Below, one piece after another: positions 1 through 64,000 of a stretch of DNA of 64,000 bases (the stretch's first letter is position 1; each line of letters starts with the position of its first letter). Source of the DNA: Methylotenera sp. (GTDB taxonomy: Bacteria; Pseudomonadota; Gammaproteobacteria; Burkholderiales; Methylophilaceae); assembly GCF_029945705.1 (NCBI RefSeq), contig NZ_JAQSDC010000043.1, positions 1-64,000 on the forward strand, written 5' to 3'. The translations under genes and the position numbers were made by a program. The notes under the pieces are model-generated. The model was not told where the DNA came from, did no database searches, and worked only from the letters and a program-made list of their open reading frames with translations.

Positions 1-268
1 TAGCCACACATAGTCTCAGTTTGCAAAATTATGGTGGATTTTTAGAGATGCCCAATAATGATTCCAACCCATTTCAACACTTTTTTCATATTTCTCCCTT
101 TTTAAATTGTTTACTAAATTCGCTATTAGCCTAGCTAGTTATGCCAAATATCATGTACTACCTAATTTTCATTAGAGATAGTTAATATTTTTTGTATTCA
201 AACGTGAAGTGCAGTTTAAAGGTACATGTACCGTGGCTTACTGTGCATCATAGCTGAATAATCAGGGC

Positions 269-511
269 ATGCCAAACCTTTCTAAAAACCGACAAGATCC
301 TGCGCTTCTGGCGCTTGGACTAGCAATTAGAGAAATTAGACAGTCGAGAAATATTTCTCAGGAAAAACTGGCACTTTTGGCAGAAGTGGACCGAAGTTAT
401 GTAGGGAGAGTTGAGAGGGGTGACAATAACGTTGCGATTCTCACCTTGTTGAAGCTGGCTTCTGCTTTGGATGTAAATTTAGAAAAGCTTATGCAGAGAG
501 CAAGCCTCTAA
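269..511 (+). CDS. XRE-family helix-turn-helix transcriptional regulator
   Basis: An 80-residue protein that is almost entirely one HTH_3 (Cro/CI-like) domain, residues about 15-72, with the typical run ISQEKLALLAEVDRSYVGRVERG: turn, recognition helix and the following Arg-Glu. Single-domain regulators of this kind bind DNA as dimers and often control their own gene or a neighbour, or act as the antitoxin-like half of a pair. No toxin-like partner ORF lies beside it; about 1.2 kb of apparently non-coding DNA follows. The ATG is preceded by a weak AGGG-type ribosome site. The target is unknown. The family call is firm; the role is open. Confidence 0.85.
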   Translation: MPNLSKNRQDPALLALGLAIREIRQSRNISQEKLALLAEVDRSYVGRVERGDNNVAILTLLKLASALDVNLEKLMQRASL

Positions 512-890
512 TGGCTTAATATTAGCTTCTAACTTTTAATTTGTAGTTCATTGCGTATTTTAGTATATGAGCTACCTAGCAATCACTTGTAAAAGTCCGC
601 TCAATAATTTGCAAATTAGTCACTCATAATTTAATCATTTGTGAGAATAAAAGTAGTAAACTCAGCATTGGTAGACGATCAATGTCACAAGCAACTAATT
701 TCGACTAAGCGACTGATTATGTAATATTAGATGCTTACATCAAATGACCAAGACAATAACTAATTGCTTTATGATTGATGCCACTATAAGCAGTCCATTA
801 ATAATCAGCATTAGTCAAATCTACAGATCGACGAGGTTACTCCTCACGCTCTTTAGTTGTATGTTGTGAAAGTTGCTGGATGAGAGAAAG

Positions 891-1058
891 TTTTGAAACA
901 GACAATAACAGCAGATATTCTTAATCGTTTTTTGCTATTAATGACTGCGCTTTCGAATGGCAGTTAAAGTGCCAGTGAAATAAAAAACGTATAAAAATAT
1001 GTATAAAAAAACTATTCGATTTCATGGATGCAAGTGCTGGCAATGGGTTGGTGGCGAT
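891..1058 (+). repeat. Diverged intergenic repeat, copy A
   Basis: This stretch aligns over about 165 bp with 5222-5388. Shared blocks in the same order include AATAACAGCAGAT, CGTTTTTTGCTAT, CGCTTTCGA, AGTGCTAG/AGTGCCAG, TTCGATTT and TGCAAGTG(C/T)TGG. Neither copy contains an open reading frame. The mixture of conserved and diverged blocks is what a dispersed intergenic element or a structured RNA family would look like; the nature of the element is unknown. Confidence 0.7.
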
Positions 1059-1635
1059 GTTTGGGTCTCTCCGTCGCACCAGTAGTTAGTTTCAAGTAGT
1101 ATTAAATAACCTCAAATCCTCACTAATTCAATCTTCTAGTATCAAAAGTACTATCCGAAAGTTGGTAAGTCATTTTGTTCAATCTCCTTACAAAACATAT
1201 CTAAATTTTTTTTAAAATTTCACACGTTAAACCTTAAGTTTGACTTGTCAGAGGCGCTGATAATTTAGGCAGCTTGCCTAAAGAAAAAGAATGTGTCTTG
1301 TGAGATGGCAAGAGCTTATTTTGCTTATGTATTCGAACTTCAGCGAATACTTGCATTTGCATAATTAGGGTCATGATAAGCCAAAGAAAATTCAATTAGC
1401 CAAGTATCCTGATTTAACCATGGCGCTAGCTTGCAATATTACAATGCGAATGGGTTTGATGGTGGATAACAACAAAGCTCCATTATTTATTTGCTAGTTT
1501 TGACCTGTCTGCCGAATCAATCTTTTATACTTAGGCATACTCCTGCGCCATATTAAGTAGTTATATATCATCCACGAATGACATAAATAAGCTGTTTAAT
1601 TTTAGTGAATTTGAGCTAAAGTCATAAATTTTTCC

Positions 1636-1669
1636 AAGAAAAAATAAAGGCGATGTAAAAATCGCCTTT
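1636..1669 (-). terminator. Rho-independent terminator of the azurin gene
   Basis: Read on the minus strand, a perfect 9-bp stem (AAAGGCGAT / ATCGCCTTT) with a 6-nt loop is followed by a run ATTTTTTCTT. It starts about 28 nt past the azurin stop codon, so it ends that transcript. Confidence 0.85.
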
Positions 1670-1696
1670 AAATTAATATAATAAAGCTAGCTTTAA

Positions 1697-2155
1697 TTAT
1701 ATTAGTTTAAAAACTCCCTTCATCACTGATGCATGTCCAGGAAAGCTACAATAAAATGAATAACCATCACTCGCTTTAACATTGGATAATTTAATTTTTA
1801 CAGAAGTTGTTTCTCCCCCTCCAATGACGCTAGTATGACCAATCACGCGCTCGTCATTTTGCTTCACGTAGTTATTCGCTAAACCAGCTGTGCTCCCATC
1901 TGCAAGTACCGATTGCATATCTGTAGTTTTCGATATGACAATGTTGTGCCCCATGACAGCTTTTGCCATGGTGCCCGTGTTTTTAAGGTTTAATGTGATT
2001 TCTTTGCAAGTTTTTGGCACTGCGATTTCTTTAACATTAAACGCCATTGCAGGGGTTGCTTCAACATTTACATCGCAAGTGCCAGCAAATGCTACATTAG
2101 CAAATAGACTACTAGTAATGCCCAAAAGTACAATACTGCTTTTAATATTTAACAT
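1697..2155 (-). CDS. azu: Azurin (periplasmic blue copper protein)
   Basis: A 152-residue precursor with a signal peptide (residues 1-24, cleavage after AFA) and a mature azurin of about 128 residues, the usual size. Type-1 copper ligands are visible: His70 in MGHNIV, Cys136, His141 and Met145 in YCSFPGHASVMKG; Cys27 and Cys50 would form the conserved disulfide. Azurins shuttle single electrons in the periplasm; in methylotrophs of this group they can accept electrons from methylamine dehydrogenase, and elsewhere they feed oxidases or cytochrome c peroxidase. It is a single gene with its own terminator, divergent from cydAB, which suggests but does not prove a shared redox role. Confidence 0.95.
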   Translation of the reverse strand: MLNIKSSIVLLGITSSLFANVAFAGTCDVNVEATPAMAFNVKEIAVPKTCKEITLNLKNTGTMAKAVMGHNIVISKTTDMQSVLADGSTAGLANNYVKQNDERVIGHTSVIGGGETTSVKIKLSNVKASDGYSFYCSFPGHASVMKGVFKLI

Positions 2156-2307
2156 TTTAAATTTACCTTTATTAATTGAAAAACTACCTTCTTAATGACC
2201 GCTGAATTTATCAAAAGTGCAATTAATTTCAAATTATTTTTTAGCATTAATTAATTAAAAGATGTGCGTGAACTTCTATTAAAATATGTCATCATATCAG
2301 CACGAAA

Positions 2308-2321
2308 ATGATAAAGATCAA
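2308..2321 (+). promoter_or_regulatory. FNR/ANR-like operator upstream of cydA
   Basis: The sequence ATGATaaagATCAA matches the FNR/ANR consensus TTGAT-N4-ATCAA at 9 of 10 defined bases and ends about 43 bp before the cydA start codon. High-affinity bd oxidases are commonly controlled by oxygen sensors of this family. An inverted repeat AATGAC-N7-GTCATT (2320-2338) overlaps its right end and could be a second operator. Whether it activates or represses cannot be told without a transcription start. Confidence 0.6.
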
Positions 2322-2364
2322 TGACTATTTGGGTCATTTAATGTGCTAATAGAAGCGGATTGAT

Positions 2365-3795
2365 ATGTTAACAGCTCAAGAAACAATTTTAGGGTTCAAT
2401 GCACTGGACTTTGCTAGAGTTCAATTCGCATTCACCATTTCCTTTCATATAGTTTTTCCTGCACTCACTATTGGTTTAGCCAGCTATTTGGCTGTTCTTG
2501 AGGGCTTCTGGCTCAAAACAGGTAAGCAGGTTTACAAGGATTTATATCATTATTGGCTAAAAATATTTGGTGTCATTTTTGGTATGGGGGTGGTGTCAGG
2601 TTTGGTAATGTCTTACCAGTTTGGTACTAACTGGGGTAGTTTTTCTGAATTTGCAGGCGGTGTAACAGGGCCGCTACTTGCATATGAAGTGCTCACGGCA
2701 TTTTTTATGGAAGCAGGCTTTTTAGGCGTGATGATGTTCGGTTGGAACCGAGTCGGGCGTGGCTTACATTTTTTTGCCACACTGATGGTAACTGTAGGCA
2801 CTCTTATTTCCATGACTTGGATTATCGCATCTAATAGCTGGATGCAAACTCCTCAAGGCTTTTCTATTGTCAATAATATTGTGATACCAACCGATTGGTG
2901 GGCTATTGTTTTTAATCCCTCTTTTCCCTACCGATTAGTTCACATGGCAATGGCAGCCTTCTTAGCTACGTCACTTTTTGTTGGTGCTTCAGCGGCATGG
3001 CAAATATTGCGTAAACAAGATACGGACGCAGGCCGAGTAATGTTATCAATGAGTATGTGGATGTTGATGTTTGTAGCGCCGCTGCAAATTTTGGCAGGGG
3101 ACATGCACGGTCTAAACACGCTAGAATATCAGCCTGCTAAAATTGCTGCCATGGAAGGGCATTGGGAAAAGTTATCTGAAGCTAAAACTGATAAAGGCAT
3201 GCCGCTAGTGCTATTTGCTATACCTAGCCAAACACAAGAAAAAAATCTTTTTTCAATCGAAATACCACATGTTTCAAGTTTAATATTAACGCACAGCCTG
3301 AATGGCCAAATTAAGGGACTAAAAGATTTTGCGGTTGAAGACCGACCTAACGTGAATGTTTTATTTTGGTCGTTCCGTATTATGGTTGCCTTGGGTTCAG
3401 CGATGCTATTGGCAGGGCTAGCAAGTGCATACCTTCGCTATAAAAAACAACTATACACATCGAAAATCTTTCTATGGGCCATTACTTTAATGGGCCCAAC
3501 AGGTTTAATTGCTATTTTGGCTGGCTGGATTACAACAGAGGCTGGACGTCAACCATGGGTGGTTTACGGGGTTATGCGCACAAAAGATGCTGTTTCACTT
3601 CATGATGTCAGCACTCTTGCGCTATCCCTTGCACTTTTTGTTTTTGTCTATATTTTTGTTTTTGGCATTGGTGTTGCTTATGTATTGCGACTGATTCGTA
3701 AACCGCCAGTTACCCATGAGGGCGACGAACCTATCGGGCACGATAATATCAGGTTGCCAGTAGCGATTGCCTCAGAGTTTGGCGGGAGAAGTTAA
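2365..3795 (+). CDS. cydA: Cytochrome bd-type ubiquinol oxidase subunit I (cyanide-insensitive type)
   Basis: A 476-residue integral membrane quinol oxidase subunit. It carries the haem b595 ligand region with His28 (FTISFHIVFPALTIG), a His193 in FPYRLVHMAMA and Met340 in FWSFRIMVALG (the b558 ligands), the quinol-site segment GLNTLEYQPAKIAAMEGHW and the conserved GRQPWVVYGVMRT. The Q-loop is short, as in the CioA subfamily, rather than the long E. coli loop. The enzyme oxidises ubiquinol and reduces oxygen to water without pumping protons, giving respiration at low oxygen or with cyanide. It overlaps cydB by one base, and an FNR-like box lies upstream. Confidence 0.95.
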   Translation: MLTAQETILGFNALDFARVQFAFTISFHIVFPALTIGLASYLAVLEGFWLKTGKQVYKDLYHYWLKIFGVIFGMGVVSGLVMSYQFGTNWGSFSEFAGGVTGPLLAYEVLTAFFMEAGFLGVMMFGWNRVGRGLHFFATLMVTVGTLISMTWIIASNSWMQTPQGFSIVNNIVIPTDWWAIVFNPSFPYRLVHMAMAAFLATSLFVGASAAWQILRKQDTDAGRVMLSMSMWMLMFVAPLQILAGDMHGLNTLEYQPAKIAAMEGHWEKLSEAKTDKGMPLVLFAIPSQTQEKNLFSIEIPHVSSLILTHSLNGQIKGLKDFAVEDRPNVNVLFWSFRIMVALGSAMLLAGLASAYLRYKKQLYTSKIFLWAITLMGPTGLIAILAGWITTEAGRQPWVVYGVMRTKDAVSLHDVSTLALSLALFVFVYIFVFGIGVAYVLRLIRKPPVTHEGDEPIGHDNIRLPVAIASEFGGRS

Positions 3796-4802
3796 TGTCT
3801 ATCGATATTACAATAGTATGGGCAGCTATCATCTTTTTTGGTGTGATGATGTATGTGGTGATGGATGGCTTTGATTTAGGTATTGGCATGCTCTATCTAT
3901 TTGTGCCCAAGCGTGAAGATCGTGATGTCATGATGAATACCGTAGCGCCAGTCTGGGATGGCAACGAGACTTGGTTGGTGCTTGGTGGTGCAGGTTTATT
4001 TGCCGCTTTTCCACGTGCATATGCGGTACTTTTAAGCGCCTTGTATTTGCCGTTAATTTTAATGCTTTTAGGTTTAATCTTTCGAGGAGTTGCTTTTGAG
4101 TTTAGATTTAAAGCCCCAGATGTTGAGCGGCACATTTGGGATAAAGCTTTCTTTGGAGGTTCATTTGTTGCAGCCTTCTTTCAAGGTGTCACATTAGGCA
4201 CCTATATTAATGGCATTAAACTAACAAATGGCGAATACACCGCAGGTGCTTTCGCATGGGTAGCACCATTCCCGTTATTTGCAGGATTGGGGGTAGTGAT
4301 TGCATATAGCCTGCTTGGTTGCTGCTGGCTGATATGGAAAACTGATGAATCCTTGCAATCACGCATGCGTGAACTAGCAAAAAAACTATCGTGGTTAATT
4401 TTATTTAATATCAGCGTAATTAGTATTTGGACGCCACTTTCTAATCAAGAGATTGCTCACAGGTGGTTTACAATGCCTAACATTCTATGGTTATCTCCTA
4501 TGCCCATTTTGGTGGCATTAACCATGTGGAAGCTAAGCAGAGCCATTGAGCATAAGCATGAGTTATCACCATTTATTTACTCACTTTGTATTATATTTTT
4601 AGGTTACATAGGTTTGGGGATTAGTGTGTGGCCTAATATTATTCCGCCAGATATCAGTATTTGGCAAGCAGCGGCGCCTATTGAAAGTCAACGTTTTGCC
4701 TTGGTCGGTACGGTGATTATTATTCCTATTATTCTTATATATACTGCCTGGTCTTATTATGTATTTAGAGGCAAAGTGCGCGCAGAAGATGGGTATCATT
4801 AA
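3795..4802 (+). CDS. cydB: Cytochrome bd-type ubiquinol oxidase subunit II (cyanide-insensitive type)
   Basis: A 335-residue subunit with about eight hydrophobic segments and the CydB signature WDGNETWLV near residues 53-61, preceded by MDGFDLGIGML. It forms the heterodimer with CydA that holds the haems. Length and sequence fit the CioB type. The ATG overlaps the cydA stop (TAATG), and its own stop overlaps the start of a small third gene in the same way, which indicates translational coupling of all three. Confidence 0.95.
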   Translation: MSIDITIVWAAIIFFGVMMYVVMDGFDLGIGMLYLFVPKREDRDVMMNTVAPVWDGNETWLVLGGAGLFAAFPRAYAVLLSALYLPLILMLLGLIFRGVAFEFRFKAPDVERHIWDKAFFGGSFVAAFFQGVTLGTYINGIKLTNGEYTAGAFAWVAPFPLFAGLGVVIAYSLLGCCWLIWKTDESLQSRMRELAKKLSWLILFNISVISIWTPLSNQEIAHRWFTMPNILWLSPMPILVALTMWKLSRAIEHKHELSPFIYSLCIIFLGYIGLGISVWPNIIPPDISIWQAAAPIESQRFALVGTVIIIPIILIYTAWSYYVFRGKVRAEDGYH

Positions 4803-4942
4803 TGGGAACTTCCAATCTAGAAAACAAGTGTTGGCTTAAAAGGCTGGGCTGGTTTGTGTTTATATGGGCTGCCAGTGTAATGGCATTAGCGTTAGTTGCT
4901 TATTTTCTCAAGCAGTTATTTCGGCTGCTTGGACTAGCTTAA
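4802..4942 (+). CDS. Small bd-oxidase subunit, DUF2474 family (CydX-like)
   Basis: A 46-residue protein missing from the ORF track, starting on the ATG that overlaps the cydB stop codon (TAATG). It begins MGTSNLENKCWLKRLGWF and has one membrane helix (WFVFIWAASVMALALVAYFL). The pattern W-L-x-R-L-G-W-hydrophobic-IWAASV-hydrophobic is that of the DUF2474 proteins found after cioAB genes. Such single-helix subunits are thought to stabilise the oxidase, as CydX does in E. coli. Position, coupling and sequence all agree. Confidence 0.85.
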   Translation: MGTSNLENKCWLKRLGWFVFIWAASVMALALVAYFLKQLFRLLGLA

Positions 4943-5597
4943 GTTTAAAGGGCATGGTTAAGTGCTGGCTTAAATCGTTGGTTGGAGTGGTAGAAAATAT
5001 TGAACGTAATAAGCTGGACATGCCTAGTGCCTATTAAGTTAACGTCTCGGTTCGTTTTTTACTAAAGAGGTTAACTTCAAGCGTTCATTTCAGCTTAAAG
5101 TATTTACTTAAATACTGTAATTACTATTAGGTTTGATTGATTGAAAGTGCTAAGCGATAAGCAACTTATCCCTAAACTATCATTATGATTGCTTGCGCCA
5201 TGTATGTGAGCAAGGATAAAGTGTTTAAACAAGCAATAACAGCAGATGTTTTAGTCGTTTTTTTGCTATAATAAAAACGCTTTCGATTGCTGGTTGAAGT
5301 GCTAGTAAAATAACAACATATAAAAAATCTAAAAAACGTTTTCGATTTTATGATTGCAAGTGTTGGTGATTAATTGGCGGTATTTTTTTGCGTTTTTTCG
5401 TTCTTAGTTTTAAGCAAATATAGAGCCGCAATGCCTAAATTGATGAGTTGAGTGCTAATTGCACTGGTGTTTGTAATTATGATGTCATGAATAGCATGTA
5501 AGTATGAGGTGCAACTTTCATTCGGGCGGGTGACATGTCCTGTCTGTTTCGTTTTTTTTGTAGTTTGGTTTTTAGAAATTGAGTTTGGGGCTGGTAA
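4943..5597. other. Intergenic region between the bd-oxidase operon and nuoA
   Basis: About 650 bp without a supported gene; it should contain the nuo promoter. It holds copy B of the intergenic repeat (5222-5388) and, at its left end, an ORF of only 27 codons (4954-5037) with no recognisable product. I see no clear terminator for cydAB and no promoter motif strong enough to name. Confidence 0.6.
5222..5388 (+). repeat. Diverged intergenic repeat, copy B
   Basis: The partner of 891-1058, in the same orientation, about 210 bp upstream of nuoA. The best-kept blocks are CAATAACAGCAGAT near 5233 and the segment from CGTTTTTTTGCTAT to CGCTTTCGA; divergence is spread through the rest by substitutions and small indels. 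Its place in the nuo leader raises the possibility of a regulatory role, but copy A has no gene directly downstream. Confidence 0.7.
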
Positions 5598-5954
5598 GTG
5601 TTAGAAAATTACTTTCCGATATTGATGTTTATTCTTGTGGGCTTGGCGGTTGGCGTTGGGCCACTGGTATTGGGTTTATTGGTTTCACCACATAAGCCGG
5701 ATGCTGCAAAAAACTCTCCTTACGAATGCGGATTTGAAGCGTTTGAAGATGCTCGTATGCGATTTGATGTTCGCTACTACCTTGTTGCTATCCTATTTAT
5801 TTTGTTTGATTTGGAAATTGCCTTTTTATTCCCTTGGGCGGTTGTATTGCAGGAAATAGGCTTATTTGGCTTTATTGCCATGATGATATTTTTGGGTGTG
5901 TTGGTAATCGGCTTTATTTACGAGTGGATGAAAGGTGCCTTGGAATGGGATTAA
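5598..5954 (+). CDS. nuoA: NADH-quinone oxidoreductase subunit A
   Basis: A 118-residue membrane subunit of respiratory complex I with three transmembrane helices. The loop [11 protein letters not shown] (with the conserved Cys) and [25 protein letters not shown] are signatures of NuoA/ND3, which lies at the junction of the quinone-binding arm and the membrane arm. The start is a GTG (MLENYFPI). First gene of a 14-gene nuo operon in the standard order. Confidence 0.97.
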
Positions 5955-5979
5955 ACCTCAGAGCGGGACTGTGTAAGTC

Positions 5980-6456
5980 ATGAGTATTGAAGGTATTTTA
6001 GAAAAAGGTTTTGTCACAACTACGCTGGATACGGTGATTAATTACACACGTACTGGTTCAATGTGGCCAATGACCTTTGGTTTGGCGTGCTGTGCGGTAG
6101 AAATGATGCACGCAGGTGCTTCACGTTACGATTTAGACCGTTTTGGTATCGTTTTTCGCGGAAGCCCGCGTCAGTCAGATGTGATGATTGTGGCTGGTAC
6201 GCTTGTCAATAAAATGGCACCAGCGCTGCGTAAAGTGTATGACCAAATGGCTGAGCCGCGTTGGGTGATCTCAATGGGCTCGTGTGCCAACGGCGGCGGA
6301 TATTACCATTACTCTTATGCTGTGGTGCGCGGGTGCGACCGCATTGTACCTGTTGATGTTTACGTACCAGGTTGCCCGCCAACTGCTGAAGCATTGCTAT
6401 ACGGTATTATCCAGCTACAAAATAAAATCAAACGTACTAATACCATTGCGAGATAG
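5980..6456 (+). CDS. nuoB: NADH-quinone oxidoreductase subunit B
   Basis: A 158-residue peripheral subunit holding the terminal iron-sulfur cluster N2, which passes electrons to quinone. The four Cys ligands are visible: the tandem pair in [10 protein letters not shown], one in [11 protein letters not shown] and one in [10 protein letters not shown]. Length and motifs match the bacterial family. It lies 25 bp after nuoA, and its product contacts NuoD at the quinone site. Confidence 0.98.
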
Positions 6457-6475
6457 TGCGAGCTAAAAGAAAAAT

Positions 6476-7072
6476 ATGTCAGCAAAATTAGATCAATTAT
6501 TAAGCGATTTGCAAGCTTCAATGGGCGAAAAAATCACTAAGCATGTTGTTGCGCTAGATGAAATCACGATTGAATGCAAAGCCCAGGATTATTTGGCGGT
6601 TTGCCAATTGTTACGTGATGAGGCGACCTTAAAGTTTGAGCAGTTAATCGATTTAAGTGGTGTGGATTATCAGGCTTATGGTGATGGTGCTTATGATGGC
6701 ATGCGCTATGCAGTAGTTTGTCATCTGCTTTCTGTATCACTCAATCATCGCGTGCGCTTGCGTGTGTTTGCCCAAGACGAAGATTTCCCTATTCTGCCGA
6801 CTTTGGTCGACGTGTGGTCGGTCGCTAATTGGTTTGAACGTGAAGCGTTTGATATGTTCGGTATCATGTTTGAAAATCATCCAGATTTACGCCGCCTGCT
6901 CACTGACTATGGTTTTGTTGGCCATCCATTCCGTAAAGATTTCCCTATGATTGGTAATGTTGAAATGCGTTACGACCCAGAGCAGCAGCGCGTGATCTAT
7001 CAACCTGTAACAATTGATGAGCGCAATAATGTGCCGCGTGTAATTCGTGATGAAGGAGCGCATCGTGGCTGA
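6476..7072 (+). CDS. nuoC: NADH-quinone oxidoreductase subunit C
   Basis: A 198-residue complex I subunit of the 30-kDa family, separate from NuoD (in E. coli the two are fused). The signature [27 protein letters not shown] followed by HPFRKDFP is near residues 121-160. It has a structural role in the hydrophilic arm. The last codons overlap the preferred nuoD start by 8 nt. Confidence 0.97.
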
Positions 7073-8318
7073 GATTCGTAATTACACTATGAACTTTGGT
7101 CCGCAGCATCCAGCGGCGCACGGCGTTTTACGTTTGGTGTTGGAGTTGGATGGTGAAGTAATTCAGCGTGCAGATCCGCACATTGGTCTGCTGCATCGTG
7201 GTACTGAAAAATTAGCTGAAAACCGTACTTATTTACAATCAGTGCCTTACATGGACAGGCTTGACTATGTGTCGATGATGTCGAACGAGCATGCTTACGT
7301 GATGGCGATTGAAAAAATGATGGGTATTGACGTGCCTATCCGTGCGCAATATATACGTGTGATGTTTGATGAAATTACTCGTGTTCTCAATCACCTGTTA
7401 TGGCTTGGTGCGCATGCCTTAGACGTGGGCGCAATGACCGTGTTTTTGTACGCATTCCGAGAACGTGAAGATTTGTTTGACTGCTACGAAGCTGTTTCTG
7501 GCGCACGTATGCACGCTGCATACTATCGTCCAGGTGGTGTGTACCGTGATCTACCAACGCAAATGCCGCAATATGAAGTCTCACCTTTGCGTAATGCTAA
7601 AACTGTTAAAAGTCAAAATGAAAACCGTCAGGGTTCATTATTAGATTTTATTGACGACTTTGTCAGCCGCTTTCCTAAATATGTCGATGAATATGAAACT
7701 TTACTGACGGACAACCGTATTTGGAAGCAGCGTACCGTCGATGTTGGTATCGTTACCCCAGAGCGGGCTTTGCAATTAGGTATGACGGGCCCAATGTTGC
7801 GTGGCTCAGGCATTGCTTGGGATTTGCGTAAAACACAGCCTTATGAAGTGTACGCAAAGATGGATTTTGATATTCCTGTTGGCGTGAATGGTGATTGCTA
7901 CGATCGTTATTTGGTACGTATGGAAGAGTTTAGGCAATCAAACCGTATCATTAAACAATGCGTTGATTGGTTGCGTAAAAATCCAGGTCCAGTGATTTCT
8001 AGCGATAATAAAGTTGCACCGCCAGATCGTGAGGGTATGAAGACCAACATGGAAGATATGATTCACCATTTCAAATTGTTTACAGAGGGTTTTCACGTGC
8101 CAGCTGGCGAGGCTTATGCTGCCGTAGAGCATCCCAAAGGTGAGTTTGGTATTTACATGGTGTCTGATGGCGCTAATAAACCCTATCGCCTTAAAATACG
8201 TGCGCCCGGTTTTGCCCATTTAGCCGCTTTAGATGAGATGACGCGAGGCCACATGATTGCTGACTTGGTGGCGATTATTGGTACTCAAGATATTGTATTT
8301 GGCGAAATAGATAGATAA
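7065..8318 (+). CDS. nuoD: NADH-quinone oxidoreductase subunit D
   Basis: The 49-kDa subunit, 417 residues from the GTG at 7065. The ORF track starts at 7047, but AAGGAG sits 6 nt before the 7065 GTG and the protein then begins [19 protein letters not shown], as in the family. The N-terminal [10 protein letters not shown] holds the His residues lining the quinone site, and the C-terminal end ([10 protein letters not shown]) is the expected Arg end. It forms the quinone-binding cavity with NuoB. The start overlaps nuoC by 8 nt, suggesting translational coupling. Confidence 0.97.
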
Positions 8319-8338
8319 TTAGGTCTGATAGATAAAAA

Positions 8339-8812
8339 ATGTTAAGCCCACAAGCTATAGAAAAAATAGATTACGAACTGACCAAATATCCAGCTGACCA
8401 GCGTCAAGCGGCAGTGATGAGCGCCTTGCGTATTGTGCAAACAGAGCGTGGCTGGTTATCAAAAGAAAGTATTACTGAAATTGCGCAATACTTGCGCATG
8501 CCTGAAATTGCTGCAATGGAAGTGGCAAGTTTTTATAATATGTACGACTTGTCACCCGTCGGAAAATACAAAATCACCATCTGCACCAATATTTCATGCA
8601 TGTTGCGCGACAGTGATGTGATTGTTAATCATCTTAAAACTAAGTTAAGTGTTGGTTTTAATGAAGTGACACCCGATGGTAAATTTTGCCTAAAAGAGGG
8701 CGAGTGTATGGGCTGTTGTGGTGGCGCACCTTTAATGCACGTCAATAATACTGAAATGCATGAATTTTTAACGGTTGAAAAAGTAGATGCGATTCTTGAG
8801 GAGCTTAAATAA
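8339..8812 (+). CDS. nuoE: NADH-quinone oxidoreductase subunit E
   Basis: A 157-residue thioredoxin-like subunit with the [2Fe-2S] cluster N1a. The ligand pattern is C-x4-C in CTNISC followed about 36-40 residues later by the two Cys of [12 protein letters not shown]. It pairs with NuoF in the NADH dehydrogenase module at the tip of the peripheral arm. The stop overlaps the nuoF start (TAATG). Confidence 0.97.
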
Positions 8813-10155
8813 TGGTGACTCGTAAATCAGCAGTTGATAAAACCTCGCTTCATAAACCAGTCGTGATGACTGATTTAAAGGGTCAAACCTTAGTGACGTT
8901 GCGTACGCTCACAGAAGATAATCCAGCATCCTTAGAAACCTATATCAAGCTTGGTGGTTACTCTGCGTTAAGACGTATCGTGACCGAGAAAACTAAAGCG
9001 ACCGATATTATCACCGAAGTAAAGACATCAGGTTTACGTGGTCGTGGTGGTGCGGGCTTCCCAACAGGGCTTAAGTGGAGCTTTATGCCACGCTACTTTG
9101 ATGGTGTGAAGTACTTGGTGTGTAACTCCGATGAGGGCGAGCCAGGCACATTTAAAGACCGCGATATTATTCGTTACAACCCACACCAATTAATTGAAGG
9201 TATGGCGATTGCCGCTTATACCTTAGGTGCGCGTGTAGGTTACAACTATATCCATGGTGAAATCTGGCAAGATTACGAGATATTCGAAGCCGCTTTGCAT
9301 GAAGCAGAAGCTGCTGGTTATTTAGGTGAAAATATTCTTGGTACCAACTTTAATTTTGATTTATACGCAGTACATGGCTACGGTGCCTATATCTGTGGTG
9401 AAGAAACTGCATTGATTGAATCAATTGAAGGTAAAAAAGGTCAGCCGCGTTTTAAGCCACCTTTCCCAGCAAGTTATGGTGTGTTTGGTAAGCCTACTAA
9501 TGTCAATAATACAGAAAGCTACAGCTCAATCCCTTGGATATTAGAGCATGGCGGACAAGCTTTTGCTGACTTGGGCGTGCCTAACTCAGGGGGTACTAAA
9601 TTATTCTCAGTGTCTGGGCATGTTGAAAAGCCAGGTAACTATGAAGTTAAAATGGGTACGCCATTTAGTGAGTTGTTAGAACTAGCGGGTGGTATTTGGA
9701 AAGGCCGTAAACTCAAAGCCGTGATTCCAGGTGGCCCATCAACGCCTGTGATGCCTGCAGAAGCCATTATGGCAGCAACGATGGATTATGAAGGCTTGAG
9801 TAAAGCGCGCTCTAGCTTAGGCGCTGGCTCAATGATTGTGATGGATGAAACTACTTGTATGGTGAAAGCCTTGCATCGTTTATCTTATTTCTTTTATGAA
9901 GAGAGTTGCGGTCAATGTACGCCATGCCGTGAAGGTACTGGTTGGGTTTATCGCGTGATAGACCGCATTGTTAACGGTAAAGGCAAAATGGAAGATTTAG
10001 ATTTGCTAACAGATGTAAGTAACAACATTGCAGGTCGTACTATCTGTGCGTTAGGTGAAGCTGCTGCAACGCCAGTGTTAAGCTTCATTAAACATTTTAG
10101 ACCAGAGTTTGAATACTATATTCAGCATGGTAAGAGTATGGTAGAAAGTCAATAA
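8812..10155 (+). CDS. nuoF: NADH-quinone oxidoreductase subunit F
   Basis: A 447-residue flavoprotein that binds NADH and FMN and takes the hydride. It shows the glycine-rich [16 protein letters not shown] (about 73-89), the segment [14 protein letters not shown], and the [4Fe-4S] N3 ligands SCGQCTPC plus the later Cys in [10 protein letters not shown]. It has about 15 residues before the conserved core compared with the shortest homologues. It overlaps nuoE and nuoG by single bases (TAATG), so these subunits are probably translated in step. Confidence 0.97.
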
Positions 10156-12587
10156 TGTTAAATATTGAAATAGATGGCAAAGAGTTAGAAGTCGAACACG
10201 GTAGCACCATTATTGATGCCGCAGATAAGGCTGGTATTGCTATACCACGTTTTTGTTATCACCCTAAGTTGTCCGTAGCGGCTAACTGCCGTATGTGCTT
10301 AGTGCAAGTGGAAAAATTTAACAAACCGTTACCAGCTTGCGCAACGCCTGTTGCTGATGGTATGAGAATTTTCACACGCTCTAAATCTGCCATTGAAGCC
10401 CAAAAAAGCGTCATGGAATTCTTGTTAATTAATCACCCACTTGATTGCCCGATTTGCGATCAAGGTGGCGAGTGTGATTTGCAAGATATTGCTGTGGCTT
10501 ATGGCACCAGTGGTTCACGCTACACCGAAGAAAAACGCGTTGTTTTCAACAAAAATATTGGCCCGCTAGTCAGCACCGATATGACGCGCTGTATTCAATG
10601 TACGCGCTGTGTGCGCTTCTTAAAAGAAGTCGGCGGTATGATGGAGTTGGGTATGGTCGGCCGTGGCGAGCATGCTGAAATTACCGCTTACGTCGATAAG
10701 AGTGTGAACTCAGAGCTGTCAGGTAATATTATCGATTTATGTCCTGTGGGTGCGCTCACTAGTAAACCTTACCGCTATTCAGCACGTAGCTGGGAGCTGA
10801 CACGCCGTCCAAGTATTGCACCACATGATGGCTTGGGTTCGCATATCGAAGTGCATGTAAAAGACAATAAAGTCATGCGTGTATTGCCGCGTGAAAAAGA
10901 GAGCATTAATGAGTGCTGGTTGTCAGACCGTGATCGCTTCTCTTACGAAGGTTTGAATAGCCCAGACCGCCTCAAGGTGCCGATGATTAAACATAATGGC
11001 AATTGGGTGGAAACAGACTGGAAAACAGCACTAGAATTTGCTGCAGGTCAGATTAAAGACATTACCAATGAGCATGGTGCTGAATCATTGGGCGTGCTTG
11101 TCTCACCAAATAGCACGATGGAAGAGGGCTATCTAGCTAAGAAACTAGCTGATGGCTTAGGTTGTGGTAACGTGGATTACCGTTTGCGCCAAACTGACTT
11201 TAGGTTAGATGGCAAACGTTTAGGTACACCATGGATGGGCTGCAATATTCAAGAAATTGAAGAGCTGGATCGTATTTTGATTATTGGTTCAAATCTACGT
11301 AATGAGCACCCATTACTTGCACAACGTTTCCGTAAAGCCGTTGCTAATGGTGCTGAACTGTCCATTATTAGCCCGCTGGATAATGATCCTTTAATGGATA
11401 TTGCACATAAAGTGATTGTGCGTCCAAACGACATGGTAAACGTGCTTGGTCAAGTGCTTAAAGCAATGTCTGGCTTGCAGAAGCTATCTTTATGTTTGCC
11501 ACCAACTCTTACGCAATTATTATCAGATATTAAAGTACGTCCTAATACCCAAGCGATTGCTGAAAGTATGGCTGGGCATGGTGAAACTTATGATTTAATT
11601 TCACCAAAAGTCGGTATTTTCTTAGGCAATATGGCGTTGAGCGATCCAAGGTTTACTGAAATGTATAGTATGGCTGAGGCTATTGGTGGGATTTCAGGCG
11701 CTAAAGGCGGTATTTTGCCAGCAGCGGCAAATAGCACTGGTATGCATATGTTAGGGGTGATGCCTAATAGCACTGGCATGCATGCACGTGCAATGTTAGA
11801 AGTGCCTCGCAAGGCATATTTGCTTGTTAATATTGAGCCTGAGCTTGATTGTCAGCATGCGGCTTTAGCTAAGGCTGCGATGGAAAAAGCTGAATGTGTT
11901 GTTGCGTTGACAGCATTTAAATCTCAAGCTTTAGAACATGCCGATGTATTGTTGCCAATAGCGCCCTTTACTGAGACTTCAGGCACATTTATGAGCATGG
12001 AAGGTCGCGTACAAAGCTTCACTGCTGTAACTAGGCCATTGGGTGAATGTCGTCCAGCATGGAAGGTTTTACGTGTTTTGGCAAATACGCTTGGTTTACG
12101 AGGCTTTGACTATGAAACCAGTGAGCAAGTTAAAGACGCTGCTTTTGAAGGTGAAAAACCGTCTGCTGTGGTTTGGCGTAGTTTGAACAACAACTTGAAA
12201 GAGTTAGTTGAGATTCAAATTAACATTAAACAAGAAGGTTTACAGCGTATCGGTGAAGTGCCGCAATATGAATCTGATCCAATTGTGCGTCGTTCAACAC
12301 CGCTGCAAAAAACTAAATATAACATTAAACCAATGGCTCGCATGTGTTCGAGTCAGTTGGCTGAATTAGGCCTGAGTGATGGCGACCTTGTTTCAGTTAA
12401 GCAAGATAAAGGCAGCGCAGTGCTTACCGTGAAGCTTGATGAACATGTTGCTAAAGGTTGTGTGCGAGTAGCTGCGGCGCATGAAGATACGATTGGTTTG
12501 GGTGATTTGATGGGTGATATTACTGTTGAAAAATTATCTCCTGAATTACTCAAAGGTGATGCAATTGTTCCGGAGGCGCGAGCATGA
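10155..12587 (+). CDS. nuoG: NADH-quinone oxidoreductase subunit G
   Basis: An 810-residue subunit with an N-terminal ferredoxin-like [2Fe-2S] domain (Cys in [18 protein letters not shown]), a His-Cys [4Fe-4S] segment ([19 protein letters not shown] type), a further [4Fe-4S] site ([13 protein letters not shown]) and a molybdopterin-oxidoreductase-like body that carries no cofactor. It relays electrons through the peripheral arm. One local oddity is a 12-residue period in which NSTGMH occurs twice (near 11730 and 11766). It overlaps nuoF by one base and nuoH by four (ATGA). Confidence 0.97.
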
Positions 12588-13627
12588 TTGCGTCATTTTT
12601 AGCGCTATGTTCAAGTCTATTTGGTAGCTACTGGCCAGCAGTGCAATTAACGGTTTGGACTTTAGTTAAAATCGTTGCCATTGTTGCGCCTTTAATGGGT
12701 GCGGTTGCCTATCTAACCTTAGCTGAACGTAAAGTCATTGGCTATATGCAAGTGCGTATTGGACCAAATCGCGTAGGTTATTTTGGTTTGTTACAACCAA
12801 TTGCCGATGGTTTAAAACTTTTATTTAAAGAAATTGTTGTTCCTACAGCCTCTAATAAAACCTTGTTCTTACTAGGTCCAGTGTTAGCCATTGCACCAGC
12901 TTTTGCTGCATGGGCGGTTGTGCCGTTTGATGCAACAATGGTTTTGGCAAACGTGGATGCTGGTTTGCTTTATATATTAGCTATGACATCAGTCGCGGTT
13001 TATGGGGTGATTATTGCTGGTTGGGCATCTAACTCTAAGTATGCCTTTTTAGGCGCTTTGCGATCTGCAGCACAAATCGTGTCATACGAAATTGCCATGG
13101 GTTTTGCCTTGGTGGGCGTATTGATGTGTGCAAATACATTGAATCTAGGCAAAATCGTAATGGGTCAAGCGGGTGGTTTTTGGCATTGGTATTTCTTGCC
13201 GCTATTTCCCTTGTTCATCGTTTATTTTATTAGTGCTGTTGCTGAAACTAACCGCGCGCCATTTGATGTGGCTGAGGGTGAATCAGAAATTGTTGCGGGT
13301 TTCCATGTGGAATACTCAGGCATGGCCTTTGCGGTGTTTTTCTTAGCTGAATATGCCAACATGATTTTGGTATCTATGCTCGCTGCCATCATGTTCCTAG
13401 GCGGGTGGTTGTCACCTGTGCCATTTATTCCAGATAGTTTCTTATGGCTTTTGGCTAAAGTAGGCTTTCTATTATTCTTATTCTTATGGTTTAGAGCGAC
13501 TTTTCCAAGATATAGATACGACCAAATTATGCGCTTGGGTTGGAAGGTATTTATTCCAATTACCATTGTATGGATTGTGTTTGTAGGCGGTATGATGCAG
13601 ACGCCATACGCATACTTATTCCACTAA
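12584..13627 (+). CDS. nuoH: NADH-quinone oxidoreductase subunit H
   Basis: A 347-residue membrane subunit (ND1) with about eight helices that forms the quinone entry channel. Signatures: [19 protein letters not shown] near residues 48-66, [13 protein letters not shown] just after, and [20 protein letters not shown] near 222-241. Its ATG overlaps the nuoG stop. A 47-bp gap separates it from nuoI. Confidence 0.98.
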
Positions 13628-13674
13628 TTTGACTTATTTTGATTTAACTTACTTGATATTGACTTAAAAAATTT

Positions 13675-14166
13675 ATGATCGCAAAAATTAAATCAACGCT
13701 TTCTAGCTTAATGCTGGTTGAGCTACTAAAAGGGATGGCGTTAACAGGCCGCTACTTTTTTGCGCCTAAAATTACGGTGCAATATCCTGAAGAGGTGACG
13801 CCGCAATCTAACCGCTTCCGTGGTTTACATGCCTTACGCCGTTATCCAAATGGTGAAGAGCGTTGTATTGCTTGTAAACTGTGCGAAGCTGTATGTCCAG
13901 CAATGGCCATTACGATTGAATCTGAACAGCGCGAAGATAATACGCGCCGTACTACACGTTACGATATTGACCTAACTAAGTGCATTTTTTGCGGCATGTG
14001 CGAAGAATCATGCCCAGTGGATTCTATTGTTGAAACGCGTGTATTTGATTATCACGGTGAACAACGTGGTGACTTGCTGTATACCAAAGAAATGTTGCTG
14101 GCAGTAGGCGATAAACATGAGAAGCAAATTGCTGCTGACCGTGCACAAGATAAAGCATTTAGATAG
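13675..14166 (+). CDS. nuoI: NADH-quinone oxidoreductase subunit I
   Basis: A 163-residue ferredoxin-type subunit with two [4Fe-4S] clusters (N6a and N6b): [12 protein letters not shown] and [12 protein letters not shown], separated by about 40 residues. An amphipathic N-terminal helix ([12 protein letters not shown]) contacts the membrane arm. It carries electrons to N2 in NuoB. Length is typical. Confidence 0.98.
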
Positions 14167-14214
14167 CAAAAAGAATTTAGATAAATATAAGAGTTTAGGT
14201 AGAACCGAATCGAT

Positions 14215-14868
14215 ATGACCTTTTTTGGCTTACATTTTCAAGACATCGTTTTTTATACGCTAGCAGTTGTATTGCTTTACGCGGCTATCAGCGTCATTAC
14301 TACCCGTAACCCCGTATATGCCGCCTTGTATCTAGTACTAGCGTTCTTCACAGCTGCTGGGATTTGGTTGCTATTAGAAGCAGAGTTTTTAGCGATCGCG
14401 CTGGTATTAGTCTATGTAGGTGCAGTCATGGTGCTGTTTTTGTTCGTGGTAATGATGCTGGATATTAATCTTGATAAGTTACGCGAAGGTTTCTGGAACG
14501 CACTACCAGTCGCATTACCTGTTGGTGGTTTAATGGCAGTAGAAATGGTCATGATTGTTGGTGTGCGCAACTTTGGTGTTGATAAAGTGATTGCTCCGCC
14601 AGCGCATGCAGCCGATTACAGCAACACTGCAGAGTTAGGCCGTGTACTTTATACCGATTATTTACTGCCGTTCGAGTTAGCTTCAGTTGTGTTGTTAGTC
14701 GCGATTGTTGCAGCAATCGCATTGACATTGCGAGACAGAAAAGAAAGCAAATCGGTAGATCCATCTCAACAAGTCTTGGTTAAAAAAGCAGATAGGCTTC
14801 GTATCTTGAAAATGGATGCAGTGGTTGAAAAAGCGGAAGATTCAACTAATACGCAGGAGGCTAAATAA
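14215..14868 (+). CDS. nuoJ: NADH-quinone oxidoreductase subunit J
   Basis: A 217-residue membrane subunit with five predicted helices. [38 protein letters not shown] is the typical ND6 stretch with the kinked third helix that links quinone chemistry to the proton channels. The C-terminal ~40 residues are charged and cytoplasmic and somewhat longer than in E. coli. It overlaps nuoK by one base. Confidence 0.96.
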
Positions 14869-15173
14869 TGGTTGGCTTATCTCACTACCTAATTTTAGGT
14901 GCGCTGTTGTTTGCGATTAGCGTGATTGGCATATTTTTAAATCGTAAAAATGTGATTATTTTATTGATGGCTATTGAGCTAATGTTGCTCGCTGTCAATC
15001 TAAACTTTATTGCATTCTCACATTATTTACACGATATTGCAGGTCAAGTTTTTGTGTTCTTCATCCTCACGGTCGCGGCTGCAGAATCCGCAATTGGCTT
15101 GGCGATATTGGTTGTGTTGTTCAGAAATCTACGCACGATTAACGTAGATGATTTAGATAGTTTAAAAGGGTAG
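14868..15173 (+). CDS. nuoK: NADH-quinone oxidoreductase subunit K
   Basis: A 101-residue, three-helix membrane subunit (ND4L). The two buried Glu residues needed for proton movement are visible in [13 protein letters not shown] and [12 protein letters not shown]. The TAATG overlap with nuoJ and an 8-bp gap to nuoL place it in the operon. Confidence 0.97.
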
Positions 15174-15181
15174 CGAAAAGA

Positions 15182-17218
15182 ATGACAATGCAACAAATTT
15201 ATCTCGCTATTCCTTTACTACCGTTATTAGCTGCAATCATAGTCGGCTTATTCTGTAAGCAATTGCCACGTGCTGCTGCACATGTCCTCACAATATTAGG
15301 TGTGGGCGCTTCATTCGCTTTATCGGTTTATGTGCTTAATGATGCAATGACAAGCGCACCTTATAATGCAACAGTCTATTCATGGTTAAAAAGTGGTAAC
15401 TTCACTTTTGAGATTGGCTTCTTAATCGATAGACTTTCAGCCATGATGATGGTGGTTGTGACCTTTGTTTCACTCATGGTACATATCTACACCATCGGCT
15501 ATATGCATGAAGATAAAGGTTATGCTCGCTTCTTTAGCTATATTTCATTATTTACCTTCTCAATGTTGATGCTAGTCATGAGCAACAACTTTATGCAGTT
15601 GTTCTTCGGCTGGGAAGCAGTTGGTTTAGTTTCATACTTATTGATTGGTTTCTGGTACACGCGTCCAACGGCTATTTATGCAAACCTAAAAGCTTTCTTG
15701 GTGAACCGTGTTGGTGACTTTGGTTTCCTGCTCGGTATAGGTTTGGTATTGTTCCATTTCGGTAGCTTAGATTACGCTGCAGTCTTTTCAGTAGCACCCC
15801 AAATGGCGGATGTGCAAATTAACCTCATTGGCAACGTGCAATGGTCATTGATGACAGTGACTTGTATCTTGTTATTCATTGGCGCAATGGGTAAGTCAGC
15901 GCAAGTGCCTTTACACGTATGGCTACCTGATTCTATGGAAGGCCCAACGCCAATCTCAGCATTGATTCATGCGGCAACAATGGTGACTGCTGGTATTTTT
16001 ATGGTGGCACGTATGTCACCATTGTTTGAGTTGTCCTCAACGGCACTTTCTTTCGTGATGATTATAGGTAGTATTACAGCGCTGTTTATGGGTTTCTTGG
16101 GTATTATCCAAAATGACATTAAACGTATAGTTGCTTATTCAACCTTATCTCAACTAGGATATATGACTGTCGCGTTAGGTGCTTCAGCTTACTCTGTCGC
16201 GATATTTCATTTGATGACGCATGCCTTCTTTAAAGCCTTACTGTTTTTAGGCGCAGGTTCTGTGATTATGGGTATGCACCACGACCAAGATATTCGTAAT
16301 ATGGGCAACTTGAAAAAATACATGCCTGTCACTTGGATTACATCGCTCATTGGTTCATTGGCGTTAATTGGTACACCATTTTTCTCAGGCTTCTATTCAA
16401 AAGACAGCATTATTGAAGCGGCAAAAGCTTCGACGATTACTGGTAGCGGTTTCGCTTATTTCGCCGTGTTAGCTGGTGTATTCGTCACTGCTTTCTATAG
16501 CTTCCGACTATATTTCTTGGTGTTCCACGGTGCTGAAAAATGGCGTGTTGTTAAACATGACGCTCACCACGATGATGAACATGACGCGCACAAGGACCAT
16601 GATCACCATCACGGTTTAGCGCCAACAGATGATCCTCATGAACCTGGTTGGGTGATTAAGTTGCCGTTAATTTTATTGGCAATACCATCATTAGCGATTG
16701 GCTATTTTGCTATCGAACCTATGTTATACGGCAGTTTCTTCAAAGGCATCATATTCGTTGATTCTGCAGCGCATCCAGCCATGCATGAGCTTACACATGA
16801 ATGGCATGAAGTGATGCATAACGCTGCAGGCATGGCTTTACATAGTTTAATGTCATTGCCATTGTTACTTGCGGCTTCAGGCGTTGCGGTTGCTTGGTTT
16901 TTCTATATGAAGCGCCCAGATATTCCAGCAGCTATCCAAATTAAATTCTCTACTATCAATAAAATACTTGAGAATAAATATGGTTTTGATGGTTTTAATG
17001 AACGCGTATTTGCAGCAGGCTCAGTTTTTATTGGTAATAAACTTTGGCAAATTGGTGATGTGAAAATTATCGACGGTGCCATGGTTAACGGTACGGCCAA
17101 TTTGATAGGTAAACTTTCAGGCGTCGTACGTAAGTTGCAAACAGGCCTTATTTATCACTATGCATTTGCCATGATTATCGGCGTGTTTTTAATGCTCACA
17201 TTCTTTAATAAAGTATAA
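15182..17218 (+). CDS. nuoL: NADH-quinone oxidoreductase subunit L (proton channel)
   Basis: A 678-residue antiporter-like subunit at the far end of the membrane arm. It shows the ND5 signatures WEAVGLVSYLLIGFW (with the essential Glu), HVWLPDSMEGPTPISALIHAATMVTAG, and the C-terminal helices with the long lateral helix. Near residues 459-480 a hydrophilic loop is strikingly rich in His and Asp (HDAHHDDEHDAHKDHDHHHG), which could bind metal ions. Otherwise a complete, normal-length protein. Confidence 0.97.
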   Translation: MTMQQIYLAIPLLPLLAAIIVGLFCKQLPRAAAHVLTILGVGASFALSVYVLNDAMTSAPYNATVYSWLKSGNFTFEIGFLIDRLSAMMMVVVTFVSLMVHIYTIGYMHEDKGYARFFSYISLFTFSMLMLVMSNNFMQLFFGWEAVGLVSYLLIGFWYTRPTAIYANLKAFLVNRVGDFGFLLGIGLVLFHFGSLDYAAVFSVAPQMADVQINLIGNVQWSLMTVTCILLFIGAMGKSAQVPLHVWLPDSMEGPTPISALIHAATMVTAGIFMVARMSPLFELSSTALSFVMIIGSITALFMGFLGIIQNDIKRIVAYSTLSQLGYMTVALGASAYSVAIFHLMTHAFFKALLFLGAGSVIMGMHHDQDIRNMGNLKKYMPVTWITSLIGSLALIGTPFFSGFYSKDSIIEAAKASTITGSGFAYFAVLAGVFVTAFYSFRLYFLVFHGAEKWRVVKHDAHHDDEHDAHKDHDHHHGLAPTDDPHEPGWVIKLPLILLAIPSLAIGYFAIEPMLYGSFFKGIIFVDSAAHPAMHELTHEWHEVMHNAAGMALHSLMSLPLLLAASGVAVAWFFYMKRPDIPAAIQIKFSTINKILENKYGFDGFNERVFAAGSVFIGNKLWQIGDVKIIDGAMVNGTANLIGKLSGVVRKLQTGLIYHYAFAMIIGVFLMLTFFNKV

Positions 17219-17220
17219 AA

Positions 17221-18747
17221 ATGTTGAATTACTTTAGCTCAGACTATTTTTTTAGTCATATCCTAAGCTACTCTATTTGGGTACCTGTATTAGCGGGTAT
17301 CGCAGTATTGTTTACCTCTAATGATAACAAGCCAGACACAACTCGCTGGGTTGCGCTTATTGGTGGTCTTGCTGCTTTTTTGGTAACGATTCCGCTATAC
17401 ACACATTTTAATTTTGCTGATGGTGGCTTTCAGTTCCAAGAAGGCTTCAACTGGATACCAGCCTTTCATATTAATTACCATTTAGGTGCGGATGGTATTG
17501 CTATTCCATTGATTATGCTGACAAGCTTTACTACGGTGATCGTTATTATTTCCGCATGGCAAGTCATTGAGAAACGCGTTGCACAATACATGGCAAGCTT
17601 CCTCATTATGAGCGGCTTGATGATTGGTGTATTCAGTGCCTTAGATGCGATTTTGTACTATGTGTTCTGGGAAGCAATGCTAATACCAATGTTTCTAGTC
17701 ATTGGTATTTGGGGTGGTCCAAACCGTGTATACGCCACGATTAAGTTCTTCTTGTACACATTATTAGGTTCATTATTAATGTTAGTCGCGTTCATTTATT
17801 TATATATGAACACTAACAGTTTTGAAATTGTCGATTTCTACAATTATCAAATGCCACTTAATGTGCAAATACTGATTTTCTTGGCATTCTTTGCAGCTTT
17901 TGCAGTAAAAATCCCAATGTGGCCAGTGCATACATGGTTGCCAGATGCTCATGTGGAAGCGCCAACTGGCGGTTCTGTCGTGTTGGCTGCCATTGCACTT
18001 AAACTTGGTGGATATAGCTTTTTACGCTTTGCAATGCCAATCGCGCCTGATGCAGCACATTATTTATCTGGTTTTATGATTACTTTGTCGTTGATAGCCA
18101 TTGTTTATATTGCATTAGTAGCTTTGGTGCAAAAAGACATGAAAAAGCTCATTGCTTATTCATCTATTTCGCACATGGGTTTCGTTACATTGGGTTTCTT
18201 CATCTTCAACAACCTAGGTCTTGAAGGTGCAATAGTTCAAATGGTCTCACACGGCTTTATCTCTGCGGCGATGTTCTTATGCGTGGGTGTTTTGTATGAT
18301 CGCGTACACAGTCGTGAAATTAAGTCTTATGGAGGCGTAGCTAATACCATGCCTACTTTTGCGGCCTTTGCAGTGTTGTTTGCTATGGCCAATAGCGGTT
18401 TGCCAGGTACATCAGGCTTCGTAGGTGAATTTATGGTGATTCTTGGCGCTATCCAAGAAAACTTCTGGTATGCGTTCTTAGCTTCATTCACATTGATTTT
18501 TGGTGCAGCTTATACTTTATGGATGGTGAAACGCGTGTTTTATGGCGAAATCGCTAATGCAAAAGTAGCGGCACTTAAAGACCTGTGTCAACGAGAGTTC
18601 TTGATCTTGGCTATATTAGCTGTAATGGTCTTAGCATTAGGTATTTACCCGCAGCCGCTCACTGATATGACAAATGCTACAGTGACACAACTTCTTTCAC
18701 ATTTAATGCAAAGCAAGCTACCTGTCGGTTTGCCGTCAGGTTTATAA
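17221..18747 (+). CDS. nuoM: NADH-quinone oxidoreductase subunit M (proton channel)
   Basis: A 508-residue antiporter-like subunit (ND4) with about 14 helices. Key motifs are FWEAMLIPMFLVIGIWGG with the essential Glu, VKIPMWPVHTWLPDAHVEAPTGGSVVLA, and KKLIAYSSISHMGFVTLG. It is one of three proton-translocating channels of complex I. It follows nuoL by 2 bp and precedes nuoN by 3 bp. Confidence 0.98.
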   Translation: MLNYFSSDYFFSHILSYSIWVPVLAGIAVLFTSNDNKPDTTRWVALIGGLAAFLVTIPLYTHFNFADGGFQFQEGFNWIPAFHINYHLGADGIAIPLIMLTSFTTVIVIISAWQVIEKRVAQYMASFLIMSGLMIGVFSALDAILYYVFWEAMLIPMFLVIGIWGGPNRVYATIKFFLYTLLGSLLMLVAFIYLYMNTNSFEIVDFYNYQMPLNVQILIFLAFFAAFAVKIPMWPVHTWLPDAHVEAPTGGSVVLAAIALKLGGYSFLRFAMPIAPDAAHYLSGFMITLSLIAIVYIALVALVQKDMKKLIAYSSISHMGFVTLGFFIFNNLGLEGAIVQMVSHGFISAAMFLCVGVLYDRVHSREIKSYGGVANTMPTFAAFAVLFAMANSGLPGTSGFVGEFMVILGAIQENFWYAFLASFTLIFGAAYTLWMVKRVFYGEIANAKVAALKDLCQREFLILAILAVMVLALGIYPQPLTDMTNATVTQLLSHLMQSKLPVGLPSGL

Positions 18748-18750
18748 GTC

Positions 18751-20199
18751 ATGGAAAATATTCGTTACGACCTCATCACAGCCTTACCTGAAATCATCAT
18801 CGTAAGTATGGCGATGTTTATTTTATTGGCAGATTTATTTCTTAAACCAGCCAATCGCATCGCTATTTACTTACTAGCTCAAGTTACATTATTGATTGCG
18901 GCTTACATCACGTTTACTACGCATGTACCTAGTGTTAGCTATGCATTTACCAACAGCTTTGTTGATGATGCAATGTCAGATGTGTTGAAACTGATGATTT
19001 ATTTAGGTACTTCATTAATCTTTGTCTATAGCCGCCAATACATACAGCAACGCGATATGTATCGTGGTGAATTTTATGCATTAACGCTATTTTCAGTAGT
19101 GGGCATGATGATTATGGTGTCTGGCCAAAGCATGCTCACGCTGTATATAGGCTTAGAGCTATTATCATTAAGTTTATATGCACTGGTAGCGCTTGACCGC
19201 GATAACGCCAAAGCAACTGAAGCTGCAATGAAGTATTTTGTTCTAGGTGCATTAGCATCGGGGATGTTGCTATACGGCATGAGCATGATTTATGGAATGA
19301 CAGGTAGTTTGAATATTGCTGAAATCAGTGGTGCGTTAATTGGGGCTGATAAATTACATTCTGTGTTGATTTTAGGGTTGGTGTTTATCGTTTCAGGCTT
19401 GGCTTTCAAGCTAGGCGCAGTGCCATTCCAGATGTGGGTGCCAGATGTTTATGAAGGTTCGCCAACAGCAATGACCATGCTGATTAGCTCAGTCCCTAAA
19501 TTAGCTGCCTTTGCATTCGTGATTCGTCTATTAGTTCAAGCATTGCCATCACTAGCCATCGACTGGCAACAGATGCTGATGTTCATGGCGGTCTTGTCCA
19601 TTATCATTGGTAACATCACAGCCATTGCGCAAACCAACTTAAAACGTATGTTGGCTTACTCAACCATTTCACATATCGGTTTTATGATGTATGGCTTGAT
19701 GAGCGCTAGTACGAATGGTTTTGTTTATGCCATGTTCTACATTGTGAGTTATGTATTAATGACCTTAGCTGGTTTTGGCATGATTATGTTGCTGTCACGT
19801 AAAGGTTTTGAAGCTGATAAATTAGATGACCTAAAAGGGTTAAACCAACGCAGCCCATGGCATGCATTTTTAATGCTTATTGTGATGTTTAGTATGGCTG
19901 GTGTGCCGCCAACTCTAGGTTTTTATGCGAAATTCTCTGTACTGCAAGCCGCGTTACAAGCTGGCTACTTATGGTTAGTTGTGTTTGCCGTATTAATGGC
20001 GGTGATTGGTGCGTTCTATTATTTACGAGTGATTAAAATGATGTATTTCGATGACCCTGTAGACCATCACCCAATTGAAGCACCAGTGGATATGCGCATT
20101 GTCTTGGGCGTTAATTCACTGGCTTTATTAGTGATTGGTTTAATGCCAGAAAAACTCATGGAACTTTGTATTTACGCTATTACAAGAAGTTTAAGTTAA
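18751..20199 (+). CDS. nuoN: NADH-quinone oxidoreductase subunit N (proton channel)
   Basis: A 482-residue antiporter-like subunit (ND2), the innermost of the three channels. Motifs: YIGLELLSLSLYALVAL, FKLGAVPFQMWVPDVYEGSPTAMT and LKRMLAYSTISHIGFMMYG. Last gene of the nuo operon; a strong AT-rich hairpin lies about 100 bp downstream. Confidence 0.98.
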   Translation: MENIRYDLITALPEIIIVSMAMFILLADLFLKPANRIAIYLLAQVTLLIAAYITFTTHVPSVSYAFTNSFVDDAMSDVLKLMIYLGTSLIFVYSRQYIQQRDMYRGEFYALTLFSVVGMMIMVSGQSMLTLYIGLELLSLSLYALVALDRDNAKATEAAMKYFVLGALASGMLLYGMSMIYGMTGSLNIAEISGALIGADKLHSVLILGLVFIVSGLAFKLGAVPFQMWVPDVYEGSPTAMTMLISSVPKLAAFAFVIRLLVQALPSLAIDWQQMLMFMAVLSIIIGNITAIAQTNLKRMLAYSTISHIGFMMYGLMSASTNGFVYAMFYIVSYVLMTLAGFGMIMLLSRKGFEADKLDDLKGLNQRSPWHAFLMLIVMFSMAGVPPTLGFYAKFSVLQAALQAGYLWLVVFAVLMAVIGAFYYLRVIKMMYFDDPVDHHPIEAPVDMRIVLGVNSLALLVIGLMPEKLMELCIYAITRSLS

Positions 20200-20303
20200 A
20201 TTTAAATCACTAGATTTTCCAACGTAGTTAATAGCTGCTTTGTAAACAATCGTAAAAAACATATTTCCTACCAAGCTTAAGTCCTTAAGCTCTAGTTCGT
20301 TAG

Positions 20304-20340
20304 AGCAAAAATATACAAAAAGTACTTGTATATTTTTGCT
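20304..20340. terminator. Perfect 15-bp inverted repeat after the nuo operon
   Basis: Arms AGCAAAAATATACAA and TTGTATATTTTTGCT match perfectly around a 7-nt loop, 104 bp past the nuoN stop. It is AT-rich and has only GC at the base, so it is a weak intrinsic terminator at best, but its symmetry lets it act in either direction. A shorter palindrome (GCTTAAG tc CTTAAGC, 20275-20290) sits just before it. Confidence 0.55.
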
Positions 20341-20398
20341 TGTCATTCAAAATACCAACACATTAAATTCAATTTAAATTTAGTATTCAAAGGCCCTT

Positions 20399-21256
20399 AT
20401 GCGCTTAGACGACGAACGTGAAAGTAGTAATGTAGAAGATAGACGTGGCAGCGGTGGTAGAATGCCCATTGGTGGAAAAAGCATAGGTATTGGCACTATC
20501 GCAATTGCCTTAGTTGCTATGTATTTTGGTGTTGACCCGTCTGTAGTGCTGAATATAGGACAAGGTCTGCAACAGCAAGCGCCAGTTGAAGCTAAAGCCA
20601 TTCCAGCAGATGACCCAATGGCTAAGTTTGTAGCTAAAGTACTTGCTAGCACTGAGGATACATGGGGCAAGATTTTTGAAGCGTCTGGTCAACAATATCC
20701 CGCACCAAAACTGGTGCTATTTAATGGTCAAACTCCCACTGCTTGTGGTTCTGGGCAGGCTGCAATGGGACCGTTTTATTGTCCAGGTGACCAAAAAGTC
20801 TACATTGATTTAGCTTTCTATAATGAAATGAAAACGCGTTTTCACGCGCCAGGTGACTTCGCCCAAGCTTATGTAATTGCCCATGAAGTCGGCCATCACA
20901 TTCAAAACATCACTGGCATTTCAGACAAAGTGCAACAAGCACGTCAAAGCGCGCGTAGTGAGGCACAGTCAAATCAATATTCAGTAAGGTTAGAGTTACA
21001 GGCAGATTGCTATGCTGGCGTTTGGGCAAATCGTGCGGATGGCGCAGATCGTATTTTAGAAGCCGGTGATGTGGAAGAGGCCATGACCGCTGCGGCGGCG
21101 ATTGGTGATGATGCCTTGCAAAAGCAAGCGCAAGGTTATGCCGTGCCTGATAGCTTTACTCACGGTACGTCTGCACAACGTACACATTGGTTTAATCAAG
21201 GTTTAAGCACAGGTGATATTAAAAAGTGCGATACCTTTAGTACGCAATCCATTTAG
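20399..21256 (+). CDS. Neutral zinc metallopeptidase family protein (YpfJ-like)
   Basis: A 285-residue protein of the putative neutral zinc metallopeptidase family (Pfam Zn_peptidase). The N-terminus starts MRLDDERESSNVEDRRG, followed by one membrane helix (about 28-45) and a C-terminal domain with the zinc-binding HEVGH (162-166) and a downstream ELQADCYAG segment supplying the third ligand. Family members are membrane-anchored; the substrate is not established. The next gene is 42 bp downstream on the same strand, so co-transcription is possible. Confidence 0.9.
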   Translation: MRLDDERESSNVEDRRGSGGRMPIGGKSIGIGTIAIALVAMYFGVDPSVVLNIGQGLQQQAPVEAKAIPADDPMAKFVAKVLASTEDTWGKIFEASGQQYPAPKLVLFNGQTPTACGSGQAAMGPFYCPGDQKVYIDLAFYNEMKTRFHAPGDFAQAYVIAHEVGHHIQNITGISDKVQQARQSARSEAQSNQYSVRLELQADCYAGVWANRADGADRILEAGDVEEAMTAAAAIGDDALQKQAQGYAVPDSFTHGTSAQRTHWFNQGLSTGDIKKCDTFSTQSI

Positions 21257-21298
21257 CTTGGTTTTGGCTTAGTAGCAGCGATTAATTACAGAATATTT

Positions 21299-21874
21299 AT
21301 GCAAACACCAGACCATGATTTAACAGAGCATTGTATTGATTCACAGACTATTGCTTCGGGTGGCATGCTCACGGTGAAACGCGACCAAGTTCGTTTACCT
21401 AATGGCCATACCAGTCAGCGTGAATATGTCACGCATCCCGGCGCTGTCTTGGTTGTGCCGATTCTCCCTAATGGCAATATCGTACTAGAAAAGCAGTTTC
21501 GCTATCCATTGCATCAGGTGTTTATTGAGCTGCCAGCAGGAAAAATTGATGCAGGTGAAGATACATTAGTAACTGGCAAGCGTGAGCTTGAAGAGGAAAC
21601 GGGCTACACCGCAAGTCATTGGGTGAGCTTGGGGTATCAACACCCTTGTATTGGTTACTCCAACGAAGTGATTCATACTTACTTAGCGCATGGTTTGATT
21701 GCTGGGGAGCACTTTCGCGATGATGACGAATCTTTAATTGTTTTTGAAGAAAGCCTAGCTAATTGTTTAAGCATGACACAAGCGGGTGAAATTACCGATG
21801 GAAAAACGATTATTGCTTTGTTTCTAACAGAAAAATATTTGGCGCTTAATCCAAATTTACTCCAGTCTGAATAG
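21299..21874 (+). CDS. NUDIX hydrolase, ADP-ribose pyrophosphatase-like
   Basis: A 191-residue NUDIX protein. The box GX5EX7REUXEEXGU is complete at residues 81-103 (GKIDAGEDTLVTGKRELEEE...). The preceding VFIELPAGK and the strand EYVTHPGAVLVVPIL are those of the ADP-ribose pyrophosphatase subgroup, which hydrolyses ADP-ribose to AMP and ribose 5-phosphate. Substrate preference is inferred from subgroup resemblance only. Confidence 0.88.
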   Translation: MQTPDHDLTEHCIDSQTIASGGMLTVKRDQVRLPNGHTSQREYVTHPGAVLVVPILPNGNIVLEKQFRYPLHQVFIELPAGKIDAGEDTLVTGKRELEEETGYTASHWVSLGYQHPCIGYSNEVIHTYLAHGLIAGEHFRDDDESLIVFEESLANCLSMTQAGEITDGKTIIALFLTEKYLALNPNLLQSE

Positions 21875-21881
21875 TTAAACT

Positions 21882-22739
21882 ATGGCAAAAGTGCTTATTG
21901 TTGGGTGCGGTGATTTAGGCGGTACGGTTGCTAAACAGTTATCGGCTATGGATATTCAAGTAACGGGCGTAAGACGCAGTGATGCTGCCATGAATGGTGT
22001 GAAAATTATTCAAGCCGACATTACCGACTCCGCCAGTTTAGAGGTTCTTAAGTCCATTCAGCCTGACATTCTCATCTATTGTGTCGCTGCTAATGGTCAA
22101 ACTGATGAGCAATACAAGGCGAATTACGTCGACGGACTTTGCAATGTGTTAGCTACGCAATCAGAAAACAAAAATCTGAAACATGTATTTTTTGTCTCTA
22201 GTACGCGCGTATACGGGCAAAAAAACGATGCTCTTTTAGATGAGTCAATACCTGCGATAGCTAGCGACTTTGGAGGTGACCGTTTGTTGGAAGCAGAAGC
22301 GCTGTTAAATAAACTTTCATGTAATACCACAGTGTTAAGGCTTTCTGGAATTTACGGCGCGGGTCGTTTACGCATGATTAACTTAGCAAAATCGCCACAA
22401 AATTGGCCTGCACAAAATAGTTGGTCTAACCGCATTCATAAAGACGATGCGGCAGCTTTTATGGTGTTTTTGGTGCAGCAGGCCTTGGCAAGCAAACCTA
22501 TTGCAACTTGTTACATCGTGACTGATTCTAAACCAAGTAGTCAGTATGAAGTATTGAGCTGGATTGCGAATCAAATGCAGATGAATAGCGACGTCATAAC
22601 GCCGGCTATAGAAGGTGGTAAACGGTTAAGCAATCACTCTATGTTAAGCACTGGTTTTCAATTGCAATATCCTGACTTTATGGCGGGCTACAAGGCACTG
22701 TTGGCTATAACGGCAAGCATGGATTCAGATTTAGTATGA
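21882..22739 (+). CDS. NAD(P)-dependent SDR-family protein (YeeZ-like)
   Basis: A 285-residue extended short-chain dehydrogenase/epimerase-like protein. The N-terminal Rossmann motif is VLIVGCGDLGG, and a RVYG segment (STRVYGQKNDA) carries the catalytic Tyr, though the usual YxxxK Lys is replaced by Asn-Asp context. LSGIYGAGRLRM is typical of the YeeZ/NAD-dependent epimerase group of unknown substrate. It lies 7 bp after the NUDIX gene and overlaps the next gene by 4 bp (ATGA), so these are one operon. Confidence 0.75.
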   Translation: MAKVLIVGCGDLGGTVAKQLSAMDIQVTGVRRSDAAMNGVKIIQADITDSASLEVLKSIQPDILIYCVAANGQTDEQYKANYVDGLCNVLATQSENKNLKHVFFVSSTRVYGQKNDALLDESIPAIASDFGGDRLLEAEALLNKLSCNTTVLRLSGIYGAGRLRMINLAKSPQNWPAQNSWSNRIHKDDAAAFMVFLVQQALASKPIATCYIVTDSKPSSQYEVLSWIANQMQMNSDVITPAIEGGKRLSNHSMLSTGFQLQYPDFMAGYKALLAITASMDSDLV

Positions 22740-24082
22740 GATTTCTGATTACTTTTAATATTCTATTGTGTTGCTTGTTTGCAAGCCCAGCCTCTGCACA
22801 TGAAGATTTTAATGTCTGGCTTAAGGACTTGAAAAAAGAGGCTATCAGCGTAGGTATTAATGAAAAAACTGCCAGCGCTATCGTGAATCATGTGGAAATA
22901 TTACCTAATGTTATTGAGCTGGATCGTGCCCAACCAGAGTTTGTTAGCCCGTTTCTAGATTATTATCAGCGACGTGTAGATACGCTCAAAATTACGGAAG
23001 GTCGAAAGCTCCTTGTTCAACATGCCGACTTGCTTGATAAAATCGAGGGGCAATATGGTGTACCTAAAGCATTGTTAGTCGCGTTTTGGGGAATGGAAAC
23101 TAATTATGGCCGCTATCAAGGCAATATTGATACCTTATCTGCCTTAGCTACCTTAGCATACGATGGACGACGTGCCAGCTTCTTTCGCAATCAGCTTATA
23201 GATGCAATGCGCATGGTAGATACAGGCAATGCTAATACGGAGCTATTTGTAGGTTCATGGGCTGGCGCATTCGGCAATATGCAGTTTATGCCAACTACTT
23301 TTGTCACTTATGCCGTAGACGGTGACGGCGATAAGAAAATAGATGTCATCAACTCTCATGCTGATGCATTTGCATCAGCTGCCAATTATTTATCCCAAGT
23401 CGGTTGGCAAAAGGGTCAGCCCGCAATGGTAGAGGTGCAATTACCAGCAGATTTTGAATGGCAAAACGCGCAATACACTTTAAGAAAGCCTGTAAGTGAA
23501 TGGCGTAAGCTAGGCGTAAATACTATGCAAGCTAGCAATTTATCCGCTCCAGGGGGATTGACACAGGTGCGTAGTACAAACAAAAAGATTAAAAACAAAA
23601 AGAATCAATCAAACTTACATCAGATTAACTTTAAAACAAAAAGCGCCACTACTGCATTGACTAGCGCTCAAACCTTAGACCCTACTAAATCGGCGCTTCC
23701 CAATGTATCAGGGCAAGCCGCTATTCTCTTACCGCAAGGTTGGCGCGGCCCAGCTTTTATGGTGTTTGATAATTTTGATGCGGTCATGGATTGGAATCGC
23801 TCAATCAATTATGCACTCTCAGTAGTGCAGTTAGCCAAACGCCTTAATGGCGAGCCGCATATATTGGGCGGTCAATTTGCCGAACTTGGCGCCTTATCAT
23901 TTCAGCAAATGAAAGCATTGCAAGTAGAGTTAAATAATCATGGATATGATGCTGGGGAGCCAGATGGCTTCCCAGGCATCCGTACACAAGAAGCGGTGAG
24001 AGCATTTCAGTTAGCACAACGCTTGCCAGCAGATGGCTATGCCAGCCCAAATATTTTTAATTATCTAAAAGCAGCACAATAA
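22736..24082 (+). CDS. Lytic murein transglycosylase, MltB family with peptidoglycan-binding domain
   Basis: A 448-residue exported enzyme: signal peptide (1-21, ending ASA), an SLT/MltB domain with catalytic Glu121 in FWGMETNYGRYQG and GAFGNMQFMPTTF, then a C-terminal PG_binding_1 domain (about 385-447). It cleaves glycan strands to 1,6-anhydro-muropeptides in the periplasm. A Lys/Asn/Thr-rich stretch of about 50-60 residues (STNKKIKNKKNQSNLHQINF...) interrupts the catalytic region near residues 275-330 and looks like an insertion relative to homologues I remember. The start overlaps the SDR gene stop by 4 bp. Confidence 0.9.
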   Translation: MRFLITFNILLCCLFASPASAHEDFNVWLKDLKKEAISVGINEKTASAIVNHVEILPNVIELDRAQPEFVSPFLDYYQRRVDTLKITEGRKLLVQHADLLDKIEGQYGVPKALLVAFWGMETNYGRYQGNIDTLSALATLAYDGRRASFFRNQLIDAMRMVDTGNANTELFVGSWAGAFGNMQFMPTTFVTYAVDGDGDKKIDVINSHADAFASAANYLSQVGWQKGQPAMVEVQLPADFEWQNAQYTLRKPVSEWRKLGVNTMQASNLSAPGGLTQVRSTNKKIKNKKNQSNLHQINFKTKSATTALTSAQTLDPTKSALPNVSGQAAILLPQGWRGPAFMVFDNFDAVMDWNRSINYALSVVQLAKRLNGEPHILGGQFAELGALSFQQMKALQVELNNHGYDAGEPDGFPGIRTQEAVRAFQLAQRLPADGYASPNIFNYLKAAQ

Positions 24083-24208
24083 CAACTGCAATCGTTAATA
24101 ATATGTATATAACTTACGTTTGTTATTTGCGCCTAAGTCCACAATCAGCTAAAATCGCGCTTTGTTTGAATTTATACAAAATATATTCAAGCAACTGATT
24201 AAAATAAT

Positions 24209-24285
24209 AGGCGGTTAGCTCAGTTGGTTAGAGCGCTTGGTCGACATCCAAGAGGTCACCAGTTCGAATCTGGTACTGCCTACCA
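24209..24285 (+). tRNA. tRNA-Val (anticodon GAC)
   Basis: A 77-nt cloverleaf with encoded CCA. The acceptor stem AGGCGGT/ACTGCCT pairs fully with one G-U; D stem GCTC/GAGC; anticodon stem CTTGG/CCAAG; T stem ACCAG/CTGGT with loop TTCGAAT. The anticodon loop is TCGACAT, giving anticodon GAC (valine). Position 33 is C rather than the nearly universal U. A terminator follows 45 nt downstream. Confidence 0.93.
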
Positions 24286-24329
24286 AATTTTTAAGTATTG
24301 ATAATTAAAGTATGCTGAAAATTAAAGCC

Positions 24330-24357
24330 AAAGCCGTTAAATTAACGGCTTTTATTA
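24330..24357 (+). terminator. Intrinsic terminator after tRNA-Val
   Basis: Stem AAAGCCGT/ACGGCTTT (extendable into TTAA) followed by TTATTATTT. It lies between tRNA-Val and thrS, so it should end the tRNA transcript; it could also act in the thrS leader. Confidence 0.75.
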
Positions 24358-24373
24358 TTTAATAGGAAATAAT

Positions 24374-26281
24374 ATGCCTGTAATTCGCTTGCCTGATGGC
24401 TCAGAACGTAGTTTCGATGCCCCTGTTACCGTTGCAGATGTCGCTATGAATATAGGCGCTGGCTTAGCTAAGGCTGCGCTGGCAGGTAAAGTGAACGGCG
24501 TGCTAGTCGATACCTCTTATTTGATTAGTCAAGATGCTGAGCTTGCAATCATTACGGATAAAAACGAAGAGGGCATCGATGTTATTCGCCACTCAACCGC
24601 CCATTTGTTGGCTTATGCAGTTAAAGAACTATTCCCAGATGCGCAAGTGACTATTGGTCCAGTGATTGAAAATGGTTTTTTCTATGACTTTTCATACAAG
24701 CGTGCATTTACACCTGAAGATTTAGTCTCAATTGAAAAGAAAATGACTGAGCTTGCTAAAAAAGATGAGCAAGTGACACGTAAAGTATTGCCGCGCGATG
24801 ACGCTGTGAGTTATTTTAAATCTATTGGTGAGCATTACAAAGCTGAGATTATTGCTAGCATTCCAGCAGGTGAAGATGTTTCGCTGTATACCGAAGGTAA
24901 TTTTACCGATCTTTGTCGCGGTCCTCATGTGCCTAATACAGGTAAGTTAAAAGCTTTTAAATTGATGAAGCTAGCAGGGGCCTATTGGCGCGGCGATAGC
25001 AATAACGAGATGTTACAGCGTGTGTACGGCACGGCTTGGCGCAACAAAGAAGAGCTAGAAGCTTATTTATTCCAGCTAGAAGAAGCCGAAAAACGCGATC
25101 ATCGTAAATTGGGTAAGCAGCTTGATTACTTCCACATGCAAGATGATGCACCAGGGATGGTATTTTGGCATCCGCGTGGTTGGAGCATTTGGCAAGAAGT
25201 TGAGCAATACATGCGCAAAATGTTTCGTGATTATAACTATCAAGAAGTGCGTACACCTACCATTATGGATAGGACTTTGTGGGAGAAATCAGGGCATTGG
25301 CAGAATTACCGCGAAGGCATGTTTGTCACTTCATCTGAAAGTCGTGACTACGCAGTTAAGCCGATGAACTGCCCTGGACATGTGCAAATTTTCAATAGCA
25401 GTTTACATAGTTATCGTGATTTGCCACTACGCTTGGCTGAGTTCGGCTCATGTCATCGCAACGAACCATCAGGTTCACTACATGGTTTAATGCGCGTGCG
25501 TGGCTTTACGCAAGATGATGCACATATATTTTGTACTGAAGAGCAAGTTGAAACAGAAGTTGCCGACTTTATTAAGATGTTATATAGAGCCTATGGTGAT
25601 TTTGGTTTTAATGACGTATTAGTGAAGCTGTCTACTCGCCCTGAAAAGCGCATCGGTACTGATGCGGATTGGGATAAGGCGGAAACGTCTCTTGCAAATG
25701 CGCTGAAATTAAACAATCTTGATTTTGAATATCAGCCAGGAGAGGGCGCATTTTATGGCCCTAAGATTGAATTCACCCTTAAAGACTCTCTAGGCCGTTT
25801 GTGGCAGTGCGGTACGATTCAATTAGACCCTAACTTGCCAGAGCGTTTAGGCGCTGAGTATGTGGCGGAGGATAATAGCCGTAAACATCCTGTGATGTTG
25901 CATCGTGCTATTGTTGGTTCTATGGAGCGCTTCATCGGTATTTTGATTGAAAACTATGCAGGTGCAATGCCGCTCTGGTTGGCACCTGTGCAGGTAATGG
26001 TACTCAATATCTCTGAAAATCAAGCAGACTATGTGCGACAAGTAGTCGAAGTGCTAAAGAAAAATGGCATTAGATGCGAATTTGACTTGAGAAATGAGAA
26101 GATAACCTATAAAATACGCGAACATTCGATGCAGAAAATGCCTTACTTGTTAGTTGCGGGTGAGCGTGAGATGCAAACAGGACATGTAGCCGTGCGTACC
26201 AGAAAAGGCGAAGACTTAGGTTCTATGCCGATTGAAGCGTTAATTGAGCGCTTAAAAGCAGAGATTAAAACTAAAGTTTAA
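24374..26281 (+). CDS. thrS: Threonyl-tRNA synthetase
   Basis: A 635-residue class II aminoacyl-tRNA synthetase, the normal length. Order: TGS domain (1-60), editing domain with [16 protein letters not shown] (HxxxH) and the downstream Cys in [12 protein letters not shown], catalytic core with [12 protein letters not shown] and the motif-2 segment around [26 protein letters not shown], motif 3 in [17 protein letters not shown], and the C-terminal anticodon-binding domain. It charges tRNA-Thr and edits Ser-tRNA-Thr. First gene of the thrS-infC-rpmI-rplT-pheST-ihfA cluster; AGGAAAT lies before the ATG. Confidence 0.98.
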
Positions 26282-26358
26282 GCTTACTTAAGGCCATTTG
26301 CAGTTGGTTTTAAGTTGATTTCTGAAAATGCGCGGCTTAACTATTTGGAGAATTTGAT

Positions 26359-26883
26359 ATAGCACAGGACAAAGAAACACGAATTAATGGCGATATTACA
26401 GGGTCGCAAGTTCGTTTGGTGGGCATAGAAGGCGAGCCTTTGGGTATAGTAACGTTAGCTGAGGCTTTTGCAAAAGCAGAGGAAGCTGATATTGACCTAG
26501 TGGAAATCGCACCGAATGCGGTGCCACCAGTGTGCAGATTGATGGATTACGGCAAATTTAAATATGCCGAAAGCAAGAAGCAGCACGAAGTTAAGCTTAA
26601 GCAAAAACAAGTGCAAGTAAAAGAAATTAAGTTTCGTCCTGGTACAGATGATGGCGATTATGCAATTAAAGTGCGTAATATTATTCGCTTTATTGAAGAT
26701 GGTGATAAAGCGAAAATCACCTTACGCTTTAGAGGTCGTGAGATTACCCACCAAGAGTTTGGTTTAGCCTTACTTAGACGTGTAGAAGCAGATACAAAAG
26801 AAGTGGCGCTTGTTGAGCAGTTTCCAAAAATGGAAGGTCGCCAAATGGTGATGGTGCTTGGCCCGCACAAAAAAATTAAGTAG
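26359..26883 (+). CDS. infC: Translation initiation factor IF-3, apparent AUA start
   Basis: The ORF track starts at the internal GTG (26416), which would remove about 19 conserved residues. Family-like sequence [20 protein letters not shown] is encoded in frame upstream, from an ATA at 26359. GGAG lies 8 nt before that ATA, the frame closes upstream at TAA 26338, and no ATG, GTG or TTG lies between. Translation therefore most likely begins at ATA, giving 174 residues. In E. coli infC the rare AUU start lets IF-3 repress its own mRNA by start-codon discrimination; the same logic would apply here. IF-3 binds the 30S subunit, blocks 50S joining and checks the initiator tRNA. Confidence 0.93.
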
Positions 26884-26965
26884 TAAAAAAGATGTAGTAA
26901 ACCCTAGAGTGATACGGCTAAACGGCATGCCTAAGCACTCATAACTTAAGTTCAAGGAGAACAAA

Positions 26966-27163
26966 ATGCCAAAAATGAAAACCAAGAGCGGTGCTAAAAA
27001 GCGCTTCAAATTCTTGGGTAACGGTAAAGTGAAACGTACTCACTCTCACTTACGCCATATCCTTACAAAAAAGACCACCAAGCAAAAGCGTAAACTACGC
27101 GGCACGGCGATCATCTCACCAACAGACGTCAAACGCGTTCGCGCAATGATGCCAACACGATAA
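26966..27163 (+). CDS. rpmI: 50S ribosomal protein L35
   Basis: A 65-residue, Lys/Arg-rich protein beginning [18 protein letters not shown] and ending [10 protein letters not shown], as L35 does. AAGGAG precedes the ATG. It sits between infC and rplT in the conserved order; in E. coli this segment is translationally repressed by L20. Confidence 0.98.
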
Positions 27164-27173
27164 GGAGACCGAT

Positions 27174-27533
27174 ATGCCTAGAGTAAAACGTGGTGTCATC
27201 GCTCGTGCAAGACACAAAAAAGTATTAAAAGCCGCTAAGGGTTATCGCGGTCGTCGTAAAAACGTTTACCGCGTTGCTAAGCAAGCGGTAATGAAAGCTG
27301 GTCAATATGCTTACCGTGACCGTCGTCAGAAAAAACGTCAGTTCCGCACATTGTGGATTGCACGTATCAATGCGGGTGCTCGTGAATTAGGCTTAACTTA
27401 TAGCCGTTTCATGAATGGTTTGAAAATTGCATCAGTTGAAGTGGATCGTAAAGTGCTTGCTGACTTAGCAGTATTTGATAAAGCAGCATTTGGCCAATTC
27501 GTAGAAATGGCAAAAAAAGCTTTAGCCGCTTAA
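27174..27533 (+). CDS. rplT: 50S ribosomal protein L20
   Basis: A 119-residue basic protein starting [19 protein letters not shown] with [20 protein letters not shown], the L20 signature. It is an early 23S rRNA assembly protein, and in other bacteria it feeds back on this operon. Ten bp after rpmI, with AAGGAG before the start. Confidence 0.98.
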
Positions 27534-27577
27534 ATTGTAAAGTTTGAAATTTCAAACTTAAATTATCAAGTTTGAGT

Positions 27578-27606
27578 AAAAAAGAGGCCTCGGCCTCTTT
27601 TTTTTA
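27578..27606 (+). terminator. Intrinsic terminator after rplT
   Basis: A stem built from AAAAGAGGC/GCCTCTTTT with a CTCG-type tip is followed by eight or more T residues. A palindrome AGTTTGAAATTTCAAACT (27541-27558) lies just before it. It separates the IF3-L35-L20 transcript from pheST, or acts as a partial attenuator for it. Confidence 0.85.
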
Positions 27607-27612
27607 CTGTAA

Positions 27613-28671
<1,059 letters not shown>

Positions 28672-28714
28672 TATACCTAATAACAAACTTAAAATTTAAG
28701 GCCACAAAAGCATT

Positions 28715-31069
28715 ATGCAGTTTTCAGAAAATTGGTTACGAAGCCTTGTAAACACTGATTTAGATAGTCAGGCACTTAGTCATGCGCTCACAATGGCTGG
28801 ACTTGAGGTTGAAGAAATGCAGCCTGTAGCTGCGCCCTTTAGTAAAGTGGTTGTCGCTAAGATTTTATCTGCAGAAAAGCATCCTGATGCAGACCGTCTG
28901 CAAATATGCAAAGTCGACGTGGGCTTAGCTGAACCTTTGCAAATCGTATGCGGTGCAGCCAATGCACGTGTTGGTTTAATTGCTCCTTGTGCCATGGTAG
29001 GTGCTGAGTTACCTGGTATCTCAATTAAACAGGCTAAAGTACGTGGTGTAGAGTCTTTCGGTATGATGTGCTCGTCTAAAGAGCTTGGTATTAGTGCTGA
29101 AGCAACAGGTTTGCTAGAGTTAGATGAAAACGCTATCGTAGGTCAAAGTATTCGTGAGCATTTAGATCTTGATGATAATCTACTCACCTTGAAGTTAACG
29201 CCCAATCGCAGTGATTGCTTAAGTATTACAGGTATCGCACGTGATGTTGCCGCAATAACAGGCGCAGAAACACGTTTTGAAGCTATCGAAGCAGTAACTG
29301 CAATGCTTAAGTCAGCTAAAACTGTTATTGTGAGTGAAAAAACAGTCTGCCCACGCTATTGTGGTAGATTAATCAGCGGTGTCAATGCCAAGGCAAGTAC
29401 ACCTGATTGGATAATTAAGCGCATCGAACGCAGCGGTCTACGTAGTATTAGCGCACTAGTTGATGTCACTAATTATGTGTTGCTCGAATTAGGTCAACCT
29501 ATGCATGCTTTTGATGCGGCTAAGTTAAATGGCGATATTACAGTTCGCTTTGCTAATGTCAATGAGTCACTAAGCTTGCTCAATGATCAGACTATACAAT
29601 TGAAATCTGACGACTTAGTCATTGCAGATGCAAATGGCGCAGTAGCGCTTGCAGGCATTATGGGCGGTAAACTGACCTCTGTAGATGATGCAACAACCGA
29701 AATTTTCTTAGAAAGTGCTTTTTTTACGCCTTCTGTTATCGCTGGTAAGGCACGTAGATTGGGTTTAAGTACCGATTCCTCTTACCGTTTTGAGCGTGGT
29801 GTGGATTTTGGAAATACAAAAAACGCACTTGAATATGCTACCAAGCTGATTTTAGAAATTTGTGGTGGCCAAGCAGGTGAAGTGACTGAAGTTGTTGGTA
29901 GCTTACCAGTCCGACAGCCTGTCAAATTAAGAATGGCGCGCTTAATATCAGTCTTAGGTATTCCATTTGAAGCGGGTAAAGTTGCACAACTGCTGACGCA
30001 GCTTGGCTTTGACTTCACAGAAGTGAACAGCATATTTACTGTTGTGCCACCAAGCTATCGATTTGACATAAATATTGAAGAAGATTTAATCGAAGAAATT
30101 GCTCGTTTGCATGGCTATGACCATATTCCTGCAATCGCGCCAGTGGCCAATTTACTCATGCTTTCAGCGCCTGAAGCTAGATTACATCAAAACAAGCTAC
30201 GCGATAGTTTAGTGGCGGTCGGCTACCAAGAGGTTGTGAATTACAGTTTTGTCGATGAGAGCTGGGAGCGAGATTTGTTAGGCAATGCTGCGCCTATCAA
30301 GCTTCAAAATCCGATTGCAAGCAACTTGAGCGTGATGCGTACTAGTTTATGGGGCGGCTTGCTTGATACCTTAGCGTATAACTTGAACCGTAAGCAAGAC
30401 AGGGCATTCTTGTTTGAAATTGGTGCAGTGTATTTTAAACAGGCCAATAGCTTTGTTGAAACTACACGCGTTTCAGGTCTCGCTTACGGCAGCACAAAGC
30501 CTGAGCAATGGGCTGCCGATAGCGCTGATATAGACTTTTTTGAAGTGAAAGCGCATGTTGATAGATTAGTAGGTGCTAAAGCGACCTATGAAAAGGCTGA
30601 ACACAGCGCTTTGCATCCAGGACAAACAGCACAAATTCTACTTGATGGTAAAGTGATTGGCTGGCTAGGTAAACTGCATCCAAAATGGCAGCAACAATAC
30701 AGCTTAACGAAAGCAACCTATTTATTTGAGTTAGATTTAGAGGCAATATCTAATCATCAAATACCAACTTACCAAGAAGTTTCTAAACTGCTACCAATTC
30801 GTCGCGATTTGGCAGTCGTTTTGGATGAAAATATTGCAGTAGGTGAGGTGTTAAATGCAATAACAAAAGCCGAAATTCCATTGATAATTGACGTGGCATT
30901 ATTTGATTTATATCAAGGTCAAGGTGTCGCTGAAAATAAAAAAAGCCTTGCATTATCAGTACTTATGCACGATACTCAGAAAACATTAACTGATAGTGAT
31001 GCCGACACAACCATTACTATTCTGCTACAATTATTACAAAATCAATTTGCTGCAACACTTAGAAATTAG
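28715..31069 (+). CDS. pheT: Phenylalanyl-tRNA synthetase beta subunit
   Basis: A 784-residue subunit with the family's order: tRNA-binding OB domain (about 39-150, KHPDADRLQICKVDVG), B3/4 editing domain (about 210-370), B5 domain (400-470), core-like domain, and the C-terminal anticodon-binding domain (about 690-784, SKLLPIRRDLAVVLDE). It removes mischarged Tyr from tRNA-Phe and supports the alpha subunit. It lies 43 bp after pheS. Confidence 0.98.
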   Translation: MQFSENWLRSLVNTDLDSQALSHALTMAGLEVEEMQPVAAPFSKVVVAKILSAEKHPDADRLQICKVDVGLAEPLQIVCGAANARVGLIAPCAMVGAELPGISIKQAKVRGVESFGMMCSSKELGISAEATGLLELDENAIVGQSIREHLDLDDNLLTLKLTPNRSDCLSITGIARDVAAITGAETRFEAIEAVTAMLKSAKTVIVSEKTVCPRYCGRLISGVNAKASTPDWIIKRIERSGLRSISALVDVTNYVLLELGQPMHAFDAAKLNGDITVRFANVNESLSLLNDQTIQLKSDDLVIADANGAVALAGIMGGKLTSVDDATTEIFLESAFFTPSVIAGKARRLGLSTDSSYRFERGVDFGNTKNALEYATKLILEICGGQAGEVTEVVGSLPVRQPVKLRMARLISVLGIPFEAGKVAQLLTQLGFDFTEVNSIFTVVPPSYRFDINIEEDLIEEIARLHGYDHIPAIAPVANLLMLSAPEARLHQNKLRDSLVAVGYQEVVNYSFVDESWERDLLGNAAPIKLQNPIASNLSVMRTSLWGGLLDTLAYNLNRKQDRAFLFEIGAVYFKQANSFVETTRVSGLAYGSTKPEQWAADSADIDFFEVKAHVDRLVGAKATYEKAEHSALHPGQTAQILLDGKVIGWLGKLHPKWQQQYSLTKATYLFELDLEAISNHQIPTYQEVSKLLPIRRDLAVVLDENIAVGEVLNAITKAEIPLIIDVALFDLYQGQGVAENKKSLALSVLMHDTQKTLTDSDADTTITILLQLLQNQFAATLRN

Positions 31070-31217
31070 ATCAAAAAACTATATGACTTGATTTTAATTG
31101 TGATTAAATTTTAAGTGTTGGATTTGTTTATTTAGTCGCTTTGTAAATTTAACTTATTAAAATAATAATCTGTACATTAAAAAAAGCTCAAAAGCTAGAA
31201 ATGAAATGGGAGTGGGT

Positions 31218-31511
31218 ATGACATTAACAAAAGCTGAACTTGCTGATTTACTCTATGAGCAAGTTGGGTTAAATAAACGTGAAGCCAAAGATATGGTTGA
31301 AGCATTTTTTGAAGAGGTGCGTATTGCGTTAGAAACTGGTGATAGTGTGAAGTTATCAGGATTTGGTAATTTTGAATTACGCAAGAAATCGGAGCGTCCA
31401 GGCCGTAACCCTAAAACTGGCGAAGAAATACCAATTACAGCACGTCGTGTAGTGACTTTTCATGCGAGCCAAAAGTTAAAAAGTAAAGTAGAAGCAAATT
31501 ACCTTAACTAA
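31218..31511 (+). CDS. ihfA: Integration host factor alpha subunit
   Basis: A 97-residue HU/IHF-fold DNA-bending protein starting [34 protein letters not shown], with the arm [26 protein letters not shown] that wraps DNA. The ORF track's ATG at 31206 would add four residues, but GGGAG sits just before the 31218 ATG and the alignment with IHF-alpha begins there. IHF bends DNA about 160 degrees at specific sites, including sigma-54 flagellar promoters in many bacteria. The pheT-ihfA order is conserved. Confidence 0.96.
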
Positions 31512-31537
31512 TTGAATGATTAAACAAGTTTAACAGT

Positions 31538-31966
31538 ATGAGTGAACACAATATAAAAGTGCAGTTACCGCCGATACCAGCAAAGCGCTACTTTACCATT
31601 GGTGAGGTGAGTGAGCTTTGTGGTGTGAAGCCGCATGTGCTCAGATATTGGGAGCAAGAGTTTACTCAGCTTAAACCTGTTAAACGTCGTGGTAATCGTC
31701 GTTATTACCAACATCATGAAGTATTACTTATTCGTCGGATACGTGAGTTATTATACGAACAAGGCTTCACCATTAGCGGTGCACGGAATCGTCTTGATGG
31801 ACCGAATGAAGCTGAATCTAAAGCGGATACAGTGCAATCAACCGCACAATCGGACTTGAGCTTAAGTCCTTCATTATCGGCTAATACTAAAGAGTTTGAT
31901 TTTACTTCAGTTAAAGCTGAATTGTTAGATATTCTAAATTTACTTCGTCCAGCAGTATCAGTTTAA
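31538..31966 (+). CDS. MerR-family transcriptional regulator
   Basis: A 142-residue protein with a winged-helix MerR domain at about residues 18-88 (YFTIGEVSELCGVKPHVLRYWEQEF then RRYYQHHEVLLIRRIRELLYEQG). The C-terminal half is short and polar and lacks an obvious metal- or drug-binding motif. Genes of this type stand next to ihfA in many beta- and gammaproteobacteria, so the context is normal; the effector is unknown. It is 26 bp after ihfA and probably in the same transcript. Confidence 0.9.
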   Translation: MSEHNIKVQLPPIPAKRYFTIGEVSELCGVKPHVLRYWEQEFTQLKPVKRRGNRRYYQHHEVLLIRRIRELLYEQGFTISGARNRLDGPNEAESKADTVQSTAQSDLSLSPSLSANTKEFDFTSVKAELLDILNLLRPAVSV

Positions 31967-32058
31967 ATGCACGCAGATTTATTTCAGACGTCTTTTATTG
32001 CCGCCAACCTTTTACGATATAATGACATACTTGTTGTAAGCTAGTTACAACATCGGTT

Positions 32059-32135
32059 CGGGGCATAGCGCAGCCTGGTAGCGTACATGCCTGGGGGGCA
32101 TGGGGTCGCAAGTTCGAATCTTGCTGTCCCGACCA
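32059..32135 (+). tRNA. tRNA-Pro (anticodon GGG)
   Basis: A 77-nt cloverleaf with encoded CCA. Acceptor CGGGGCA/TGTCCCG (the C1-G72 pair and A73 typical of tRNA-Pro), D stem GCGC/GCGT, anticodon stem CATGC/GCATG, loop CTGGGGG giving anticodon GGG, T stem GCAAG/CTTGC with loop TTCGAAT. Confidence 0.96.
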
Positions 32136-32158
32136 ATTCAATTAATTTTAGTAAAAAC

Positions 32159-32186
32159 TAAGCCACTGAGAAGTGGCTTTTTTGTT
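32159..32186 (+). terminator. Intrinsic terminator after tRNA-Pro
   Basis: Stem AAGCCACT/AGTGGCTT with loop GAGA, followed by TTTTTGTTTT. It lies about 24 nt past the tRNA. Confidence 0.9.
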
Positions 32187-32306
32187 TTCGACTGGTGCTA
32201 GAGATCTAGGACCAGTCTACTTTGTATTGAAGGCTATGATGGGATGCCAAATAGCAAGCAATTAAGTCTGAGTAAATAAAGCTTTACTCACAACTTAATT
32301 CTTTGA

Positions 32307-32456
32307 CTATTTATGTTCGCTCGCCTCATCTTTAATCGCTTTGCCGCCTTTTTCAATGTCTTTTCCAGCACCTTCTACCGTATTGCAGCCTGTTAAGGCC
32401 ATGTTGCCAGCTAGAAATAATGTGGTAAACATTAATGTAAAAGTTTTTTTAAGCAT
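32307..32456 (-). CDS. Entericidin-like small lipoprotein
   Basis: A 49-residue protein missing from the ORF track. It starts MLKKTFTLMFTTLFLAGNMA, has a lipobox LTGC with the lipid-attachment Cys at residue 24, and a mature part CNTVEGAGKDIEKGGKAIK. That Cys-Asn-Thr...Gly-x-Gly-x-Asp-Ile pattern is the entericidin (EcnA/EcnB) family of short stress-induced outer-membrane lipoproteins. On the minus strand AGGAGA precedes the start. Family members have been discussed as a toxin/antidote pair in enteric bacteria, but single copies like this are widespread and of unknown function. Confidence 0.88.
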   Translation of the reverse strand: MLKKTFTLMFTTLFLAGNMALTGCNTVEGAGKDIEKGGKAIKDEASEHK

Positions 32457-32559
32457 GATGAATCTCCTAAATAAAATGTAAAGCTAGTGTACACAGCAGT
32501 TTTACAAATAGATTAATTTTCTTAAAACTATTGCGTACTAGATATTGGTGAATTCGGAA

Positions 32560-33090
32560 TTACTCTTTTTTAAGTAACAAACTGTTTTCAACTGATTTAA
32601 CGCCTTCGATTTCAGAGGCAATTTTTCCAGCTTGTTTGATTTGATCTTCTGTTTCAACAAACCCACTTAGCAAAACCACAGCTTGATTGGTTTTTACACT
32701 AACTTTTAAGCTTTTCAAACCTTCATCTTTTAATAAACTGCCTTTTACTTTTGAAGTAATCACGCTGTCTTTTACAACACGTTGAACTTCTTTTTGTTCA
32801 GATTTTGATTTGTAATTGGTATATTCTTGTTCATCAAGTGTACCGTCGTTATCTATATCCGCAGCCTTAAAGTGTTTAGCGAAAAGTTTTTCCTTTTTTG
32901 CTTCCGTTTTAGTTAATGTAGTGCTGTTGTCTGTATCCAAAGCCTTGAATGAAGTGCTGTAGGCCGATTGATTGGCATCGCTTAGATCTTCTGCAGCAAA
33001 GGCTTGCACGCCTAGTGTGCTGCTTGCCAAGGCTATTGCCAGTAAAGTAGATTTGAAATGTGATTTAGTTGTTTGTGAATTATTTTTCAT
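32560..33090 (-). CDS. Exported EF-hand and BON-domain protein
   Basis: A 176-residue protein with a signal peptide (about 1-32, ending AFA), two EF-hand-like calcium loops (DTDNSTTLTKTE and DIDNDGTLDEQE) and a C-terminal BON domain (about 100-174, KVKGSLLKDEGLKSLKVSVKT then VLLSGFVETEDQIKQA). BON domains bind membranes or phospholipid and occur in osmotic-stress proteins such as OsmY. The EF-hand/BON combination suggests a calcium-responsive periplasmic envelope protein (inference). It lies upstream of the entericidin-like gene on the same strand, about 100 bp apart. Confidence 0.85.
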   Translation of the reverse strand: MKNNSQTTKSHFKSTLLAIALASSTLGVQAFAAEDLSDANQSAYSTSFKALDTDNSTTLTKTEAKKEKLFAKHFKAADIDNDGTLDEQEYTNYKSKSEQKEVQRVVKDSVITSKVKGSLLKDEGLKSLKVSVKTNQAVVLLSGFVETEDQIKQAGKIASEIEGVKSVENSLLLKKE

Positions 33091-33468
33091 GGTGATTTCC
33101 TATAAGTAATATAAAAGAACTACAATATAGAGTAAGCGTATGGGCTAATCAGGTCTGTACGCTAGCCAACATAGTCACTATGTTGTTTTTTTAACTTAGA
33201 TTTAAATTTTGAGATTTTAAAGTTTGATGCAAAAGCCACTCAAACTTTAAATTTAAGGTTAAAACAAATGACTAATATTGATAAGGTAATAAGTACCTAC
33301 TGTTGACGATATAGCGTAAATTTGAATAGAATCTAGCTACAAATGGCACTGTGGGCTTTAAAATATGTAAATTGCTGCACTTATGGTGATAAAACAATTG
33401 ACAGTTAAATTAAATGCCAGCAAAGTAACGGTGCTTTTATACAAACACTTATCAAGGGAACTAAATAT
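33091..33468. other. Divergent intergenic region upstream of the BON gene and the HU gene
   Basis: About 380 bp carrying the promoters of two divergent genes. It contains a perfect palindrome with 9-bp arms CAACATAGT/ACTATGTTG followed by a T-run (33169-33194), and an inverted repeat AAAGTTTGA-N12-TCAAACTTT (33221-33250). No ORF is supported. Confidence 0.6.
33169..33194 (+). terminator. Terminator-like palindrome in a divergent intergenic region
   Basis: Arms CAACATAGT and ACTATGTTG around a single C, followed by seven T residues on the plus strand. Because the only upstream gene runs the other way, it would terminate a plus-strand RNA beginning in or antisense to the BON gene, or it may be an operator. 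Function unproven. Confidence 0.4.
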
Positions 33469-33741
33469 ATGAATAAATCTGAATTGATTGATGCTATTGC
33501 AGCAAGTGCTGGTCTTACTAAAGCGGATGCAGGTCGTGCTATTGATGCAACGACTGCAGCTATCACAGCAGCACTTAAAAATGGTGATGCAGTTACGCTT
33601 GTTGGTTTTGGTACATTTAAAGTAACACAACGTGCTGCTCGTACTGGTCGCAACCCACGTACAGGCGCTGAGTTGAAAATTGCTGCACGCAAAGCGCCAG
33701 CTTTCACTGCAGGTAAAACATTAAAAGATTCAGTTAATTAA
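33469..33741 (+). CDS. hupB: DNA-binding protein HU
   Basis: A 90-residue histone-like protein: [27 protein letters not shown], then the arm [26 protein letters not shown] and [16 protein letters not shown], all matching HU. It binds and bends DNA without strong sequence preference and organises the nucleoid. It is a single gene with its own terminator. I cannot distinguish HU-alpha from HU-beta with certainty; many betaproteobacteria have just one. Confidence 0.95.
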
Positions 33742-33762
33742 TTCTGACTCTTGGTGAATGAT

Positions 33763-33795
33763 AAAAGGGAGCTATATGCTCCCTTTTGTTTTATG
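33763..33795 (+). terminator. Intrinsic terminator of the HU gene
   Basis: A perfect 10-bp stem AAAAGGGAGC/GCTCCCTTTT with loop TATAT, then GTTTTA. It starts 22 nt after the stop. Confidence 0.9.
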
Positions 33796-33994
33796 GTCAC
33801 ACAGCTTACTCAGGTAATTTCTTTGCCTAAAGTATCTTCTAAGTGCTGCAAGTCTGTATCGCCTTACCTAGGCTAACTTGTATTGAGCTTTTAGTCTTGA
33901 ATTTTTATTATGGAACTTAGGTTCATTCTCTTAATCCTATTCAATAATATCTTTAAAAATAGTTAAATTTTTCATTTAAAGAAAGCGATTTGAT

Positions 33995-34414
33995 TTGAAA
34001 AAAGTAATTCCAATGATTTTTTTCGTTGTTATTCTTAGTTTGTTAGCTTGGTTTTTATTAATAAACAACCGAAATCAAAGTTCATCTAACCAAGAAATGA
34101 CTCAGCTTGAACATATGGGTGATGAATGTGTAGGTATTTCAGAGAAAGCTGTTATCGGGATGACGCCAGTCGTTGAGTTTCAGAAGTTGGAGTTGCTAAG
34201 TCGAAAAGCGAATGTGTTGAAGAATTGCATGGCGGACAGAGGCTTTCGTGAAGATCCTGCTTGGCGTAAATATGCGGAGCCACTCGCTAGAGTTAGCGCT
34301 TCACAACAACATATCTCTTTCGATGAGGCGATAGAAACGATGAGAAAGTCCGATATGTTGCTGTTTAAAAAGCAAGTTCAGCGTCCTCTATATTGGATTT
34401 CTGCCAAAAATTAG
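33995..34414 (+). CDS. Small membrane-anchored protein of unknown function
   Basis: A 139-residue protein with an N-terminal hydrophobic helix (IPMIFFVVILSLLAWFLLI) and a polar remainder containing two Cys (in DECVGIS and KNCMADRGF), probably exposed to the periplasm. I do not recognise a domain. The start shown is a TTG (KKVIPMIFF); the ATG at 34013 is an alternative that would shorten the N-terminus by six residues. It is 15 bp upstream of a trypsin-like protease, so the two probably form an operon. Confidence 0.65.
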   Translation: MKKVIPMIFFVVILSLLAWFLLINNRNQSSSNQEMTQLEHMGDECVGISEKAVIGMTPVVEFQKLELLSRKANVLKNCMADRGFREDPAWRKYAEPLARVSASQQHISFDEAIETMRKSDMLLFKKQVQRPLYWISAKN

Positions 34415-34429
34415 AATTCTTTAGGGTCA

Positions 34430-35449
34430 ATGATGAAAAAATTACTTCTACTCACTGTAATTAGCGTACATGTTTCTATTGCTCAAGCCCAACCTAATAT
34501 AGGCGAGATTTTGGCGCTGAGCGACTCTTTGGTACAGGTGGCGGTAGAACTGCCAAGTGGCATTACCGGCACTGGCTCGGGTGTTGTCGTGAGTAAGGAG
34601 TATGTCGCAACCAATTGCCATGTGTTAGCTAATGCAAAAGGCGCAAGCATTACTAAATATCATGATTCCTATCAACCGATTGGTTTGAAAGCTGATTGGA
34701 AGCATGATTTATGTTTACTCAAGTTTGATAACTTGCCATTTAAGGTCGCGCCCATGCGTGATAGCAGCACAGTAAAGTATGAGGAAGAAATATTCAGCCT
34801 AGGCTACCCCATCGGTAATAACGTGCCACAGCCTTCATATGGCAGCATTAAAGGCTCCTATCCGTTTGAAGATAGCGTAGTGATTCGAACCAGTGCGGCT
34901 TTTGCCATGGGCTCAAGTGGAGGAGCTTTGTTTGACCAACAGTTTAACCTTATTGGCATTACCAGCTTCAAAAGCCCGGGTTCTCATGGTTTCTTCTACA
35001 ACCTGCCTGTAGAGTGGATTAAAGCGTTATTTGACTCGCCAGATGTATTGTCATTGAGTACGCATGATGTACCATTTTGGGCTCTGCCATTAGAGCAAAG
35101 ACCTTATTTTATGCAGGTGGTCATTCCTTATCAAAATAAAGAGTGGATGGCTTTAAAGAAAATTGCGCAGGCTTGGACGGTGCAAGAGCCTAAATCATCT
35201 GATGCCTGGTATTTTTTAGGATTAGCGGAAGAGGGCGCCAATCAAACAGTATCAGCCAAAGAAGATTTGAATAAAGCACAAGCTTTAAACAATCGTCATC
35301 TAGATGCAATGTTGGCTTTGTCTGAAATTGCCTACTTACAAAAAGATTTAACAGCACTAGAAACACTCAAAGTTAAAATTGATCCACTTGATCAAGAACA
35401 AGGTGAGTTGATTACACAAAAAATCACTGAGTTAAAACTTACTCAATAA
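34430..35449 (+). CDS. Secreted trypsin-like serine protease with C-terminal TPR-like region
   Basis: A 339-residue protein with a signal peptide (1-20, ending AQA) and a trypsin-like (S1) fold resembling the protease domain of DegP. The triad is visible: His64 in NCHVLAN, Asp93 in WKHDLCLLKF and Ser163 in MGSSGGALFD. No PDZ domain follows; instead residues about 230-335 look like helical TPR-type repeats (AWYFLGLAEEGANQTVSAKEDLNKAQAL). It may process or check exported proteins; the substrate is unknown. It lies between a small membrane protein and the glycosylation island. Confidence 0.85.
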   Translation: MMKKLLLLTVISVHVSIAQAQPNIGEILALSDSLVQVAVELPSGITGTGSGVVVSKEYVATNCHVLANAKGASITKYHDSYQPIGLKADWKHDLCLLKFDNLPFKVAPMRDSSTVKYEEEIFSLGYPIGNNVPQPSYGSIKGSYPFEDSVVIRTSAAFAMGSSGGALFDQQFNLIGITSFKSPGSHGFFYNLPVEWIKALFDSPDVLSLSTHDVPFWALPLEQRPYFMQVVIPYQNKEWMALKKIAQAWTVQEPKSSDAWYFLGLAEEGANQTVSAKEDLNKAQALNNRHLDAMLALSEIAYLQKDLTALETLKVKIDPLDQEQGELITQKITELKLTQ

Positions 35450-35695
35450 TTAAAAAACTTTCGCCTCACCAGTTTTGCAGCTTCATTAATGCGTTTTAAA
35501 TTGCTAAGCTGAATCTAAGTTATTTTTACCCTTCTATTTCAAGCATCTATTACATATTATGTTTTCGATAATATGTACATTGGGCATTGCAAATTTTAAA
35601 TCATATTTTCTTAAATTTAAGTTCTGCATAACCTTACTAATTGCAAAGTGAGTTAAAAATTCACTGTTGCATTATGCATGATTAAAAGGCGCGTA

Positions 35696-38600
35696 ATGAT
35701 TACCTCTGAAGGCGATATTAAATCAAATCAAAACACCAATAATAAAGCTGGTGCTCAATCTAATAGTCGCTTAGAGAACGAACCTATAAAGGCTAGAGCC
35801 AATGAGACCCCGACAACCTCTGAGTTAAATGCCTTGGCTGTAATGTTTAACAATGGGCAATTAGTTGAGAGTGAGCAGTCTGCAGTTAATTTAACTCAAC
35901 GATATCCAAAAAGTGGTTTCGGTTGGAAGGTTTTAGGCGCGGTGCTTCAGAAGAAGGGTATGTTTAAAGAGGCATCAAGCGCGCTTCATAATGCAGCCTC
36001 GTTACTACCTAAAGATAGTGAGGCTCAGTATAACTTAGGTAATTTTTTTTACGATCAGCAACAGTTTGATGACGCGCTTAAATATTATAAAAATGCGATT
36101 AAGTTATCCCCCGACTTCGCTAAAGCTCATTACAACCTAGGTAATGTATTTAAAAGTCAGAATCATTTAGAGCAGGCTTCGGTGAGTTATAAAAATGCCT
36201 TACGCATTGAGCCTAGTAATATACAAGCTGCATGTAATCTTGCTCAGGTATTTTATGAGCAAGAAAATTTAAATGACTCAATTTCTTATTTTAAACAAGC
36301 TTTAAGCATTGATGAAGACTTTTCTGTGGCACATGTTGGTTTAGGAGCTTGCTTTCAGGCAATTGGACAACTAACGGAAGCTGAAGAGTGCTTTAGAAAA
36401 GCTATTAATCTGAGCGCCAACGATGTTGAAGCTCAAAGTAATTTGGGTGGGGTTTTAAAAGAATTGGGGAGATTAGCAGAAGCTGAAAGTTGTTACAGAG
36501 CTGTACTATCAATTACACCAGAAAATGTAGATATATATATTAAGTTAGCATCATTATTAAAGAGCATAGGCAACAGTGCTGAATCAGCAGATTGTTTTGC
36601 AAAAGCCTTGAGCATAAACTCTTTATTGGAGGATGCTCAAAATGATCTAGGACTAGCCCTTGCAGACCAAGGACGATTCTTTGAGGCGGAAATATGTTAT
36701 CAAAATGCAATTAAAATTGCGCCTAACTTTTGGAAAGCACATAATAATTTAGGACTAACGCTACATAGTTTGGCTCGTTTTAAAGAGGCAGAGGCTGCTT
36801 TTGAAAAAGCGGTTGAATTAAATCCTAACGAAGCACTAATCTACAGCAATCTTAGCTTGCCACTTGTCGCGCAAGGACAAATTAAGAAGGCTGAAGTCTA
36901 TCTAAAGAAAGCGATAGAAATTAACCCCACCTATGTTAATGCATACATTAATCTTGGTACTAACTATTTAGGACAGGGCTTTGCTCAGGAGGCTGAGTTT
37001 GCCTTCTTAGAGGCTCTAAGATTTGATCAAAACTCAACTAAGGCTAGAAGCAATTTATTATTCACTTTGAACTATTCTGGTGGGCATACTGCCGAATATC
37101 GTCTGCAGCAAGCTCGCCAATACGGTAAAACTGTTGATGAAAAAGTTAACTTTGTATTCACGTCATGGCTTCAAGTATCTGATGTAAGGCGATTGAGAAT
37201 AGGTCTAGTATCAGGTGACTTACGTCAGCATCCAGTGGCTTATTTTTTAGAAAACTGGGCTAAATATATCGACTCTTCTCGGTTCGAATTAATTGCATAT
37301 ACGACAGACAGTCGTGAAGATGAAGTAACCACAAGACTAAAACCTCACTTCTCCGGTTGGAGGTCGCTAGTTGGCTTGAATGATGTAGCAGCTGCAGAGC
37401 TCATTCATAGTAACGCAATTCATATTTTGATAGACTTGTCAGGACATACAGCAGAGAACAGGCTGCCTGTATTTTCTTATAGACCTGCACCGATACAAGT
37501 AAGTTGGTTGGGATATTTTGCAACCACAGGAATAACTTCTTTAGATTACTTTATTGCCGATGAAGTAGGTGTTCCAGAAGAGAGTAAAAAGCATTTTGTT
37601 GAAAAAATTAAGTATGTAGCAAATACTAGACTTTGCTTTACACCTCCTAGTTCATTAATTGATATTTCTCCATTGCCTGCACTTACTAACGGCTATATTA
37701 CATTTGCGAGTTTTCAAACACTCGTCAAAGCCAGTGGCGATGTGCTCGCTTTATGGGCAGGCGTGATGCAAGCGGTGCCAAACTCTAAATTACGCTGGCA
37801 ATGCAAATCTTTTGCAGATTCAGCGGTGGTTAAAGATTTAAAAGTTCGTTTTGCCAACTATGGGATTAACTCTGATCGTTTGATTTTACTGGAATCAGTC
37901 TCACGTGATGCATATTTTAAAGCACATGCGGAGGTTGACATGATACTTGATACCTTTCCATACCCTGGAGGAACTACTACTTGTGAAGCGTTGTGGATGG
38001 GTGTTCCTACCTTAACGCTTGCTGGAGATACACTCATTGCAAGACAGGGTGCGAGTCTAATGGCTTCAGCTGGGTTAAATGAGTGGGTCGCAGACAATAA
38101 AACAGACTATGTGAGTAAAGCGTTGTCTTTTGTTTCCGATATTACTAAACTGAGCAAGCTGAGAATGCAGCTTAGAGAACAAGTGCTCGCTTCCCCATTA
38201 TTTGATGCACCACTTTTTGCAAAAAATATGGAAATATTATTGTTGGAAATGTGGAATGAGAAATTTCCTATCTGCGTAAAACAAAATTCTAAGCAAGATG
38301 AAACTGATTTAACTTCAAGTGGTGATGCTGATGTGAATTTTACTAATCTTTTGAATACTGATTTGGTCATTGTAAGTAGCACAAAATATACGGAAAGTGA
38401 GTTTTGGACTAAGTCTCCTTTAGGTCTATCTTTGCCTAGACATCGTAAACAAGATTCAAGATTTACAATAAGTATTACTTTTGAGAGTTCATGTGGTTTG
38501 TCCGAAGTATTCAATGCATCTATCGATCAAGCCAAAGAGGATGCCGTCCTTATCTTTATTCACGATAATGTTTGGATTGATGATGCTAATTTTGCGGATA

Positions 38601-40783
38601 AGATTTTAGAGGGTTTAACCCAATATGATGTGATAGGCGTTGCAGGTAATCGCCGTCGAGTACCTAACCAACCTTCTTGGGCATTGTTAGATGAACGATT
38701 TATTTGGGATGATAGCGCCAATTTAAGCGGACGTATTGCACATGGCGAAAACGCATTTGGGGAGGTTGAATTTTTTGGCGATGTTCCAGCGGAATGTGAA
38801 TTGCTTGATGGCGTTTTTCTTGCTACTAAAAAATCCACACTAAAGCTAAATGCGCTTAGATTTGATAATCAGTTTACTAATGACTTTTATGATATGGATT
38901 TCTGCCGTAGTGTAAGGGCCGCTGGCCTGAGGCTTGGTACATGGCAGATTAACCTTACACAACAGAAAGCAGTGTCGATTGGAAATGCGTATTGGCGAGA
39001 AAAATATAAGGACTACCTTAACAAATGGGAAATGCCCTCAGAAGTGATAAATACCTCTGAAGTAGTTAGTAGTGATTCCCATGGTCAAACTTTACAAAAT
39101 GCAATAAATGATGTTTTTCAAATGGCTGTAGATCATCAGAGTGCTGGAAATACACAACAGGCAGAGCAACTTTATCAAGAAATTCTCAACATACAACCTC
39201 AGCATGCGGCCGCCAATCACAATTTAGGAATAATAGAAGCTTCTTCGAAGGGAGCTGTGTTAGCTCTACCTCGTTTAGAGCTTGCGGTGCAGTCTCAACC
39301 AGAAAGTGAGCAATTTTGGGTGAGCTATATAGATGCGTTGATGCAGACTGGTGCGATTGAAACTGCAACAGATGCCTTAGAGCTAGGACAAAAGTTTGGT
39401 CTGCGACCTAAAACATCACAATACATCGCAGCTGAATTTGTTAAAGAGTTTGATCGGCAAGCTCAACGGCAAGAAGAGTTAAGGGTGTCGGCTCTGGACG
39501 CATTGCAATTAGAGTTCCAACCAAGAGATAAATCCTTATTTAAGATAAAACCAGAGCTAAAAACAGGAAAGTCAGTTTTTTATATCTGGTCTCCAAATTA
39601 CACAACAACCTCTTCTGGTATTAAGGCCTTACATTTGTTATGTGACCGTTTAAATGCTATGGGATATGAGGCATATATTACAGCAGTCGAGGTTAACCCA
39701 ACATTTGTTACTCCAACAGTAACAAAAAAACTGATAGAAATCCATAAACAACAAGGGCGGCTTCAGATTGCTTTCTATCCAGAAACCCAAATGGGGAATC
39801 CTCTTTTAGTACCAAATGTTGTACGTTACTTATTAAATACTCCTAATTTCTTTGCTAAAACCTCATGGTTTGGTAGCTTTCACAAAGATGAGTTATTACT
39901 TCATTATGCAGATGCAGTTGCTATTCCATGGATTAAATCAGATTCTCTTCGCATTCAAACTATTGATAGAAACATATTTAAGCCCTTATCTAACAAACAA
40001 AACGCGGATCGCTCTGGCTTTTTAGTGTATTCACATAGAGTACAACCAGACTTAGATCAGATACCTTCTTGGTGCAAGCCATATCAAGTGATATCAATGG
40101 AGGATCCAAAGTCTCCAGTGCAGTTAGCTGAACTCTATCAAAAAGCAAAAGGCTTAATTGTATATGAAAGGACAATGGCGGTAATTGAAGCAATGTTATG
40201 TGGTTGTCCAGTGATGACTTGTTCGCAATTTGGACTGAGTAAGTCGGTTGCTTGGTATGAAGGGTATGACGAAGTATTAAAAGCTTGGGATTTTGATCAA
40301 GATACATTTACTCAAGTGACTAAAGATATGGAGGCTGTTGGTGAGATTTACGAGTATAACCAACGTTTTGATGATCAAATGATTAATATGACTTTTAATA
40401 GGTTAATTTCACATTTTCAACTGGATTCAACTGATGATATAGAAATTACTCCATTATATGGAATAGAACTCGCAAAAGATCACCTCCAAAAAGGCCAGAT
40501 TAAGGAAGCCGTCATGAATTACAAACAGGTAATTATTGATGATCCAACATGCGTAGAAGCTTACTTCAGGCTTGGAAGTACATTAATGAATGTTAGGTTA
40601 TTTGCACATGCATTAGGAGTACTAAAGCAGGGAGAAAGTTATTTAATGAAACTACCTGATCATAAGTTTCTAGATTCAATCAGGTTGGCCTATTACAGCA
40701 TGATGGGTGAAGCGTGCGTGGAACTCAATGAACTTGATGTGGCACGTAATTATTTTGATTTAGCTGCTAAAACACATGATTAG
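35696..40783 (+). CDS. Giant TPR protein with GT41 (SPINDLY-like), GT-A-like and GT-B-like glycosyltransferase regions
   Basis: About 1,695 residues from the ATG at 35696 (AAAGG 6 nt upstream; the ORF track starts six codons earlier). Region order by codon estimate from 35678: about 11 TPRs (50-470); a GT41/O-GlcNAc-transferase-type catalytic domain (500-865) with VSGDLRQHPVAYF carrying the catalytic-type His, SYRPAPIQVSWLGYFATTG, and LDTFPYPGGTTTCEALWMG; a GT-A-like domain (890-1117) with LIFIHDNVWIDD, resembling the GT2-related Glyco_tranf_2_5 group; a TPR module (1141-1254); a GT-B/GT4-like region (1295-1575) with ERTMAVIEAMLCGCPVM; and a C-terminal TPR pair. GT41 enzymes glycosylate Ser/Thr of proteins in the cytoplasm. 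Position upstream of fliC suggests flagellin as substrate. The GT41 and TPR calls are firm; the other two are fold-level. Confidence 0.85.
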   Translation: MITSEGDIKSNQNTNNKAGAQSNSRLENEPIKARANETPTTSELNALAVMFNNGQLVESEQSAVNLTQRYPKSGFGWKVLGAVLQKKGMFKEASSALHNAASLLPKDSEAQYNLGNFFYDQQQFDDALKYYKNAIKLSPDFAKAHYNLGNVFKSQNHLEQASVSYKNALRIEPSNIQAACNLAQVFYEQENLNDSISYFKQALSIDEDFSVAHVGLGACFQAIGQLTEAEECFRKAINLSANDVEAQSNLGGVLKELGRLAEAESCYRAVLSITPENVDIYIKLASLLKSIGNSAESADCFAKALSINSLLEDAQNDLGLALADQGRFFEAEICYQNAIKIAPNFWKAHNNLGLTLHSLARFKEAEAAFEKAVELNPNEALIYSNLSLPLVAQGQIKKAEVYLKKAIEINPTYVNAYINLGTNYLGQGFAQEAEFAFLEALRFDQNSTKARSNLLFTLNYSGGHTAEYRLQQARQYGKTVDEKVNFVFTSWLQVSDVRRLRIGLVSGDLRQHPVAYFLENWAKYIDSSRFELIAYTTDSREDEVTTRLKPHFSGWRSLVGLNDVAAAELIHSNAIHILIDLSGHTAENRLPVFSYRPAPIQVSWLGYFATTGITSLDYFIADEVGVPEESKKHFVEKIKYVANTRLCFTPPSSLIDISPLPALTNGYITFASFQTLVKASGDVLALWAGVMQAVPNSKLRWQCKSFADSAVVKDLKVRFANYGINSDRLILLESVSRDAYFKAHAEVDMILDTFPYPGGTTTCEALWMGVPTLTLAGDTLIARQGASLMASAGLNEWVADNKTDYVSKALSFVSDITKLSKLRMQLREQVLASPLFDAPLFAKNMEILLLEMWNEKFPICVKQNSKQDETDLTSSGDADVNFTNLLNTDLVIVSSTKYTESEFWTKSPLGLSLPRHRKQDSRFTISITFESSCGLSEVFNASIDQAKEDAVLIFIHDNVWIDDANFADKILEGLTQYDVIGVAGNRRRVPNQPSWALLDERFIWDDSANLSGRIAHGENAFGEVEFFGDVPAECELLDGVFLATKKSTLKLNALRFDNQFTNDFYDMDFCRSVRAAGLRLGTWQINLTQQKAVSIGNAYWREKYKDYLNKWEMPSEVINTSEVVSSDSHGQTLQNAINDVFQMAVDHQSAGNTQQAEQLYQEILNIQPQHAAANHNLGIIEASSKGAVLALPRLELAVQSQPESEQFWVSYIDALMQTGAIETATDALELGQKFGLRPKTSQYIAAEFVKEFDRQAQRQEELRVSALDALQLEFQPRDKSLFKIKPELKTGKSVFYIWSPNYTTTSSGIKALHLLCDRLNAMGYEAYITAVEVNPTFVTPTVTKKLIEIHKQQGRLQIAFYPETQMGNPLLVPNVVRYLLNTPNFFAKTSWFGSFHKDELLLHYADAVAIPWIKSDSLRIQTIDRNIFKPLSNKQNADRSGFLVYSHRVQPDLDQIPSWCKPYQVISMEDPKSPVQLAELYQKAKGLIVYERTMAVIEAMLCGCPVMTCSQFGLSKSVAWYEGYDEVLKAWDFDQDTFTQVTKDMEAVGEIYEYNQRFDDQMINMTFNRLISHFQLDSTDDIEITPLYGIELAKDHLQKGQIKEAVMNYKQVIIDDPTCVEAYFRLGSTLMNVRLFAHALGVLKQGESYLMKLPDHKFLDSIRLAYYSMMGEACVELNELDVARNYFDLAAKTHD

Positions 40784-40793
40784 AGTTTGATAA

Positions 40794-41519
40794 ATGAATT
40801 ACGGAATCTCAAATATTGACCGACAAAGATTTGGCATAATGACTGCAAAAGCTTCATTAAAAGGTGGCGATAGTGTGCTCGAGTTAATGAAAAAATCAAA
40901 GCGTGATCAGATTAAGTTACTTATTGTTCGAGTACCAACTAGTCAGCTTGATATAACAACACAATTGGAAGCTGAAGGTGCCTTTATTGTTGATACATTA
41001 GTATATTACGCAAAGAGTAAAGCTGACTGGTACTCCGATCAGTTGATTGATGGCTACATTGTTAGATTAGCGAAATTTGAAGATGCAAATAGGTTGGAAG
41101 ATATTGCATATGAAACATTTAAGGATTACAAAGGACATTACCATGCTGACGATAACTTGAAGAAAACAGATTGTAATCAAGTCTACTCATCATGGGCAGC
41201 TAACTCATGCAAAGAGCAGGACGTTGCAGATGCAGTTCTGTTGATAGAAAAAGATGATGAAATTGCAGCATTTGCAACGATTAAAGTTAAACATAAAAAT
41301 GAAATTGAGGGTGTGCTTTATGGAGTATCTCCAGTTCATCGGCACCAAGGTTTACATTTACATTTGATGAAGGCAAGTCAAAACTGGGCTATAACAAATG
41401 GGTACTCTCGTATGATTACTTCAACTCAAATAACAAATATAGCAGTCCAAAAAAATTGGATTAGGCTTGGTTTTGAGCTTGAAAGTAGCTTTTATACATT
41501 TCACAAATGGTTTGATTGA
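40794..41519 (+). CDS. GNAT acetyltransferase, WecD-like (nucleotide-sugar N-acetyltransferase)
   Basis: A 241-residue protein whose C-terminal ~150 residues form a GNAT fold with the acetyl-CoA segment VLYGVSPVHRHQGLHLHLMKA. The N-terminal part is like that of WecD/RffC, which N-acetylates dTDP-4-amino-4,6-dideoxygalactose in enterobacterial common antigen synthesis. The WecE-like aminotransferase immediately downstream would supply exactly that substrate, and the two reading frames almost touch. It lies 10 bp after the giant glycosyltransferase gene. The GNAT call is firm; the sugar substrate is inferred from the pairing. Confidence 0.8.
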   Translation: MNYGISNIDRQRFGIMTAKASLKGGDSVLELMKKSKRDQIKLLIVRVPTSQLDITTQLEAEGAFIVDTLVYYAKSKADWYSDQLIDGYIVRLAKFEDANRLEDIAYETFKDYKGHYHADDNLKKTDCNQVYSSWAANSCKEQDVADAVLLIEKDDEIAAFATIKVKHKNEIEGVLYGVSPVHRHQGLHLHLMKASQNWAITNGYSRMITSTQITNIAVQKNWIRLGFELESSFYTFHKWFD

Positions 41520-41524
41520 ACAAG

Positions 41525-42670
41525 ATGATAGAAAATAAGATTCCATTTAATAAGCCCTATTTACATGGTCGTGAGCTCGTTTATATTGCACAATCTGTAG
41601 CATCAGGAAAAATATCGGGTGATGGTATGTTTACTAATAGATGTCATGAGTTCTTTGAAAGTAAATATAATTTTAAAAAAACACTTTTAACTACATCCTG
41701 TACTGACGCACTTGAAATGGCTGCAATATTGTTGAGTATTAGTGAGGGAGATGAAGTTATTTTGCCATCATTTACTTTTGTCTCTACGGCAAATGCTTTC
41801 ACTTTAAGAGGAGCTAAGTTGGTATTTGCTGATAGCTGCGACAACAGCCCCAATATAGATCCTTTGCAAATTGAGGCTTTAATTACGCCAAGAACAAAAG
41901 CAATTGTAGTGGTGCATTATGCTGGAGTAGCATGCAATATGGGCCATATCATGGCGATAGCTGAATCTGCCGGCATACCTGTCATAGAGGATGCGGCACA
42001 GGCAATTGATTCATATTATAAAGATAAGCCTCTGGGATCAATAGGTTGTCTAGGTGCCTTTTCGTTTCATGAAACTAAAAATATTATATCTGGTGAAGGT
42101 GGGCTGCTTACCATTAACGATTTAAGTTTAATAAAACGTGCGGAAATAATTCGCGAAAAAGGTACTAATCGATCTTCTTTCTTTCGTGGAGAAGTCGATA
42201 AATATGGTTGGGTTGATATAGGCTCATCCTTTTTACCATCAGACATTATTGCAGCATATTTATTCGCGCAGCTGGAAAATATTGATGCAATTCAGGCTAG
42301 GCGTAAAGCAATATGGAAAACTTACTATGACTCACTTATATATGTTGCAGAAAAATCTGGACGTTTTATGTTGCCGACCATACCTGATTTCGCGACCAAT
42401 AATGCACATATGTTTTATCTTATATGCGATAGCATTGAGACTAGAACTGGTTTAATTGACTATATGAAGACTCTTGGAATACATTCTGTTTTTCATTACT
42501 TGTCACTACATAAAAGTGACTTTTATGCAGATAGACATGATGGTCGGGAGTTAAGAAATAGTGATCATTACTCAGACTGTATTTTAAGAATTCCTATGTT
42601 CTTTGAGTTGAGTGATCGTGAAGTTACGAGAGTAATTTATTCAATACTTGATTTTTTTAATTTACATTGA
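41525..42670 (+). CDS. wecE: dTDP-4-amino-4,6-dideoxygalactose transaminase (WecE/RffA-like)
   Basis: A PLP-dependent DegT/DnrJ/EryC1 aminotransferase, about 381 residues from the ATG at 41525 (the track's TTG at 41516 overlaps the previous stop). The PLP Lys is K188 (track numbering) in FSFHETKNIISGEGG. Long runs match the E. coli WecE sequence as I remember it, e.g. PSFTFVSTANAFTLRGAK, VVHYAGVAC and EIIREKGTNRSSFFRG, well beyond generic DegT resemblance. The reaction converts dTDP-4-keto-6-deoxyglucose to dTDP-4-amino-4,6-dideoxygalactose (Fuc4N). The required RmlA/RmlB are not in this window. The neighbours suggest the sugar goes to flagellin rather than to common antigen. Confidence 0.9.
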   Translation: MIENKIPFNKPYLHGRELVYIAQSVASGKISGDGMFTNRCHEFFESKYNFKKTLLTTSCTDALEMAAILLSISEGDEVILPSFTFVSTANAFTLRGAKLVFADSCDNSPNIDPLQIEALITPRTKAIVVVHYAGVACNMGHIMAIAESAGIPVIEDAAQAIDSYYKDKPLGSIGCLGAFSFHETKNIISGEGGLLTINDLSLIKRAEIIREKGTNRSSFFRGEVDKYGWVDIGSSFLPSDIIAAYLFAQLENIDAIQARRKAIWKTYYDSLIYVAEKSGRFMLPTIPDFATNNAHMFYLICDSIETRTGLIDYMKTLGIHSVFHYLSLHKSDFYADRHDGRELRNSDHYSDCILRIPMFFELSDREVTRVIYSILDFFNLH

Positions 42671-42769
42671 ATTATTAAGTGTTGAAAACAGACAGGAAAA
42701 ATTGCTGTCTGTCATATATACAGTTCAATTGCATTAATTTTGTGAAATAAAGTATATATAATTAATTGA

Positions 42770-43804
42770 ATGGTAAATCTAATGAAAACTTTTTTACATG
42801 TTGGTTGTGGCCCTCGTTATTTTGATTCACATTCTAAGCAACAAGTTCGACCCCTAGGTTTTAGTATAGAAGAATGGGATGAGTTGCGATTAGATATCAA
42901 CCCTGGCGTCAATCCAGATGTAGTTGGTACCATGACTGATATGTCTGCAGTTGCTTCAGAAAGTGTTGACGCAATTTTCTCATCACATAATATTGAGCAT
43001 CTCTATCCTCACGAGGTTCCAATTGCTCTGGCCGAGTTTAAACGAGTGTTACGTAGTGATGGTTTTGTTGTTATCACTTGCCCAGATTTACAGTCTGTAT
43101 GTGCATTAGTCGCGGAAGGTAAACTAACTGAGCCAGCTTATATTTCACCAGCAGGGCCGATAGCCCCAATCGATATACTGTATGGGCACAGGCCGCCAAT
43201 GAGTCAAGGTAATCTTTATATGTCACATCGTTGCGGTTTTACGCTTAATGTCTTGTTGGCGACTTTAGAAGATGCTGGTTTTTTAAAGACTGTGGGGCTA
43301 TGCAGACCTAATTACTTCGATTTATGGGCACTAGCTAGCGTTGCTTGTTTAGAAGAGCAACAGGCTCTCGGTCTGGCCAGAAATCACTTTCCCGAGAGTG
43401 CTAATAATATCGCTAATCATGATCGAGTTCAAAGTGATCTGCATTTAGCAATTACAGATGTATTGCTTATTGCACTAGAGAACCAACAAGAAGGACGATT
43501 AGATCAAGCGAAGCAACTTTACCTTGAAATTCTTGAATTAGAACCTAGACATGCTGAGGCTAACTTTCACTTAGGCGTAATAGCGTATAGTCAGTCGGGA
43601 GCAGCATCCTCAATACCGTGGTTTGAGGCCGCTTTGGATATTAATCCAGAAAACGAGCAATACTGGGTATGTTATATCGATGTATTGGCCCAGTCTGGAC
43701 TTACTGATTCTATTTCGGAAGCATTAGAGCTAGGTCAGAAATATGGTTTAACTAAAGAAAAGGCGCTGATGATTGCTAAAGAGTTAAATTTACCTACTGT
43801 CTAG
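42770..43804 (+). CDS. SAM-dependent methyltransferase fused to a TPR module
   Basis: A 344-residue protein. Residues 1-215 are a class I methyltransferase of the Methyltransf_11 type: the SAM loop LHVGCGPRYF, acidic LRLDINPGVNPDVVG, and FKRVLRSDGFVVITCPDLQSV. Residues about 235-340 are a TPR module (AKQLYLEILELEPRHAEANFHLG then NEQYWVCYIDVLAQSG) that aligns without gaps to modules in the two GT41 proteins. A methyltransferase inside a glycosylation island most plausibly methylates the glycan or the carrier protein. Alternative start: ATG at 42782. No strong ribosome site is visible before either. Confidence 0.85.
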   Translation: MVNLMKTFLHVGCGPRYFDSHSKQQVRPLGFSIEEWDELRLDINPGVNPDVVGTMTDMSAVASESVDAIFSSHNIEHLYPHEVPIALAEFKRVLRSDGFVVITCPDLQSVCALVAEGKLTEPAYISPAGPIAPIDILYGHRPPMSQGNLYMSHRCGFTLNVLLATLEDAGFLKTVGLCRPNYFDLWALASVACLEEQQALGLARNHFPESANNIANHDRVQSDLHLAITDVLLIALENQQEGRLDQAKQLYLEILELEPRHAEANFHLGVIAYSQSGAASSIPWFEAALDINPENEQYWVCYIDVLAQSGLTDSISEALELGQKYGLTKEKALMIAKELNLPTV

Positions 43805-43856
43805 AAATACTATTTGGTAAGCAAAGAGTTCATTAATCTAAATAAATCTGTAAAGC

Positions 43857-45935
43857 ATGGCTTCTCGAAATAAAATGAAAGTTGATACTCATCTTCTACA
43901 GGCTAAATTGTTATTTGAGGCAAGTCTAATCAATGAGGCTGAGAAACTTTATCTTGAAGTCTTAACTAAATATCCCAATCAGCCAAATGCTAACTTTAAT
44001 CTGGGCTTGATAACACTTAAAGATCAACGCATTGAACGTAGTTTGATCTACTTCAAAACAGCCCTAGAGGCTGACCCAGAGCAACGGCAATATTGGATTA
44101 GTTATATAGATGCGCTAATTCAAGCAAAACTTTATGAAGACGCTGATATTGTATTATCTTATGGTCTTAAAGCGGGATTAAATGGTCACGAAGTAGTGTC
44201 GTTAATGGCGCGCTGTCGACATGATGATAAAACTAGTTCTGTGCACATAAATATGCCTGCATCATATGTAGAAGATGAATTAATCAGCTTGTTTTCTGAG
44301 GCTCGTTATGAGGAAGTTGAGCATAAGTTATTGACATTGATGCAAGACTATCCAGACTGGCTGGTCGGATGGAAAATTCTTAGTGATACGCTATTGGTGC
44401 AGCAAAAAGATGCGAGAATTCCAGCAAAGCGGGCTTTAGAACTCAATCCTAATGATGCCAAAGAACATTGCTATTACGGTTTAATATTAAAAAAAGAAGG
44501 TGATTTGAAAGGTGCATTAAGCGCTTTCGAGCAAGCTGTCATTTTGAAACCAGATTATGCTGCTGCTTACAATAACTTAGGCATAGTGTGTAAGGATATG
44601 GGGAATGTTGAAGAGGGGATTCGATATTACAGGCAAGCACTTCAGATAAATCCACGATATGCAAGTTGTTATAGTAATTTGTTGTTTTGTCTTTCTCATT
44701 CTGAAAATATTGAAGTTAACGCTTTATTTAAAGAGCACCTTTTATTTGCAGAGCAGTATGAATTGCCATTAAAGGCTAAGTGGCCTAAACACCGCAATGT
44801 GCCTGATGGTCAGCGTTGTCTCAAAATAGGTTTTGTTTCTGCTGATTTCCGAGATCATTCACTGGTTTATTTTTTCGAGCCAATTTTGAAATATTTGGCT
44901 TCATCTTTAAAGCTATCTTTGTACGCCTATTCAGCAAGTGTTATTGAAGACCAGGTAACTGCGCGCTTACGAGCAGAGTTTAGATTTTGGAATAAAGTGG
45001 ATGCACTTAGTGATGAAGCGTTTGCAAAACGGATTATTGATGATGAGGTTGATATTCTGGTAGATTTAGATGGGCACACCTCGGGCAATAGACTTTTAAC
45101 TTTCGCATTAAAGCCTGCGCCTATTCAAGTTAGCTGGCTCGGATACCTTGCCACTACTGGTTTGGCAGCTATGGACTATTATTTTGCAGATGGTTATTTA
45201 TTGCCATCAGGTAAATACGATAGTCAGTTCACTGAAAAATTAGTGCAATTACCAGCAAATGCACCTTTTATGCCTCATGCGCTTGCACCAGAGGTAAATC
45301 GCCTGCCTGCACTTACAAATGGATATATTACCTTTGGTTGCTTTAGTCGACCTAGTAAAATAACTCGAAATGTAGTGAAACTGTGGTGTTCTCTACTCAA
45401 AGCTATACCAAAGAGTAAGCTATTGTTGGGCGCGATGTCTTTGGATGGTAGCTATGAAATTCTTGTTAATTGGTTTTCTCAAGAAGGAATCACAGGAAGC
45501 AGACTAATTTTTCAGCCAAGAAGTGATATGGCTACTTATTTGAGACTGCATTACGAGGTGGATATATGCTTGGATACCTTTCCCTCTAATGGAGTGACTA
45601 CAACCTGTCATGCGGCTTGGATGGGTCTGCCAACCTTATGTTTGGAGGGAGATAGTTTAACTAGTCGTGGCGCTCAAGGTGTAATGAAGCATTTAAGTTT
45701 AGGTGATTTTGTAGCGAAGGATGAGGCTAGTTATGTTGTGAGAGGCCAATCCTGTGTCAACAATATAAACCAACTAGATCTATTGCGACAATCATTAAGA
45801 GATCGTTTTAGGCAGTCACTATTAGCAAGACCAGATGTCATTGCAAATGGTTTGGAACTGGCATTTCAACAAATGTGGAAAAGATGGTGTCTGAAATTGC
45901 CAGCAGAAGCAATTGAAATCAGTATTTCAGAATAA
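43857..45935 (+). CDS. TPR-GT41 protein glycosyltransferase (SPINDLY/OGT-like)
   Basis: A 692-residue protein. Residues 8-115 are the shared island TPR module (QRQYWISYIDALIQA); 145-290 hold further TPRs (AYNNLGIVCKDMGNVEEG); about 320-676 are a GT41 catalytic domain with VSADFRDHSLVYFFEP (His of the catalytic region), LKPAPIQVSWLGYLATTGL, the Lys in FGCFSRPSKIT and LDTFPSNGVTTTCHAAWMG. It should transfer one sugar from a nucleotide donor to Ser/Thr of a cytoplasmic protein. It is the last gene before fliC, on the same strand, and its donor may come from the WecE/WecD-like pair. The GT41 part differs substantially from that of the giant protein, so acceptor or donor may differ. Confidence 0.9.
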   Translation: MASRNKMKVDTHLLQAKLLFEASLINEAEKLYLEVLTKYPNQPNANFNLGLITLKDQRIERSLIYFKTALEADPEQRQYWISYIDALIQAKLYEDADIVLSYGLKAGLNGHEVVSLMARCRHDDKTSSVHINMPASYVEDELISLFSEARYEEVEHKLLTLMQDYPDWLVGWKILSDTLLVQQKDARIPAKRALELNPNDAKEHCYYGLILKKEGDLKGALSAFEQAVILKPDYAAAYNNLGIVCKDMGNVEEGIRYYRQALQINPRYASCYSNLLFCLSHSENIEVNALFKEHLLFAEQYELPLKAKWPKHRNVPDGQRCLKIGFVSADFRDHSLVYFFEPILKYLASSLKLSLYAYSASVIEDQVTARLRAEFRFWNKVDALSDEAFAKRIIDDEVDILVDLDGHTSGNRLLTFALKPAPIQVSWLGYLATTGLAAMDYYFADGYLLPSGKYDSQFTEKLVQLPANAPFMPHALAPEVNRLPALTNGYITFGCFSRPSKITRNVVKLWCSLLKAIPKSKLLLGAMSLDGSYEILVNWFSQEGITGSRLIFQPRSDMATYLRLHYEVDICLDTFPSNGVTTTCHAAWMGLPTLCLEGDSLTSRGAQGVMKHLSLGDFVAKDEASYVVRGQSCVNNINQLDLLRQSLRDRFRQSLLARPDVIANGLELAFQQMWKRWCLKLPAEAIEISISE

Positions 45936-45997
45936 GAAAGTAAATATTTTTTGTATTTTCTTTGTAGTCTAGAATAATTTTAATCTTATTTTACCTC

Positions 45998-46024
45998 CAT
46001 AGTTATTAAATTTTAATAACTATG
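45998..46024. repeat. Perfect 27-nt palindrome downstream of the second GT41 gene
   Basis: Arms of 13 bp (CATAGTTATTAAA and its complement) around one central T, 62 bp past the GT41 stop. AT-rich with no T-run after it, so it is a poor terminator; it may be a protein-binding site or a boundary structure. Confidence 0.55.
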
Positions 46025-46157
46025 TCAAATATTAACTAGTTAAATCCCATCAATTTTACTTCACACATAATCTTTAAATATGTTCTCTAGCAAGCACTTA
46101 AGGCTTGTTGAGTTGCAGTGTTTATTCGCCAACGATGGTTATTCTGATAGAAACCCC

Positions 46158-46184
46158 TAAAGTTTTAAAAACTCACACCGATAC
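46158..46184 (+). promoter_or_regulatory. Distal sigma-28 (FliA)-like promoter of fliC
   Basis: TAAA-N15-ACCGATAC, against the consensus TAAA-N15-GCCGATAA, with exact spacing and 6 of 8 matches in the -10 element. It lies 84 bp upstream of a second, better copy. Confidence 0.6.
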
Positions 46185-46241
46185 TCTTTACATCAGGATT
46201 GCTTAATCGGCAAGACGAAAAAGAAAATTTAGAAACAACCC

Positions 46242-46268
46242 TAAACTTTCTGAAAAGCCTACCGATAA
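46242..46268 (+). promoter_or_regulatory. Proximal sigma-28 (FliA)-like promoter of fliC
   Basis: TAAA-N15-ACCGATAA matches the FliA consensus TAAA-N15-GCCGATAA at all but one position with exact spacing. It places fliC in the late flagellar class, switched on after hook completion when FlgM is exported. A start about 8 bp downstream would give a leader near 105 nt. Confidence 0.85.
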
Positions 46269-46379
46269 TAGTTACAACAGCAGCACAATTTGATAACAAG
46301 GTTCTAAGTTAAACAAGTTGTAACGCTAAAGGCAAGACAGAGTGTAATAGAACTTAACTTAAACTTTAGGAGAATTATC

Positions 46380-47177
46380 ATGGCTTCAATAATTAACACA
46401 AACCTTAACTCATTAAACACACAACGTAACTTAAGTGCTTCACAAGGCTCATTAGCTACAGCAATGCAACGCTTGTCATCAGGTATGCGCATTAACAGCT
46501 CTAAAGATGATGCTGCTGGTTTGGCTATTGCAACTAAAATGGACTCACAAATTCGTGGTCAACAAGTTGCAATTCGTAACTCAAATGATGCAATCTCTTT
46601 TGCACAAACAGCTGAAGGCGGCTTAGCAAAACAAACTGACGCATTACAACGTATGCGTGAATTAGCAGTTCAATCTCTAAACGGTACTAATACTAGTACT
46701 GACCAAGCTAACTTAGATGCAGAGTATCAACAATTGTCTGCTGAGCTAACTCGTATCACTTCTGCAACTAAATTTAATGGTTCAGCAGTATTTGGTGCAT
46801 CACAATCATTCCAAGTTGGTGCTGATGCTGGTGACACTATTACTACAGCGTCTGTTGCTGGTGCTACGGTTGCTGGGGCTGTTTCAAGCACAGCATCAGC
46901 ATCTACTGCAGTTACGGCGATTGATGCCGCGCTAGCTACAGCAAATACCAACCGAGCTACATTAGGTGCCATTCAAAACCGTTTTGAATCAGTTGTTAGC
47001 AACTTACAAGTTTCTACTGAAAACCAATCTGCTGCTAAATCACGCATCATGGATACAGACTTCGCCGCAGAAACAGCAAACTTAAGTCGCGCTAATATCT
47101 TGCAACAAGCTGGCACAGCCATGTTAGCTCAAGCCAACTCATCACCAAACGGCGTGTTAGCTTTATTAAGAGGCTAA
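46380..47177 (+). CDS. fliC: Flagellin
   Basis: A 265-residue flagellin with conserved D0/D1 ends: N-terminal INTNLNSLNTQRNLSASQGSLATAMQRLSSG and C-terminal AAETANLSRANILQQAGTAMLAQANSSPNGVLALL. The variable centre is very short, so the D2/D3 domains are absent. Residues 151-181 are low-complexity and rich in Ser/Thr (12 of 31; e.g. SVAGATVAGAVSSTASAST), a natural target for O-glycosylation by the adjacent GT41 enzymes. It is exported by the flagellar type III apparatus with FliS as chaperone. AGGAGA precedes the ATG, and two sigma-28-like promoters lie upstream. Confidence 0.97.
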   Translation: MASIINTNLNSLNTQRNLSASQGSLATAMQRLSSGMRINSSKDDAAGLAIATKMDSQIRGQQVAIRNSNDAISFAQTAEGGLAKQTDALQRMRELAVQSLNGTNTSTDQANLDAEYQQLSAELTRITSATKFNGSAVFGASQSFQVGADAGDTITTASVAGATVAGAVSSTASASTAVTAIDAALATANTNRATLGAIQNRFESVVSNLQVSTENQSAAKSRIMDTDFAAETANLSRANILQQAGTAMLAQANSSPNGVLALLRG

Positions 47178-47207
47178 GTTTAGCTCAATAGTATAAACCC
47201 CTTAACA

Positions 47208-47232
47208 CCCACAGGCCTGATCAGCTTGTGGG
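47208..47232 (+). terminator. Stem-loop between fliC and flaG
   Basis: Stem CCCACAGGC/GCTTGTGGG (one G-U) with loop CTGATCA, starting 31 nt after fliC. No U-run follows, so it is more likely an RNA-stabilising or partly attenuating structure that keeps fliC mRNA in excess over flaG than a full terminator. Confidence 0.6.
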
Positions 47233-47252
47233 GTTTCGCAAAGGAGAAAGTT

Positions 47253-47636
47253 ATGTTTAATTCATCGATAGATAGTTATGGTTCAGTTAGAAGACTGGCC
47301 GCTGTGCCTAGTGCCAGCGGCCAAATTGCCATTGATAAAACAACAAGCCCATCAGGGCTTAAACCCGTTGTGGCTGCTGAAAATACCAAAAGCGTTGCTC
47401 AACCTGTTGTTGATAAGGCAGACTTAGAAACTGCAGTTAAGAAATTGAATGATTTAGTAGCGCCTGCGTTACAAACCGTTCAATTTTCACTAGATGCACA
47501 GTCAGACCGTATGGTGGTAAAAGTGGTGGATACAGCTTCTAAACAAGTGTTAAGGCAGATTCCAAATGAAGAGGTGTTGGCAATGTCTAAAACGCTAGAT
47601 AAGTTGCAGGGTTTAATGAGCAGGCAAACGGCTTAA
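47253..47636 (+). CDS. flaG: FlaG-family flagellar protein
   Basis: A 127-residue protein from the ATG at 47253, which has AAGGAG 6 nt upstream; the track's start at 47226 lies inside the preceding stem-loop. The C-terminal ~70 residues are the FlaG domain (LQFSLDAQSDRMVVKVVD-like, then VLRQIPNEEVLAMSKTLD). FlaG proteins affect flagellar filament length in some species. The N-terminal half is polar and variable. Confidence 0.9.
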   Translation: MFNSSIDSYGSVRRLAAVPSASGQIAIDKTTSPSGLKPVVAAENTKSVAQPVVDKADLETAVKKLNDLVAPALQTVQFSLDAQSDRMVVKVVDTASKQVLRQIPNEEVLAMSKTLDKLQGLMSRQTA

Positions 47637-47678
47637 TCGCTGTAATTTTAATGGCTTGATGATTAGTCTGTTTGAATT

Positions 47679-47740
47679 TGCAGGGGCGACAAGGTGTCAC
47701 GATTTGTTAAGTTATTTCGTGATTTCTCGTTGTTCCTGCA
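47679..47740 (+). other. Long imperfect RNA hairpin between flaG and fliD
   Basis: Two 24-nt arms (47679-47702, beginning TGCAGGGGCGACAAGG, and 47717-47740, ending TTGTTCCTGCA) pair at 22 of 24 positions around a 14-nt loop. Five pairs are G-U if the plus strand is the RNA; on the minus strand they would be A-C mismatches. This strand bias suggests a plus-strand RNA structure. It has no U-run. Confidence 0.6.
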
Positions 47741-47828
47741 TTTGTATTTAGATTTAGGGTATTAAAGTAGATTTGATTAAAGTTTTTGAGAAATGATGTC
47801 GTTATATACTTAAATAGCAGTTAATTAG

Positions 47829-47880
47829 GCCTCTTTTAGTGATTAGACTTTTTAGTAAAGTCAACGTAGTTTAAAGAGGC
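47829..47880 (+). promoter_or_regulatory. Nested stem-loops in the fliD leader
   Basis: An outer stem GCCTCTTT/AAAGAGGC (47829-47836/47873-47880) encloses an inner stem GACTTT/AAAGTC (47846-47851/47857-47862) with loop TTAGT. It ends 24 nt before the fliD ATG, just ahead of the AAGGA ribosome site, so it could affect translation or mRNA stability. Confidence 0.5.
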
Positions 47881-47904
47881 TGTTGTTAAAAAAGGATATA
47901 CAAA

Positions 47905-49584
47905 ATGAGCATTTCATCTCCAGGAATAGGTTCCGGACTTGATGTAAATAGTATCGTAACCAGTTTAATGGCTATCGAACAAAAACCACTGACGGCGGTC
48001 ACTCAACAAAAGACAGATTATCAGTCGCAAATTTCGGCCTATGGCACTTTGAAAAGTAGTCTTTCAACATTCCAGACAGCAGTTAGTGCGCTTTCTAGTG
48101 CTTCTAAATTTAATGCGCAAACGGTTAGCTCAAGCAATGCTACGGTGTTTACTGCAACAGCTAATGGTACTGCTTCGTTAGGTGACAGTGTTATCACAGT
48201 AAATCAATTAGCTAAATCACAGAAGTTAACTTTTGCAGGTACTGCAAATGTAGCCGATACCGTCGGCACAGGTAACTTGACCATTTCATTTGGTACCTAT
48301 AATCCAGCCACTGCAGTTGCGCCGATTACGCCAAATTCATTTACGCCTAATACGGCTAAAACCGATGTAAGCATTACTATTGATAGTTCTAATAACACGC
48401 TTACGGGCGTGCGTGATGCAATTAATGCTTCAAACTCAAGTGTTAGTGCAACTATCGTGAATGATGGCAATATCAATCACCTAGTCATCACCTCAAAAGA
48501 TACGGGTGAAGTGAATACCTTAAAAATCACCACTACAGATAGTGATGGTAACAATACCGATAATTTAGGTTTATCACAGTTGGCATATGACCCAACCGCT
48601 GCAGTTGGTAGTGGTCAAAATATGTCGCAAATGCAGGCTGCAAAGAATGCAATGTTAAATATAGATGGTATTGATGTTGTTAAGTCTAGCAATACTATTA
48701 CGGATGCGATTAGTGGTGTAACACTGAATTTACTAGCTACCAGTGCAGATAATGTTAATTTAAGTGTGGCAAGTAATAAAGATGCAGTAAAGGCCTCGGT
48801 AACGGCGTTTGTTGATGCTTATAATAAGTTAGATACATCGCTACGTAGTCTAACAAATTATGATCCTACAGGAAAAAAATCTGGTGCTCTGTTGGGCGAT
48901 GCTACGACTCGGTCGGTGATTACTAAGCTTAAGTCTGTGATGACCAATGCGATAACTTCTAATGGTGCATTTTCCTCACTTAGCCAAATTGGCGTGTCAT
49001 TTCAGGCAACTGGTCAATTGGCTTTAAATTCAACCAAGCTTGACTCAGCAGTCGCTTCTAATTTCAGTGATATTGCTAGTTTGTTTGCAACATCAGCAAA
49101 AGCAACTGATCCGCAGATTAGTTATTCCTCAAGTTCCATTAAAACAAAAGCAGGGACTTATGCTGTTAATGTGAGCAGTCTATCTCCTCTAGAAGGTACG
49201 ATTAATGGGGTTGCAGCAACAGCTATTGGTGGAAGTTTAGTGGGCGCAACAGGTGATGCAAGTGAGGGACTAATTATGAAAATTAATGGTGGTACCACAG
49301 GCTCACGTGGCACTGTTAATTTTAGTATTGGCTACGCGGCACAGTTAGATAGTGTAATTACTAATCTGTTAGATACTACAGGTATCCTAGCCTCTAGAAC
49401 AGATGGAATTAATAGCTCCATTTCTCGCCTTGATAAACAGGCTGATTCACTTACATTAAGACTAACAGCCATTGAAGCTCGTTATCGTACGCAATTTACT
49501 AAGCTAGACACATTGATGTCTAGTATGAGTACGACTAGCTCATTTATTACTCAACAAGTTGCTGCATACAATGCGAATAAGTAA
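47905..49584 (+). CDS. fliD: Flagellar filament cap protein (hook-associated protein 2)
   Basis: A 559-residue protein, longer than the ~470 of enteric FliD, with conserved ends: N-terminal SISSPGIGSGLDVNSIVTSLMAIEQKPLTAV and a C-terminal coiled-coil (ISRLDKQADSLTLRLTAIEARYRTQFTKLDTLMSSM). The middle is Thr/Ser/Asn-rich, as usual for surface-exposed cap domains, and could also be modified. It forms the cap that folds incoming flagellin. It is followed by fliS and fliT, its usual partners. Confidence 0.96.
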   Translation: MSISSPGIGSGLDVNSIVTSLMAIEQKPLTAVTQQKTDYQSQISAYGTLKSSLSTFQTAVSALSSASKFNAQTVSSSNATVFTATANGTASLGDSVITVNQLAKSQKLTFAGTANVADTVGTGNLTISFGTYNPATAVAPITPNSFTPNTAKTDVSITIDSSNNTLTGVRDAINASNSSVSATIVNDGNINHLVITSKDTGEVNTLKITTTDSDGNNTDNLGLSQLAYDPTAAVGSGQNMSQMQAAKNAMLNIDGIDVVKSSNTITDAISGVTLNLLATSADNVNLSVASNKDAVKASVTAFVDAYNKLDTSLRSLTNYDPTGKKSGALLGDATTRSVITKLKSVMTNAITSNGAFSSLSQIGVSFQATGQLALNSTKLDSAVASNFSDIASLFATSAKATDPQISYSSSSIKTKAGTYAVNVSSLSPLEGTINGVAATAIGGSLVGATGDASEGLIMKINGGTTGSRGTVNFSIGYAAQLDSVITNLLDTTGILASRTDGINSSISRLDKQADSLTLRLTAIEARYRTQFTKLDTLMSSMSTTSSFITQQVAAYNANK

Positions 49585-49616
49585 TTACTAATAACTAAGT
49601 ATAAGTAAAGGACACG

Positions 49617-50099
49617 ATGATGTTTGGATCAAATCAACATGGAGTAAATGTATATGCCAAAATTGGCTTGGAAACAGGCGTGCTTGCTGCTAGCCCAAAC
49701 AAATTAATTATTATGCTTTACGATGGTGCCATCACTGCCAGTCACAGTGCAATTATACATATGCAAAATAAAGATATATCTAACAAGGGCGCTATGATTT
49801 CAAAAGCGATTTCTATCATAGAGTCTGGTTTAAGACTTAGTTTAGATAAAAAAGCTGGTGGTGAGATTGCTGTAAGCTTAGATGCACTTTACGCATATAT
49901 GAGTAAGCGATTAATGACGGCGAATATTCAAAACAAGCCAGAGTTAATACATGAAGTCATTAAATTGTTGACTGATTTAAAAGGTGCGTGGGAAGCCATT
50001 GATCAGTTAAAAACGCCAACTACAGAGATGCCAATGGCAACTTCTAGCCAAGTCGCGATGACGGTTAATCGTAATATTGCTAATTACGCAAAAGCCTAA
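49617..50099 (+). CDS. fliS: Flagellin export chaperone FliS
   Basis: A 160-residue helical protein with the FliS core: NVYAKIGLETGVLAASPNKLIIMLYDGAI near residues 8-37 and ALYAYMSKRLMTANIQNKPE. It binds the C-terminal disordered part of flagellin to stop premature polymerisation. The polar tail (PTTEMPMATSSQVAMTVNRN) makes it longer than enteric FliS. 32 bp after fliD. Confidence 0.95.
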   Translation: MMFGSNQHGVNVYAKIGLETGVLAASPNKLIIMLYDGAITASHSAIIHMQNKDISNKGAMISKAISIIESGLRLSLDKKAGGEIAVSLDALYAYMSKRLMTANIQNKPELIHEVIKLLTDLKGAWEAIDQLKTPTTEMPMATSSQVAMTVNRNIANYAKA

Positions 50100-50132
50100 A
50101 TAACGTCAATATAATTAACGGAACGACCATAA

Positions 50133-50456
50133 ATGGAACATCAAGACACAATTTTGATTTATGAAACTGTTGCTGAGTTAACTAAACAAATGTTGTTGGC
50201 AGCTAAACAACAAGATTGGGATACATTGGCTGAACTGGAAGCTAAATGCGCCCAGCAGGTAGCCACATTAAAGCTGACTGAAAGTGTATTGCCGCTCCCT
50301 AGTGATGTGCGCGAACGTAAGTTGGCGAGTATCAAAAGCATACTGGCGGATGACCGTGAGATACGCAACATTGTTTCACCTTGGATGGCGAGGTTGAACT
50401 CACTGATGAATAGTTTACAAATGGAGAATAAACTGACGCGCGCCTACCACCAGTAG
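50133..50456 (+). CDS. fliT: FliT-like flagellar chaperone
   Basis: A 107-residue all-helical protein with a pattern of acidic and hydrophobic heptads (VAELTKQMLLAAKQQDWDTLAELEAKC), typical of the divergent FliT family. In enterobacteria FliT binds FliD and inhibits FlhDC. The assignment rests mainly on position after fliD-fliS, on size and on helical character. Confidence 0.75.
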   Translation: MEHQDTILIYETVAELTKQMLLAAKQQDWDTLAELEAKCAQQVATLKLTESVLPLPSDVRERKLASIKSILADDREIRNIVSPWMARLNSLMNSLQMENKLTRAYHQ

Positions 50457-50473
50457 TCCGCCTCATTATCAAG

Positions 50474-51439
50474 ATGCTCAAACAAGCTGACATCGCAAGC
50501 ATAGCTCCTGTCGCTAGAATTTTACCAATACTAGCCGTAGATAGTATTGGCAGTATTCGGCAGGAGCTTGCTGATAGAGCTACGCAGTTTGTGAAGGGGC
50601 AAGAGTACTTTGCACAAGTGCTTTCGAAGGTAGGCGACACGGCTTACAACGTAAAAGTTGAAAGTGGTAGCCTTAAAGGTACTCTCCTTAAAATGGATTT
50701 AGGGACGTCAGCTAAAGCAGGGCAGATACTCACCTTGCGTTATATGCACGACAATCCTGTGCCTACATTTTTACTCGCCTCTGCGCCTACTAATGCGGCT
50801 GGCAGTACGACAGAAATAAGCTCTGCAGCTAATCTCATTGGTCATTATCTAAAACAAGCCGAAAGCGATGGCGTCACGAGCCGCTTTCAGGCGACTGCGG
50901 TCGTGACTCATAGCCCAAGTAATCCACAAGTGATGGCGCATGATTTGAAAAACGCCTTGAGTACTAGCGGATTGTTTTATGAATCACACTTGAGTGATCT
51001 GGCACAAAGTAATCAGTCGCTTGCTGCTATAAAGCAAGAGCCGCAAAACCAAGCCAATTCACCTATTGCCAATTTAATGACACAACAGTTGGCGATTCTA
51101 GAAAATCAACGCATGAGCTGGCAGGGTGAAGTTTGGCCTGGGCAGAAAATGGATTGGGATGTTTATCATCAGCAGAACAGTGCAGATGGAAAACAGTCAT
51201 CCATTGAATCGCAAGCCGATCAAGATCGACCTATTACTAGCGAGATGACCTTGCATTTGCCGCATTTAGGTAAGGTTTCTGCGCGAATTAGCCTGACCGA
51301 TGGACGCATGCGGGTCAATATTTTGGCGGATCAGCCTGAAACTTTAGCAATGCTAACAGCGAATCGATTAGGTTTGGCTGAGTCTATCAGTAAGAACGGC
51401 CAGCAATTAGATGCTTTGACGTTGGTGCGACATGAATAA
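50474..51439 (+). CDS. FliK-like protein (hook-length control C-terminal domain)
   Basis: A 321-residue protein. The C-terminal ~100 residues (TSEMTLHLPHLGKVSARISLTDGRMRVNILADQPETLAMLTANRLGLAESI) resemble the FliK C-terminal domain, which contacts FlhB to switch export specificity. The N-terminal part is variable. It is distinct from the true fliK further along (58011-59390), and it overlaps the next gene, an FlhB-C-terminal-like protein, by 8 bp. The two look like a matched accessory pair of the export switch. Confidence 0.75.
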   Translation: MLKQADIASIAPVARILPILAVDSIGSIRQELADRATQFVKGQEYFAQVLSKVGDTAYNVKVESGSLKGTLLKMDLGTSAKAGQILTLRYMHDNPVPTFLLASAPTNAAGSTTEISSAANLIGHYLKQAESDGVTSRFQATAVVTHSPSNPQVMAHDLKNALSTSGLFYESHLSDLAQSNQSLAAIKQEPQNQANSPIANLMTQQLAILENQRMSWQGEVWPGQKMDWDVYHQQNSADGKQSSIESQADQDRPITSEMTLHLPHLGKVSARISLTDGRMRVNILADQPETLAMLTANRLGLAESISKNGQQLDALTLVRHE

Positions 51440-51791
51440 CCATCAGTTCAACACACATCAACCTAACACGATTGAGCATAATAGTTCAGAGTTCAACCTT
51501 AAAGGTGTAGTGAATCCTAACCAGCAAGCCATTGCTTTAGCTTATGCTGCAGGCTCGTATGCCCCCAAAGTGGTCGCTAAAGGTCGTGGCGCTATCGCTG
51601 AGCAGATTATTGCCAGAGCCAAAGAGCATGATGTGTTTGTACATGAGTCTAAAGATTTGGTTGCGCTGTTAATGCAGGTTGATCTTGATGATCATATACC
51701 GCCAGCTTTGTATCAGGCAATTGCCGAGATTTTGGCTTGGTTATACAAGTTAGAGCAAGGTCAAGCAGATGAAGAGGTGCCAGTTTTCTAA
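51432..51791 (+). CDS. FlhB C-terminal-domain-like protein (export switch homologue)
   Basis: A 119-residue protein without membrane segments whose residues ~30-112 match the cytoplasmic domain of FlhB/YscU/HrcU (QAIALAYAAGSYAPKVVAKGRGAIAEQIIARAKEHDVFVHESKDLVALLM). The NPTH autocleavage motif of FlhB is not present: the corresponding region reads VNPNQQAIALAY. Such stand-alone proteins (sometimes called FlhX) can partly replace the FlhB C-terminal half in some bacteria. It follows the FliK-like gene by overlap. Confidence 0.85.
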   Translation: MNNHQFNTHQPNTIEHNSSEFNLKGVVNPNQQAIALAYAAGSYAPKVVAKGRGAIAEQIIARAKEHDVFVHESKDLVALLMQVDLDDHIPPALYQAIAEILAWLYKLEQGQADEEVPVF

Positions 51792-51843
51792 TTACTAGCA
51801 GTTTAACTAGCTGTATTCTAAATCACATGTAAGCGAGAAATAG

Positions 51844-52218
51844 TTAAACCTGCATATTCATAATATCGTGGTAAGCAGACACTAGCTTATTGCGCACCTG
51901 CACGGTTGCTTGAAATGAAATGTTGGCCTTTTGCCCAGCAATCATTACGTCAGAAAGACTGACACTATCATCGCCCATCGCGAAGCTCTTACCTAATTGC
52001 TCTGCTTCAACCTGTACTTTATTCACTTGGTTGAGTGAGGCTTTCAGCGCATCAGAAAAGTTAACTTTTGATGTGCTTGGGCTAGCGCCTTGCATTCCAG
52101 AGAGCCCTGCCGCAGAAGCTAATCCTGATGCAGCATCGGCTTGCGGACGCTGTGCAGCCGCTTTTAACTGCGCAAGCATAGATTCTATTCTGCTTGCATC
52201 AATTCCACCTGTTTTCAT
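51844..52218 (-). CDS. fliE: Flagellar hook-basal body protein FliE
   Basis: A 124-residue protein on the minus strand. The C-terminal half (KVNFSDALKASLNQVNKVQVEAEQLGKSFAMGDDSVSLSDVMIAGQKANISFQATVQVRNKLVSAYHDIMNMQV) is the full FliE domain, the linker between the MS ring and the rod. The N-terminal ~50 residues are Ala-rich and variable. It is divergent from fliF, which is common in betaproteobacteria. AGGAGG-like sequence precedes the start. Confidence 0.95.
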   Translation of the reverse strand: MKTGGIDASRIESMLAQLKAAAQRPQADAASGLASAAGLSGMQGASPSTSKVNFSDALKASLNQVNKVQVEAEQLGKSFAMGDDSVSLSDVMIAGQKANISFQATVQVRNKLVSAYHDIMNMQV

Positions 52219-52525
52219 GATTTGCCTCCTTCAACTTAAATTCGTATCTCTAATTAACAATCTTCTTACTTAAATTTAGATAGTTAATTCATCACCATTT
52301 CTGACAGTTATTAATTTAACACTCTGTCGTAATAGCGAGCGTGCAAATAGGTCTAGGAAAATTGCTCTATTCCTAAATTTGAAAATAATAGTCATTGGCA
52401 TAATGGTATCCAATAGCTTATAGACGTAGTTCTTCTGTAAATGCTTAGTGTTTAGAGGTTAAAGACTCAACACGGAAAAGCGCAATAAGTTAAGTATTTG
52501 AAAAACAGAACATTAGGGAAATACG
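52219..52525. promoter_or_regulatory. Divergent promoter region between fliE and fliF
   Basis: About 307 bp that must hold promoters for both flagellar operons. I searched by eye for sigma-54 elements (GG-N10-GC): one minus-strand candidate near 52397 has the spacing but few other matches. No sigma-28 motif is convincing. Upstream of fliF the ribosome site is AGGGAAATACG. Confidence 0.5.
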
Positions 52526-54184
52526 ATGGTGGCAGAGAATAACGCTGCGCTTATTAATCAAGGCGTGAATGAAGGTGGAACTGGTTTGAACTCACAGTTA
52601 GGCAATAAGTTAATTTTGGTAGTTGCAGCCGCTGCAGTCGTCGCAGTGATGGTGGTATTTTGGCTGTGGAGTCAGCAGCCTGATTATCGCGTGTTGTTTT
52701 CTAACTATACGGATAAAGACGGTGGAGCCATTGTTGCTGCACTAGAAAAAATGAACGTACCTTACAAGTTCTCTGATAGCGGTACCGCGATTCTTGTTCC
52801 AGCCTCACAAGTGCATCAAGCACGTTTAAAGTTAGCGGCTGATGGTTTGCCTAAAGGTGGCAACATTGGTTTTGAAATTTTAGAAAATCAAAAATTTGGC
52901 GTTTCACAATTTGTAGAACAAGTTAATTTTCAGCGCGCTTTAGAAGGTGAGCTTGAACGTAGCATTCAATCAATAGGCGCAGTTGAAGTGGCTCGAATTC
53001 ATTTAGCCATCCCTAAAGCCTCAGTGTTTGTGAGAGATCAACAGCAACCTACGGCCTCAGTATTGCTGAATTTGCGCGCTGGTCGTAGCTTAGATGCACA
53101 GCAAGTGGGTGCAGTGGTACATTTGGTTGCCAGTAGCGTACCGAATTTACCAGCTGCGAATGTAACAGTGGTCGATCAAAATGGTAATCTGCTGTCAGAT
53201 ACCTCTAAAAAGATGGGCGCCAATAACTTAGACCCAACGCAACTAAAATATATTGACGATATTCAACAGAGCATCACTAAACGGGTTGAATCCATTATTT
53301 CACCGATCGTAGGCGCTAAAAATGTACGTGCTGAAGCGAGTGCAGAGATTGATTTCTCTAGCCTTGAGCAAGCGGCAGAAACCTACAAACCTAATCAAAA
53401 GCCTGATGATGCAGCAATACGCAGCTTGCAAAGCAATGAGTCGTTAACTAGTAATGGCGGCGCTGCTACTGGCGTACCTGGCGCTTTGTCTAATCAGCCG
53501 CCTGCCAACGCTACAGCGCCAATTACCACGCCAGCGGGTGCTGCAGCGGGTGCAACTGCGGAAGCTGCTCCTGTGAATAATCAAAAGAACACCACCACTA
53601 ACTTTGAGGTAGATAAAACTGTTCGTTACTCACAACAAGGGATGGGTGGTATTAAGCGTTTAAATGTGGCTGTCGTCGTTAACAATATGCCTGTGGTTGA
53701 TAAAAAAGGCAAAGTGACTTACAGACCACTCACCGCTGCTGAGAAAACACAAATCAATGATTTAGCAATGCAGGCGATGGGTTTTAATAAAGAGCGTGGT
53801 GATGCGTTAACCGTTGTGAATAGTTCATTTGCTGGTGAGCCTGAAGAAATTATTCCTGAAGTGCCTATGTGGAAAAATCCTGAAACCATTGAGTACGGTA
53901 AAGATGCGCTTCGCTTTATCGTAGGTATTATGGTATTGCTGCTGATTTATAAACGTGCATTAAGCCCAATGTTGCGAAAGTTAACAACGCCCGCGCCAAA
54001 ATTATTAGCTGCACCTAGTGAGGAAGATGCTGTAGTCAATTTAAGTGGTGCAGAAGGTGGTCAAGCGCAAATTGCTTCTGTTGCAAGCAGTAGTAGCAAC
54101 TTAGCGGCTGCTAAGCAGCTTGCCAAAGATAACCCAAGAATGGTCGCAAGTGTTGTAGCTAATTGGACAAGTGGAAATGAGTAG
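52526..54184 (+). CDS. fliF: Flagellar MS-ring protein
   Basis: A 552-residue membrane protein with helices near residues 29-48 and 465-485 (FIVGIMVLLLIY). Between them are the ring-building motifs: PDYRVLFSNYTDKDGGAIVAALEKMNVPYKF, GFEILENQKFGVSQFVEQVNFQRALEGELERSI and VARIHLAIPKASVFVRD. The C-terminus binds FliG. It starts the MS ring on which the flagellum is built. First gene of the fliF-R cluster; 5 bp before fliG. Confidence 0.97.
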   Translation: MVAENNAALINQGVNEGGTGLNSQLGNKLILVVAAAAVVAVMVVFWLWSQQPDYRVLFSNYTDKDGGAIVAALEKMNVPYKFSDSGTAILVPASQVHQARLKLAADGLPKGGNIGFEILENQKFGVSQFVEQVNFQRALEGELERSIQSIGAVEVARIHLAIPKASVFVRDQQQPTASVLLNLRAGRSLDAQQVGAVVHLVASSVPNLPAANVTVVDQNGNLLSDTSKKMGANNLDPTQLKYIDDIQQSITKRVESIISPIVGAKNVRAEASAEIDFSSLEQAAETYKPNQKPDDAAIRSLQSNESLTSNGGAATGVPGALSNQPPANATAPITTPAGAAAGATAEAAPVNNQKNTTTNFEVDKTVRYSQQGMGGIKRLNVAVVVNNMPVVDKKGKVTYRPLTAAEKTQINDLAMQAMGFNKERGDALTVVNSSFAGEPEEIIPEVPMWKNPETIEYGKDALRFIVGIMVLLLIYKRALSPMLRKLTTPAPKLLAAPSEEDAVVNLSGAEGGQAQIASVASSSSNLAAAKQLAKDNPRMVASVVANWTSGNE

Positions 54185-54189
54185 CGAAA

Positions 54190-55188
54190 ATGAGTGATGC
54201 GGGCGTAATGAGAAGTGCAATTTTAATGCTTGCGCTAGGGGAAGATGAAGCTGCAGAAGTGATGAAGTTTCTTAGTCCTAAAGAGGTACAGAAGCTAGGT
54301 ACAGCCATGTCAACATTAAAGTCTGTTGGTCGTGAGCAAGTGGAAAACACTGTTTCAGCATTTATGACTGAGGTGGAGCAAAGCAGTGACTTTGGTTTAG
54401 ATTCAGATGAATATATTCGATCTGTGTTAAATAAAGCTTTAGGTGAAGATAAAGCCTCAGGGCTGTTAAACCGTATTTTGCAATCCCGTGATGCTAGTGG
54501 TATTGAAAGCCTGAAGTGGATGGATGCACCTACCGTGGCAGAGTTTATTAAGAATGAACACCCTCAAATTATTGCCACCATTCTTGTGCATCTCGATGCA
54601 GATCAAGCCTCTGACATTATTGGTTACTTTGCAGAACGTTTGCGTCAAGACGTGATGTTGCGTATTGCAACGCTTGATGGCGTAAAGCCGATTGCCTTAC
54701 GAGAGTTAAATGATGTGATGACTAAATTGCTGACTGGTAATGAGAATCTTAAAAAGCAGACGATGGGTGGTATTAAAGTGGCCGCTGAAATTATGAACTT
54801 CATGAGTGGGGACAATGAAGCCATCATTATGGAAGGCCTTAAAAACTACGATGATGACATGGCACAAAAAATTATGGATGAGATGTTTGTGTTCGATAAC
54901 ATTATCGATATTGATGATAAAGGCATTCAAGTCATGCTGAGAGAAGTGCAGTCTGAAACACTCATCATTGCACTAAAAGGAACCACAGAAGAAATGCGCG
55001 AGAAAATATTTAAAAATATGTCTTCTCGTGCTGCAGAAATGATGAAAGAAGATTTGGAATCTAAAGGCCCTGTCAAACTTTCAGAAGTTGAGGCGCAACA
55101 AAAACAAATCTTACAAATTGTACGCAGGTTGTCTGATGAAGGTCAGATTCAACTCGCAGGCAAAGGTGGAGATGATCAATATGTTTAA
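54190..55188 (+). CDS. fliG: Flagellar motor switch protein FliG
   Basis: A 332-residue protein of normal length. The middle domain has the EHPQIIATILVHLD motif, and the C-terminal domain contains the charged helix EEMREKIFKNMSSRAAEMMKEDLE that interacts with MotA to generate torque. With FliM and FliN it forms the C ring. Confidence 0.97.
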   Translation: MSDAGVMRSAILMLALGEDEAAEVMKFLSPKEVQKLGTAMSTLKSVGREQVENTVSAFMTEVEQSSDFGLDSDEYIRSVLNKALGEDKASGLLNRILQSRDASGIESLKWMDAPTVAEFIKNEHPQIIATILVHLDADQASDIIGYFAERLRQDVMLRIATLDGVKPIALRELNDVMTKLLTGNENLKKQTMGGIKVAAEIMNFMSGDNEAIIMEGLKNYDDDMAQKIMDEMFVFDNIIDIDDKGIQVMLREVQSETLIIALKGTTEEMREKIFKNMSSRAAEMMKEDLESKGPVKLSEVEAQQKQILQIVRRLSDEGQIQLAGKGGDDQYV

Positions 55189-55253
55189 AAGCTCTATTTT
55201 TAACTACGCTAAAGCTCATTTTTCTATGAGTACTTATCATGCATAGGGGCTCT

Positions 55254-55901
55254 ATGAATATTCCTAAAGAGCAGCAAACAGCTTATGAGCGCTGGGAGAT
55301 GTCTTCTTTTTCTGAAGGCAGCTCGAGCATTAGTGCTAGCAAGCCTAAGAAAAAAGAAGAGACGGTTGCTTCAGAAAAAATTGCACAAATCTTTGAGGTC
55401 GCGCGCAAAGAGGCCTATACAAAAGGCATGCAAGAAGGTTTCGCTGTAGGCATGGCAAAAGCACGAGAGTATGCCCAAGAAGAAAAAAATAACTTTTTAG
55501 CGCTCATGAGCTCTTTCAGTGATGCGCTTGAAAAATCGGATGAACAAATTGCAGACGATGCTCTCTCGCTAGCTTTAGAAATTGCTAAAGCGATGTTGAA
55601 AGTGAAGCTGAATATTGACACTACAGTGGTGTTGCCTGTGGTGATGGATGCGATTCATTATCTGCCTTATGTGCAAAAGCCAGCAAGAATATTAGTCCAT
55701 CATGATGATGCGCAAATGTTACGGGAATATCTGGCTGAAGAAATCGCAAGCCAGCATTGGCAGATTCAAGAAGACATTAATATCGAGCGTGGTGGTTGCA
55801 TTGTTGAAACTGGCGCTAATCAAATTGATGCAAGTAATGAAGTGCGTTGGAAACGTATTAGCGATGCTTTATCGCAAAAAAGTGACTGGTTGCTACCATG
55901 A
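55254..55901 (+). CDS. fliH: Flagellar assembly protein FliH
   Basis: A 215-residue protein from the ATG at 55254, which has AGGGG 4 nt upstream; the track's ATG at 55239 would add five residues. An N-terminal polar part, a Gly-spaced helix ([18 protein letters not shown], the GxxxG-type repeats of FliH), and a C-terminal stator-like domain ([20 protein letters not shown]-type). It binds and restrains the FliI ATPase. Its stop overlaps the fliI start (ATGA). Confidence 0.93.
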
Positions 55902-57448
55902 ATTCCCCAGAGCTTAGCACTCAGTCTTTAGATCAGCTAGCTTCTAAGCAGCAATTTGGCATGACTGACTTGGAGCAACTTTCTGACTTGGAGCAACTTC
56001 GAGAAACTGTTCCTGAACCAGTTCAGCCAAAAGTGGATATGCAAAATATCCACCGTCAACGCTGGCATGATCATATTCGTGATTGCAAAGAAATTTTGCG
56101 CATTGTCGAGCCATTAGAAATTGCAGGGCGTATTACAAAGTTAACAGGCTTAGTCATGGAGGCCGCTGGAATTAAGCTGCCAATTGGTAGCGCATGTTAT
56201 GTACCACTTGCTGAAGGTCGACGTGTAGAGGCTGAAGTCGTTGGCTTTGATGGTGAGCGTATGTTGTTAATGCCACAAAGCAGTGTGGATGGCGTGATGC
56301 CTGGTGCAAAAGTATTTGCTTTAGAAGTTGCTGACGCTTTACCTAAACCTCACCACGGTAATCCGCCACGTAGACGCGTGACAGACCGCGCACGCCATCT
56401 ACCTGTCGGTAATGAGCTACTAGGCCGTGTGGTTGATGGTGCTGGAAATCCTTTAGATGATCTTGGCAAGATTACCGCAGCACAAAGTTCACCACTCAAT
56501 GCACGTCCAATGAACCCGCTGATGCGTGCGCCCATTGAAGAAATTCTTGACGTAGGTGTGCGAGCCATTAACAGCATGCTCACAGTTGGTCGTGGTCAAC
56601 GTATGGGTTTATTTGCTGGTTCTGGAGTCGGTAAAAGTGTGCTGCTAGGCATGATGGCGCGTTACACCACGGCTGACGTGATTGTGGTTGGTTTAATCGG
56701 CGAACGGGGACGTGAAGTTCAGGAGTTTATTGAACAAATATTAGGCCCAGTTGGTTTAGCGCGCTCGGTAGTTGTAGCGGCGCCAGCAGATGCGCCAGCT
56801 TTAATGCGCCTTCAGGGTGCAAATTATGCGACTACCATCGCTGAGAATTTTCGCGATCAAGGTAAAAACGTACTGTTGATTATGGATTCATTAACCCGTT
56901 ACGCCATGGCGCAACGTGAAATTGCATTAGCTATTGGCGAGCCACCAGCGACAAAAGGTTATCCGCCATCAGTATTCGCTAAATTACCTGCATTGGTAGA
57001 GCGTACAGGCAATGGTAAGCGTGGCGAAGGTTCAATTACAGCTTTCTATACGGTGCTGACAGAAGGGGATGATCAACAAGACCCAATCGCTGATGCAGCA
57101 CGTGCGATTTTGGATGGTCATATTGTATTAAGCCGCAACTTGGCTGAAAGCGGACACTATCCAGCGATTGATGTAGAACAGTCTATCAGCCGCGCAATGC
57201 ACAATATAACTAGCCCAGAACATCAAAAGCTCGCACGTAAATTAAAGCAACTTAACTCACGTTATATGCGCAGTGTAGATTTAATTAATGTAGGTGCTTA
57301 TGAAGCAGGGAGTGATGCCGTGTTAGATCAGGCAATTGCTAGACACGAAAAGATTGATGCATTTTTACAGCAAGGTATTTCTGAACGATCAGGTGTTGAA
57401 GAGAGTATTGGCCATCTTGCGCATGTGTTAGATGGTTTGGTTATTTAA
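55898..57448 (+). CDS. fliI: Flagellar export ATPase FliI
   Basis: A 516-residue hexameric ATPase related to F1-beta. Walker [12 protein letters not shown] (about 244-254), the [11 protein letters not shown] segment, and Walker B region [37 protein letters not shown]. It energises export gate entry of flagellar proteins with FliH and FliJ. The N-terminus is about 55-60 residues longer than in E. coli and contains a short duplicated segment ([11 protein letters not shown]); the ATGA overlap with fliH supports this long start. Confidence 0.96.
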
Positions 57449-57472
57449 TTGTAAACATAAGATTGAGAAAGT

Positions 57473-57922
57473 ATGGCAACGCAATCAAGCAATGTATTAG
57501 GTATGTTACAGGGCATCGCTTCTAAAGAGGTAGATGAGGCAGCTATAGCGTTGGCTAAAGCGATGAAATTGGCTAATGAAGCGCAAGCTAAACGAGAGAT
57601 GTTGAATGAGTATCGGCTGGATTATGTAAGAAATCTGAATAAAATTTTAGAGGCAGGTATGGGGGCGGAAGCTTATCAAAATTTCCAGAATTTTTTTGGT
57701 AAGCTCGATCAGGCAATTGCCGTACAGCAAGAAGTTGTTGAAATGGCGAATCAGCAGGTTAAGGTGCAAAAGCTATTGTGGCAAGAAAGTCAGCGTAAAA
57801 AACTTTCTTATGAAGTGCTCTCCGATAGATCTGAAAAGCGCGTGCTTAAAGTAGAGCAGAAAAAAGATCAGAAACTGATGGATGAGTTTGCGATGCGTAT
57901 TACTAGAACTAAGCATACTTAA
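57473..57922 (+). CDS. fliJ: Flagellar export protein FliJ
   Basis: A 149-residue, almost wholly coiled-coil protein (KEVDEAAIALAKAMKLANEAQAKREMLNEYRLDYVRNLNKIL...), the FliJ pattern. It acts as the stalk of the FliH-FliI ATPase complex and contacts FlhA. It lies 24 bp after fliI, where fliJ belongs. Confidence 0.92.
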   Translation: MATQSSNVLGMLQGIASKEVDEAAIALAKAMKLANEAQAKREMLNEYRLDYVRNLNKILEAGMGAEAYQNFQNFFGKLDQAIAVQQEVVEMANQQVKVQKLLWQESQRKKLSYEVLSDRSEKRVLKVEQKKDQKLMDEFAMRITRTKHT

Positions 57923-58010
57923 GCTAAACATTCTTGGGTTAAGCACTAATAGCATCAATTTAAAAATGAATTACAACTTGAGCGAGCTTTAATTTTTGAG
58001 GTTGAACAAC

Positions 58011-59390
58011 ATGAAAAATTTATCATTACAAATGACAGAAACATCATTAAAAAAACCAGCAGATGCTATTAACAAAAGTACAGTCAGCAAAAGTACTATG
58101 GCATCTGATGGCGTAGCCCAAGCGGAAAATAATGCTTCATTTCAAATGATGCTAAACAAGCAAGTGCAAGCCAAGCAAGCTTCAGCCAGAGAAGTTGAGA
58201 ATAGACAAAACCAAGCTAAACAACCTCAAAAAACTGTTGGAAACGGATCAACAACAACTAAGCCTGAAAATACTGAAGCGACAACAAACCAAAAAAACGC
58301 TCAGAAAGTTAGTCAGTTACAACTAGCGATGATGGCGACCAATCGTACAAAAGTGGTGAAAGATGCCCAAAATATCGACCCCATGCAGCTTGCCGAGAAA
58401 GACATAGTGGCGCTTGATGCCAAGCCTGTATTGTTTAAAGAGACCGGTGAGGCCAAGGCTGGGGCTGACGATAAGGCTGTGTCGGATGTTAGTTTGACTG
58501 ATAAAGCCTCAATCACAGATATTTCTAATGCGCAGATGCTCTCGTCCATGATGTCCGAAATAAAACAAGCTCCACTTGGTAAGGCTGCTGAGACTGGAGA
58601 AGGGGCGATGAGTGCTGAGAAACAACTCACGCTTGGCGCTGATAGAGGCTCTGTATTAAAAGATGACGTATTAAGCAATGCATTGTCTCAAGGTAAAAAT
58701 GCGTCTGATGCAAAAGATTTGACCGCAGTTGATGATAAGGAGTCTCGCCATGATTGGATAGATGCGATGTTGCCAAATGCGTCTAAACCAAGCAGTGGAG
58801 ATGATATGGCTAAGTTGATGCTAAAGTCTGAAAAAGAGTCTGCGATTAGAGAGGTAGCGATGCCGGCTAATTACCAATCAACGAGTCAACTAGCTGGTCA
58901 ATCAAGCATGCAAGCTAATGCGGCTGAAGCCATGCAACAACTAGGCAGCAGCAATACCATCAATGCCTATCCAGGAAAAACAGGTTGGGATCAAGCTATT
59001 AGTCAAAAGGTCGTATGGATGTTAGGCGCTCAAGAGCAATCCGCTACGTTAACGCTTAATCCTCCAGATATGGGGCCGTTGCAAGTGGTGATTCATGTAC
59101 ACAATGATCAAGCTGATACAACCTTTATTTCTGACAATGCTGAAGTAAGACAGGCGCTGCAAGATGGTATGGATAACTTACGCAACAAGATGAATGAGTC
59201 AGGTATTCAACTTGGTCAAGCTAACGTGAGCTCTGGTGGGCAAATGCAACAGCAGTTTCAACAGGCTGCGCAACAATCAAAAGCCAGTGCCTCTCTGAAT
59301 AACAATGCTTCTGCATCGCCAATTGGGCATGTAAGTAGCGCTAAGACCGTGATACGTACGTCTAACGGTTTAGTCGATACCTTTGTGTAA
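58011..59390 (+). CDS. fliK: Flagellar hook-length control protein FliK
   Basis: A 459-residue protein from the ATG at 58011 (the track begins at a TTG five codons earlier). It has a long, polar, low-complexity N-terminal ruler region and a C-terminal FliK domain (about residues 330-440) with QSATLTLNPPDMGPLQVVIHVHNDQADTTFISDNAEVRQALQDGMDNLRNKMNESGIQLGQANV. It is secreted during hook growth and switches FlhB to filament-type export. Confidence 0.93.
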   Translation: MKNLSLQMTETSLKKPADAINKSTVSKSTMASDGVAQAENNASFQMMLNKQVQAKQASAREVENRQNQAKQPQKTVGNGSTTTKPENTEATTNQKNAQKVSQLQLAMMATNRTKVVKDAQNIDPMQLAEKDIVALDAKPVLFKETGEAKAGADDKAVSDVSLTDKASITDISNAQMLSSMMSEIKQAPLGKAAETGEGAMSAEKQLTLGADRGSVLKDDVLSNALSQGKNASDAKDLTAVDDKESRHDWIDAMLPNASKPSSGDDMAKLMLKSEKESAIREVAMPANYQSTSQLAGQSSMQANAAEAMQQLGSSNTINAYPGKTGWDQAISQKVVWMLGAQEQSATLTLNPPDMGPLQVVIHVHNDQADTTFISDNAEVRQALQDGMDNLRNKMNESGIQLGQANVSSGGQMQQQFQQAAQQSKASASLNNNASASPIGHVSSAKTVIRTSNGLVDTFV

Positions 59391-59497
59391 GCGATGGGTT
59401 AGCTGTGGTTTGGTAGGCTACTCTTCTCGTATCAGCCTGCAAGTTGGCATGACATTACTTGTCGAAAGACAATATTTTCAATCACAATCTCCAATTT

Positions 59498-59547
59498 AAC
59501 GGCTTTTTCCCTCTCTTATCTAAGCATGTTATTAAGCCGTTTTTTTC
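59498..59547 (+). terminator. Possible terminator after fliK
   Basis: Inverted repeat AACGGCTT (59498-59505)/AAGCCGTT (59534-59541) followed by TTTTTT. The loop is large (28 nt), which weakens it, but the U-run and the position about 110 nt past fliK fit a transcript end before fliL. The fliK-fliL gap (59391-59624) is otherwise empty. Confidence 0.55.
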
Positions 59548-59624
59548 CATAATGTAATCATCAATAACGCCAATGACTGCCGCATAGGTAGTACAGGTTT
59601 AGTTAATTATGGAAAGGCAATAAA

Positions 59625-60116
59625 ATGGCAGCAGATCCAAAGCCCGATGGCGCTGAAGTAGCACCAAAATCCAAGAAAAAACTGATCATTATAATTGCAG
59701 CAGTCGTGCTGTTGGCTGGAGGTGGAGGTGCTGGTTGGTTTTTAACGCATCAAAAAGCAGACCATAAAAAAGAAGAAGCAAAACACGAAGAGCCAGCGCA
59801 TGCGCCAGTATTTGTGACGCTTGAGGCTTTTACGGTCAATCTTCAACCTGATCCAGATGAAAAATTCTTGCAAACGGAGATTTCGTTACAAGTGGCTAGT
59901 CCTGAACAAGAGGAGCTGTTGAAGTCTCAAATGCCAGCTGTCAGAAGTCGTTTGTTGATGCTGTTAACCAGCAAAACAGCCTCTGATATTTCAACTTCTG
60001 AAGGTAAACAAAAACTTAGCGATGAGATTGTCGCAGAAGTTAAGAAGCCATTTTCTAAAGGCGCTAAGCCGCAAGAAGTAACAGGCGTATTTTTTACTTC
60101 ATTCGTGATTCAATAA
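59625..60116 (+). CDS. fliL: Flagellar basal body-associated protein FliL
   Basis: A 163-residue single-pass membrane protein: a charged N-terminus (KSKKK), one helix (LIIIIAAVVLLAGGGGAGWFL), then a periplasmic domain (FVTLEAFTVNLQPDPDEKFLQTEISLQV). It surrounds and supports the stator units. It starts a group fliL-M-N-O-P-Q-R with short gaps. Confidence 0.95.
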   Translation: MAADPKPDGAEVAPKSKKKLIIIIAAVVLLAGGGGAGWFLTHQKADHKKEEAKHEEPAHAPVFVTLEAFTVNLQPDPDEKFLQTEISLQVASPEQEELLKSQMPAVRSRLLMLLTSKTASDISTSEGKQKLSDEIVAEVKKPFSKGAKPQEVTGVFFTSFVIQ

Positions 60117-60134
60117 GGCGTTCGACACTAAGCC

Positions 60135-61139
60135 ATGGCTGATAAGTTTTTATCTCAAGATGAAGTTGATGCCTTATTAAAAGGCGTTGATGGCGATCAA
60201 GACGACGATCAACCTGCTGCAAATGCGGGTGATGTGCGGGATTACAACCTTGCTACCCAAGAGCGCATTGTACGTGGACGTATGCCTACGCTTGAGATTA
60301 TCAATGAGCGATTTGCACGTTTGGTGCGTATTGAGTTGTTTAACTTCTTACGTCGCACAGTTGAAGTCTCAGTAGGGCCGGTGCGCATCACTAAATACAG
60401 TGATTTTGTCCGTAATTTAGTAGTACCCACCAATTTAAATCTTATACAAATGAAGCCGTTACGCGGCACCGCACTGATGGTGTTCGATCCAACATTGGTA
60501 TTTTTGGTGGTGGATAATATGTTTGGCGGCGATGGTCGTTTTCATACGCGTGTTGAAGGCCGTGACTTTACTCAGACTGAGCAACGCATTATTCAGCGCA
60601 TTCTCAATATCGTATTTGAAACTTATTCGAAGTCGTGGGAGCCTGTTTATCCGGTTCAGTTTGAATATATGCGTTCTGAAATGAATACGCAGTTTGCTAA
60701 TATTGCCACTCCAAATGAAGTGGTGATTGCTGTGACCTTTAATGTTGAGCTTGGTCCAGCGAGTGGCGAGATACACTTTTGCTTCCCTTATTCCATGTTA
60801 GAGCCAATTCGGGACATGCTCAGCTCTCCATTGCAGGGAGAAGTGTTAGGCACTGATAAACGTTGGGTCAAGTTAATGACTCAGCAAGTACAAGCCGCAG
60901 AGGTAGAGATTGTGGCTGACCTTGCCAAAACCAATATGATGATTGGTGATGTGCTGAATATGAAAGTAGGCGATGTTGTGCCACTCAATATAGAAGAATC
61001 TATTGAAGCGCAGGTAGATGGTGTGCCTGTCATGCTTTGTAAATATGGGATGTTTAATGGCCAGTACGCGCTACGTGTAGAAAAGCTATTAAGATCCAAC
61101 TCAACTGAATATATTAAAGGAGAACCTTATGGCGATTGA
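60135..61139 (+). CDS. fliM: Flagellar motor switch protein FliM
   Basis: A 334-residue C-ring protein. The N-terminal FLSQDEVDALLKG is the CheY-phosphate binding peptide; the middle domain has the GGDGRFHTRVEGRDFTQTEQRI segment; the C-terminal SPOA domain ends VGDVVPLNIEESIEAQVDG. It receives the chemotaxis signal and controls rotation sense. It overlaps fliN by 11 bp. Confidence 0.97.
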   Translation: MADKFLSQDEVDALLKGVDGDQDDDQPAANAGDVRDYNLATQERIVRGRMPTLEIINERFARLVRIELFNFLRRTVEVSVGPVRITKYSDFVRNLVVPTNLNLIQMKPLRGTALMVFDPTLVFLVVDNMFGGDGRFHTRVEGRDFTQTEQRIIQRILNIVFETYSKSWEPVYPVQFEYMRSEMNTQFANIATPNEVVIAVTFNVELGPASGEIHFCFPYSMLEPIRDMLSSPLQGEVLGTDKRWVKLMTQQVQAAEVEIVADLAKTNMMIGDVLNMKVGDVVPLNIEESIEAQVDGVPVMLCKYGMFNGQYALRVEKLLRSNSTEYIKGEPYGD

Positions 61140-61602
61140 TGCTGCAGAAGATACTGCTGTTGCAGAAGATGATTGGGGTGCAGCAATGGCAGAACAAAGC
61201 ACAGCTGAAGCAACTGATGACTGGGGCGCAGCAATGGCTGAGCAAGAGGCTACAGATACTTCAGTTTTACAAGCCAAAAATGTTGAGCAGACACAGGTGT
61301 TTACCGAATTTACAGCTAAAAACAAACTGCAAGATACACAAAATGATATTGATTTCATTTTGGATATTCCTGTACAACTTACCGTTGAACTTGGGCGTAC
61401 CAAGATTGCGATTAAAAACTTGCTGCAATTAGCGCAAGGCTCAGTGGTTGAGCTTGATGGCATGGCGGGTGAGCCTATGGACGTATTAGTCAATGGTTGC
61501 TTAATTGCGCAAGGTGAAGTGGTGGTGGTGAACGATAAGTTTGGTATTCGGTTAACTGACATTATCACGCCCGCTGAACGTATTCGTAAAATTAATCGCT
61601 AA
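61129..61602 (+). CDS. fliN: Flagellar motor switch protein FliN
   Basis: A 157-residue protein. The C-terminal ~80 residues are the SPOA domain (ILDIPVQLTVELGRTKIAIKNLLQLAQGSVVELDGMAGEPMDVLVNGCLIAQGEVVVVNDKFGIRLTDII). The N-terminus is acidic and contains DDWGAAMAEQ twice with a 16-residue period. It completes the C ring and docks FliH. Confidence 0.97.
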   Translation: MAIDAAEDTAVAEDDWGAAMAEQSTAEATDDWGAAMAEQEATDTSVLQAKNVEQTQVFTEFTAKNKLQDTQNDIDFILDIPVQLTVELGRTKIAIKNLLQLAQGSVVELDGMAGEPMDVLVNGCLIAQGEVVVVNDKFGIRLTDIITPAERIRKINR

Positions 61603-61607
61603 TAGAA

Positions 61608-62096
61608 ATGCTAGTAATGAAAAATCATCACAACTTTTTGACTTTGAGTGTTTTAGCCATGCTCAGTCTTGCATCGAACTTGGCTTTTTCCGCAGAAGTT
61701 GTTGCGGTATCGCCAACAGGTGGTGTGCTTAAAATGGTGATTGGCCTTGCTGTGGTCTTAGCTGTAATGGCGCTCATTACTTGGGTGTTAAAACGCATGG
61801 TGCCTGGTGTGGGCAATAAGCAATCAGTGATTCGTATTGTAGGTGGTGTAAGTGTAGGTTCACGCGAACGTGTTGTGGTGTTGGAAGTTGGTGGTCGCTG
61901 GATTGTGGTAGGTGTTGCTGCTGGGCAAGTTAGCAGTCTTGCGAACTTAGAGAGTGGCGCTAACAATCTTGCTGAAGGCGTACCGATGGGTAGAAGTATG
62001 ACGGATTCAGGCAATGATGGCTTTAGCAATACCTTTGCCGCATGGTTACTAAAATCAACAGGTAAGATTTTAGAAAAAAAAGAGTCAGATAATTAA
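61608..62096 (+). CDS. fliO: Flagellar biosynthetic protein FliO
   Basis: A 162-residue membrane protein with an N-terminal signal-like helix, a second helix ([21 protein letters not shown]) and a small cytoplasmic domain ([36 protein letters not shown]) typical of FliO. It helps assemble the FliP ring. It lies 5 bp after fliN. The ATG at 61617 is an alternative start. Confidence 0.92.
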
Positions 62097-62121
62097 ACAG
62101 ACAATTCAATTTAAGTTAGCT

Positions 62122-62898
62122 ATGACTACACCTACACTAAAATCTATATTCAATACAACCATTGCATGTTCTGCAGTGATTTTAGCCAGCATGTTGATAT
62201 TACCTGGCACGGCATTGGCTGAAAATGGCATGCCACTGGTGAACTCCTTGCCTGCAGCAGGTGGCGGTCAAAACTATACGTTGAGCTTGCAAACGCTAAT
62301 TTTGCTGACCTCACTTACCTTTTTACCTGCTGCCTTGCTCATGATGACAGGCTTTACGCGCATCATTATCGTGCTGTCATTGTTACGTCAAGCTTTGGGT
62401 ACGCAATCTGCACCGCCAAATCAGGTGATGGTTGGTTTGGCCTTGTTTTTGACTTTCTTCGTAATGAGTCCAGTGATCGATAAAATTTATGTAGATGCCT
62501 ATCAACCGCTTTCAGAAAATAAAATCACCATGCAAGAGGCTATGGAGAAAGGCGCAGCTCCTCTCAAGACCTTTATGATGAAGCAAACGCGTGAAGGTGA
62601 TTTAGCCTTATTTGTGAATATGGCAAAAATGGAAAAGATTGACACGCCTGATCAAGTGCCTTTGTTAGTGTTAGTTCCCGCGTTTATGACGAGTGAGTTA
62701 AAAACCGCATTTCAAATTGGTTTTGCTATATTCATTCCGTTTTTGATTATTGATATGGTGGTTGCTAGTGTGTTGATGGCAATGGGGATGATGATGGTCT
62801 CGCCATCTATCGTGTCCTTGCCTTTCAAACTGATGTTATTTGTATTAGTCGATGGCTGGCAGTTGCTACTTGGTTCGCTGGTACAAAGTTTTTATTAA
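62122..62898 (+). CDS. fliP: Flagellar export gate protein FliP
   Basis: A 258-residue membrane protein with a cleavable signal peptide (about 1-33, ending ALA) and four helices. Signatures: [44 protein letters not shown] and the C-terminal [26 protein letters not shown]. It forms the core of the export gate with FliQ and FliR. Confidence 0.97.
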
Positions 62899-62942
62899 CA
62901 TTACACAAATTTTCTAAGACGATTTTTTCTAAAGGAACTAAA

Positions 62943-63212
62943 ATGACCCCAGAAAGCGTGATGACATTAGGTCGAGATGCAATGGAAATCACATTGCTTG
63001 TTGCCGCGCCTATTTTACTGGTAGTGCTGGCAATTGGTCTTTTAGTGAGTATTTTTCAAGCGGCAACCCAAATTAACGAGGCTACTTTATCGTTTATTCC
63101 CAAGCTGGTCGGCGTATTCGGCACTTTGATGTTTGCAGGGCAATGGATGTTAACGACTATGGTAGATTACATGCACTTAGTCTTTAGCAGTATTCCTGCT
63201 ATGGCTAACTAG
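62943..63212 (+). CDS. fliQ: Flagellar export gate protein FliQ
   Basis: An 89-residue, two-helix membrane protein with MTPESVMTLGRDAMEITLLVAAPILLVVLAIGL and SIFQAATQINEATLSFIPKLV, exactly the FliQ pattern. AAAGGAAC precedes the ATG. Confidence 0.97.
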   Translation: MTPESVMTLGRDAMEITLLVAAPILLVVLAIGLLVSIFQAATQINEATLSFIPKLVGVFGTLMFAGQWMLTTMVDYMHLVFSSIPAMAN

Positions 63213-63273
63213 GCCAGAGTTCACTAAGTCAAGATTTACTAGATTAAGCCACGTAAAGTCGCAAGGTTACATC

Positions 63274-64000
63274 ATGATTTCAGTTAGCAGTGATCTTCTA
63301 CAAACTTGGATAGTCAGCCTGCTTTGGCCGCTCACTAGAATATTAGGTGTAATAGCCGCCGCGCCTATATTTAACCATACGGCAATCCCCAATCAAGTCA
63401 AACTAGGCTTGGGCATCATGCTGACTTTAATCATAGTGCCAACATTACCAGCGATGCCGCAATTCGAAATATTTTCATTTCAAGGATTGCTGATTCTAGT
63501 GCAACAATTGGTGATAGGTTTGGCCATTGGTTTTAGTATGCGCTTGGTTTTCTCTGCGGTTGAGCTTGCAGGGCAGTTGATTGGCATGTCGATGGGGCTA
63601 GGTTTTGCTAGCTTCTATGATCCGCAATCTCAAGGTCAAAGCACTGCTGTTAATCAGTTCTTGGTATTATTAGCTATGCTTATTTTCCTAAGTTTAGATG
63701 GCCACTTATTAATCATCACCGCTGTAGCCAATAGTTTTGTGACCATGCCGATTACAGTCGGTGGTAGTGGTATTGAGCCTTTAAAAATCGCCATGTGGGG
63801 CGAAACTATATTTAGTGTAGGCTTAATATTAGCATTGCCCGCAGTGGCAGCTCTATTGATTACGAATATGGCATTGGGCATACTCACAAAGACAGCACCA
63901 CAACTCAATTTGTTTGGTATTGGCTTCCCAGTTACATTAAGCATCGGGCTGGTTGTGATAGCCCTTTCATTACCTGGCATGTTAAAACCGATTGAAAATT
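63274..64000 (+). CDS. fliR: Flagellar export gate protein FliR (cut by the window end)
   Basis: A partial frame of 242 codons starting MISVSSDLLQTWIVSLLWPLTRILG, open to the end of the window; the full family length is about 260. It carries IFNHTAIPNQVKLGLGIMLT and VIGLAIGFSMRLVFSAVELAGQLIGMSMGLGFASFYDPQSQGQS. It completes the FliP-FliQ-FliR gate. It is not on the plus-strand ORF track because the stop lies outside the window. Confidence 0.95.
   Translation, partial: MISVSSDLLQTWIVSLLWPLTRILGVIAAAPIFNHTAIPNQVKLGLGIMLTLIIVPTLPAMPQFEIFSFQGLLILVQQLVIGLAIGFSMRLVFSAVELAGQLIGMSMGLGFASFYDPQSQGQSTAVNQFLVLLAMLIFLSLDGHLLIITAVANSFVTMPITVGGSGIEPLKIAMWGETIFSVGLILALPAVAALLITNMALGILTKTAPQLNLFGIGFPVTLSIGLVVIALSLPGMLKPIEN

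Follow-up and report, generated by a model that had tools for sequence, protein, structure and literature searches.

The outer sugars of flagellin glycans are commonly held to be important for recognition by phages and immune systems, and an amino sugar of the Fuc4N type is known from the enterobacterial common antigen. Variable flagellin islands with GT41 enzymes, distally placed modified viosamine and flagellin transferases of the TPR type are already known. In Pseudomonas syringae, a viosamine island comprising VioA, VioB, VioM and VioT is responsible for modified viosamine in the distal position of the flagellin glycan (PMC3927599). FlmG from Caulobacter crescentus is a cytoplasmic TPR-type flagellin glycosyltransferase that needs pseudaminic acid and NeuB (PMC7591256), while variable flagellin islands with GT41 enzymes bearing a SPINDLY domain are described for Enterobacteriaceae (PMC4875605). 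A survey of monosaccharide pathways places Fuc4NAc only in Gammaproteobacteria (PMC7725333). Searching the open-licence literature for flagellin together with Fuc4NAc yielded nothing but a review of the common antigen, and no related work was found for flagellin glycosylation combined with Methylophil-. We know of no earlier case of Fuc4NAc on flagellin.

The locus studied here lies in a stretch of 64,000 nucleotides from Methylotenera sp. (Methylophilaceae), referred to as the window. Its genes follow the order GT41a, WecD-WecE, methyltransferase, GT41b, fliC, flaG, fliD and fliS:

35678..40783, + strand, GT41a, 1701 aa (PF13844, PF13712, TPR models; PDB; domain map across relatives; Foldseek)
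39353..40477, + strand, C-terminal domain of GT41a, which varies between relatives; candidate transferase for the cassette sugar (homologue distribution, PF00534, AlphaFold, Foldseek)
40794..41519, + strand, divergent WecD-like GNAT, proposed dTDP-Fuc4N N-acyltransferase (PF00583, 35.6 bits; NF008212; locus context of relatives)
41516..42670, + strand, WecE, dTDP-4-keto-6-deoxyglucose 4-aminotransferase of the predicted Fuc4N type (NF008687, TIGR02379, identity to E. coli WecE, tree)
42770..43804, + strand, methyltransferase with TPR tail, kept whatever the cassette (PF08241)
43857..45935, + strand, GT41b, second TPR-GT41 protein, 692 aa (PF13844, 153 bits; top PDB match SPINDLY)
46380..47177, + strand, flagellin FliC, proposed acceptor (PF00669, PF00700)
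47226..50099, + strand, FlaG, FliD and FliS, flagellar genes anchoring the position of the island (open reading frames; relatives with the same order)

Both reading frames of the WecD/WecE-like pair are thus present, and the pair sits in a flagellin glycosylation island, that is, glycosyltransferase and sugar genes linked to fliC. The setting among protein glycosyltransferases put forward in the original prediction is thereby substantiated, with two TPR-GT41 proteins and with flagellin as the proposed glycan acceptor. GT41a consists of a TPR region (residues ~40-480), a SPY-like GT41 domain (481-870), a GT2-like domain (886-1135), further TPRs (1139-1225), a C-terminal GT-B-like domain (~1226-1600) and a TPR tail. 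Upstream of GT41a lies a gene for a trypsin-like protease (34430-35449).

Sequence comparison identifies the protein encoded at 41516-42670 as a true WecE-type and not a VioA-type aminotransferase. Its reading frame (384 aa) begins with TTG, an alternative ATG being located at 41525, and overlaps the GNAT frame by the four bases TTGA. The likeness to WecE noted in the original prediction was confirmed by both curated models, NF008687 (545.9 bits, cut-off 375) and TIGR02379 (507.1 bits, cut-off 434.9), with much weaker scores for the competing models ArnB (219.5 bits), PseC (193.8 bits) and DesI (112.9 bits). E. coli WecE (4piw) is the top PDB match (E 1.4e-122). The identity of 54% to E. coli WecE over 379 aa, compared with 29% to VioA of E. 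coli O7 over 273 aa, rules out a VioA identity; E. coli WecE itself is about equally distant from VioA. The SFHETKN motif is kept, and its Lys188 aligns with Lys181 of E. coli WecE, the lysine that binds PLP. In a tree of 99 sequences, the enzyme falls within the WecE sequences in a well supported proteobacterial group, and the VioA and FdtB types are placed outside all of these with a support of 100/100. A galacto configuration at C4 of the product would be expected from this assignment. Genes of the GT56 family (WecF/Fuc4NAc-transferase) adjoin wecE in 8 of the 80 nearest WecE loci, and the two of them that were checked exceed the gathering cut-off of PF07429; this neighbourhood supports Fuc4N as the likely product of the clade to which the window enzyme belongs.

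The adjacent GNAT protein (241 aa) is, as judged from its sequence, a divergent relative of WecD rather than a curated WecD. It matches the WecD model NF008212 over nearly its full length, but with 63.4 bits it stays below the cut-off of 219, as it does for TIGR02382 (47.9 bits, cut-off 195.1), and it is 21% identical to E. coli WecD over 150 aa. The position of Tyr208, which acts as general acid in the E. coli enzyme, is occupied by Trp, while 31 of 35 aligned WecD-like sequences have Tyr. The same Tyr-to-Trp change occurs in a GNAT protein encoded next to wecE in Chitinophaga (L100:8814-9869). When 369 genomes of the class were searched, the two nearest relatives of the window GNAT (33% and 30% identity, full length) were found in loci with rmlA and with WecE proteins 64-66% identical to that of E. 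coli, one of these loci containing the gene set GNAT-rmlB-rmlA-wecE-wzxE-like. These wecE loci support the WecE product as the probable substrate of the GNAT protein despite the failed WecD cut-off.

Occurrence of such a pair outside a common-antigen locus, which the original prediction had singled out, is ordinary: of the 80 nearest WecE loci, some two dozen, mainly from Bacteroidota, have a WecD-like gene directly adjoining wecE, and this arrangement is found in many polysaccharide loci. The novel element is the flagellin-island setting and not the WecD-WecE pair itself. A Saprospiraceae locus (L069:9245-12384) has consecutive genes for GNAT, WecE and GT56, a gene set of the Fuc4NAc type outside Gammaproteobacteria. 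In three loci of Burkholderiales type (L033, L034 and L046), GT56-WecE is located within a few kilobases of a TPR-GT41 gene and flagellin genes; as their WecE proteins are placed apart from that of the window in the tree, WecE has come into flagellin loci at least twice.

The genome contains a complete rml set (rmlA, rmlB, rmlC and rmlD, the genes for dTDP-rhamnose), with rmlBDAC on contig C32 and second copies on C10 and C56; a search for rmlA and rmlB had been suggested from the outset. The statement that no wec polymerase or lipid-transfer gene is present can be extended from the window to the whole genome for the two genes searched, as neither WecF/GT56 nor WzyE gave a match in it, the E. 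coli controls being positive for both. A common-antigen pathway is thus ruled out. NeuB (PF03102) gave no match in the genome either, with a positive Caulobacter control, and this rules out a nonulosonic acid supply as in the FlmG-type system. The search for Maf (PF01973) was negative, but as its positive controls included no bacterium this result carries little weight. A separate polysaccharide locus with rml and ABC-transporter genes could be another user of dTDP-Fuc4N, and a third GT41 protein is encoded elsewhere in a non-flagellar context, where the adjacent genes point to a methylotrophic organism. The GC content of 0.34-0.37 at 40-43 kb, compared with 0.37-0.45 around it, differs too weakly to argue for a foreign origin of the cassette.

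Corresponding stretches from related genomes were compared. Wherever the assembly covers the island, GT41a is again followed by cassette, methyltransferase, GT41b and fliC, apart from some exceptions, with GT41b found in most of these islands and some relatives devoid of GT41b or the methyltransferase. Most cassettes consist of FdtA and an FdtB-like aminotransferase, some contain DesI-like aminotransferases and others a phosphoenolpyruvate mutase (phosphonate) set; G012 (L214) has GT41a, methyltransferase and fliC without any cassette. In the sister genome G024 (L202), the slot that holds WecD-WecE in the window contains a VioA with 65% identity over 351 aa to that of E. coli O7, together with a VioB (58% over 183 aa). 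The phosphoenolpyruvate mutase gene directly follows GT41a in L205 (6240-7538), L206 (6614-7912) and L213 (4533-5846); the L205 protein reaches 412.8 bits (cut-off 319.6) and a gene for a TPP enzyme lies behind its gene, whereas in L206 and L213 the mutase gene is noted upstream of fliC. A phosphonate on the flagellin glycan is possible for these three loci. In G055 (L201:9231-12416), a single frame of 1061 aa encodes a fusion of GT41b with a VioA-like aminotransferase. The methyltransferase part is 81-86% identical among relatives with differing cassettes and probably acts on a constant part of the glycan; the flanking GT41a and GT41b are just ~55-76% identical among the same relatives.

Changes of the sugar cassette appear to be accompanied by changes in the C-terminal domain of GT41a. 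The type present in the window (type W) was found in two further genomes only, G024 (L202, 55% identity, full length) and G055 (L201, 48%, full length), both with VioA-type enzymes. A different domain (type 2) is present in nine loci with FdtB-like enzymes, in eight of which FdtA was seen, the ninth being broken by a contig end, and GT41a of the cassette-free G012 has no such C-terminal domain. Both the domain and the cassette are hence exchanged between genomes, but the three type-W and nine type-2 loci include many close kin, so that the counts are no formal test of the association. PF00534 (GT4) matches all three type-W domains below threshold, and a PDB sequence search with the domain gave no match. 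An AlphaFold model of moderate confidence (pLDDT 71.6, pTM 0.62) retrieved exclusively GT-B glycosyltransferases at the top of the Foldseek list, several of them users of dTDP-sugars, albeit with low TM-scores of ~0.25-0.5.

The GT41 domains behave differently. Arabidopsis SPINDLY is the top PDB match of both, and 16 SPY active-site positions (PMC10027727, PMC9715652) were read from the alignment of relatives. In GT41a, Lys665, Gln689, Tyr728, Gly747, Thr748 and Glu752 (SPY numbering) are identical in 17 of 17 sequences, Tyr or Phe occupies position 744, and all but two sequences have Ala at 731. GT41b has constant Lys665, Tyr728, Leu731, Val747 and Thr748, and positions 689, 744 and 752 deviate only in two proteins outside an assembled fliC island (G012, G018). 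The SPY signature for GDP-fucose is Lys689/Ala731/Tyr744, with Lys689 reading the guanosine (PMC10027727); the corresponding residues are Gln/Ala/Tyr in GT41a and Gly/Leu/Ser in GT41b. Lys689 being absent from both, SPY-like use of GDP-fucose was rejected. Since the donor pockets are nearly constant whichever cassette is present, the GT41 domains probably add constant core sugars.

With moderate confidence, we favour reading the WecD-like/WecE pair as the sugar cassette of an island for O-glycosylation of flagellin in the cytoplasm, in which the C-terminal domain of GT41a adds the acylated Fuc4N distally. We infer enzymatic products, acyl group, acceptor, sugar order and the assignment of domains to sugars as follows. 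RmlA and RmlB, encoded elsewhere, would provide dTDP-4-keto-6-deoxyglucose, which WecE would aminate at C4 to dTDP-Fuc4N, and the GNAT protein would acylate the amine, probably with an acetyl group. The TPR arrays of GT41a would hold flagellin while the SPY-like GT41 domain puts a constant first sugar on Ser/Thr. This sugar might be a 6-deoxyhexose, given that GT41a keeps SPY Val497 and a Leu at 592 and that the genome has dTDP-rhamnose genes. The GT2 domain may attach a second sugar, and the C-terminal GT-B-like domain would attach the acylated Fuc4N distally, comparable to VioT and modified viosamine in P. syringae. A more general proposal, which we make tentatively and hold to be possible though slightly short of probable, is that flagellin glycosylation is modular in these organisms: a single TPR polypeptide would combine a fixed, initiating GT41 domain with a C-terminal GT-B domain that can be exchanged along with the aminosugar cassette belonging to it, such that lineages swap the outermost sugar (3-amino sugars, Qui4NAc or Fuc4NAc) as a unit, the window being of the Fuc4N type and its sister of the viosamine type.

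An alternative, in line with the original prediction of a GT41 enzyme that uses a 6-deoxyhexose, is that the GT41 domain of GT41a or GT41b transfers Fuc4NAc directly onto Ser/Thr of flagellin. Both domains are indeed SPY-like, SPY is a 6-deoxyhexose transferase, GT41a keeps Tyr744, Val497 and a hydrophobic residue at 592 of the fucose pocket (residue roles: PMC10027727), and the absence of Lys689 makes a pyrimidine nucleotide possible. The analogy with SPINDLY is sound with respect to the fold, but it fails at Lys689, and a nearly constant pocket argues against a role in handling a variable sugar, for which the domain should vary too; among the relatives, some cassettes are predicted to provide 3-amino sugars, others sugars of the viosamine type or phosphonates, and a cassette may also be missing. 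Direct transfer by a GT41 domain is therefore clearly unlikely in our estimate.

Less probable still, and indeed highly unlikely, is that the pair supplies lipopolysaccharide or capsule and resides beside fliC incidentally. Many close proteobacterial kin of the WecE protein are encoded in loci of O-antigen-like make-up that also contain rmlA/rmlB or wzxE-like genes, and the same genome has the rml/ABC-transporter polysaccharide locus mentioned above; on the other hand, the genome lacks a detectable GT56 enzyme, and the pair is flanked by GT41a and the conserved methyltransferase, a position that sister species fill with different aminosugar cassettes, in every case upstream of fliC. More weight, although we regard it as somewhat unlikely, is due to the idea that the setting is as proposed but the product is not N-acetyl-Fuc4N, either because the GNAT protein adds another acyl group or because enzymes of this WecE clade have come to make a different sugar. 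A GNAT protein without Tyr208 and much below the WecD cut-off would fit such a product, and P. syringae puts a hydroxybutyryl group on viosamine (PMC3927599). Against it stand the WecE scores well above the cut-offs, the GT56 genes adjoining those of its kin and the finding of no genes for acyl carriers next to the pair.

Should distal transfer by the C-terminal domain prove correct, the occurrence of Fuc4NAc-type sugars would no longer be confined to polysaccharides but would include a protein of the flagellum, apparently in a bacterium other than an enterobacterium, and a testable sequence rule would indicate which domain of a large TPR transferase is in charge of the variable outer flagellin sugar. 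Given the importance commonly attributed to outer sugars in recognition, the joint swap of sugar and transferase would be a simple route of diversification.

Compared with the P. syringae island, the locus shares the predicted synthesis of a dTDP-4-amino-4,6-dideoxyhexose, an acyltransferase, a methyltransferase and a long transferase, with a distal acylated aminosugar proposed here. The sugar in P. syringae has gluco configuration (VioA), whereas the window encodes WecE, with its 29% identity to VioA, and a GNAT protein; VioA and VioB are both present in the sister G024. Further differences are the location of the cassette within a GT41 island linked to fliC and the fusion of the proposed distal transferase to a TPR-GT41 protein. 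FlmG combines a flagellin-binding TPR part with an O-glycosyltransferase that acts in the cytoplasm, as is proposed for GT41a, but it needs NeuB, which was not found in this genome, and GT41a possesses two additional transferase-like domains. With wecD-wecE of the enterobacterial common antigen the window shares the WecE family and the order of GNAT and aminotransferase genes, but WecF and WzyE were not found in the genome and the proposed acceptor is flagellin. Arabidopsis SPINDLY, an O-fucosyltransferase, has the same TPR-GT41 architecture, the guanosine-reading Lys689 being replaced by Gln in GT41a and by Gly in GT41b. The islands of Enterobacteriaceae resemble that of the window in combining GT41 enzymes with variable aminotransferase, methyltransferase and acetyltransferase genes, while that report (PMC4875605) does not name WecE and its accessible portion contains no exchange of a C-terminal transferase domain together with its cassette.
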